A DNA stretch of 64,000 bases from Pratylenchus scribneri (taxonomy: Eukaryota > Nematoda > Chromadorea > Rhabditida > Pratylenchidae): contig JAQSEB010000132.1 of NCBI GenBank assembly GCA_030063045.1, positions 744,001 through 808,000 on the forward strand, given 5' to 3'. The position numbers and the translations under genes are program-made. Below, one piece after another: positions 1 through 64,000 of this stretch. Under the pieces are notes generated by a model. The model was not told the DNA's origin. It did no database searches and saw only the letters and a list, made by a program, of their open reading frames with translations. Position 1 is the stretch's first letter; every line of letters starts with the position of its first letter.

Positions 1-3000
1 TAATAATAGACGCAAAAATAAATGGATATTAATTCTAATATAACATTTAAAAAAATAATAAAAATGATTTAAAATAAAAATTAAATTGTATTAATATAAC
101 CGAAAAGATAAACAGTTATATTATTCTATACTCATGGGTCCATCAATAAATATAATAATTAATTCTTTAATATAAAAAACATATTATTCCCAGAAAAAAA
201 GTTGATCTTTTTAAAAATTTCAAAAATAAATTAATTGAATAAAATTATCAATTATAATATTTCTTACCTCAAATATTATTTAATGGTAAGAAAGAAAAAG
301 GAAAAAGAATAAATAATATTAGCGGAAAATTAAGTAAAATAGAAAAGTTGAATAAAATTTTGCAGCAATTAAATATTTGTTATGAGTAAACCAATTAAAA
401 GAAGAAAAGAATCGTAAATCGTGAATTAATTTATTGGATGAAGAAGGAATGTAATGGCTAGAGCTGTTCTAAATTTTTATTAAAAATTATCTATAATTCA
501 AATAAAAATATTTTATTTTTTAATAATATTAGATATCATTTTATTCTTATTTCGACAATCAGCAGAATTGGAAAGATTTTTGGAAGCAGAATATATAAAT
601 CATATTTGTAATGAATAACTTTTATTTGCATCCCTCTATTCAGAAAATGCATAATAACTGCAGAAAATAAATAAATTAATTAAATAAAAAAAAATATTTA
701 ATATGAAAAGAAGCGTCAAACAATAGGATGAATTAATCCAAACCAGGGAATAACCATCATAATAAAATTGAAAAATAAATTGAAAATTTAAAAATTTTCT
801 ATTAAATTAAAGAATTTAAAATTGTAAATTTAAATTATAAAAATTTAATAAAAAATTTAATTCATGAAAGAAAGGATTTACAAAATTTATAAAAGAGAAA
901 AAATTTATTAAATTTAAACAAGCGAATTGGCGTTCGGCGGAGCTATTTTATAAAATCTTTGAAATTGATATAATTTCTCATTTCGCGAGAATCAAAAATC
1001 GCAAACGCTCAAACTTGCTTTAAAATAAATTTTTTCAAGAAAAATCATAATTATTTAAGAACAAAATTAATTGAAGAGAAAATTTGAGCCATAACCTTAT
1101 TGTATGTTATAATGAATGATTAAAAAAATTTTAATTAATTTATAATAAAAAATATCTTATTGAAATTATTCTTTAAAATTCAAAAATTAGAAATTCTAAA
1201 TTTAAATTATTCCTTTAGATTTTTTGGATGAAAATCAATTATCAAATTGAAAATTGGAATTTCTAGAGAAATATTAATGTTATTGATTATTAGATAATTA
1301 AAAATTTTGTAATACAAAATTTATTATACAAAGAAATGCCGATCAATGTGCGCCAGCATCAACGCTCCGGAAATTTTTATGGGCACAAAGGAAGGAAAGG
1401 CCATAAAATTTCGTGCGCATTATTAAATTTTTGAAAAATATATTAAATTAGAAAAATAAATTCAAATTTTAGATATTATTCTTTAAATTATTTTGAAAAT
1501 AAAAAATTATTGAAAAATTTTAAATAATAAATATATTTTCAAACTATTATTCTAAACAAAAATTTCTAAAAATTTATATATTTTTTATAATGAATTCATC
1601 TTATAAAGAAATCGAAATGATCCGAATTCATTAGATTGATATTATAGTAAGATCAAATGAATCTTGAATTATAAAAATTTTTAGGATTATTAATACCATG
1701 ACATTACTACATGATCAAGATGTAGATAACTAATTTTTAATAATAAATGTAAAAGAGGAAATATGGAAAAACAACAATTTTCCAACAATATGTTTCAATA
1801 TAGATGTCTGCATGTCAGGCAATCAAAAAAATTGAGAAATAAATGGATTTATATTAAATTTGAATAATGAAGTAATAAATAAAAACTATTTTATATGTGG
1901 AATAAAATTCAATTTTACATGATCTTAATTTACTTCAGAATTAGATAAAAAAATTAAGATAAAATATTCTATGAAAAAATTAATTATATAATGAACATAA
2001 TAAAAATAAATTAATAAGTAAATTTACAGTAAAAAGTAGGTATAAAAGAGAAAAAATAATGTTTGATTGCTTGAAATATCAGCTAACAAGTGATAAACAA
2101 ATTTTTTTTCTCGTTAAAAATAAAAATATTAAACAAAATCTAGAAAATAATTAACTATATGAAATCGCTTCGATAGTATCGATCTTATATTTCATTTCGT
2201 CTATAAAAATTTCAAATAAAATTTTGAAAAAATAAATTCAATTTAAACAAAAAATAGATAAATTAATAAATAAATTTATATTGCAGAAAAAATAATTGAA
2301 ATAAATTTTAAAATTAAAAAATATTATATGTAATAAAATTTGATAAAAAAAGGCAAAGTCTATGGAAAATTCGATGATTTAGATATTTAGGAACGGAAGA
2401 TTATGAAATAACATTAAAAAAATAATAAAATTTATAAAAATAAATAAATATTAACAATAAATATTCATTTATAAAAAAATTTTTAAATGACCGAGAATAA
2501 TGCAATTGGCCATCGTCATTATGCTGCTTTCATCATTATTGGCAAATTGGAAAAACAAAGAATTTAATAATTAAATTTTTAAAAATTAAGAGAAATTAAA
2601 AAAGAGTAAATTTATTAAAATTAATTTAGAAATAAAATTGTCACAGATGTTAGTGACCAAAAAAATTATTCCATTTTTGATGCAAGCAATTATCGAATTT
2701 TAAAAGAATTAAAAAATGCAAAAAATTTGCAATAGGAAATATTCCAACTTTTTAACAATGATATCATTTAATAAAATATGAACAAATAAGAGAGAGATGA
2801 AGAATTTTGCAAAGGTCTTACAAATAATTGATATCAAATTTTAAAATATGGAAGGGATGAAAAAATTTTAAAAATGATATATTTTGTAAATAGATAAAAA
2901 GCTGAAAGAATTTTAAATATTTTAGCGAGGGAGAGACCCATAGTGAGTTGTAATAGAAGCCTCTCAAGGAGGACGGATGAAGATATTTAAAAAAATATTC

Positions 3001-6000
3001 AGCCCATGTCGATAGCTATGGGCGGCAATAAAGGATGAATTTAGTCACAAAAAAACTAACAATGTTTAACAATAAAATATAGGTGACCCCATGAAATAGC
3101 CCGTGTAGTATTTAATGGTATTGTATTTCTCCACATTGCGCCATTGTTATTCTTCCTCTTAGTTCAAAACGTTCGAAAAATTATTAAAATATTAATATTA
3201 ATAAATAATTTTAATTGTTTTTGAAATTTTTCATAATACTTCTGTTAAATTTTTAAAAATCAAAAATTTTTATTCTATGTCAATAGAAATAAGGCATACA
3301 CATAAATGGCAAAAATTTAAAAAAAAATAATTGGGAATAGAAAATATTTTCACTGAAAAAATTGAAATTAATCAAAAAATTGCAAAATTTTTCAAATTCA
3401 ATTAAATTATTGCTTACTTAAAAAAAAGAAAATTTTTTTCATAAATTTAAAAGAAAATTTACCATTTTTATTCTAATAATTTATTTATCTCTAGACTTAA
3501 AATATAAAAAAATAGTATACTTAATATATCTAAATAAGATTCTTTTTGAAAAAAATGTAAATAATTCTTAAAAATTTATAATTCTAATATTATAAAAAAA
3601 GAAAAATATTGTAGTATTATTTGAACGGTCGTATTCACAAAAATGGTAAATATTAAAAAATTTTAGCAAAAAACAAAAAATCAATAAAATAATAAAAAAA
3701 GAAAAAGTAAAAAAATCATGTAAAAAAAATTCAAAGTCTAAATTTTTTTAGTAGTGCCATTATTCTAATAGCATGGGTAAACCATCGTCTATTGCAACAA
3801 CTGAGAAATCTGAAAAGACTGTAAAATATTTATCAAAAAAACCTTTAATAAATTTATCAATATAATAGTGACATTCTAATTGGATTTTCTATTAGTTTCT
3901 TGAATAAAAAATTTTTAAAAAAAATAAATAAATTATTTTAATTACTTTTTATTTATTAATATATTTTATCTGCAATTATAGAAGTTTAAAATTTCTATAA
4001 AATATAAAATTAATTTTTATTGATATAACATAAAAATTATTATTTTGAAAATAATAATTATTAGAACAAAACATTTCTTTAAATATTTAAATTATGTACT
4101 AGAAATAATAATAAATTAATTATATAGATTAAATTATGCAGAAAATTTAGAAAATAAAAATTCTTTCCAGAACACTAATTTAATTTAAATAAATAAATGT
4201 AATTTATAGAAACTATAAAGTTCCCATGGAATTAAATTTTAGTAGAAGAAAATAACAAATGTAGTCAAGACACAACTGCTTGGCTCATGCACTTCAATGA
4301 TGTATTAGGAGATGGGATGGATGCTGATACCGTTCAAATTTAAGCCTCTTTCCTGATGCTCAAGATTAATAACAAATAAATTAATCATAAATGGAGTTAT
4401 CAAACTGAATTTCTTTAATTATATATATATTTTAAAAAATTTTATTAATATATTGTACAAGAAAAATTTATTGTAAAAAAGGAAGATGAAAAAATTAAAG
4501 CCTTGTGTTTATTGAATAATTAATAAATATCTATTAATCTTAAAATAATTAAATTTGTTTAAATTTAATTTTGATTCATCATGAGTAAAATACAAATAAT
4601 TATTAAGTTTATTTTAAAATTTTATCGTGAAAGAATTATATTTTTAAAAAAATAGGTTAAGAGTATTTTAATTTATATTATTTAATTTATATAAAAATAT
4701 TGTGAAAATTTAATTAAAAAAATTTAAATTTATCCTATAATAATTATTATCTAAAATATTTTATTTCTGAAAATACAAGTTGTAAATTTTTATATAGGTA
4801 AAATGAAAAAATATAATAAAAATTATTAAATTCATGAAATAGAAAATTCCTAATTTCTCTAAAACCTTGCTAATAAATTTTAATTTTTTAAATGAAATCA
4901 ATGAAAAAATAAATAAAAATTAATTTATAATAATTAATTAATAGCAATGTTATATTAATTGATTAATTTTCAAATCTACTTAAATAGGAAAGTTTACTTC
5001 ACATGTTTTTAATTTTAAAAATAATTAATGCTGAATTCGTAAAAATGTTAAAATTAAATGATAACAATTATTCAATATTAAAAATTATAAAATATATGAC
5101 AATAATTATTCAATATAAAAAAATCAGTATAAAAATCCGCAAAATTAAAAGATAATTCTATAAATATATACGAATTTTTTAAGTGATGAAAATTATAAAT
5201 TAATAAATTATTAGAAAAATAATAAATAAAAAATAATTAAAAATTCAAAGAAACTTTTATCTTTACCTTTATATAAATTAAATTATAATAAAAATGATTC
5301 TTATTGTCTAAAAATATTTTTATTTAAAATAAACATTAAAGTGATGTATTTTAATATTATTCTGATTCAAAATGAATCCAAAACTTAATATTTGCAATTT
5401 ATGGGAAAAAAGAAATAGGGTATTGAGTTAATTACATAAAATAATTTTCAGAATATGATATTGAAAGGATTAATTCAATACATAAAATTTCAAACCAAAT
5501 GCATTATAATTGATTTTTCGAAGAATTTATGGAAAATCCACTCAAAAATTGTTTTAAATTTTTGAATTTTATAGGCCAAAATTTAGGGGGGGGGGGAGGG
5601 TGATATTTCATTAAAAAAAAATAATTAAATTTCTAGAAGGTTAATTTTTTCTAAATTTTAATTTTAACGAATATTTTAATGAATGTTATTTCCTAAATTC
5701 TAATATATATTAAATTTAACTTTAATTTTAAAAAAATAATTTAATAAAATAAAAATCAATCTAAATAGAATAATTTAAATTAATGGAATTTTATTAACTT
5801 TAAATATATTAATATTTTAAATAAATCATAATATTTATAAGTATTATTAAGAATTAATTTCATTGAAAATCTGCACTAAAAAATCTCAAAATTATAAGAA
5901 GAAAGAATTCTGTAGAAGTCATTAATAAAATGAAATCTAAAAATGCCGACATGGAATATCTGTGTCTCTTTAAAAAATTGCAAAAACTCTAATCAATCGA

Positions 6001-7035
6001 ATAAACGAGCAAAATAAAAATTTTCATAAAAAGGAAATTAAAAAATTTTTAAAATGAATAATATTTCTTCAGTTAATTACAAATAAAATTTATTATTTAT
6101 AAAGAGATGAAATAATTTGACGCTTAAATTGATTAATTAAAAAAAATTAAATATATTTATTTTACTAATAATAATATTGTAGCCGAGATGCTTACTGCCG
6201 TTAATTTTATCATTCTTTATTATACCTAAAATTAATATAATTTGTCATAATTATTTGATAATAAGATATTTAAGAGAATTTCAAAAAAATAATGTAATTA
6301 GGTTCACAATTAATCCTCGGTGACTCCTTATTTTCTTAACAACAATTGTTTTCAATTTTTAGTGAAAATATGTAATTTTATTAAGAGTTAAAATTTGTGT
6401 AGAAATTATTTTATTAAGATATATAAAAAATGGAAAACAATTCAAATTAATTATGAATAAAAGATTTTGAAATTTTATTGAAATAAAAAGCTTATCTATT
6501 ACTAACTCCAATACCTAGAAATTTGAAAGAAATAAAAGCATAAATTTAAAATAAAAAAAAGAAATTTCATTTAGCTCGTTAAATTTATTAAATTGGAGAT
6601 GATTAATAATAATAAAGTAATTTCTTTCTGAAATGATTAAAAAGTAAAAATTATATTTAATATGATCTTAAAAATTTAAATAATTCTCAATTATATAATC
6701 TGAGAATATCTTTAAAAAAAAGAAAATAAATAAAATTAAATAAAGCATAAAAATAATTAAAAAAATATATTTTGATATTAAAAAAGATATATTTATTAAA
6801 TTAAGAGGATATTAAAATAAGAAATTGATGAAAATCAAAAAAAAATAAGAAATAAAAAACCAAATGAAGAAATTTAAAATAATTTTAATTTTTTAATTAT
6901 TTTAATTATTATTTGTGCTAAAAATATTGGACTTGTTGATATATGATATATTTTTATTAAAATAATATATGCATATTTTTCGAAAAAAAGATTCGAAAAA
7001 ATATTATAATAATAATAAATTATTATACAAATACA
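1..7035. other. AT-rich gene desert, left part
   Basis: I see no supportable gene here. The stretch is built of A/T words broken by short GC-richer islands, for example near 900-1,020, 1,320-1,425, 2,930-3,160 and 4,260-4,360. Stop-free frames in these islands (868-1023, 51 codons; 4236-4343, 35 codons, both +) have protein-like composition, but their lengths are within what chance gives at this base composition and I recognise none of them. An 11-base G run lies at 5586-5596, followed by A and GGG. Confidence 0.6.
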
Positions 7036-7140
7036 TTTATAGTGAATCATACCTTAAATGTGAAGGCCACAAATGGGACCGATTTGGGTCCTCAAGACTT
7101 TGATTTGCTTTTATTCAATTTGGTTGCAAATTTTAAATTT
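7036..7140 (+). pseudogene. HSP70-family gene remnant
   Basis: The + frame through this island reads a stretch including VKATNGTDLG, then PQDFD and FNLVANFK. It lines up with the conserved HSP70 ATPase-domain segment of the form VKAT-G-D-T-H-L-G-G-E-D-F-D followed by -L-V-N-H-F-x-x-E-F-K, with one residue lost and several changed. A TGA stop follows at 7141. Intact HSP70 proteins are about 640 residues and only about 35 codons remain, with nothing recognisable either side in the AT-rich DNA. I therefore read it as a degraded fragment, not a working chaperone gene. A very divergent HSP70-like exon cannot be excluded because weak splice sites are hard to judge here. The match was made by eye, not by search. 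Confidence 0.5.
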
Positions 7141-9907
7141 TGAAAGGAAAATGATAGCAGTAGACATGTGATAAATCATGTATGTCGCAAAATTTGTGGA
7201 TGCAATTTTTAATAATGATTTGAGAAAGAAAATAAAGAACAATAGCCTGAAATAATTTGCAATCATTATTTAAAAAGAATATGATTAAATTTATAAAAAT
7301 TATGAATAAAATAAATTTGCTAAACTTATAAGATAATATTTATTGAATAATTAACATTAAAAGATAAAAAATTTTTATATTTATTTTAGTAATTAATGCT
7401 CAAAATACAAACAAAAATTCTAACAAAAAAATAAATAAAATGAATTTATGAACAATTCAGATTATTAATATTAATAATTATTATTTTAAATACAATATTT
7501 GTAATATGAGAATTTAAAAATTTAAAATGATTTGTTTTTTTTTTAAATAAAAATTATTAATTGATATTTTAATTAAATTTAAAATAAATCCAAATAATAA
7601 AAATTGTAAAGCAATTTAAATAAATAAAATCTTATAAAATAATTATAATAATAAATGTAAAATTTAAATGAAAAAAAATTAAAATAATAAATAAAAATGA
7701 ATAGAAATTAACAGCAAATTTAAAAATTAAATTAAAGCCAATAATGCACATTTAATATCATATTAGTCATCAATGTAGAAATTATAAATGAAAAATAAGG
7801 CAACTCCTATTTTCATTGAAAAGAAAAAGCAATGCTTAAAAAATATTAAATAAATTTGAGTAAAATTATGCGAAAAATTAATTTTTTAAAATTATATTTT
7901 AAAAATTTTTGCGAATAAAGTCAAAATCATATAAAAAATTATTATTATAAAATCAAAAGAAATTTTTCATAATATTTATTTAATTTGATGATAACAATTT
8001 AAAATTATTTTAAAAAATAATTGATAGATCATTAATTTATTCAAGAATTTATTCTAATTAATCAAATTATCTAAAATAAAATTTGATTGATATATTTTAA
8101 TCCAACAAATAATTACAATTCGTTTTTTATTTTTTTTTCTTTGCATGCCTAATTCTCACAAATATTGGTTTTAAATTTGAAATTTTAATAATTGTACTTA
8201 TCTATATTTTAAATACTATCAAATAAAAATTCTAATTTTTGAATACATATATATTTGATAGAAATAAATATTATAATTGATAAATTAAACAGATAATTAT
8301 CTTTATAAATTATTATAAATTATTAAGAAAAAATAATTAATATTTTTAATTCTAAAATATATTTAAAAATTTAATAATAATTAAATTCACGAAAAAAATA
8401 TATAAATATCAATTTTTAAATTAATGCTTTTAAAAATATATTTATATCTTTTATAATTGAATTAAAAATTTATTGCTTATGGTTTATTTATAGAACTAAA
8501 ATAAATTAAAATAAAATTAAAATAATTCTATTAAAAATAATATAATATTTTTAAATTCTTCAAATAATTGAAAATTACTTACTTTTAGATATTAATTTAA
8601 CATTTTTAATTTGATAATATTTAAAATATAACTGAAAATTTGAATAAAATTCTTATATTTTTATAATATTTTCTAAAAATATGAAATTTATCTATAAGAC
8701 TCTAATAAAAATTATTAATAATTAAAAAAATTTTAAATTTTTCATACTTATGTAAAATTATCTAAAAATTGTGTATTAGAATTATTTTTACAATAAAAAA
8801 ATTATCGGATTTTTTGATATATACATAAAATAAGAAATTTCATTTGATATTTTTTATATAATTCACTTTTTAATACTTATATTTTAATTATTTTAAAAAA
8901 ATTATGAAAAATAAAATTAATATTAAAAGTTGCCATTTCTAAAAATTGAAAGAATAGTCACTCGGAATCGTAACCATGGTTAATGATGATGGCGATGATT
9001 TCAATGAAGGGCGTATCTGAATTATAAAAATTAATGAGTAGACATTAAAAATAGAATTATACGAATATATCAAACAAATTTAACAACAATTAATTTAGAC
9101 AAATTGATATCATAATTTATAAAAACAAATTGAAAAACTATTTAAAAATATTTTTATTTAATTGAATGAAAAAAGAATGATTCAATCAATATCTAGGTAT
9201 ATAAGTTTTTTAAATAATTTTTAAAAAATCATAAAAAAATTAATTTAACACTTTAAAATATAAACATCTACACAATAATGGATAAATCTGTTAAAGAAAT
9301 TTTAAATAAAAAAATAATTAATATTTATCGTTTATTGCATTCTGCTTTGTAAACTTGGAATAATTGCAACTTCTCCAATGAAGGAAATGTGGAATCTGGA
9401 TAATATTGATATAAAAATATTATAATATTTATAAATTTAGAAATAAAATAAAATTTTTCATTAGTATAAAATGATGAATAATAACAAATGAAAATTTTTT
9501 TAAAATTTTCAAATTTATAAATAAATATTTTAAATTTAATGTATTATAAATTATATTTAGAAAAAGTATAGAATTTTTGTATCTAAATAAAATTACATTT
9601 TTAATTTTCGTTCGATTTCAGAAGGACTAAAATCAAAATCTCAAAATTTTAAAAAAGGCTTCGAAGCCAAAAAAAGCCTACTACTGAAATGAGTGAGTGA
9701 GAAGATAAAGTATGGCTCTAATTCAAAAGTTTATAATTTTGTGGGAATTATGCATAATAAATTGGAAAAAAAAGACAAAGCAATTAAAGTGAATAAATTA
9801 AATAATATAAAATTTCAAAATTAATAAACTTGAATTAAAATACAAAAATATAAAAAAGGAATAAATCAAATGATAAGGTAATGAATATGAATATCAATAA
9901 AATATAA
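7141..9907. other. AT-rich stretch without a gene
   Basis: Nothing supportable is seen. One GC-richer island at about 8,950-9,020 carries a 14-codon start-to-stop frame, too short to call. Confidence 0.6.
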
Positions 9908-10125
9908 AAAATAAATGAATATTTAAAAGTAGAATTCTGTCGGATATTATTGAATGATGCATCCAGTTTTATATCAAAAGATTTGCTTTTCATTCGCAAT
10001 AATTCCTGCTTCGAGAATAATCATTGTGTTTATCTGATGGAAGAGTAAGCATGTCCTCACCAACAAACTTTCTTTTGAATTTCAAATGAATAATTTTCAG
10101 ATGGAAGGAAAGATTTTTAAATTGA
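9908..10125 (+). CDS. Possible two-exon 3' end of an unrecognised gene
   Basis: A stop-free + frame runs from 9908 to a good donor (GA|GTAAGC) after 10044. A 56 bp intron (10045-10100) ends in the nematode-like acceptor ATTTTCAG. Joining the two keeps frame and gives eight more codons before TGA at 10123-10125. Without splicing the frame stops at once (TAA at 10046). The encoded tail contains VEFCRILLND, FIRNNSCFENNH and CVYLMEEWKERFLN. Its mix of Cys, Trp, Asp and Glu is unlike random AT-rich translation. I do not recognise the family. No upstream exon or start was found, so it may be a relic or chance. Confidence 0.25.
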
Positions 10126-13100
10126 AATTGAATTTAGTTAATATAAAAGAAAACAAAAAAAATGATTAATTGATAATTATATATTATAAAAATATTTGAA
10201 AAACGCTAATTATGATAAATAATTCTATGTAATCGTAAAAATCCATATAATAATTTTGTCCAATTTTATAAATACTTTGAAATTTATTTATTATATAATA
10301 TATTATTATAAATTAATTTAAATAATAAATTTAAAAAAATTTTCAAATTTTGACTTTGGCTTTATTTTTATAAATTCGAAAATCCATTCATAAAACGATA
10401 TATTCATATTCAGCAAAAAAAATTTTTTTTAAGAAAATATTTAATATTATATATATTAATTTTAAAAGTTAATGCATAGAGATAACTCTACTAAATATTT
10501 TAATATATTATAATATTTGAATTATAAAAAAATATTTAAATTTTCAAAAATTTAGAAAAGCTGCAAAGATTTAATGAAGGCCTACAACGATGCTCATCCG
10601 GTTGAATGCATAATTGCGAGGATATTAAAAATGATTAAAATCTTTATTATAAAAATAATTATAAAAAAATATTGTAAGCAATTCAGAAAAAAAATTATAT
10701 AATGATGACTATTCATTAATTTCGATAAAAAATAAAATATTCAAATATTATTTATAATAACAAAGTGAATATGGAAAAAAGTAAATAAATTAAATTAAAA
10801 TGTAACTAAAATAAATTGATTTTTATTAATTCTCTTACAAATTATTTAAATAAAATTTTTATTACCGAATAGATGTAATATAAGAAATAATTATTATTAT
10901 AATTATAAGTAATCAAAAAATTTTAAAATAAAATGGCAAAATTTAAAATTTATATAAAATTAAATATACAGCAATAAAATAAAGATAAAATATATGAAAT
11001 TTGCCCAACGATTCCAGAAGAGTCAGAGATAAGAATTGAATTTTCAAAAGAACATGAATGCATTATTCCACAAGAAATGAAACCAGTTTTATTAAAATTA
11101 CTAAGAAATAAATACATAATTTAATTAAATAAATATTTAATTATAATGAAATTAAAAGAAAATTATCATTAAATTAATTAATAAAATTATAAATGTTGCT
11201 TATAATATTTAAGTAATTTTTATACTTTTAATAAAATATTATAAAAAAATGGTTATCGATTAATTACATTCCTATTTGAATTTATTTTTCTTTATAAAAT
11301 TTACATAAATTAAAAGATCGATAAAAATTAAAAATAAAATGAAAATACTTGCCGTTTAAATAAATAATTTTAAATTATTAATATCATTATTTTTAAAAAT
11401 ATAAGAATATTTAAAAAATTGAAAACGTTATATAAATTGAAAAATTCATTATTGATGAATGCCGTGCATTGGGATTCTTCATTTGGAGATTCGATCTATC
11501 AAATTCAACATAGAAACCTTGTTAAATAAAATTTTAATTTCATTAAAATGAATTAAATAAAAATAAATTTTTGATTATTAAGTTGAATCACATAAATTTT
11601 TTCAATCGTCGTCTTCTATTATAATTGGCTTAGTTAGCAATTGTTAAATAATAAAATAAAATCTGATAATATTCCATTGTCTTGAAAATGATGCCTTGGC
11701 CGTTTAAAAATCATAGCTATAGCCGAAAAAATAAATTGACTAAATTATCCGGTTCAATTAAAATCAAATCATATATGTCAGCTAATTAAAAATCACAGAG
11801 AAAAAAAATTAAAAAAAATTAATTTTATAATAATTCTTAATTTAGAAAAAAATTTTTACAATAAAAATAAGAAATTTCGAATTAATTTAATTTTAATTTA
11901 ATTCATATCAAACGTCCGCCTCCCTACTGCCTGATTTGCAGAAGCTTCTAAAATTTCCGGTCAGGTTTTTGCCCCTTAGCCAAGCTTTTGGATGGAGTCT
12001 GCAACAAACACTATCTGGCTTGACTATAAGGATGACATTTGCGCTCAAATTATATTTAAGTTTAAATTAAATAAAATAAAATTAAATTATATTTTAAAAA
12101 ACATTCTAAAATTGAATCTTTCACACAAATAAAATCGATTTTTAATAATAAAATCAAATTTCAAAAAACTATCAAATAAAAAAACTATCAAATAAAATTA
12201 ATAATAGAAAAAAATAAAATGCCAACAAAGCCAGAAAATTAGATTGAAAAATTATTAAAGAATTCGACCATTGAATTTTCAGATATGAATCAATATCGAG
12301 CTCCTAATCTTTTTTTTATAGAATTGAAAGTAATTCAAGAATATACAAAAAATATTTATTTTAGAATTATGAAAATTTAATGAAATTAATAAAAATTTAT
12401 AATAATATTGATAATAATGTTAAAGTAGTTATAAAATAAATATAAAAAAATTAATTTGACAATGTAATTGATAATAATGTATAATTATATTATTTAATAG
12501 TAAATATAAATTTCATATATAATATAAAAAATAATATTTCGATATTTCTCCAACTCAATAATAATTGATTTTATAAATTAGATGAAGAAAAATAAAAAAA
12601 CAAATTGAATGAATTTTTTGAATAAAAAAATTTTAATGAAAAATAGTGCAAATTTTAGTCTATTTTGAAGAAAAAATAATTGTGAATGTTTGTTAAAATG
12701 ATTGAATTCAAACCAAATTACATTGGATCCTGTGACAAGATAATCAAATATAAAAGTAAATCGATTACAATTTTCTAAAATTTTTATTTTTTAACTATAT
12801 TGTAAATCTTAAATTTGAAGAAAATTGAATAAATTTTCAATATTTTAAAATTGGGAGAGATAATATTTTTGAATAAAAAAAATGTTTAAATTTTTATTAA
12901 TAATTCAATGTGATGGTCAATATGAGAATGATTCTGCTCCTGCCCGTTGCACATTCTTTAGGAAAGCCGTCCAAAAATTATTTCAACAAAATTATTTTAA
13001 AATATTTAGATTCTCAATTATTTTATCAAATGCAAATGCTTCTAATCGGGATTTGCAAAATATAGCATCTATATTTGTCTTAAAATTTCCATTATTTAAT

Positions 13101-16100
13101 TATAATATTGCCATTTTGAAAAATAATATTAAAAAAAGAATATTCATATATAAATAAAATTAATAAAATTTTTAAATAATAATATATTTTTTAATAAATT
13201 ATAAAATATTAAATTTATTACGAATTTATAAATACTTGTAAAAATTAGATAAAATAAATATTATTAAAATTATAATTTAAGATATTAAAATATTTGTTTT
13301 ATAGAAAAGGAATTTAGAATTATTTAATATAAAAAAAATTTAATTTCTTTTAAAAAATTTTTTAATATTAAAAGGAAAAGAAAGATCAAAAGCAAATTTT
13401 CTTAAAATCAAATTGAAATTAGATTACAAAAATTTCATTGATTATTTTTAAAATAATTATTTAATATAAGAAAATATTTTAAATTTCAAAAGATTTATTT
13501 AAAAATGGATAAAATCTAAATATATTAAATATTTTATCTTTTGAAATAAATTTTTAATTAATAAAATATAAACATAAAATGATTATTTTAATAGAATTGA
13601 ATTTTATAAATTTATGGAAATGAGCCAAAGTCAAGTAGAAAAATTTTATAAATAGAAATCAATAATATAAAACTACTTTTAATTTTATAAAAATTTAAGA
13701 AATTTGTAAAATTATTTTTCATAAAATTTATTGAAAAGATTCATTAAATATAATGTAGATTAAATATATATATTTATTTATTATATAGCATCGATAATTA
13801 AAAAAAATATCTAAATCTTGGAATTTTAAAGATTCCATTTTTAATAAAAATGTATTATGAAAATATGAAAAAGATACAATTTATAGTTAGCCTAATTTTT
13901 GATAATAATCAAACCATGAATTATAATATAAACTCAATCATAATTAAATCATTTGAAATTCTAATCCAAATTTTCCCTTTTATAAAAATATATTTTTAAT
14001 TTAATAATAAAAATAATAAATTATTCATAAATTAAAACTAGTATTAATTTTTTTCTTTTTTGAATTTATTTTTTTCTTTGAAATGGAAAAATTGAGTTTT
14101 TAATATATTTCAAATTAAAATATTAAATATGTATTAAAAAAAAATGCTGGTTGATGCATCAGACATAAAAGAGATAACCATTAAAATAAAAATTTAGAGC
14201 AAATTTATTATAAAAAATATAACTGTTCCAGATTGAATCTGCCGACAAATAATGTAAAGCATCTTCCCTATGACTACTAGATATTAAAAATAAAATTTAT
14301 TGATCATAAATTGAAATTAATTCAATGGAAAAATATTTATAACAATTTAATTTTAAATTTAAAAAAAGATAATTAAATTTATAAATTAAAGATCAATTTT
14401 TTAAATTGAAATAATCATCGAACGCGAAAATATTTTATTGTTAGAAAATAATTATAAATTACCTAAATAATTTCATAATATTAAATGCATAAAATTATAC
14501 CAATTCTTTAATTACAAAGAATAAAATTTAAATTATGGTAAATATTGACCATTCCCTTAATGATTTTTGTGTAATTATTACACAATTCATTGCATATTTA
14601 TTTATTAAAGAACTTGTCTATTATTACCTTAAAATTTACATGAAAACAAAATTAAATAACCACAAATTTTATTAGTATTATAATTATTAATTATGCCCAA
14701 ATTGATAAATGATTAAATTGAATTCAATTTTAATGCTTCGTCTATTTCAATTGTTCGTCAAAGATATATTATTTATTGAAATCAGTGATATATTAATTAA
14801 ATAATATTTGAATAAATAAATTATATTTAATCCCAAGTTATAATCATATTATATTATATAAAAAAATTATATATTGATATTTATTATTTTCTAAGATACT
14901 TTGATGAAAAAGAAAATTTATTTTTTAAATTTTAATGGAATAATAAAATTATTCTCAATAATTACGATTGAATTAAAATTTAAAAAAATTTATTTTATTG
15001 AAAATTTTATTAATAGTAAAGAATTATTTTAAATTCATTTTGATATAAAGATTAAAGATTACTGAAGAAAATAATATCCGATAGGTTATCAAAAATAAAA
15101 AATTTTTATATCATGATTTTTAAAAAAAGAAAAATCTAAATTTTAAATATTAAAATATTATTCTCTTATTAAAAAAGAAAAAAATTAAAATAATTCATCA
15201 ACCTAGAGATGAAAAGAATAGGGCCATGTTCTATAGATACATTGCTACAATAAATAATTTTTTTTGGGCATCAAATTATGGTATTTAAAAATATAAATAA
15301 AATATCTCATTGATAATTAATTTTAATCATTTTTTAATTAATTTAAATCAAATTAAATTGATGCTAAAATTAAAGAAATAAAATTATATAAACAAAAGTA
15401 TGATATAAAAAAAATATTAATTTTAGATCAATTATTTTAAATGATAGTTATATAAAATACTTTAAAACCTAATTCATCAAAAATTTGAATGATAAATTTT
15501 AATAAATAATACTCAGAATATAACTCTACCATATATGTCTTTAATTAGATCAAGAAAATTTTATATAATTGCTCAAAATTTAATTACCAATAGTTTAATA
15601 ATTTGTTAATTAATAATTTGTGTTTACTTATCGGGATTTGAAAATGATTTTATTACATAGATTAATTTCATATTAAAAAAAATAATATAAAGATTTTTTA
15701 GGAAAATTCTGATAAAATAATTAAATTTTTAATAGTAAATTAATTTATAAAAATATTAATAAACAACAACACAAAATAATTAAATGCCACTAAAAATAAA
15801 TTATGAAATATTTTAAATATTTTATTGAATTTCTTTAATATTTTAGAGTGAAAAGAATATAGAAATAAAAACTCTTAATAAATTAATTTTATCTTAAAAA
15901 ACAATATATAAACATATAATAAATATTTATAAAAACTGAAAATTTTATCTCTTGAAAAAATCCGGTAAATTAAATTAAATATTTGAATATAAAATTAAAC
16001 ATTAAATTATTTTTTGGACCAATATAGCGATGATTTGTAAATGTGAATAATACAATATTCGATATATAACATTTTGGTCAATGTGAAATTTTGGAATATT

Positions 16101-19100
16101 GGAATTTAGCAGGAAGAGAATCTACATGAATAAATAATGATGAGAGACTTAAAAAATGCAAATTATATAACAAAAAAATATATTTTAATAATAAAAATAA
16201 GAGTATAAAATTTATAAAAATAATCAAATTATTATTCCAAAATTTGATAAAAAAAAATTGGTTAAAGAAACAAAAATCCTTCAGTAATATTATGCAAAAA
16301 TGTAAAAATTTAATTGTTCTAGAAGCTGGCACTCTGGAAATTATGTATTTTCTTCTGCCTTCATTTAAAAAAAATTAATTAAATTTAAAATATTTTTAAT
16401 TAAATTAAACTAAATTAATAAAAAAAATATAGAAAAATTTCTTTATTAAAAATATAAAATTTTATTATATATGCTGAATAGAAATTGAATAAAAAGTAAA
16501 ATTGTAAGAATTATGGATATTATATACGAAAGAATAATTAAAAACTATCATAATTTCTATAAACACTTTTGAAACCTTTTGAATGGAAAATTTAGCTAAA
16601 TCCTATTCAAATGTAGAATTATAAATTCATAAAAATAATTTAAAATTTATAAATTAATAATCTATTAATTGAGATAAATTCATTTTAAAGAAATGGCTAT
16701 AGATGGGAAAAATACTTCAAATTCCAAGAAGAATATTCATTCAAAATTTCATAGGGTTTGTGAAAGTTTACTGGGAGGCAAGTAATGAGTTTTGTCAATT
16801 ACGAATTTTAACAAAAACAAACTATATAACAGTGAAAGGGTTTAGAAAATTTTAGGTCAATTTTATTTGAAAAAAATCTAATTTAAATATAAAAGTTAAT
16901 TAATGCAATTGTAATAAATTAAAATAATATTTTAAAATTTTATTCATTATATTCAATTTTTGATATGATTAATTACTTTTACTAATTTTCTTCCGAATTT
17001 CATTTTATCTCTCAAAAAAACTAATTTATTTTAATTAATTTTTATATTGAATAAAATTTCAAAAATTTATTATTAATTATGAAACATTAAATTGATAAAA
17101 TAAAAATTAAAATATTTATTTTATTTGCTGCGGAAAAAGATAGTATTATTAATAATTCACGAAGTATTTAGGAAAAATAATAATTATAAGATGAAAAAAT
17201 ATTTTAACATAAATATTTATTAAAATTGAAATAAAATGAATAATTAAAGAAATTATAGGGATGAATGAGAGTAAATGAAAAATTTTAATTATAAAATTTT
17301 ATTTAAGGCTTGAAAGCTGAAGTTGTTCATGGTGAATTTTTGGATCTAGAAGGAAAATGGACGTTTTTTCTAGCCCTTTGAATTTTTCTTTCTGCCAGTT
17401 TTGCGCTAAATTTTAATTAACAAAATTAAAAATTTAAATAATTATTATTATAAATGAAATTAAAATTTGAATGAAAAATAATTCTGATCTGGATAAATCC
17501 TTTTAAAAATTAATATGATAAATAATATCGTCCGAAATGACCTAAAATCAAATTAACCCATTTATTGATAATAGATAAATAATGAGAAATAATTTTCTAT
17601 TTTAATTTGGTCCTAATTGAATAAAGATTATAAGTAAAAAATTTTTTTACGAATTTTAAATTCTCAAATAATTAATTTATAAAAAAAATTCTTTTAAAAA
17701 TCCAAATAGCAATAAACATATGTTTAAGCATAGCTTGATAATCATAAAAAAAATTTAAATAAAATATCCTAAATATATAGGTTTTCTCATGAAATGAAGG
17801 AGTGCACATTATAAAATTGCTAATGAAGAAAATATAATTGAAAATATGCAATAATTTCAAAAGAAAATAAAATAATATTGAATTATTAAAATATTATATA
17901 TTATAAAAATGGAAATTTATAATATTAAAAATTATTATTCTTCCTTATTTTAATATAAATAATAAATAAAAATGATTATGTGAAATAAATTTTATGAGTT
18001 AAAAATATTAATTCCTTGAGAATAATAATTCTAAATGATGAACATTTCGTTTTAAGAAACAATATCAATTGAACTAATTATTCGATCATAAAATATTCAA
18101 ATAAAGGCCTTTCGATTGCCATGTGCTGAGATCGAAAATAAGAAAAACAATTGTTAAAATGATAATTTATTTCTTTTAAAAAATATAGAATTCAACATCT
18201 ATATGTCAGTCCGTACAATTTTATAAATGTGAGAATGGCATTATTTAATGACAAGTAGAAATTTCGATAAAATAACCATTTTTAAAAAACAAAAATATAA
18301 ATATATTTCTTTTTTTGAGAAATCTATAATCAATAGAGCGAAAAAAATTTAAATTGATATTATAAAAAATAAAAATATTTATTATAATAAAATTAATAAA
18401 TAATTTAACTTGATAAAAAAAACAATGGCAGGCCAGCCTTTTGAATTTTCAAACAGTGGAACCATGCTCTTTTTGATGAAGAGCTTTATGTTGAATCTCA
18501 AACATTAATTAAAAAATAGGAAGGGAAATGAAATAATATTCGAGCAAAAATGGAAAGAATTATTTTTATTTCACAATAAATAATTAATTACAACAAATTA
18601 TTGAATTAAGCTTGGTATTATACTTATCAACATTCATGTATATTTTGAATTCATGGCAAAATAATAATGGGGAAATAAATGAAATAAAATTTATTAAAAT
18701 TAAATAGTATATTCCTATATAACAGAAATAATTTACTTTTAATTATAAAATAAAAAAATAATCTAATAATTTTTGATATAATAATTTACATCTATAATAA
18801 AAAGAATTATAATATAAGATTAATTGAATGTATTAATATTAAAATGAATAAATATGATTTTTAACAATAAAAATTAAAACAATATTGGAAAATTTTATTA
18901 TTCTAAATGCAAAATTCAATAAATTATTTGTTTATAAGTTTATTGTTGAATAGAATGCAATTAATATTTTTCTACGGGTCGAAAAATTTTATGTAAAATT
19001 AAAATATGAATATACAAATTTTTATAATAAAAAGTACATAAAAATTTTAGTAACTCTAAGTCTATAATTTGATTTGTGGTGTATTAAATTTTAAATAAAA

Positions 19101-22100
19101 AGATATAAATTCTTTTGATTAAGTGTAAATTGTCGAGAGTATACAATTCCGCAATTATTACTAAATTAAAAACAAGAAAAATTTTTTTAAAAAATTTAAA
19201 AAAGGAAATCACAATATTATAATTTATAAAAGTAAAGGCCGAATATTTTGAAACAAATAAAATGCCGAGTAAATTAATTACTTGAACATAATTTACCCCT
19301 ATATAAACATTCTGTAAATTCATTATATTCATGTCACAAGAAATAAATAAAATATTAAAATTCTATTTCTCGGCAAAAAATTAAAACTTCTAAAATTGGC
19401 TAGAATTCTCCTCCACCATATCAGCAAAAATAGACTTAAAAATCTCATCAGAAATTTCCCACAATATTTTCAATAAAATAAAGAAAAATGATTTCCAAAA
19501 TTAAAGTTGATGAGATGAAGCATAGAAATTTTATTTTATGAAAAAATTTAATAAATTTTATTATTAGATATTAATAAAATATAATCTCGTTAAAATAATT
19601 TATGTGATAAGATAAAATATTTATTTTTATTAAATAAAGTCATTTTATGAACGGATTATCTTAACAAAATTTTAAAATTATTATAAAATTTTTTAGAAAA
19701 AATTTAAAATTTACTAATAAAAAAATAAAATAAAAAGAAACATTTAATTTTAAAATATAAAAACTTTAACGATAATATTAAAAATTAAAAATTGCAGATT
19801 CCAAAATTTTTTTATAATATGAATTTTTCCTATGCATCAAACATTAGAAAATCTTTTGCTGCCTATGATCAGATATAGGTTAATATGATGATAAATCCGC
19901 GAATGAATTTTTTGTAAAAAATGAGAGCTACATTGTGATTTGAAATAAAATTTAAATCAATAAATATCAAAATAAAATTTTTTTATAGATAAGGTAAATA
20001 ATATATATAAAAATAAATTATTCTAAATAACAAAAAAAATTAAATTCAATTTTGACTTGTGACTAATTCGAGAATGATAGTTATTTATATTATGAAATTC
20101 TTACAATTTTTATGAGGAAAACAAGAAAAAAACTACACTAAAGTACTCTTAAATATATGATAATATATATCTGAGGAGACAATGCTAATAATTAATATTT
20201 AATTCTAAAAATTATATAAAATAATTTTTTTGATTTACAATAAAAAATATAATTTTATTATTGGATAGTAAATGAATGTTGGTGGAATTATCTAATAGTT
20301 GGTGAATAAAATTATTTTATTTTCAATTTATCACAAAAACAACAATATTTTTAATAGCAACAATCGAAAGTAATCTACAAAATCATTCATTTGTAATAAT
20401 TATTTGTAAAGTGAAATACACCATAATAATTCACATTAATTATAAACAAAAATATAATTTCTATAATTAATATATTTTCAATATTCTGAATTTCAAAATA
20501 AAAATTAAGAAAAAGATTTATTGGAAAATTTTGCTGATTAATTGAATCGTATCAAAAATATTAAAATTTTGAATTTGCATATGATTAAGAAAAGCTTCAC
20601 ATAATAAACAATAATATTTTTATTCATAATTATGTTTGCAACATAATAAATGAAGAGTTAAATAATAATATAAATCTTGGATTAAGAAGTATTTCAAAAA
20701 AAATATTATGAAAATAATTATAATATTAATAATAAAATAAATTGAAAATTAATAAAAAATTTGAAAAAATTTGTGGAAATTTACTTCAAGTAATTAAATA
20801 CGAAAAATATATTAGATTTATTTTAATAATAAAATATATTCAATAAATATTTAAGAGTAAAAAAATAAATTTATATTTGATTTTAGAAGTACCATTTAAA
20901 ATTCTTTTCTGCCACATAAAAAATTATTATATTATATTTCAAAAAATAAAGTATAAAATAAAAAAATTCTATGATTTAAAAATTTATCTGGCAACTTTAT
21001 AAAAAAGTAACGATCTTGAACTGAAGTCAAATCAAAAGCAAAGAACAAGCTTCTCATTACCAAATTTTGTATTGAAATGAAAATAAAATTATTAAACAAA
21101 TAGTATATTATATTTGTTAAATTATTGGCTTATTTTTCCTCAACAAGAAAGTTGTAAAAATAATCAATAACATATGTTTTAAAAAATAAATAGTTAAATA
21201 CATCAAAGCTAAATTTAAAATAAATCAGAAATTTTTAATAATATGAACAATAAATATTTAAATAATATAGATAAAATAAATAAAAATTATCCTAGATCAA
21301 ACATTAAAAATGTTTAATCTCATCTACCTGCTTCAGGCATTTTCGATTACTTTTAATTTATTGTTAGTAATTTCATCAAACGTATATTCGATTTTCACTC
21401 TGGAGGTAGAATGTTGCAAAAACAACAGAAAATTAAAAGCGAAAAAATTTTTTAGCCTGAAAAGAAGCATTTTTTTGATGATGGCCGATAATAATGAAAA
21501 AATTTTCAATTTTATAGAGCTTTTTGGTTTTCTAAAGTAAAAATGGCTTAAAGAAATCATACAATCAAGATTTATAATAAAAAGAATCATGTTTTAAATA
21601 ATAATAAAATTGAGAAAATGATGATTATATGTTTGCATTTTTGATTATTATACTAAAATAAAATTTCTTATAAATTAAAATATATTTATAAAATTATTAA
21701 AAAAGATTATTCCGGATTTTAATCATTACATACAAGAGAAAATTTTTAAAAAAACAGATTGAAAGAATAAAATGAAATAAAAGATTTTATATTTGATTAT
21801 AACCATATTTAAAAATTAAAATAAAAGATTGAATAATAATTATAAATCTAAAATATATTTAAACTATAAATATAGTTTAAAATCCATTAAGACAAATGAA
21901 TTGAATCAATGAATTTATATCTAAATATATAAAAATACTAATTTTGATTATTAAATAAAATTCTAGATAATACAATTAAATCAAAAAACAATAATAATTT
22001 TGACTTTTATTGATTTATAATTAAAAAAGAACGAAAATTAGCAAAAAAAAACAATCAAATTAATTAAAAATTTATATAATAAATAGTGTTATTTCTAAAA

Positions 22101-25100
22101 TAAAATAAAAACAAAATAAAATATTTTATGAGGATAAATAAAATTCATTTAAATGTTTTTAATTGAAAATACTTTTTATATTTGAAGAAAAATAAATGCA
22201 TTTCAAAAGGATATAATAATAGGTGATGATAAATTAGATCGAAGAGGTTTAAATTGCAATACAAGAAAATATAAAGTAAATATAATTGAAAAAAATCTTA
22301 TATGTCCAATAATATGATTATGATGAATGAAATTATTTGTTGCAGCACCTGCGAAATAACAGTTTCTGCATTTATTGAACTTATTGCTATTCTGTCATAA
22401 AAGATTTGAAAATTCTAAATTCATGTTTAATTATAGAGAAAATTATTGTAAACTCTTCACAAAAATAAAATAATTTTGATATAGTTGAATGTATAAAATT
22501 CACTCGAATTTTTTTCATTTTTAATAAAAACAAATTTTTACAAGAGAAATATTATGCAAATGAATTAAAACTCCACAAATTTGGCTGCTTAATAAGTAAA
22601 AATCCAAAATTTATTCAATAATTTGATATATAGTAATATTTTTAATTAAATTTTTAATTCAAAAATGTTTATTCTCCTATTATGCTGATTGATTAAAAAA
22701 ATTAAGATATATTTCTAATATAAATTCAAAATTATTTAAAAATTTTTTTAAATTACAAATATCTTTTTTAAAAGCAGAAAAATTTTTGGTTTTCAATTCA
22801 AAATTTTAATTTAAATAAAATAATTTAATCAAATCAAAAATATATAAAAACAGAAAAATTAAGACAATAATTTAGAATGATTGTGTTTATCATTAAAAGC
22901 TGGATAGCAAAATCGTCGTCAGCATGCATTATCAAATATAGAGCGGCGACCGACTCCAATAATTTTTGATTGCAAAAAATTCAAAAATTCAACAAATAAT
23001 TATAAAAAAATCCAAAATCGAAAATTTATTAAAAACAGAATTGCAGAATTATAAAAATAATTATTATTAAAAGGAGAGAAAAAATTTGATAAATTAAACA
23101 TATTCAAAATTAATTTAAACAAAAAAAAATATTTATAAAATTAGGAGCAATTTTATTAAAAAAAAAAAATTTACACATTCTAATAAAAAAAATATAAGAT
23201 GAGAACCTAAATAAATATTAAATTAAATTAATTTAAAATGAAATTATATCAAAAAAAATAAAATTATCAATAATTGAATAATTAGTAATTATTTTATTAT
23301 AATTTTTTTATATTATTATTATAATTATTTTCTTCAGATTACAAATTCAAATAAAATTAAATAAAATGATTTATTCTCAAAATATTACTTCTTGTTGCAT
23401 TGACAACGTTATAGCAGCATCGATAACCGCAAAATTTGCTATAAATGTTATTATATATTAAGATTGCCGATCTAGAATAGCAAGGCCTAACTATGTCGGT
23501 GTATAGTTTATTAGACCAAAATTGCATTAAGATATTTTATAGTAGTAATAAAATCAAGATATTTTTAAATTGCAAAAAATATAGAAAAAAATTTTTTTTG
23601 AATTTATTTTTTAAGATATAATTTAAATTAAATTTGATAAAATGAAAAAAATATAAATTTAATAAAAAATTGTAAAAAGGATATATTAAAAAATCAGTTA
23701 TTTGAAATTAAATATTTCGGATAAGATAATGATAATATATAAAAACCTATTTTGAAGTGATATATAATATAAATATAAAAAAAATATTAATTTAAGAAAG
23801 ATCAGCAATTAATTAAGAATTAAACGCACTTATAATTTTCATATAGAATCATGGCCAGCAAAAAATAAATAGCTATATATAAGACGAAAATAAATTGAAA
23901 AGGCATTTTTTAAATTTATATAAACAATTTAAATAATAAAAAGTATTTTTAAAAATTATTATAAATTAATTATTATTATTTAAAATTATAATTCAAAATA
24001 ATTAAAATTTTAAAATATACAATAAAAGAAAGAGATCTAATTAGTGTATATAGACAGGCTATTGAAATTTTCGTATTAAATTTTTTTCTAAATAGTTATA
24101 AAAATGTGAATTATACTTGTTAAAATTATAAAATCATGTATATCAAAACAGGGAATAATTTCATAAAAATTAAAAAATTTTTTTATTTTAAAACCAAATA
24201 AAATTATACACTAAATTATATGCTTTAAGATTTAAAATTAAAATTTTATAAAAATGAAAATTTCATAGCAGATATTTTCAAAAAAAAAATGTCGAAAAAA
24301 TTGTACTCATTAATTGCAAGATAATTCGTTCAATAAAAAATAAATATCTTCGCTTTAGGAAACAATCAAATCATGCAGCTGTTTTTCATGTATACCACCA
24401 TTCGAATTCCGACGGTTTAACAAATTTTAATGTTTCTATATATAAAATGTTTATATAATTATTTTTATTTACAATTAAATTAATGAAATTACCTTTGAAA
24501 ACATTCTTTTTAAATAATGAAAATTAAAATTTTATTTTATCTTATTATCTGAATTCAATAAAATTTGAGAAAAAATTAAAGAATTTGATAAAAAATTATT
24601 AGGAAATTTGCTGCCTTTAAATTGATATTCAAATGAATAAATTAAGTTGAATCTTGGAAAATAGATAAAAAAAAAACTTAAAAAATTGATAGAAATTATG
24701 ATATCATATATGAATTCTTTATTAGTTATATTATAAATTTAGAGCCAAATATAAGATAATATTTAAAATCTAGAATCATTGAAGATGTTATATTCAACAA
24801 ATCGAAGAACTCAAAAAACCAGAACAAAAATTGCATAAATATCATTAGGGTTAATAAATATAAATAAAAAAATTATCTAAGAATATCCAACTTTAATTTG
24901 CACCTTCATTTTAAAAATAGAATTGATCGTTAGCTCTCAACCGGTTCGATGAGAGAACAATTGGCATGAATGAGGGACATTGTGGGCAGATATGCACCCA
25001 ACGTAAATTATTCTAAAATTTTAAATCTAAATTCTTTATTTTTAAGAATAAATTAAAAATCATAAAAGTATAAAATACTAGAACTAGAAAAATTAAATTA

Positions 25101-27247
25101 AAAACTATGCTTGATCATTGATCAATCTATTTTTATTATTTAGATTTAATAAAAATTGTATATTCATATTAATATTTTAACGGATTTAATTAATCTTTAT
25201 TTTTCATAATAAATAAAAAATAAAAATTTATATCAAAATATATTTAAAATCAAATTACATGCTATAAATTATTCAAAAAAAACAAAGCCATGAATTGGAT
25301 TATGTGGTTGCTATAAATTTTTTATTTCCATTAGCAAAAAAGATTATAAAAATAGTTTTAATTTAAAAAAAGGTAATTACCATTTGAAGAAATAAAATTT
25401 TTAATAACATTTTAAAAATAATAATAAAAAATAATATTAAGAGTTTATGAAAAAATTATAGAGAAAATGCCAAATATAATTTTTATAATAAAAAAGATTA
25501 TTGAAATAAAATCAGATAATTAAAAATAAGCTGAGTTATCACCAAAACAAGAACGAAAAATAAAAATTTTATAATTTAAATAATTTATTTATAAAATTTC
25601 ATATTTTCCAAAGGACCACCATGAGATCCGCCAACCATAAAATCGAAGTCATGATCAATTTTACGTGTATATACAGCAATGGATATTTGACAAATTTCGA
25701 GTCGAATCGAATTATTTAATGAAAAAAATTTCTTATTAATTATTAAAATAAATTTTCAAAATATATTCAAATTCAAAAAAATTTAAATAATTTATGGAAA
25801 AAGCAAAAATTTTTGAACAAAATATCAGCAAATAATTAATTGATCCCGAGTGATAAGATGCAGTCTTTAGTTCTAATAATGGAAAAAAAAGCTATTACTA
25901 AAAAATTTTTTATACATTAAAATTTAATCTTTAGAAATTATATGATTTAAATAATTAATAAAATATAAAGAAATTTAAAAGAGAAAAATAATAATTAATG
26001 CATTTCAATTCACCGATGGATATAAAAATTATCTAAAAATATTTTTCCTAAAGCAAAAGAAGGAAATAAAATAAATTGATAGAAAATTTCAACACTAATA
26101 ATGATAAAATATTTTAACTTTTCAAACATAATTTGGCATATTAATTTTAAACTATGGGCGAAACCAATAAACGATATACTTGCATGAATCTTCAATTCAA
26201 ATTTTCGTGATAAAAATTTAAAAAAAAAAAATAATAATTATACATAAAATTTAAAAAAAATATATAAGTAAAAAAGATGAATAAAAAAATAATTATTAAT
26301 TTATTTTAAAAATTAAAAAAAATGATTAGAATTTTTTATTAACATCATCATTTATTCCCCATATCCTGTTAAGTGTTCACCCTTCTTCAATTTTTATTGT
26401 GTTACCATATGGAGAAAGGAATTAAGCTATTGTTGATCAATTAAAATCGAATTAGAAGGGAATTAATGATAAATCCATCAGAGTGTTTTCACGCTATGGT
26501 AATTTTTAGAAATAATGAGACCTTGGCCTGGAATTCTGCCTGCAAACAAATATAAATGAAATGAATTTAAAAACTAATTAAAATAAAAGAAATAATATTT
26601 TCATATCACAAAATAATATCGAAAAAATATTTTAAAAATAAAAGTATGTTTGTTTAATGATAATTTTCAATAAATATTAAAGTTATGAATTAAAATATTA
26701 GAAGCGTAAAATAACAAATATTGAAATAATCAACCATAAAATAAAAAAAATATAAAAAATATTTTCTCAAAATAATTATTATATATCTTTCTCAATTTAT
26801 AAAAATATAAAAAAAATGAAAAGAACCTTGATACACATTCAATAGATAAAAAAGATAGTCAAATTTCAGAAACAAAATTTAACCACAAGAAAATAAATGA
26901 TATAAAAATATGTAGAAAATTTTATGAGAAAGAAGAATAAATTATATTAATAAATAAAAATTAAAATGAATATGGTAGAATTTAATTAAAATAAAAGATC
27001 ATTTCAAAGGCAAAAAAAAAATTTCAAATCATTTAGAAAAATTGAAAATTTGAAATAAAAAAAAATCAAGTATTTTTAAAATATTTGGCTTTAAAAATTT
27101 CAAAAAATTCATTTCACATCAGTTAAAATATATACATATATAAAATAAATAATAAAATATTTCATTTTTTAATAATAAAATTTATCAATAGATAATTGAA
27201 ATTAAAAAATACTGCCCCGAACCAACTTTTATCCCCGGTACTTTTGA
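10126..27247. other. Long AT-rich gene desert
   Basis: No gene can be supported. Points of note are: an open + frame at 10978-11124 (48 codons, containing IPEESEIRIEF); a GC-rich island at 11,908-12,060 open on the - strand; an ATG-started 50-codon + frame at 16703-16855; a 91-codon + frame at 12882-13157; overlapping 76- and 85-codon frames on opposite strands at 21310-21590; and a small hairpin at 24932-24953 (CTCTCA / TGAGAG stem). All frames are within lengths expected by chance in DNA of this composition and none matches a family I know. Confidence 0.55.
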
Positions 27248-27637
27248 TACTCTAATGGGAGCTCAACCGTGTCGAACATTTTAAAGGATTGGGAATTAAT
27301 AGGACAGGAAATAAAAATGAGAAAAAGGCCAAAGATGGCAAATGCAAATGGCAAGTTGGATGACAGCATAAAGGGTAGCTACAAAAAGGCCAAAAATATC
27401 GGTTGTATTAAATTAGAAATTGATGTGAAAAATCTTTTTTTTATTTTTTTTAATACATATTATTTTGCTAATTTGGAATATTTGCTGGCAGCAAAGCATA
27501 TCATATCAGTTGTTATTAATTATTTTGGAAATGATGCGTCACTATTAAAATTAACGAATCAAACAAATTTAAAAATGGTGAAAATAGTTTTAAAAAAATT
27601 GAAAAAAAAATTTAATAAAATCTTTCTTTATCAATAA
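27248..27637 (+). CDS. Unrecognised basic protein, 129-codon open frame
   Basis: This is the longest stop-free frame of the desert. It opens after TGA at 27245 and ends at TAA 27635-27637. The first ATG is at 27317, giving 106 residues from there; GTG at 27269 is not a credible eukaryotic start, so either the ATG or an upstream exon would be needed. The first third is GC-richer and encodes a Lys/Arg-rich stretch (MRKRPKMANANGKLDDS). The rest is hydrophobic then Lys-rich, ending KLKKKFNKIF. Assuming about 82% A+T, a frame this long is expected by chance roughly 0.02 times in a window this size, so it deserves notice, but local composition could lengthen frames. The same island is partly open on the - strand. 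No domain is recognised. Confidence 0.3.
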   Translation, partial: YSNGSSTVSNILKDWELIGQEIKMRKRPKMANANGKLDDSIKGSYKKAKNIGCIKLEIDVKNLFFIFFNTYYFANLEYLLAAKHIISVVINYFGNDASLLKLTNQTNLKMVKIVLKKLKKKFNKIFLYQ

Positions 27638-30600
27638 ATTAATCAAATAGCCAATCATTAGTTTACATTTGAATTAACAGCTTCAAAAAGGCTTAATTTC
27701 TTATTATGCAAGGAATAAATTAAAGTTTAATTTCTTCATAAAAATTTAAATATAATTTTTCTTACTTAATTAAATTTGAATAATTAATGACTTTTTATGT
27801 ACTGATTATAACATAAAAAGCGAATAGGCTAATATATAAAATAATAAAAAATATTATTAGAATAATATATTAATTTAATAAATAAAATTTTTTTCATAAC
27901 TTAAATAAGATATCGTATTATAATGAATAATTCGTTAAGACTGATACCATTTTATCAATAATATTATCTTTAATAATAAAAAATTATATAAATATTTTTA
28001 GATCATCTCGAAGTAAATTTTAATAATATTATTCATAAATAAATGTTATTTTAATTTAATACATTTAATATAAAAATTTTTATTTTAGATAGGAAAATGG
28101 TTCATATCACCAGTTTTTTCTAAATTGTAATTATTATATACTTTTATAAAAAAAGTTAACTTATTTGTTTTATCACAAATTTTATGCCTTAAAGAATCAC
28201 ACAGAATATTTTCACGACTGTGCCGAAATTGATAATAATAATAATATCCGTCTCCTTTGTTTAAAAAATTCAACAGAAATTATATTATTTAAAATCTATT
28301 TTAAATAATTAAAAATATTTTCTTAAATAAAAATCCATGAATAATACCAATAATATCAATAATTATAAAAATTATAAAATAAAAAGTAAAAAAATTTTTC
28401 AAGTTCTTGCCGAAAAAAGTTAATAATGAAAAAGATATTTTAATCCTAATTTTATTATAGTTGAAACATAGTAGAATTAAAATGTTAAAAAACATAATTT
28501 ACTATAATCATATTAATCAAATCAATAATATATTGTAATTCAAAAAGTAAGTAAATATTTTAAATTTATTTATATTTATTCATTAAATAAAATTTTTAGA
28601 AAGAAATAAAAAATATACAAAGATAAATATCAAGTTATCAAATTGAAAAAAATAATTTCTGATTAAGAATACATGCCAATTTTTATTAATATTATCAATA
28701 CAAAGTAGAAGCCAATTATTGAAAAAAATTAAGATATAGAAAAACATTCAATCAAAAAAATAAAAAAAAATAATTAGAGTAATGGCTTAAAAATGAAAAA
28801 TAAATATTATTAGAATTTATTTGAAATATTGTCTCTTAAAAAAATGATTAAATAATTTTATTATTAATTTAATTAATACAAATCTGCAAAAGCAAATGCA
28901 TATCAATATTTGCCCAAAAATATGGTTTTTACTCCAAATGGTTTTATGTAATCATGAAATATTATTTAATTAATTCCTTTACAGTTTGATTACGGTGACA
29001 AGAGAGGAAATGCAGTAAGAATGGCAAAATTTTACAATCATAGAACAGAATCTACCGAATAAGAGTCGATTAGGTTTCCCTAGGAAAGCGCGTAAATTAT
29101 ATGAGCTGTGAGCACAGAACTTTTAAATTATGAATGACAAAAATTAAAAGTAAATTCGATATATTCAAAATTTTAATTATTTAATCGATTTAAAATTTTG
29201 ACAAATTCCGCTATTAAATTATAAATAAGGATTATAACGATAAAAATTGATAATTTATCTCATTGAAGGAATGAAATTAATTATTTGGATTTTGATCAAT
29301 TTTGGTGGTATAATTTTATGAAGAAAAATCAAATAAATATTAAATTTTTATGAAATTAAATGCTGGCATAATTTAAGAATATGTTTCAAGCAGAAAAAAT
29401 TGAATTAAACCCATGAACTAATAATGAAAATTATGGCAGAATACAATTATAGAATCAATTAATCTTTTTATTTACTTTTCAATTTATCTAGAGATAAATT
29501 TAAAAAATTATATTTTTATTCTGAGGATTTTCAAAAGAAAAATTAATATATCACTTCTAGAATTTTACATAAATATAATTTTATTTTAAAAAATATATAA
29601 ATTTGTTGAAAATATCAAGAAGATTTTTAAAAATTTTATGATATAATATGTCCATTGAAATTAAAAATCATTAAATTATATATAAAAATTACAAAGAAAA
29701 AGATTATTTCTTGATAAAATTATTGCAAATATAATTATTTAATTAATTTTTTTTGGAATATTAAAAATTAGCTAAATCATAATTTATATAGATAATATTT
29801 ATACTTTTATAAATAAATATAATATTCTTCTTCTAAAATAAAAAATATTTCATACTTCAATTAAGAATTAAAATTCTATTTTAACAAATATCAATTAACA
29901 GAAAAATTATCATTTAACACAATTAATCAAATGCCGTCAACATCCCTTCTTGAACAATTGAATCATCACCAATAAACCCATCATCAATAATTTTTGTAAG
30001 TATTTAAAAGAGAAAGAATTTAATTTAAAAATGAAAAGCGAATTCAATAAATTTTATTTAAAAAGAATCAAAATAACAATTATAATTAAAATCAATTCGT
30101 TTAAAATTATTTTTTGTAAATTATAATAATTTTATTTCTAAGGAAATTAAAAATTTTTAATTGATTAAAAAGGATTTTTTTTGAAAATTGAAATTGCATT
30201 ATTAAAAATGGCCAAAATTCAAAATGAAATAAAAATAATAAATTAACATTAATTCAATCATTTCATAGCAATATGATATTGTAAAATATTGATATTTCAT
30301 ACCAAATTGTTTCAGTTCAAGAAATGAATTTCAATTCATTTCCAACATATGATTGGGTTATCTCAATAATAATCATTAGTTTTTTAAGTTTCTATCTGAT
30401 GAGTTGATTGATATAATTACAAAACATATATAAATTTTCAATAAATATAATTGGAATCAGGAATGCATCTATAAACTTAAAAATTTTGACATAAAATTTT
30501 ATCTGTAAATGGTGGATCATCATGTTTATTGTTCAATAATAATAATTTATAATAATAATTTAAATCTAAGCATCCAATGCATTTTATCAATGTAGTATAA

Positions 30601-32261
30601 ACCATTTTACGGCTAATACAGCTAATATGTGCTCTCTTCTGATACAACATAACCCAAATGCATTTGTACCTCTAGTGTATTTTTATTACTAAATGCACTT
30701 TAATTATAAAATAAATTAATAAAATAAACCAATCGATGAATAAGGGATATAAGTTGAAATAAATTTATAAAGAATTTAAATTTTCAAATTATTATTGTAA
30801 ATATTTTAATGTTATAATATATATTTAAGCTTATTAAACCTTTACAAGCATGTTTCGATATTTGCGCGGACATAACAAAAAAAACAAAATTTAAACATCA
30901 AAGATAAACATTATTTTAAAAAAAACCATCCCATCCATAAAAGAAGCAATAAACAAAATGAAAATATTGACAAAAAAATAAATTTTTACAAAATATTTTT
31001 TTATATTTTATGGTAATTGTGACGACTCGATAAACAACAGGAAGCGCAAAAAAAAAGAAAAAGTCAAAAAATTTAAAATTAGTCATGGATTTGTCTTAAA
31101 AATGATGACAACGAAAATGACTACATTTGACAACGAGCATGATTCGCTTGGAAAATTATATGTCAAATTTTAAATCATTGAAAAAATTTGAAAAGGTATT
31201 GTTTTTTAAAATAATATCATAATATAGAATTAATTTAATTAAGTAAAAATAATTAATTAAAAAAGAAGTAAACAAAAAATAATAAAAAAATTTTCTCATT
31301 TTTTAAATAAAATCTTTGAATATAAAAATTATATTTATCATAGAATTGTAATTTCTTTCTATTGAAATATAAAATTTTTATGAATTATTTTCATTTTTAA
31401 ATATAAATTAGTTCATTATAAAAATTGAAAAGATGTCAATAAATAATAAAATTGTATTTGCATAAAAATGACGAATTCTTTTATCTTTATAATTGCATAT
31501 TATATTTTTTTATATAATTTTATGAAATTCTTGGAAATGATGAAAAATTTAAATAAAATTAAAAATATTATAAAAATTTTTTTCAATAAATATAATTAAA
31601 TAATTTATATTTTCCCATAAAATGAAAAATAATTCTATCTTTGAAAAAGAAAACATACCCTCTGTAATCGAAGGCTTTATTTTAATTGCAATAAATTCTA
31701 AAAAAAAAATTTAAATTTAATGTATATGGGAACTTGTTGAATAAAAACAATATGCTGATCGCGTGCTGGAGAGTGCCATTGAATTTCGGAACAAGAGAAA
31801 GCGAAAAGAATGAATATAGGATTCAAATGCCAAAATTATTTAATTATAGGAAAAATATTTGCTATTGTATATATTAAAAAAGCAAAATAAAAAATAATTA
31901 ATAATATTAATTTAAAGTTTAAAGTAAATGCGGAATATTGAAAAATTATTTTTTTTTTTTTAAATTAATAAAATTCAGTTGCATTTTATTTAAAATATTT
32001 AGGAATAAAAAATTTAAATTTTAGTCTAAAAATTAATTTCTAAAATTCAATTATTTTTACGTAAAATATATATTCGTATTTTATTGTTCATGTAAAAAAA
32101 ATAATGATTACTAAATGGCGAAGAGAATAAATCAGGAAATTTATAATAAATATGTATATAAAAAAATTAATATTACAAATGCTTACTTATGTAAAAAGTG
32201 AAAAATCGTTAAGATAAAATTAATTTATAAATTTTATTTTATTAAATTCTTTATTGGTCCC
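27638..32261. other. AT-rich stretch without a clear gene
   Basis: No gene can be supported. A 30-base segment at 28985-29014 is bracketed by a good acceptor (CCTTTACAG) and donor (GTAAGA) and is open in frame (FDYGDKRGNA), so it could be a lone or fossil exon. A 63-codon + frame at 30982-31173 and a small GC island at 31,745-31,810 are unrecognised. Confidence 0.5.
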
Positions 32262-32270
32262 TTCTAGAAG
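32262..32270. repeat. Candidate target-site duplication, left copy
   Basis: TTCTAGAAG sits immediately outside the left inverted repeat and recurs at 34204-34212 on the right. Nine bases is the duplication length typical of Mutator-like elements. The 10-base form CTTCTAGAAG (32261-32270 and 34203-34212) is a perfect palindrome, so direct and inverted repeats cannot be told apart. The core TTCTAGAA also fits a heat-shock element unit, which I treat as coincidence. Confidence 0.5.
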
Positions 32271-32451
32271 GGGAGTCATTTAATTTGGCGAAAAAAATAC
32301 TGAATTTGGCGAAAAAAATATTTAATTTGGCGAAAAGTTAATTTATACTTAATTTGGCGAAAAAAACACTGAATTTGGCGAAAAATATACTTAATTTGGC
32401 GAAAACAATAAAAATATAAAATCGCTCGTTATAAACAATGCAAACCGGTTT
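32271..32451 (+). repeat. Left terminal inverted repeat
   Basis: This is the mirror of 34023-34203. From TTAATTTGGCG at 32280 to the palindrome AAACCGGTTT at 32442-32451 the two arms are identical base for base. The outer nine bases (GGGAGTCAT against GAGATAATA on the other arm) match at only three positions. Confidence 0.9.
32282..32401 (+). repeat. Six phased AATTTGGCG repeats in left arm
   Basis: Copies of AATTTGGCGAAAA start at 32282, 32303, 32324, 32351, 32372 and 32393. The spacing is 21, 21, 27, 21 and 21 bases, that is, two groups of three. Twenty-one bases is two turns of B-DNA, so a protein binding each copy would sit on the same face. By analogy with subterminal repeats of other DNA transposons these are likely transposase-binding sites; that is inference. 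Confidence 0.85.
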
Positions 32452-32506
32452 CGTTGCATCCCAAACCGTTTTATAATAATTTATTTTGTAAAATATTTAT
32501 AGATAA

Positions 32507-32679
32507 ATGGAATTTGAAAACCAAAATTACATAATTAATAATTTTGAAGCTGATGATCAAGAAAATGTTAGTGAAAATTCAACACCAAAGCGAAGAAGGA
32601 ACGAATATTTCGAATTAAATCAATTTACAAACGAAGCTGCTTGGCAAACATGGCTCAAAACTGAAGATACATGGACAAG
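32507..32679 (+). CDS. MULE/FLYWCH-like first exon, partial
   Basis: The frame starts at ATG 32507 and runs to a donor (ACAAG|GTTAGC) after 32679. It encodes an acidic leader, a basic patch (PKRRRNEYFEL) and EAAWQTWLKTEDTWTR. The last part resembles the opening of FLYWCH-type zinc-finger domains found at the N-terminus of nematode Mutator-like proteins, where a Trp-rich start precedes the Cys/His core. That core is missing. The exon lies 55 bases inside the left repeat. Splicing from its donor to either visible acceptor (after 32736 or 32748) does not enter the talin frame and meets a stop within a few codons, so a fusion protein is not evident. It is probably the leftover 5' end of the element's own gene. 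Family assignment is by eye. Confidence 0.45.
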
Positions 32680-32754
32680 GTTAGCGTATAAGTTTAAAAT
32701 TATTGTTCTAAAAATTTACAATTATATTTAATTCAGAAATACGAATAGCCAATC

Positions 32755-33692
32755 ATGACGAATATTCTCTGGTTTGGAGTGTTGCGATCCACAGCCGGAA
32801 CACCGACAAGAGCGCCACAATATGGCGGAGTGAGTGGAATGATCATTGGCCAAGAGATGCCCAGAGGGGAAAGAGTTCGTTATATGGATGCACGCGAACG
32901 AAGTCAACGGGCACTGATTGGGACAATTGAAGCAACGTAAGAATTAATTTAATTATTATTCATTTTGGTTATTTAAATTAAAGAATTCCTGCTGTTGAGG
33001 AGGCTGAGGAGGAAATTGCAAAACCACCACAAATTGATTTGCCCAGATTTGGTGAAACTCAACGCCATTGGAGAGTGGAGGTCGAAAAGGAGGTAGTTGG
33101 GGACCGATTAGCGGCAATGGGCGCAGCCACTGCTGAAGTAAATATTCACATAGTAAATCAATTTAACACATTAATATTTAGGTTGTTCAACTTACGGCTA
33201 TTCCCGAGGAATCCACGGTGGACATTCGAGTTGGGAATGCAATCGCAACAATTGGCTCAAATTTGCCCGAAATGGGTCGAGGAGTTCGCGAATTGGCCGC
33301 CCTTATGCCCGACGAAACACCGTGCCGGTGATTTGGTGGATGCGGCCAGAAAATTATGCGGAGCATTTGGGGAATTTGTGGACAAAGTTCATCCGGAACG
33401 GCAAGAAAAAAGAGCAAATATTTTATCGGCGGCCAGTAGAGTCGGTGAACTTTCGCACGATGTGATCAGCACAATGCAGGAGAGGACAGAAGAAGAACGG
33501 TCGTTCCACGATGAACTCAATCGAAAGGCACGAGCCGTGGCCACAAGCACCGCCCAACTCGTTTTACAGTTAAAATACGCATTAATTTAATAATTAATTT
33601 AAAATTTTAAGAGCAAAACAGTTTCGGCTGATTGTGAAGAGCCCGTTTTGAAGGATCGAACTATTCAATCCGATTGGCCTATTCTAGTTTAA
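32755..33692 (+). pseudogene. tln-1: Captured talin gene fragment (linker and R1 rod region)
   Basis: Talin is the large cytoskeletal protein that links integrins to actin. Four exon pieces match it: up to 32936, 32984-33137, 33182-33568 and about 33614-33675, with introns of 47, 44 and 45 bp that all begin GT and end AG. The translation carries RSQRALIGTIEAT, AAMGAATAEVVQLTA, AIATIGSNLPEMGRGV, DLVDAARKLCGAFGEF, KRANILSAASRVGE and AVATSTAQLVL, the hallmark sequence of the end of the head-rod linker and the first rod bundle (about residues 430-660 of the roughly 2,540 in vertebrate talin). An extra A in the run at 33315-33317 shifts the frame: the talin frame before it hits TGA, and the following exon part is open one frame over. 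Homology ends after about 33675 and a stop follows at 33690-33692. Intact introns show capture at DNA level. It cannot make a normal talin. Confidence 0.88.
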
Positions 33693-34022
33693 TTATTGCT
33701 CAACTTATATTTTTGATTATTAAAAATCGTACGAATAAATATTTTATCTTATTTTCTGTATATGGGCTATTGGATTTGGTTTATGTTATAATTAGCATTT
33801 TAATAACAGAACTTTTCTTGGTGATTAGCGGCGATTCTTGAACCTTTTCCATTCCAGGAGAGCATGGCTCCATTTGTAGATGGCTTATTCCCTTCCCATA
33901 TTATCATCATTCCCTCAATTTTCATTCAATTTCCATAAATTATTAATGTTCAATTTCGTTTTAGCAAAAATATTTAATATTCCATCAATTTTTAGTTTAT
34001 TAAACCAATTTTTGTTCATTTC
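33693..34022. other. Unassigned interior of the transposon
   Basis: About 330 bases between the talin fragment and the right repeat. It holds an AATAAA at 33734-33739 that could end a transcript. The open frame at 33880-34083 runs into the inverted repeat and has a low-complexity Phe/Leu/Ser product, so I do not call it a gene. Confidence 0.5.
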
Positions 34023-34203
34023 AAACCGGTTTGCATTGTTTATAACGAGCGATTTTATATTTTTATTGTTTTCGCCAAATTAAGTATATTTTTCGCCAAA
34101 TTCAGTGTTTTTTTCGCCAAATTAAGTATAAATTAACTTTTCGCCAAATTAAATATTTTTTTCGCCAAATTCAGTATTTTTTTCGCCAAATTAATATTAT
34201 CTC
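34023..34203 (-). repeat. Right terminal inverted repeat
   Basis: This is the reverse complement of 32271-32451 and contains the same six-copy array (CGCCAAATT in + orientation, 34073-34192). The inner edge is again the palindrome AAACCGGTTT at 34023-34032. Confidence 0.9.
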
Positions 34204-34212
34204 TTCTAGAAG
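34204..34212. repeat. Candidate target-site duplication, right copy
   Basis: TTCTAGAAG, identical to 32262-32270, directly outside the right inverted repeat. Confidence 0.5.
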
Positions 34213-35536
34213 ATATTATCTTCAAGAAAATTTTTAAAATAGTAATTTAATAATATATTTATGATATATTGAAATAGCTGTAGATTCTATTAATTACCAT
34301 TTACAGTAATTAATTTTAAAAATTAAAATTATTATATTACATAATAATTTTTCGGAACTCCAACGGAACCAACACTAAGTACCGAGTCTGGATTAAAAAT
34401 AAGTAAAAAACCTTTTTTTAAAAATTTATTTTGTTCGAAAAGACGTTAAAGTTTTAAAATTTAATATTTCTTCTAAATTAAAATTATTTATTGTAGGTAT
34501 ATGTAACTGTAGATTTCTGGCTATTATAATATTTATTTTTTAATATAATAATAAAAAAAAGCATGGACTCAACCCATTGAAATTTCAAAATAAATTTGCT
34601 TCTAAATTAAAATATAACGCTATTCATTTTTAGATATTTCTTATATTTTGGATAAAATTGTTAGCTAAAGGAAAAAGATTGAAAATTTTTTTTAATTTTA
34701 TGCATATTTATTAATTAACTTAAAAAAAGAGAGGCGTTAATTAAATAAGAAATTTAAATTATTAAAAAAAATATTTAATTATTATTTATTATTAAAAATA
34801 TTTTCAATATAGATTTAAATTAAAAATGATATTTTAAAAATATAAAAAAAAGTTCATGAAATATTAAATTTCCATCGATTAAATAATTATATATTTAAAA
34901 ATATCAATGATTTAAAAAACATTAAAACTACATGATTTTTCATGAAATATTAGATTGATATTTTGAAAAGTTTATATATAATTACAATAAAATATAAGAA
35001 ATATTAAGAAATATAATTTATTAAAAATATACATATGTATATTGAAAAACGAAATTTTAGTCGTGTAATAAATATATTTGTGAAAGATTCATATAAGATT
35101 TGCCTGACAATTCATTTAGATAAATAGTAATATGTAATTAGTTGGTTAATTAGTAGTTAGTACACGCTGGCTAGTTCAGGCGGAATGGCGCCAAATTCAA
35201 CAGATAAGAGCAATAAATGCACAACGTCAAAAGACGTTTTTTACTTACATGAGGTCGTCAAAAACTGAAAATAATATCCAAATTGGAATAGATCTATTTA
35301 CGAATTAAATCAATTAAAATTAAGGGATATTTAAAATAAAATAATATAAAATTTATGTGACATTATTATAAAAAATCATGAAATATAAATTAAAATAAAA
35401 TTTAAAAATTATAGACGAAGAGAGTTAAAAAAGAAAGTTTTTATAAAAAATTTATACTTTACTAAATGGAAAATATTTTGAAAATCCTTATTATCCGAAC
35501 CGAAAAATCATTTTTCATTCAATCTCCCCACCCCAG
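34213..35536. other. AT-rich stretch between transposon and candidate gene
   Basis: Mostly A/T words. A GC-richer island at about 35,150-35,310 carries a 51-codon open + frame (containing WLVQAEWRQIQQIRAINAQ) that stops at 35306. It does not splice in phase into the exons at 35,537 and I do not recognise it. Confidence 0.5.
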
Positions 35537-36136
35537 GCTCTTATCGATATTTTAACACCGCCGAAACACAAGGATTTCTTGGCAATATTGCAACAGAATG
35601 GGACATACATGGCAATTTATGATGATGGTAGCAAGTATATATATAATAAAATAAATTATCTGTTTTTTAAGAAGAAACATTATCAAAAATTCTCAATAAT
35701 ATATCAAAGATTAAATTTTTCCAGGCATAATAAAAGTAAATGGAAACAATTTAATAATAGATGCGAAGATTTAAACCTCTAAATAGTAGAGAAAGTTGAC
35801 GAAACACCAATCTAAAGGTTTGAATTTAAAAGGAAAGGATGAAAAATTAAAAGAAAGTATAATTGGTTGCATATTGAAATGAAATTAAGATCTAATTTGT
35901 CAAAGTTATTTTATAATATTTTCCAGCTAAATCTATCTCGCTGCCCAGAGCAATTGATCAATAAACAAGCCCGCGAGCAACACGAGGCAAGATTGTATTA
36001 TTAAAAATTTATGAATTTAATTATGCAAAAATATATGTTGAAAAGAAAAATTTTACAGTATTGGAATCAGAAAAAAAAAAGGAATAACAATAATCATAGC
36101 CATTTATTATTCTACAAAATTATAATAAAAAAATAA
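35537..36136 (+). CDS. Possible four-exon gene fragment, unrecognised
   Basis: Four pieces join in phase: 35537-35627 after the acceptor CACCCCAG, an 11-base micro-exon 35725-35735, 35927-35986, and 36059-36136 ending in TAA. The second piece follows TTTTTCCAG, the third follows TTTTCCAG, the last follows TTTTACAG. Two donors are GT; the third (GAG|GCAAGA) is the usual GC-donor consensus. The product includes ALIDILTPPKHKDFLAILQQ, NGTYMAIYDDG and LNLSRCPEQLINKQAREQHE. No family is recognised. Another frame of the first piece is also long and protein-like (TPGSYRYFNTAETQGF), so the reading is not secure. If the micro-exon is not used, the second piece reads through to TAA at 35772-35774. No start codon or upstream exon was found. 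It lies 1.3 kb from the transposon. Confidence 0.35.
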
Positions 36137-39100
36137 AATAAATATTTTTTAAAACGATAATGAATATATTGATTTATTAAAAATTAAAAAAATTGAAATT
36201 TTATAAAATCTTAATAAAAATTTAAAAAAATTTCCCGAAAAATCTAAAAAGAAAAAACATTTCCAAAATATCGATTATAGAAAATATTTTTATAAATAAA
36301 TAAATTACTAATCATTAAAACTGAAACTGCATCTGAATTGATTATCAGTTCAAGTTTAATCACAATATACAAAATTAATTACGAGTTAAATTTTTCATTA
36401 TGCTATCAATACAGCTGCAACAATAAAATAATTTTGAAGAAATAAAAAATAATAAAAGAAAAAAATTCAATAATTAACAATCGAAAATTATTAAAGCTGG
36501 ATTAGCATGATTTCGATTAAATGAAATATATTATAAAATTTATGGATTATATTATTTTATTATTCTTAAACAACAGATTATATATTGTATTGTTATTTAG
36601 GCATCAATAACTCTTTGAGCAATAATTTATATTCTAAATGTAAAATTTCAAAAATTAATTATTAAGTATTTTTACAATTTTTTTTAGATTTAGTAATTTG
36701 AATCTAGAATCAAAACTATGACAAAATTATTTTTCGAAATAATTCTTTTTAGGAGGTAATTCAGCAAAATTCAATAATTTATCAACTTGAAAAATATATA
36801 AAAATCAATAAAATTTAAAAAATTTAAAAACATATTAAAAATTAATCGCTAATGCAAAAATTTCAAGTTTAAAAATGGATTCGATGAATCTTTGAATTAA
36901 AAATAAGCATAATTTATATTTGCTAATAAAACATCTGGTGATTAAATCAATTTGATATTTAATTTTAAACTATTTTCATTTCATTAAATGCATAAGGTAA
37001 GGGCTATTGTTTCAAAGATCTTCCAATATTTATTGATATAATAAATATAATTTTATGTAATTTCTTATTATACAAAAATTTTAACAAATCATAATATGAT
37101 TTAAAAGAAATAGTTATATCATGTAAATAAAAATTATAATTTAATATTAATAGAATATCATAATTATTAAATTAAAATTTGGCTTGTTATATTAAATTGT
37201 TTAAAAATAATAAAATTACATTTTTTTAAAAAAAATAGATACGTATGGCCAATTTTCCATGTAGGGATTTCAAATTATGGGCTGATCTTTGGAAAACATA
37301 ATTGTCCGGTTATATCGCATATTTATGCTTGAAAATAAAATTTATTTAAAAAATCTTCAAGAACAGTCAATTGAATTTAAATAAAAAATGAAAAAAATTA
37401 ATTTTTTATTTAAATATTAAATTTTATTTATATAAATTTTAATTAATATTTAATTTGATTCAGAATTAATAATATAAAATTATTTTGGAATTGTAAAAAA
37501 AACAATTTGGAGTTGAACAAATATAAAAAATTTTTTGTACATGCCTTGAGCCAGCACCAATTTGGAGGTCGAAACCGAAAGGGCTAAAAGAATAATAATG
37601 AATATGAATGGTATTGGAAAAGATGAATGGAATTTTTTGAGAGAATTGGGATGGAAATTTGGATGAAGGATAGAAGAAAGTGAAGAAAAATGATTTACCA
37701 CTAAATGTGGGAGTGGTAAAAGTGGATGAACGAAAATTGGTTAAAATTTTTCAAAAATAATAAATTGGTAAAATTAATATAATTGTAAAAGAAATATCAT
37801 AAATCTTATAATATTAATTAACAAAATGAGAGTATTTCATTTTGTTTAAAAATTTTTAAATAAAGAAAAATAAAATAAAAATTTAATTATTTTTTTTTAA
37901 AATAATATATATTCCCCTCTCCAAGATATATATCTTAAGGTTCTGTCGAAATGTTTATTAAAAATGTTACACTTTTGCTTTCATCGAAAAATTTTCCGTA
38001 AAATAAATTTAATGGAATCAGAATTCAAAATCTATTTATAAATTAAAAAATAAAATTATATCTATTAATAAAATAATTATTTAAAAATAAAATTTTTAGA
38101 AGATCTATTATCTAATTAAAGGAACATTTTTAATTTTTAAAAATATATTGCTAAATTAATAAGGCATTTAAACCGATAAATAAAATATAGGGAATAATTA
38201 TATTAATAAAAGAATATTAATCATCAATGAATAAAATAATTTTTATTTTATATTAATTAAATAAATAATAAATTTCGATTAATAAAATTTTTCCAATTTT
38301 TTCTTTTCATTTTTTATATGCAATTGAATAAATTGTCCATGCAGAGTTCCTAATTGCAAAGAATATTGGTATATAGATGCATGTTCATCATGTATACATA
38401 TAATTAGAGAAACATAGTTGCGTAAAATAAAATTGTGATAATATTTATATAAATGCATATGTGATACAATTGTTATAAGATATAATATAATTAAAAAAAG
38501 ATAATATTAAATTAATCATTTTACTTAAAATAAATTAAAAATTCAAAAAAAAATTTATAAAATATAATAAAATATTAATTGTTTAGAATAATAAATAAAT
38601 TCAATCCAATTTTTCCAAAAATATGACAAAAATTAATATAAAAATTTTAATATTTTTTGTATTCAATTATTTAATTTCGGTAAACACAAATCGTTAACTC
38701 AAAAATTTACATTCTATATAACAACAATTACAACTTTATATTTATATTACATTAAAAATTTTTAATTTTATAAAAAAATAACAATGAGAAATATTGGAAA
38801 AAAATGAATGTTTATCCAATTACATAAACGAATATATAAATAATTTTTCCTCATATGTACACCTTACATTAGAAATATTTTAGCAACAAACTATAAAAAA
38901 AAAAGGTGAGATTCAAGAATTTTTAATAAATAAGAAAAAAAATAATTAAGGACCTAAAACTTATGAATGTGAGCATTGTGGCTATTCATTTGACAATTAA
39001 TTGGTCCAATGGGAAAAAGACGAAACAATTTTTTACAATACTGAATGGGAATCGGCAACATCTTGAGATGGGATATAATTAAAAATTTTATTATAAATAT

Positions 39101-42100
39101 TAATAATGGATTAAATATGAAATTAATTATTTAAAATAAATAGATCCAATTTAAAAATTTAAAATTAAAAAATAAAAAATATTATTTTTACCAAAAATTC
39201 ACAAATTTAACAATTAACATAAAATCGTAATTCATAATATTAAAGCTTATAAAAATAATTTTTTAAATTAATTGATTTTAAAAAATTTATTTCTAATTCA
39301 ATTTATTTAATTAAATTTTATTTAAGTTAATATCTTGAAATAAATTGAAACAATTGAATAATATCCATGAGAAATAAAATTGAATTTATCTAATAAGAGA
39401 AAAAATTTAAATTGGAAAATATTTATTTTTTATGAAAATTTATTTTAAAATATAGCATTAACATAAAAGTAGATTGATATTATCTCTTTATTTTTATAGA
39501 TAAATATATTTTTAAATAAGTTATGAATTAATAAAATAATAAATTTAAAAAAAATAAAAAAATAATAATAATAATTGATTTTAGAATCTTTATTTGTATT
39601 TATGATGGTATATTGTGGGGAAACAGGCAAATAAAATTATTAAAAAAATTTTAATTAATTCTTAAAATTAAAAAAATAAATTTTTTAAATTACAAAAAAA
39701 AAATAAAAGCTGTTTATATTAATTTACAAAATTTTGTCGATTTGAAATCGGATAATATAATAATTTTTTTCTTCATTTGTATTATTAATAAAAAAATCTA
39801 ATTATAGATGTTCCGATTAGATAATATGATACATAAATAAAAAGCTTGAAAATTTCATGCTTAAATATTTAATAAAATTGAATTAAACCGAAATTTATAA
39901 TTTAATAAATAAATTTAAAATAAATAAAAATAAAATATAATAAGCTTAAAACATCAAAATAGAATTGCAATATGATTTCACTTATTTAATTTAAAATATT
40001 AATTTTTTTCATATAAATATAAAAAAAATTCATTATATTATAAAATTTCAAAAATATTTAAATGATATTTTTCTATCATATTCATTCATTTTTACAGAGA
40101 TGCAAAAATTGATAAAAGCCTATAAATAATAAAAATAATTCTATTGAATAAGTAAAAATTTGGCATGGGAATGGAAGAAAAATTTACTAGAGAAATCATC
40201 ATAGAATGGCTGAAAAAAATATTTATAAATAAATTTATATTTAAAATATAATAAATTTAAAATTTGAAAAAATTTCTGCGAGAAAATTTAATTAAAAGTT
40301 ATATGAAAAAAAAATATTACTCCAATTCCAACCAAATCTGTGCAAGCACCACAAAATAATGAAAATTCATATCATGGAAATCCAACCAATATTCTACTAG
40401 TACTTCAATTAATCATCATATTGAAACAGTGCCAATCAGGGATTGTAGAAAAAATTGAACTGATCGAGGAACAAATGTGAAAGCTTAATTTATTAATAAT
40501 TTAAAATTAAATTAGTGAATTTTATTAAAAGTTTTTAATTAAATAATATATTTCGTCAAAATATATTTAATGAGTTTTCAAATTATATTTATATATAGAA
40601 ATAAATTTTTATTTTTAAATTTTTATGAATTTATCATTTAACGACATTGATATTCAAATAAAATCTTAAAAATCACATTTATATTTGTAAAAAAGGATTA
40701 ATTTTTAAAATTATTTTAATAATATTAAATATAATTTGTGGACTTTTATTATAAATAATTTTCGAAGGTTTGATTATAAAATTTTAACAGATGTTAATTT
40801 AGTATTCATGTCATATTCAATTAATAAATTAATTAACACATTTTTTATAAAATTGATTAAATATTTCTTTATAATTAATTGGAATAAACGAAAATAATAA
40901 AATTTATTGAATAAAAGATATTTATCTAGTTAAATTATTTTTATGAATTATTTTTTCTAAAATCACCATCAAATATCAAAAAATTTTTAATTAAAATAGT
41001 ATCGATATAAAAATATAAATTTAACTAAAAATTATAAATGATAACAAGCTTGCGATAATAAATATGATTAATTAAAATAAATTTTAATTTTTAATTGTAT
41101 GCAAAGAAAAGAATAATAAATTGATAAAAAGGATTCAAAATCGTATATTTAAAAAAATAATGTTGATTTTATTGTACTAAACTAAACAAAAAAAATTTAG
41201 AATAACAATTGACATAACATTTTGTTGAATGACTGTTAATTTATTTAAAAATTAGAAAAATTATCATTAATATTAATTAATTTTAAAACTAATATTTTCA
41301 TATTGAAATTATTTTACGATTATAATTGGCAATAAAAATAAATAAAGAAAATGAAATTTTGATTTTGTTTTAAAAAAAATAGAGATCAATTCTAATAAAA
41401 AATTTTCAATCTATAATATAATCTAGAACTAGTATTCATTTATCACAATAAAGATTCGAAAAATAAAATGGATAGTCAAGATTATATTATTCTTGGTAAT
41501 AAATAATAACTGAGAAAGAGAGGCATAATGTTCAAATGCGTCATGAAGTTAATGAGAAAGTAAAATATTTTTAAAAAATATAACAATTTTCGTTATATTC
41601 ATTAAAATGAATTAAGTTGTAACTAAAATGGTTTTATTATAAATTTTATTTTAAAATATATTTTTTCATTATAGCTGTAACAAAATAAAATTATTAAATA
41701 TTTTATTCTTTTTTTCAACTTAAATTTTATATCCAAATCATCATTCAAAACTCTTACATCATATCATTTTTATTCGAATTTTATTATAGATAAAACATCA
41801 AATTTTTATCTCGAATTGTTATTAATATTAATTAATGATTAAAATTAATTTGAAAATCTATTAAATTGAATAAAAATTTTTGAGTAAATCGAAAATTATT
41901 TTTAGTCTAAAAATAATAAAAATCTATTAGAAGAAATGAATGATAATTAAAATTAATGTTAAGAAATCTGTAATTATAATTAATTATTTTAATTTAAAAA
42001 AAAATTATCAAATTTTTTCTCATAATATTATCAAATTTCAATGTACAAATGACAAATAATAATCTATTCCAGAGAGAAAAAATTTTTATACAGAATTACT

Positions 42101-45100
42101 TTTTAAGGACGAATATTTAATAACCCTATTTTATGCATTGAAGCTAACTATATGTAATATAATCAATTCTTAAATTAAAAATTTATAAGCAATAATTTTA
42201 TTGATTAAAATATTAATCACACGATCAGCAAAAATGTCAATTATCTTGAAAAAACAGTGCATTACAGCTATCTCAAGATACATCTGATAAGAATAAGATT
42301 TATGACGAGAAAGGTCAATAAGGCGCCCTATTTGATGTAGCCCGAAACCCTAAAATCAAAATTCTATTCTTAGAAACTTATAAAAATATATTTAAATAAA
42401 ATAAATATAATTAATAATCAATCTATTTTAGGAACGAAAATTTATAAATTAAATAATATAAAAAATTAATTAAATAAGATAACAATATTTTAATGCATGT
42501 TTTTTAATAAAAAATTTTTTTTTGTATCCCTAGCATTAAAAAATAGTCAAAATATCCTGAAGAAAGGTATCAATAAACAAGCTTCTTTCATGAGACTATT
42601 TTGTGAATTACAGCAAAATTTACCAAATATTTATATGAAATTATTACAAAAAATTATATTTGTACGAATTTATTGCTATGCTTATCTTAAAAATAAAAAT
42701 TAAACTTTTTTTCGATTTTGCGTATATTATAGAAATAGTGAATAATTTGCAAATAAAATTAAAAAATAAAAAATTCTTAATGATTTATAATTTTAAAATA
42801 ATTGTTAGGCAATCGAAGAAGGCCATTTTTCCATCCAAATTTTATCATTTCTAAAATTTTAAATATTCAATATTTCAAATATTTAGGACATAAATTTATG
42901 AATCAATTATAATTGCATATTCTCAACAAAGTATTTTGGAAAATTATTTGCAAGGCTTCATCCTATAAGGCAATAAATAATCTGAATATCAATTAGAAAG
43001 TAAATCCGTAAAAATAATTTTCTATATAGTACACAATGTAAATTATTTCGAATTAAATGAAAAGCTTTTTTTTATAATCAGATTCAAAAATAGAGATAAT
43101 GCGAAGAACAATTATATTATATTGAATAATTTATTTAATGATAAATTTAAAAATAAATTTTATTTAGAATAAAAATATTAAATATACATGAAATCAAAGA
43201 AGAATAATAAAAAATTTAAACAATTAGGAATTTTAAAATTAGCAAATAAAGAGATTTAAAAAATGAGAAATGAAAAAATATTTATCCGAATTATTGAAAA
43301 AGAAGCGATGAAAATTGTCGATCGATTTGTCATTAAAGAAGATAAATTAGAAAAAATAGAAAGTTAATCTTTTAAAGAATAAAAATGATGAAAATTTGTT
43401 CATTTTTTGTTGAATTTTTGTTTAAATAAAAAATTTAAATTTTTTGCTTATTATTATATTTGTTAATAATGCTTTATATTTATTAATGGTTTTTTGCTTT
43501 GCCAATTATATTATTATAATTTAATGAAAAATTGCCTCGAAATAGTACTAATGATATAAATCATCTTGAAATTTACTTAAAAGAAAAATACCATCCTTTA
43601 TATTTTACATTCTTCAAAACTTTATATTATGTATATTTCTTGTTGTACTCGGAACGAATTGTTGAGTTTTAAATGATGTTGAGGATGATGAACGGATGGA
43701 ATTCCTGAATATTCATCAAATAATTCGCGAACGAAATTTTTTGCTTCTAGACAATATGGCACTAAATAAAAATGTCTTAATAACATCTTAATTTATATAG
43801 GCAATAATTTAAAAATGGAATAAATTTTGTAGCAATAATATTGAAATAAAATATTCAATTTTTTGAATAATTTTTAAACTAAATTAAAAAGTAATAAATA
43901 TTTAAATATTATTATTAATAGAAAAAAATTTAAAAGAAATTCAATTGAATTACAATATCAAAATGTATTAGTTAGTATTTTTTAACAAGTAATTGATTAA
44001 TATTTATCATCGAAGTAAAAATAAAAAATTAAAAGTTTTATAAACATAAAATCCTAAATTAAAATGTGGCTGTTAAAAATGTTCTTTTTGAAGTCATTTC
44101 GGCTATCGATATAATATTGCATTTAGAAATGTATTGAAAGAAATAAGTTACCAAAATAAAAGACTTATATTTATCGTACATTTAATATTAGTTAATGAAC
44201 TATATTAAAATAATTTAAGAAAATTATATAAAATGTTGAAAAATAAAATTTAAAAATTTTTAAAAAAAATCATTAAAATCATTTCGAAATAAATTCTTGA
44301 CAAAGAAATGAATATGAATTAGATTATTATTCGAAAAAATCGAATAAATCGGCATAAAAAAATATAATTTATGAAATTAATTATAGAACGAAATTAATTT
44401 AAAAAAGAAATAATAAATGTGTTATTCATGATAAATTTTATAAATATTAATTTCAACCAATAAAAAATCATATTACTAAATTATTGATTTGAAAGTTAAA
44501 ATAAATAAATGTAAAATGAAAACAGAAATCAATTAGCAATATCGGAAATTAATTGAAATAATTAATAATCGTTATTTGAAAAGATTATCCCATATTAGGA
44601 TAATAATTAATAAAAGATAAAAAAATCTCAAAAAAATCGTCGAAGATCACAATAATATAAATTGCAATTGACCATTGAGACATAAGAATTCATTTTTGAA
44701 TGTAAAGGCACTTCTTCTGAAGGGGTTTATTTGGCTCGTTTTTAGCTTTTATATTGTTTTACAATTTTTTATAATTATAAAAAATTTAAAAAAATAATTT
44801 AAAAAATAATTTAAAAAATATACAAATTAGTATAATAAAATTTTTATGAATATCGATGGCAAAAGCTTGATAATTTATAAGTTTCGCAATTATTCATCTT
44901 AACTTAAAATCAAATTCATGTAATTATAAATTTTAATAAAATAATAATATTAAAAAATGATAAGAAATATATCTTCTAATGCAGCGAGGCCACCAACTCC
45001 ATTAACAACGATCGGGCTCGATTATTGAAAATATAAACTAAATTAATGAAATGAATAATTTTTAAATTTTTATAATTTAATTAAAATAAAATTGAACCAA

Positions 45101-48100
45101 TAAATCCATATATCAAATTGATTTAGTAAAATTAAAAAAAATATATAAAATTATTATATCAGAGAAACATTTTAAAATACAAATTGATAAGAATAAATCT
45201 CAATTTTAATAAATAGGTTATGAGCATAATACAATGGATTTTATCTTTTTTTGCATTAAATAAAGAATAATATGTAATATTAACAAATATTTTTGACCAT
45301 TTTAAGAAAATCTAAATTGAAAAATTATAATAATATACAATTTTTATTTTAAATTATATTTTAAACATGAACTTGAATGATTTGATATTTTAAAATAAAA
45401 TTTTTATTGTTTGATGCTACACGACCATATGTTTGTTGGAATTTTTGTTTATCGATAGCAACACAGAATATGCGGTAAACAGGATATTTGACAAGGTTAA
45501 TTTTGTAAGTTTTTTATAAATATAAATGAAAATGTTCGAAAGCAAGAAATTATAAGATTTTGTTGGCATAAATAAAAATTAAAAAATTTATTTATCATTT
45601 AGTATCTAATGAAAATGAAAAAAGATGAAGGATTACTTTATTATAATGGAAGCAGAAGTGAATTTGAGATATAATAGTGAAAGACAAATATGCAAAATAA
45701 AAAATTTTTAAATTGAATTAGAAAATATCGGTTAAAAATTCTAAAATCGTGAATTAAAAATCATAAAACGAAATTTTCTTTTACATAAAATTTTTCATTA
45801 GATTTATTGCCGAATAAATTTATTAATATATACCTAATTTAATTTAAAAAATAAACAAATAGAAAAATAACTGAATTTTATGATAGTTCATTGATAATTT
45901 AGAAAAATTCAATAAATAATTGATTGAATTCACAATTATAATTGTCGTTGAAAATTTTTGCTTTATATTAAATCATTAAATAAATTATTTTTATAGAAAT
46001 ATGATTATATAATTTTATATAAATCAGAAAAATATACAATATATCATACAATTTTCATCAATTTTTTAAATAGTTTAAGACTGTAAAGAAAAAAATAGAA
46101 GAAAAATTGAAAACGTTAAAGAATATTGCAACAAATAAATAATAGAACAATTCTGAAAAATTTTAAATATAAAGAAATAATTTCTTTGATCGATATATTC
46201 GAATTCGCTGCCGAAGATAAAATAAGACTATAGACATATTGTTCAAAATTAAAGGTAAAAAATTTGAGCAATATATATGAGCAATAAATTTGCAAAAAAA
46301 TCAAAAAAAATCAAAAGTAACTTAATTTATATATTCTAAATAAAAATCTTAATATAATTTTAATAATTATTTATTGAAAAAATTTAATTTAAAAAATATT
46401 TAAAAATTTAAAATATGAAAGAATTGGATAAATTTATTTAATTAATTTGAAAAATGTTAAATATTATTATAGATCTAATTTTACAAAATTAAAAAATATT
46501 TTATTGATTAATTTTAAAATAAAAATTAATGTGAATATCTATAAAGATTATTCTTTAAATTCTTTATAATATAAATTATATTGTGAAAAATTTATTTAAT
46601 AAAATAAAAGATTTAATAGAAATCCGTCGTTTTTTATTTCATCATGATACGAGCTAAAAAGAAGACAATGAAAAAGCAATAGAAATGGTAGAAATGCAAA
46701 AAATAAGTAAAAAGATTCAGTCTAAAAGTTAAAAATGTTTTAATATTTTTAAATTTTTATAAGGATTAGCAAAAAAATTTTAAAAGCTTTCGGCATAAAA
46801 AGAAAATTAAATGTTTTCATTAATATAAAATTTTAAATATTAAAATTTTATAATTTATTTTTTAATAATCATAATTTTCGAAAAAAAATAATTTAATAAA
46901 AGAAATAAAAGTAAATTATCTAAATCTATATTTAATAATATTTGTAGGAAAGTTTTATAAGCAGCTATTAAAAATTATGAATTGTTTTTCAAAAATTTAT
47001 TTTATTTTAATTTTATAAATTTTAAAATATAAGATAAATTTGCTCTAATAAATTATTTCTCAAATTTTTCAATAAAATTTAATAGAATATAAAAGCATTG
47101 AAAAAGATGGAACAATTATTTCATAGAAATAATATATAATATTATATTAATATTTTGTCATCTTTATCAAAATTTAATTGTGCTAATTTGAATAAGCGAC
47201 CAACAATGCAAAAATAAATTATTGAAAAAAAAGAAGATGAAAAAATGAATAAAATTGAATTGAATTGATTTATTAGTTAATTAATTAATTATATTTAATG
47301 AGATTAAAGTGTTGTTAAAATTATTGTTTTAACTTGAAAAAATTAATTTTTTAAAAGCTTAGTGGGAATATATTCAAGTATATTAATTTACATATCAGAA
47401 GAGATGAAATTAATTCTATAAAATTTTTTTTGGTTGAATAATATTTTATAAATCATATAAAGTGGAATTATTTTTATAGGTCAGAATTGAATTTATTTTT
47501 AAATCAGAATAGATTGGATTAATTTATAAATCAGAAAGGATAGAATTAAATTACAAATAAGAACAAGTGGAAATAAATGAAACATAAAATATTTGGAATA
47601 AAAATAAGAAAAAAAATTAAATAAAATGCTGGAAATTCTTTTATTTCTTACTAGTTCCACCATTCTTCTTCTAATGGGAAACAATATAAAGAACACGATA
47701 AAAATTATGAATAACAGTTTTAATAATTTATATTTATTGATTAAAAATATCAATAAAAAAATAAGTTTATTATTTTGCTAAATTAAATTTTCAAATTAAA
47801 TTCAAGAAATTTGTAAAATGAATTGTTACCTTGGGATCAAATTTTATGTATCCTATAACCTATAATTATGAAGAAAAATATAACAAAACAATCTGATAAA
47901 ACATTCAAAATTTCCATTAACAAAAATATTTTTGCATAGAAAAAATGAATCAAATCAAAAGAAACAATCAAATAAATTAGTAATAAAGGAAAGAGATGCA
48001 TACATTATACAAATAATTAACAATACTCACGAATAAAAAAATTAATAAATTCAGAAAAAAAAATCAATTAAAATTATTAAATCAACAAAATCAAAATTTA

Positions 48101-51100
48101 TTAATTTTTCAGTAAAAAATGAATTAATTATAAAAAAAGCAAATAAATATAATAAAAATATTTTTTTTATTTTAATTGATAAAAATAAACGAATAAATTT
48201 TTCAAATAATATTTTATTAAAACATGATAGATATTATTAATTTAAAATTTTTCATGGTTTTTAATTTGATCTTGTAAAATTACAAAGAACCAAGACATAT
48301 AATCAATTATGTTCGCCAAATATACAGCTTACTCAAAATAGAAAAATCTCAAAAATTCGCAATTTTAAAGAAGGAGAATACTCAATAAGACAATAAATTA
48401 ACAATTTCATATCGGTTTAAATTGGAATAATTTGTTAACATATCTGTTAATAAAAAATATAAAAAATATTTTCTATTGTTCATTTAAACGAAAATTTGAG
48501 TCTTTAATTAAATAATATTTATCAATTTACAATTGTCGAAAAAAGCTATTCATTTTGTGGAAAATTTTATATTTCCACCAATTGCACAAAATAATAATCC
48601 AAATAATATAGATAATCCTATTGAAATTGACAATGAAATTGATAAAATTATTAAATTTAATCAGTTTAACTCAAATAATCCTGAAATCCAAATTGAACAT
48701 TTGTACATACAAATTTTAGACTTTAATATTTGATAAAATTTGGTTTTGTATTTGAATACTAAAAATAAATATAAAAATTGTAAGGACAATATAATAAAAA
48801 AATTTAAAAAAATTAATTTAAATTAAAGAAAAATTTGGATTAAAATGTGTAATTTCTTTTTTAATTACTGGCGTGTCCTAAATGAGAAAGCCGGAAAAAA
48901 TTCTATAGAAACTTACTTTGATTGAAAAAATTTTATTAATTCTAATCTTTATTAAAAATTTTTATTTATATGAATCAGAATAAAATTTTGTCGTTTAGAT
49001 AAAATTAATCCCCTAAATTATCTAAAAAAAAGCAATTAATCGAACGATATTTTTGAAAGATTAATATCAAATAAATTTTATTTATAATATAATTATGAGA
49101 AAATAATCAAAGTGGAAAATTTTACTAGTGAAAATTCCACACTTATGCAACATACTGCTAATTTAATTAGTTCAGAAAGAGCAAATATTGCCAAAAACTG
49201 ACTGCATTAAATGTTTCTATGATTGAAAAACTTAAATTTGAAAAATAAATTCAAAATAACAATTATATATAAGTAAAAAAAATGAATTGATAAAATATAA
49301 AGAGTAAAATAAAATATTGTTTTTGATAAGCATTTACCTGATTATATTTGATTTGTAATTATTTTAAAAATGGATATACTTATTTATATGGCTAAAATTG
49401 AACCAGATTATAAATTATTATTCCATATAGGAATGAAAATGTTGTCATTTTTAATCCATATAAATTATTAATATTTCTTTAAATTAAAAAAATATTTATA
49501 ACATAATCTTAATCGTTTCCAACTTGAATGAAGTTGGTTTCAATTTCTATTAAAAAATGCCGATTTCCACTTTGTGTCAATTCAATGAAGAAATTCCAGA
49601 AAAAGTCAATATAATTTAAAATTTAATTTAAATGATCGGCCTTTGGGCCTTCTGAAGAGACTAAAGGCTAGAAGGAAATCTATAGTCGAGAATCTATTGC
49701 AATAAAATTGATAGAATACGAAATGAATGTATGTATACTTTTCGAAAGTTTCTAAAAGAAAACTCAATTATTAAAAAAATTTCAATTAATATATAAAAAT
49801 AAAAACAATATGATAATTTTAAAAAAAAATTCTTAAATTTTTTACTGAAAAATCTTTAATATGTTGAATTTGAATTAAAAAATTTTTTTTAAAGAAAATC
49901 AAAGAATATTTAGTATTTAAATATCATAAACAAAGTCAAATAAAAATATATATAAATCCAAAAATGAAATTTTATATAATAATCAAACACTGCAAGGGTA
50001 TTTTCCACTTAGGAAATAGACAGAATAAATTGTATTAGCCATAGTAAAAATGTTGATAAAATTATATTAAAAAGTGAAAATTTAAAAAAATTAAAAAAGA
50101 AAATATCAATAAAAAATGAATTTACTCCAAAAAGAAAAGATACGGTTGATTGTGAAATTTTGTGATATTTATACCTAATATTTAATGGAGCTACTTTATA
50201 AATAAATAAGTTCGAAATTTCAAATCATTGAAATATGTTAATTAAATATTAAAATACAAATTAATTAAAAAATTAAATTTATTTAATTGAAATATAGTTA
50301 TTTTTTCTAGAAAATGAATATTCAAATTTACTATTTTATAGAGAATTTTTTATTTAATACAAAATAATCAAAAGTGATAACCTCTTATTCAAATTCAATA
50401 TCAATTTATAACGGAGAAGCTTTACGACAAGATGCGTAACGTATCCGAGAAATGTTCGACCAACGTTCGACAAAAAAATAAATTAATTAATTTTTATAAA
50501 AGTTTAGGTGCAAAATAAGTAAAAAAAATATTGATTATGATTATCACCGATTAACTGTCCAAAATCAAATCCATTTCCGGGTGGAGATTCTAAATCAATG
50601 TGGATAAATCGAAAATATTTCTTTTGTATTATGGCTACAAAGCGAAAAAATACAACACACACAATTTCGGTAAAATTTAATAGAATGTAAAAAGGATCGT
50701 ATTTGAATTATATTAAAAAATAAAATATTTTAATTTAATAAAAATTATATTTATGTGTCAATAATAGAAATATGAATAAAAAAAACGCAAAGATAATTGA
50801 AAAAATTATTAAGATTTTAAAAAATAACAATATAAGAATAAAAAAAGGAAACTGAATTATAATCTATAAATAATGGCCTGATAATATTCGAAAAATTCTA
50901 TTAATTCGATCCCAATAATAATAACTTTGATGGCTTGGCGAAGATGCGTTACAACGCCTGAAGAAGTGGCCAGAAGAAAGTAAAGGAACTTTTGATGAGA
51001 AAATAATTTGATGTTTTGATAAGTGTTGCAGACTTGTGAGTCCAAATGCGAACGGGATTCTTCAAAGGATGCACAACTCCGCACATTTTATCTTTTGTCC

Positions 51101-54049
51101 AATTTTCCATTACACAATTCAGGAATATGTTCAATGACGTTAAACTATGAAAAAGAATAATTAAAATCAAACATAATAACAAAATAATATATGAAATTCT
51201 TGGCAAAAAAAAATTTTATTTAAAAATTTATAAATGCAAAATGAAAAGAAAATATAATAAAAGAAATTTAATTTTTCAGAAATTTAAAATTAAAAAGATT
51301 TTAATTGATTTTAAAACTAATATATAGTGTAGAAATATTATAAAATAAAATTAAATTGTAGTGTGGAAAAATTTAAGATTAACTTAATTATATCAGCCAT
51401 CCAATTATTAAATTATTATAAAAAAAATATAAAATAATCGAAAATATATTTACTAGTTAATTTTAAAAATTTTATGTCGATATTATTCGATTTATTCAAT
51501 TCTTTAATTAAATTTTTTATAAAAGAAATAATATATAAGTCCTTTGGTGAAACGGTTTAAACGTATGACTTTCATGTAATTATTTATAAAATTTAAAAAT
51601 CTAGATGGAAATTTTTGATTTTATTAGATATCAAAGTAAACTGGGCAAATTAAAAAAGAATTAAATTTTATGTTTCTTCCCTAATAAAAAGCTCGTGACT
51701 TGAAGTATTTTTATAAAAAAATTAATATTAAAATGTTTCTTATTGTTCATTTGATAAATTATACAAAAAGAAAATCATTTAAAAAAGTAAATTGTTTAAA
51801 ATTTTAAATAACATTTTAAAAATATAAATAAACGATTAATGTCCATAAGATGCAAATTTATAAATGAAGAATCACAATTTATAATTAAAAGTAAAATATT
51901 TTTGAACAATTAGGTTCAAACACAAATTTAGCAATTAGAAAAGTTAATTAATTAAAAAAAATACTTTTTCAAAAAATTCCCACTGATGATTAAAAATCAG
52001 GATGTGAATAAGAGAATAAAATAAAATATAATAATATGGTGAATTTCTTTGATAGGCTATAAATTTCTGATTCGAAAAATTTTTCTAAAGTATTTTTAAA
52101 TAAATATATTTCAAAATTTTGATAAAAATATAAAAATTATGCTCATTATTAATATTGTATTCCTGAACCTGCAACTGATATTTAGCCATTTTGCCCACTA
52201 ATCCTTTTTTTAAGTGACAATTTAATGACAGAATTTCATAAACGAATGCGACGCGTCGAAAAGGCAGCTAATGCTTTTTAGAGTATATTATAATATTATA
52301 AAGATTTAACTAAAATTTCAATTGTAAAAAATTTAATTTTAAAATAAATAAAATTTAAAATTGATATCACCCTGAATAGATTTTTGTAAAAATAATGAAA
52401 AATTCTATGTTTTTATCGAAAAATTGCAAAATTTTAATATAATATTTAAAAAATTAGCTATTGACAATAAAATAATTCAATTCAATAAAAAAATATATAA
52501 TTAGCATAAATATTGAAAATTTTAGTTCTAAATTATTTCTTTTACGCTCTCCTTTGAAAAAGCATTAAAATTCAAATAAAAAATGTAAATGAAAAATAAT
52601 GGTTGCGATTTTTTCATTTAGAAAAATTTTTTAAATAATTTGTTTTTTTTTCACTATAAGAAAGATGGGAAGGTTTACGATAATTATCGAAATTAATTAT
52701 ATTTTATGCGAAAATGCAATTTATTTTAAAAATTTAGTTGAATCCAGATCGAAGAAAATTCAAAATTATTTGAAATATAATATATTTAATAAATAAATAT
52801 AAAAGATTTATATTCTAAAAAAATAATTAGCAATGTAATTAATCATTTCTTTATAAAAATATATAATTAATAAATATAAAAAAATATTCCAACTATTTAA
52901 TATATTTGAAAGAATATATGAGATTTTTTCATTTACTATTAAGAAAGAAAAACAATATTTATAATATAAAAATCATTAGATATCTATAAATAAAAAAAAA
53001 AGTTTTAATGTCTTATATTTTTGACATAAATTATATTGATTGAAAAGACTATACTAACTAGAAAAAATTATTATTTAAATAATAAATTAAAAAATATGAA
53101 TAAATAAAATTTTATTATTTTATAAAAATAAATGAATTGATTTATTTTTTGCGAATAATATAAGATTAAAAATTTCAAGGAAAAACAATTACAAAAAAAA
53201 ATTATTTAAATTTATAAAAATACAACAAATGAATTTTACAAAATGATATATATCAAAAAATAAAAAAGATATTATATATTTTAAAATTATATAATAAAAA
53301 ATAAAAAAAAATATTTGTTCGAAAAATGAAAGTTTATTATATAAGTAAATCATAAAATTAAAAAGAAAGAAAAAAGAAAATAAAAGGAAATTTCAGAGAG
53401 AATACTTTCAAGTATAGCTCTATCCAGAAAATTGTGGATAAAAATTTTAACCAATAAATTCAACATCAAGAAAGAAACATTATCCATGATTCTTTTCTAC
53501 TAAATATTACATGAGAAGAGGGAAGAATGTATGAGATTAAATATGGATATAAAAGTTGTAAAATTTTTTAATTTTTTTATTTAAAGAATTATTATTTATT
53601 AATTAATTAATAAGGTGAACAAGTATGAACGGTCAAAATAATTTCGTTATAATACTGGCGGAGGCAAGCATCAATATTAATATTATGTCAACCCTAATCT
53701 ATTCAAATAATAATTTTCTGAATATAAAAAAACAGGTCCTATCAAGGGAAAAGAGATAACAAAATACATTTAGAAAATATCGATATGATTTGTATACAAA
53801 TGGTAAAGTAATAAGAAAAAAATGAATAAAATTAATTAAAATATTTAAAAAATTATTTAAAAAAAAGAATATAAATTAAAACGACTTTTCAACAAGCAAA
53901 ATAATCAAATGATCATTACATTATTTATAAATGAGTGATTTTTTTAAGATGATTTAAAGATTAAATATATCTTATAAACCAACAATAAATACTAAATGAA
54001 AAAAAAAGAATATAAAAACGTAAAAATTTGAATTAAATAAAAAATTTAG
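36137..54049. other. Long AT-rich gene desert with GC islands
   Basis: No gene can be firmly supported. Noted items: a - strand hydrophobic frame at 37,545-37,735 that would fit a signal peptide; a C2H2-like half finger at 38950-39000; open + frames at 40307-40480 (57 codons), 42209-42340, 43263-43367 (ATG-started), 43666-43791, 44672-44797 (one membrane-like segment), 50381-50518 and 53625-53759 (ATG-started); and - frames at 50504-50707 and 50857-51206. Their lengths are individually unremarkable for this composition. GC islands are often open on both strands, so strand cannot be assigned by eye. Confidence 0.5.
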
Positions 54050-54917
54050 ATTGAATAATCTAGAAAACTACCAAGGTCCAATTTTGAACACTCCATCATC
54101 AAATAAATATGGCTTCCAAACATCTAGCCGTGAAGGCCGTGGACAATTGGAGAATGACGATGATGTTATCTTTATTGAGACCAGAGTAAAAGAGAACAAT
54201 GGAAATTGGAAGAAATAGGAATTTTATTAAATTAAAATTAAAAAAGGAAGAATATATAAAATGAAATGACATACAAATTTAAAAAATTTGATTATTCATA
54301 GTAAAATTTTAATTTTAATCTGTTTTGAATTTAATTAAAATCTAAAGAAAATCATTTCGAAAATTTTTTAATTTTATAATTATAATGATTTTTTCAATTA
54401 AAAATATTTATAAATAATGAAAGGGTATAAAGCTGAATCAAAATATTTTATAGTTGATTTTTAAAATAAAAATAGTTTTAAGAATTTATTTATAAAATAT
54501 TTAATTTTCAACCTATCACAAAAAACTTTTAATATCCATAAATCAAAATTTTGAATTAGAAAAAAAATATCATAACAATGAATGTCTATTTTAAACTAAA
54601 TATAATTTCTAAATAACTAATGTTAATAAATAATATATTTTTGTGTTGATTTTGATTATAAGAAAAGAACTAAATCTCAATTTTAAAAATAATAACTTTT
54701 TTACTTTAAAAGAAAAATTTATATCAAAATTAAAATAAAATTAAAATGGAAAAAAATTATTGAAGAAAAATATATTATAAAAAATTATCTCAGAAAGTGT
54801 CGAAGAATGGAATTCTAGTTGGCATCCTTTGTGTTGATGAATGTAAATTTTTATTTTTTTAAAATTTTTTATTCAAAACAATAAGGGAATGCTTATAAAA
54901 GAATTTATTCGGGATGA
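54050..54917 (+). CDS. Candidate 3' end of an unrecognised gene
   Basis: Three exon-like pieces keep frame: 54050-54185 (acceptor AAATTTAG, donor AGA|GTAAAA), 54794-54842 (acceptor TTATCTCAG, donor GAAT|GTAAAT) and 54886-54917 (acceptor AATAAG), ending in TGA. The second intron is 43 bp, like those in neighbouring genes. The product contains ENYQGPILNTPSS, SSREGRGQLENDDDVIFIE and KNGILVGILCVDEWNAYKR. The acidic DDDVIFIE fits the core of a SUMO-interacting motif, which is suggestive only. The first piece could instead read through to TAG at 54216-54218. No upstream exons were found and no family is recognised. It lies just upstream of the Ly6-like gene on the same strand. Confidence 0.35.
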
Positions 54918-55149
54918 TGACTATTCCCCATAATTAAATAATAAAATAATATAGAATTATATTAAAAAATCGGAAAATAAAGTATCAATTTTGTTTATCA
55001 TTAAAACGGTGAACCAAGGATTTAATGAGTTTTTTCTTTTCACATTTCTTCTAAAATTTTTCCTTCTAAATAATACAATTTTTTAAACTTATAAACAGAT
55101 TTTAGTGTGTCGATTAATTACTTCACAAAGTAAATATACTGTCTGTGTG

Positions 55150-55616
55150 ATGAAGATGTTATTTTTGATTATTGTTGCTTTGATTATGCCCTTCTACTGC
55201 GTCTCAGGTTTATTAATGCCTTATCATGTTTTTGGTACAAATTTAATTATTTAGTGCTCAACTGTTGGGCAACACAAAATGCCGATCCAAAACCTTTGCG
55301 TTTATCCGTTGGTAAAGTGAATGGCAATTATAGTACAGAAGCGCCAATGACAACGATGATGCCATGGACCGGATGAGACCCGTGCCTTGACAACTTGTAA
55401 AATTGGTGAATTCTTTCTAATTTTGTAAATCTCCATTTTTTATTTTTAGGAAACAATTCAACTGAATTTGCCGGCTGTGGGAATGAGCGCAGTTGCGAAA
55501 GAGCGAACATTGGTTGTGAACGACTAGGCGGAACGCTGGTGGACTGTAAGCTGTGTGAGACAGACCAATGCAATCAGCCACAGGCAGCAGTGCAGCAACA
55601 GTTTAAGGAAGAATGA
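55150..55616 (+). CDS. Secreted Ly6/three-finger-like protein, frame interrupted
   Basis: Exon 1 (55150-55207) encodes a clear signal peptide (MKMLFLIIVALIMPFYCVS). Exon 2 is 55255-55405 and exon 3 is 55450-55616, with introns of 47 and 44 bp ending in AG. Exon 2 opens in frame with VLNCW and continues to TGA at 55374. The Cys-rich part is one frame over, from about 55360, with ALTTCKIG spliced to a tail with regularly spaced cysteines and ending VDCKLCETDQCN. The terminal Cys-x2-Cys-x4-Cys-Asn is the signature of Ly6/uPAR domains, extracellular disulphide-rich folds that are usually membrane-anchored or secreted. No long hydrophobic tail follows, which argues for secretion. A +1 shift between 55360 and 55373 is needed to join the halves: a sequencing error, an unrecognised small intron or a real mutation. 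If real, it is a pseudogene. Confidence 0.6.
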
Positions 55617-55696
55617 GGAAAATTCGGAGGAAAAAGAAATTAATCACAGATACCGAAAGAAATATTGCCGGATTTTTTCAATTCGATTTTTTTATA

Positions 55697-55702
55697 AATA
55701 AA
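55697..55702 (+). terminator. Poly(A) signal of the Ly6-like gene
   Basis: AATAAA lies 81 bases after the stop codon. A second AATAAA is at 55860-55865. Confidence 0.5.
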
Positions 55703-55961
55703 TAGGCAAAAACAGAAAAAGGGAATGATGAATTCTTTTTTTGTTTAAGCTAAAATTTATAGAAAATTAATGCAAAATTATTAACATTATCGCCCAAAAT
55801 ATTAATTTTATTTATAATAATAAGCATTTATTTAGAAATTCATAGTTTATATTTTATGGAATAAACAATTTTGCTTTAAAAATGAAAGATGTCTCTTTTA
55901 TTTTTCCCAAACAACCATAATACTTTCCTTTTATAGAATCGTAAAATTATTGGACCATTAT

Positions 55962-55967
55962 TTTATT
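55962..55967 (-). terminator. Candidate poly(A) signal of CAD
   Basis: AATAAA on the - strand, about 326 bases past the CAD stop. It is the nearest one I found downstream of the stop. Confidence 0.35.
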
Positions 55968-56292
55968 CAAATAAGAAGATAGTCCCTCAGGCAATATGGA
56001 AAATATTTTGTTTCATTTTTTTCATATTTCCAATTCTGAATTTACCCAAAGGCAATGACAAATTTCCCACTCTATAGAGAATAGAGCAAATTCCAAATTC
56101 TAATTTGGGGGAGGAAATCAAAAAATAATTCCAAAAAATCTGGTATTCATTTTTATCTCAAAATTATATTAAAAATTGATAAGAATAACTTAAAAAAATT
56201 AATAAATCCGGTTTAACAAATAAAAATGGAATCAAATCAAAATGTTTCATAATTTAGGGTTACAAAAAATGGAATCAATTGTAAATATTCTT

Positions 56293-63501
<7,209 letters not shown>

Positions 63502-64000
63502 CTTAAAAATATAAAAAATTAAATTTACTTATTTATTATGAATTTAATATATAATTTGCAAAAAAATACTGATAATATAGAAAAGACAAATAAAAAATTC
63601 CTGTTATGATTCAGCGATGTTTGACATAAAAATTAAACATTAAACTGAATTGATAGATATCTTAAAGTGATCATTGATTGATTATAAATTTACTTAGGTG
63701 TAATTAATGCGTAAAATAATATTGTACCAAAAACCTGCAGCTTTTTTAAACACGTTTAATACTGTTTATTTAGGTTTAAACCATAACAAATTATTATAAC
63801 ATTTGATGTTTCTATTCTAAGGAATCTAGGAAAATGTAAATTTGATATTTATATTTGTATCTAAAAGCCAAATTTCGGAATCTCTATAAATTGTTTTTTC
63901 AGATCATTTATTGGCACATTTTTCAGCATTTTCAGTATGTTTATCATTGTGAAATTTTATGTTGAAAAATCAATATAATTTGGTGCAATAAAACATGGCC
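63502..64000 (-). other. CAD intron, running off the window
   Basis: AT-rich DNA with no coding frame resembling the synthetase. It follows the acceptor of the first visible CAD exon, so it is taken to be intron. Its donor is outside the window. Confidence 0.75.

Follow-up and report, generated by a model that had tools for sequence, protein, structure and literature searches.

A very probable Pack-MULE carrying a talin gene fragment in the nematode Pratylenchus scribneri

Gene capture by Mutator-like elements (MULEs) is a textbook process of plants, where it is well known, and it has rarely been shown in animals. For the plant Pack-MULEs of rice, maize, and Arabidopsis, we use the features given in the available text of two published accounts (PMC8277862, PMC6446971), together with general knowledge. 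A survey of 100 animal reference genomes identified no Pack-MULE in them, according to its accessible part, which also calls the Ssk-FB4 elements of Drosophila melanogaster Pack-MULEs moved by an unknown transposase (PMC8277862). The Tm1 family of root-knot nematodes includes non-autonomous elements, which are described in the available portion of the report as having no significant coding potential (PMC3169594). A Pack-MULE carrying a coding gene in a nematode was not found in the literature searched, which comprised titles and the starts of abstracts among the matches listed and covered open journals and few subscription journals, preprints lying outside it.

The locus described here lies in a window of 64,000 nucleotides (C132:744001–808000) of a genome of 227,248,964 bases in 276 contigs, represented by one assembly. 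Positions 32271–34203 of this window very probably constitute a complete non-autonomous Mutator-like element (Pack-MULE) in an animal. A reading of the sequence alone had proposed a transposon carrying a captured piece of the host talin gene, and the inverted repeats, the target duplication, and the talin DNA of the interior bear this out.

The element and its insertion site

The interval 32271–34203 is exactly the whole element, which has a length of 1933 bp and is flanked on each side by TTCTAGAAG. The target duplication is 10 bp long and reads CTTCTAGAAG if the right border of the element is set one base earlier. The element and its borders can be divided into the following features, given in window coordinates.

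32262–32270, no strand: left target-site duplication TTCTAGAAG, with an identical copy at 34204–34212; single in two empty related sites
32271–34203, plus strand: whole element, very probably a Pack-MULE, 1933 bp, with ends shared by the family and an exact target duplication
32271–32279, plus strand: 5'-type outer end GGGAGTCAT, outside the inverted repeat, with genome matches to the 5' 21-mer
32280–32451, plus strand: left inverted repeat, 172 bp, with the 21-bp tandem unit TTAATTTGGCGAAAAAAATAC in about six copies
32507–32679, plus strand: predicted transposase exon 1 (MEFENQNYII...), followed by a predicted 5' splice site; aligns to exon 1 of the 3-kb relatives
32680–32736, plus strand: predicted transposase intron 1, with TTCAG as its present end at the talin joint; the relatives match up to 32731
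32732–32774, plus strand: talin patch A, 43 bp, from the exon encoding GIANHDEYSLV; 88–93% identical to four talin loci
32775–33657, plus strand: talin patch B, 883 bp, with three introns at about 32937–32983, 33138–33181, and 33569–33611; 92–95% identical to four talin loci, with Pfam Talin_middle matches
33312–33317, plus strand: one-base talin frameshift, common to both element copies and located by alignment
33658–34022, plus strand: 3' remainder of the parent MULE, beyond the predicted transposase stop of the relatives; 82–88% identical to the 3-kb, 2-kb, and 1.7-kb relatives
34023–34194, minus strand: right inverted repeat, 172 bp
34195–34203, minus strand: 3'-type outer end, reverse complement GAGATAATA, with genome matches to the 3' 21-mer
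34204–34212, no strand: right target-site duplication TTCTAGAAG, matching the left copy

The terminal inverted repeats characteristic of MULEs are present as two arms with 100% complementarity over 172 nt, each built of about six 21-bp tandem units, and the near-perfect long inverted repeats noticed earlier are thereby confirmed. When window positions 31501–35000 were shuffled 100 times by single bases, exact inverted matches reached at most 20 nt, compared with the 172 nt observed. The outermost 9 bp are unlike at the two ends of the element and read GGGAGTCAT on the left and GAGATAATA inward from the right.

MULEs duplicate about 9–11 bp of their target, and the duplication bordering the window copy is exact. 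Exact duplications of 9–10 bp flank 21 of the 24 family members that have one end of each type, and those of the remaining three contain one mismatch, where the border may slide by one base. Outside this set are L041 and L055, the 3' ends of which are not intact, L027, which is without its outer 5' end, and the short elements or lone ends L059–L066. Two further elements outside it have ends of a single type and no target duplication at their borders: L032 (C132:827661–829736) with two 5'-type ends, and L046 (C4:1073647–1075175) with two 3'-type ends.

A search with the joined flanks of the element identified C150 and C48, which cross the joint without an element at 88–89% identity over positions 419–669 of the query. 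Each of these contigs carries CCCTTCTAGAAGATAT once at the empty site, and the insertion therefore occurred on the C132 copy of the region.

The talin load and the transposase relatives

The left 458–461 bp and the right 543–546 bp of the element align to relatives with lengths of 3.02, 2.0, and 1.7 kb, with identities of 75–93.5% on the left and 82–88% on the right. L038 is 93.5% identical over element positions 1–458. None of the relatives found could be recognised as the parent element, the closest of them reaching at most 93.5% (left) and 88% (right) identity. In the window element, talin stands in place of exons 2–8 of the transposase encoded by the 3-kb relatives with the same ends. On the 5' side, the start of the transposase, its exon 1, and most of its first intron are kept. 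Talin comes next, in the same orientation, and then the 3' part. The host fragment is thus enclosed by MULE ends, as in Pack-MULEs, and no transposase is encoded, the coding remainder being exon 1 only.

The four 3.02-kb copies (L033–L036) differ from each other at 18 alignment columns. An eight-exon gene model, in which the last acceptor was picked by a script for the longest frame, is open for 610 amino acids in three of these copies, whereas the fourth has an internal stop and insertion and deletion differences. The predicted 610-residue protein contains the MULE transposase domain PF10551 (E = 4.8e-12, 46.6 bits with a cut-off of 27.6), which places this domain in relatives with the same ends. 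In the Phantom family of MULEs, the MULE domain is combined with a FLYWCH or SWIM zinc finger, and the predicted protein is a possible member of that family. A SWIM domain scored below the cut-off in the whole predicted protein (E = 0.011) and just above it in the exon alone (E = 5.8e-4), and a protein search with the transposase yielded one weak match. The sequence-only reading had suggested that a full-length relative with the same ends should be sought, and the 3-kb relatives, which encode a predicted MULE transposase, are of this kind. With their open predicted transposase, they make an autonomous partner in the same genome likely. The exon next to talin had been called MULE/FLYWCH-like. 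It corresponds to exon 1 of the MULE transposase, and the FLYWCH part of the label was rejected because Pfam finds no such domain in window exon 1 or in the predicted 610-residue transposase of the full-length relative. Window exon 1 is without any Pfam match.

The interior had been read as talin exons and introns, with the reservation that a protein search might find it unrelated to talin. Pfam Talin_middle matches two exon pieces above the curated cut-off (E = 3.4e-14 and 3e-10) and a third exon piece below it (E = 6.1e-4), the interior matches talin-1 from the PDB with E = 1.4e-7, and the DNA of patch B (32775–33657) is 92–95% identical to talin loci on contigs C11, C20, C42, and C46. All three comparisons identify the interior as talin, and the parental gene is present elsewhere in the genome, on these four contigs. 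Patch A (32732–32774) is 88–93% identical to a stretch about 1.24 kb upstream in each of these four talin loci. The talin portion of the element (32732–33657) therefore consists of 43 and 883 bp from gene places about 1.24 kb apart. The joint between the patches lies inside exons and alters the reading frame. The joint at the 3' end of talin has no overlap, and that at the 5' end is imperfect. Three introns are kept, and the capture was therefore from DNA.

Patch B of the window copy diverges by 3.9–6.8% from the four talin loci and differs from the copy on C22 at 3 of 883 sites, and the divergence among the four loci is 4.55–6.01%. The similarity of these values indicates that the donor was about as distant from the present talin copies as those are from each other. 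Alignment to the genomic talin loci had been proposed as a means of dating the capture. It was achieved with four real loci, in which the introns correspond to those kept in the element, and it provides a relative, not an absolute, age; the unrooted tree gives no clear position of the donor among the talin loci. No other family element was matched inside the four 9.5-kb talin loci.

The genome contains four talin loci (L028–L031 on C11, C20, C42, and C46), and the insertion region is present in no fewer than three related copies (C132, C150, and C48). It is possible that these reflect a polyploid or hybrid genome. The draft assembly of the root-lesion nematode P. scribneri, with 276 contigs and 227.24 Mb, was inferred to be diploid in the accessible text of its description (PMC10138993).

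It is unlikely that the chimera is a working gene, in which the upstream region of the transposase and exon 1 drive the formation of a spliced sense-talin RNA that acts on talin, for example through small RNAs, or of a short protein. The upstream region, start codon, exon 1, 5' splice site, TTCAG acceptor, talin introns, and 3' part are co-oriented, as such a function would require, and at least 30% of the Pack-TIRs of three species are transcribed as chimeras, according to the available part of the survey (PMC8277862). However, if transcription began at the old start, exon 1 would be spliced to talin, and the predicted frame ends a few codons after the joint. In addition, talin carries the same one-base frameshift in both element copies, and the window copy has lost one base more. 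The exon changes private to the window copy comprise four synonymous and four amino-acid-changing ones, compared with 47 and two, respectively, in the four talin genes (Fisher p = 0.002). Although small in number, these changes fit a loss of constraint after the capture. Judged from its sequence, the frameshifted talin piece with relaxed constraint is probably no protein gene.

Extent of the family

The genome contains 352 matches to the 5' 21-mer and 469 matches to the 3' 21-mer of the element, with up to two mismatches allowed, and the reversed-pattern controls gave 0 and 1 match, respectively. The first 100 listed 5' ends lie on contigs up to C50. A listed 3' end on the same contig could be assigned to 50 of these, giving 30 pairs of 210–285 bp and 20 pairs of more than 700 bp. 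We compared 29 elements or remnants longer than about 700 bp, which include all 20 of these listed pairs and nine others, both talin copies among them. The repeat search scored 40 of 346 candidates, and the survey of copies covers part of the family. The 29 can be divided into four elements of 3.02 kb, four deletion derivatives, 16 members of a GC-rich repetitive class, one GC-rich element with a nested element, two short elements with multi-copy inserts, and the two with talin. A genome search with the 172-bp repeat had been suggested, and copies with other gene pieces, if any exist elsewhere, had been said to point to an active gene-shuffling family. The large family was found, with interiors compared for the 29 elements only, and the existence of such copies was not supported: a recognised captured gene piece is present in none of the 27 non-talin elements compared, and a remnant on C46 outside this set is ambiguous. 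Capture looks rare among the elements examined, which are a minority of the family.

The subtype with GCGA in both ends, counted by exact matching in the whole genome, has 59 5' ends and 50 3' ends, which form 32 pairs. The pairs longer than 1 kb measure 1434, 1487, 1616, 1649, and 1933 bp, the last of which is the talin element, and the 1649-bp pair lies at C166:291896–293544. The 16 members of the GC-rich class are 1.35–1.94 kb long (one is a remnant) and have an internally repeated interior with a GC content of 44–48% in the seven measured. The interiors of this class (L040–L046, L049, and L051–L058) sit against a window GC content of 19%. None of 19 open frames chosen from frames of at least 60 amino acids passes the Pfam cut-off; one reached E = 0.094.

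Several elements were considered as gene captures and rejected. The inserts of L047 and L048 are multi-copy. The insert of L050 was read as a nested element because of its inverted ends and apparent 8-bp duplication. This apparent nested element (L050:1412–2558) is delimited by TAGGGTTGCGCCCCCGC ends, and CTTCCAAT may be its 8-bp duplication; its outer parts occur at few places in the genome and one inner stretch at many, with at least 41 matches in all. The sequence to the left of the 5'-shortened talin copy on C22 is related to it (69%). L032 was recognised as another transposase derivative. Some 50 kb separate it from the talin element, whose repeat agrees with one of the L032 repeats at every position over 181 bp. 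The candidate at C12:609261 appears to be truncated against AT-rich DNA. The remnant on C46 (L075, C46:1575690–1576879) is a transposase remnant adjoining low-copy sequence, which is found at five places including itself, is partly open in frame, and has copies with 83–92% identity on C46 and C183. The adjoining sequence may be flank or a second capture.

Movement and origin of the chimera, and known systems

Over 1798 bp, a second copy of the chimera, in the region C22:444600–446500, is 99.4% identical to the window element. It has all three joints and the frameshift in common with it, and the load therefore exists at two places. The 3' outer end of the C22 copy is complete, whereas its outer 5' end, at which a target duplication would be assessed, is missing. 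The flanks of the two copies are unlike each other. We infer that the second locus most likely arose by transposition. The target duplication in the window, the empty sites, and the second locus with other flanks strongly favour transposition with the load, short of proof.

It is distinctly unlikely that an ordinary MULE at 32271–34203 was cut, refilled with talin in place, and never moved with its load, the process that explains most of the single-copy animal Pack-TIRs in the accessible text of the published survey (PMC8277862). The two loci share three joints and a frameshift within different flanks, and at least one of them therefore moved or was copied after the capture. Furthermore, both of the related contigs found, C150 and C48, hold no element. 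An assembly artefact or a misjoined talin locus is very improbable. The talin loci are close in sequence (4.55–6.01% apart) and the evidence is that of the assembly itself, but the exact target duplication, the empty related sites, the recurrence of the same joints at two loci, and the location of the four talin loci on other contigs all speak against an artefact. A normal talin locus was rejected since no talin locus was found on the contig of the element, and the earlier concern that the repeats might be an artefact around such a locus is excluded on present data by the talin loci elsewhere and the empty sites. Capture of talin mRNA by reverse transcription could account for the joining of patches A and B without the intervening 1.24 kb, and is hardly credible because three introns are retained and the joint lies within exons, not at their borders.

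The Pack-MULE could have formed in the following way. An autonomous MULE of the 3-kb type may have broken within its transposase gene, after which repair DNA synthesis would have switched to a copy of the talin gene and taken 43 bp. Synthesis would then have skipped about 1.24 kb, unless this stretch was deleted later, and taken up 883 bp more of talin. The talin-bearing strand would then have been rejoined to the 3' part of the element. Both complete ends are retained, and the chimera could therefore have been mobilised in trans by the transposase of intact relatives. It inserted at the window site, where 9–10 bp were duplicated, and a further copy is present at the second locus. Template switching, mobilisation in trans, and the origin of the C22 copy by transposition are steps that we infer, and the route of capture is less certain than the identity of the element as a Pack-MULE. 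The joints have little or no microhomology, so that they do not separate template switching from end joining. Fork stalling and template switching followed by transposition is a published model, given for multicopy animal cases in the available text of the survey (PMC8277862), and it accounts for the second locus better than gap filling in place does. A living animal Pack-MULE system, in which several near-identical copies with an open transposase package host pieces by template switching and move them, is a tentative and somewhat doubtful extension of this scheme.

A single genome holds the captured gene, the parental genes, the empty site, and relatives that have the same ends and an open predicted transposase, which makes the origin of capture and its movement in animals directly testable. 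If the tentative reading as a living system is true, it would be a first opportunity to study capture, the autonomous partner, and empty sites side by side within a single animal genome, and chimeric transposase–talin RNAs would be a possible output.

The element is similar to plant Pack-MULEs in that MULE ends surround a DNA-level copy of a host gene, it is non-autonomous, target duplications are present, and more than one copy is possible. It differs from them in its animal host, in the one captured gene found, and in the presence of transposase exon 1 and the 3' part.

Tm1 from root-knot nematodes is likewise a MULE of a plant parasite, with repeats made of tandem units and with unlike outer motifs (PMC3169594). 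The accessible description of Tm1 gives 9-bp duplications, MITE-like, deleted, and autonomous classes, and a suggested acquisition of a host histone hairpin (PMC3169594). The Tm1 repeat unit is CGATTCAGTATCCGC, mostly of 14 bp, whereas the unit here has 21 bp with AATTTGGCGAAAA, and the Tm1 end motifs are CGGTTAA and CCTACCC, in contrast to GGGAGTCAT and GAGATAATA here (PMC3169594). Compared by description, the Tm1 transposase has 496 amino acids and a FLYWCH domain, whereas that predicted here has 610 amino acids with no FLYWCH found (PMC3169594). Identity with Tm1 was rejected because neither the repeat unit CGATTCAGTATCCGC nor the end motifs are matched by the element, the unit of which is TTAATTTGGCGAAAAAAATAC. 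Turmoil-1 of Caenorhabditis elegans is also a nematode DNA transposon with host pieces, from rsp-2 and cpg-3, one of which spans an intron; according to the available text, it belongs to the Harbinger superfamily and has these pieces in its inverted repeats, whereas talin is located in the interior of the element (PMC2572040).

Ssk-FB4, as presented in the accessible part of the survey, resembles the talin element in having a host gene between long repetitive inverted repeats, duplications of 9–10 bp, and the same chimera at more than one locus (PMC8277862). Ssk-FB4 is expressed and may be functional, whereas the talin piece is broken (PMC8277862). The transposase of Ssk-FB4 is given there as unknown, whereas copies with the same ends and an open predicted transposase are present in the same genome as the talin element.
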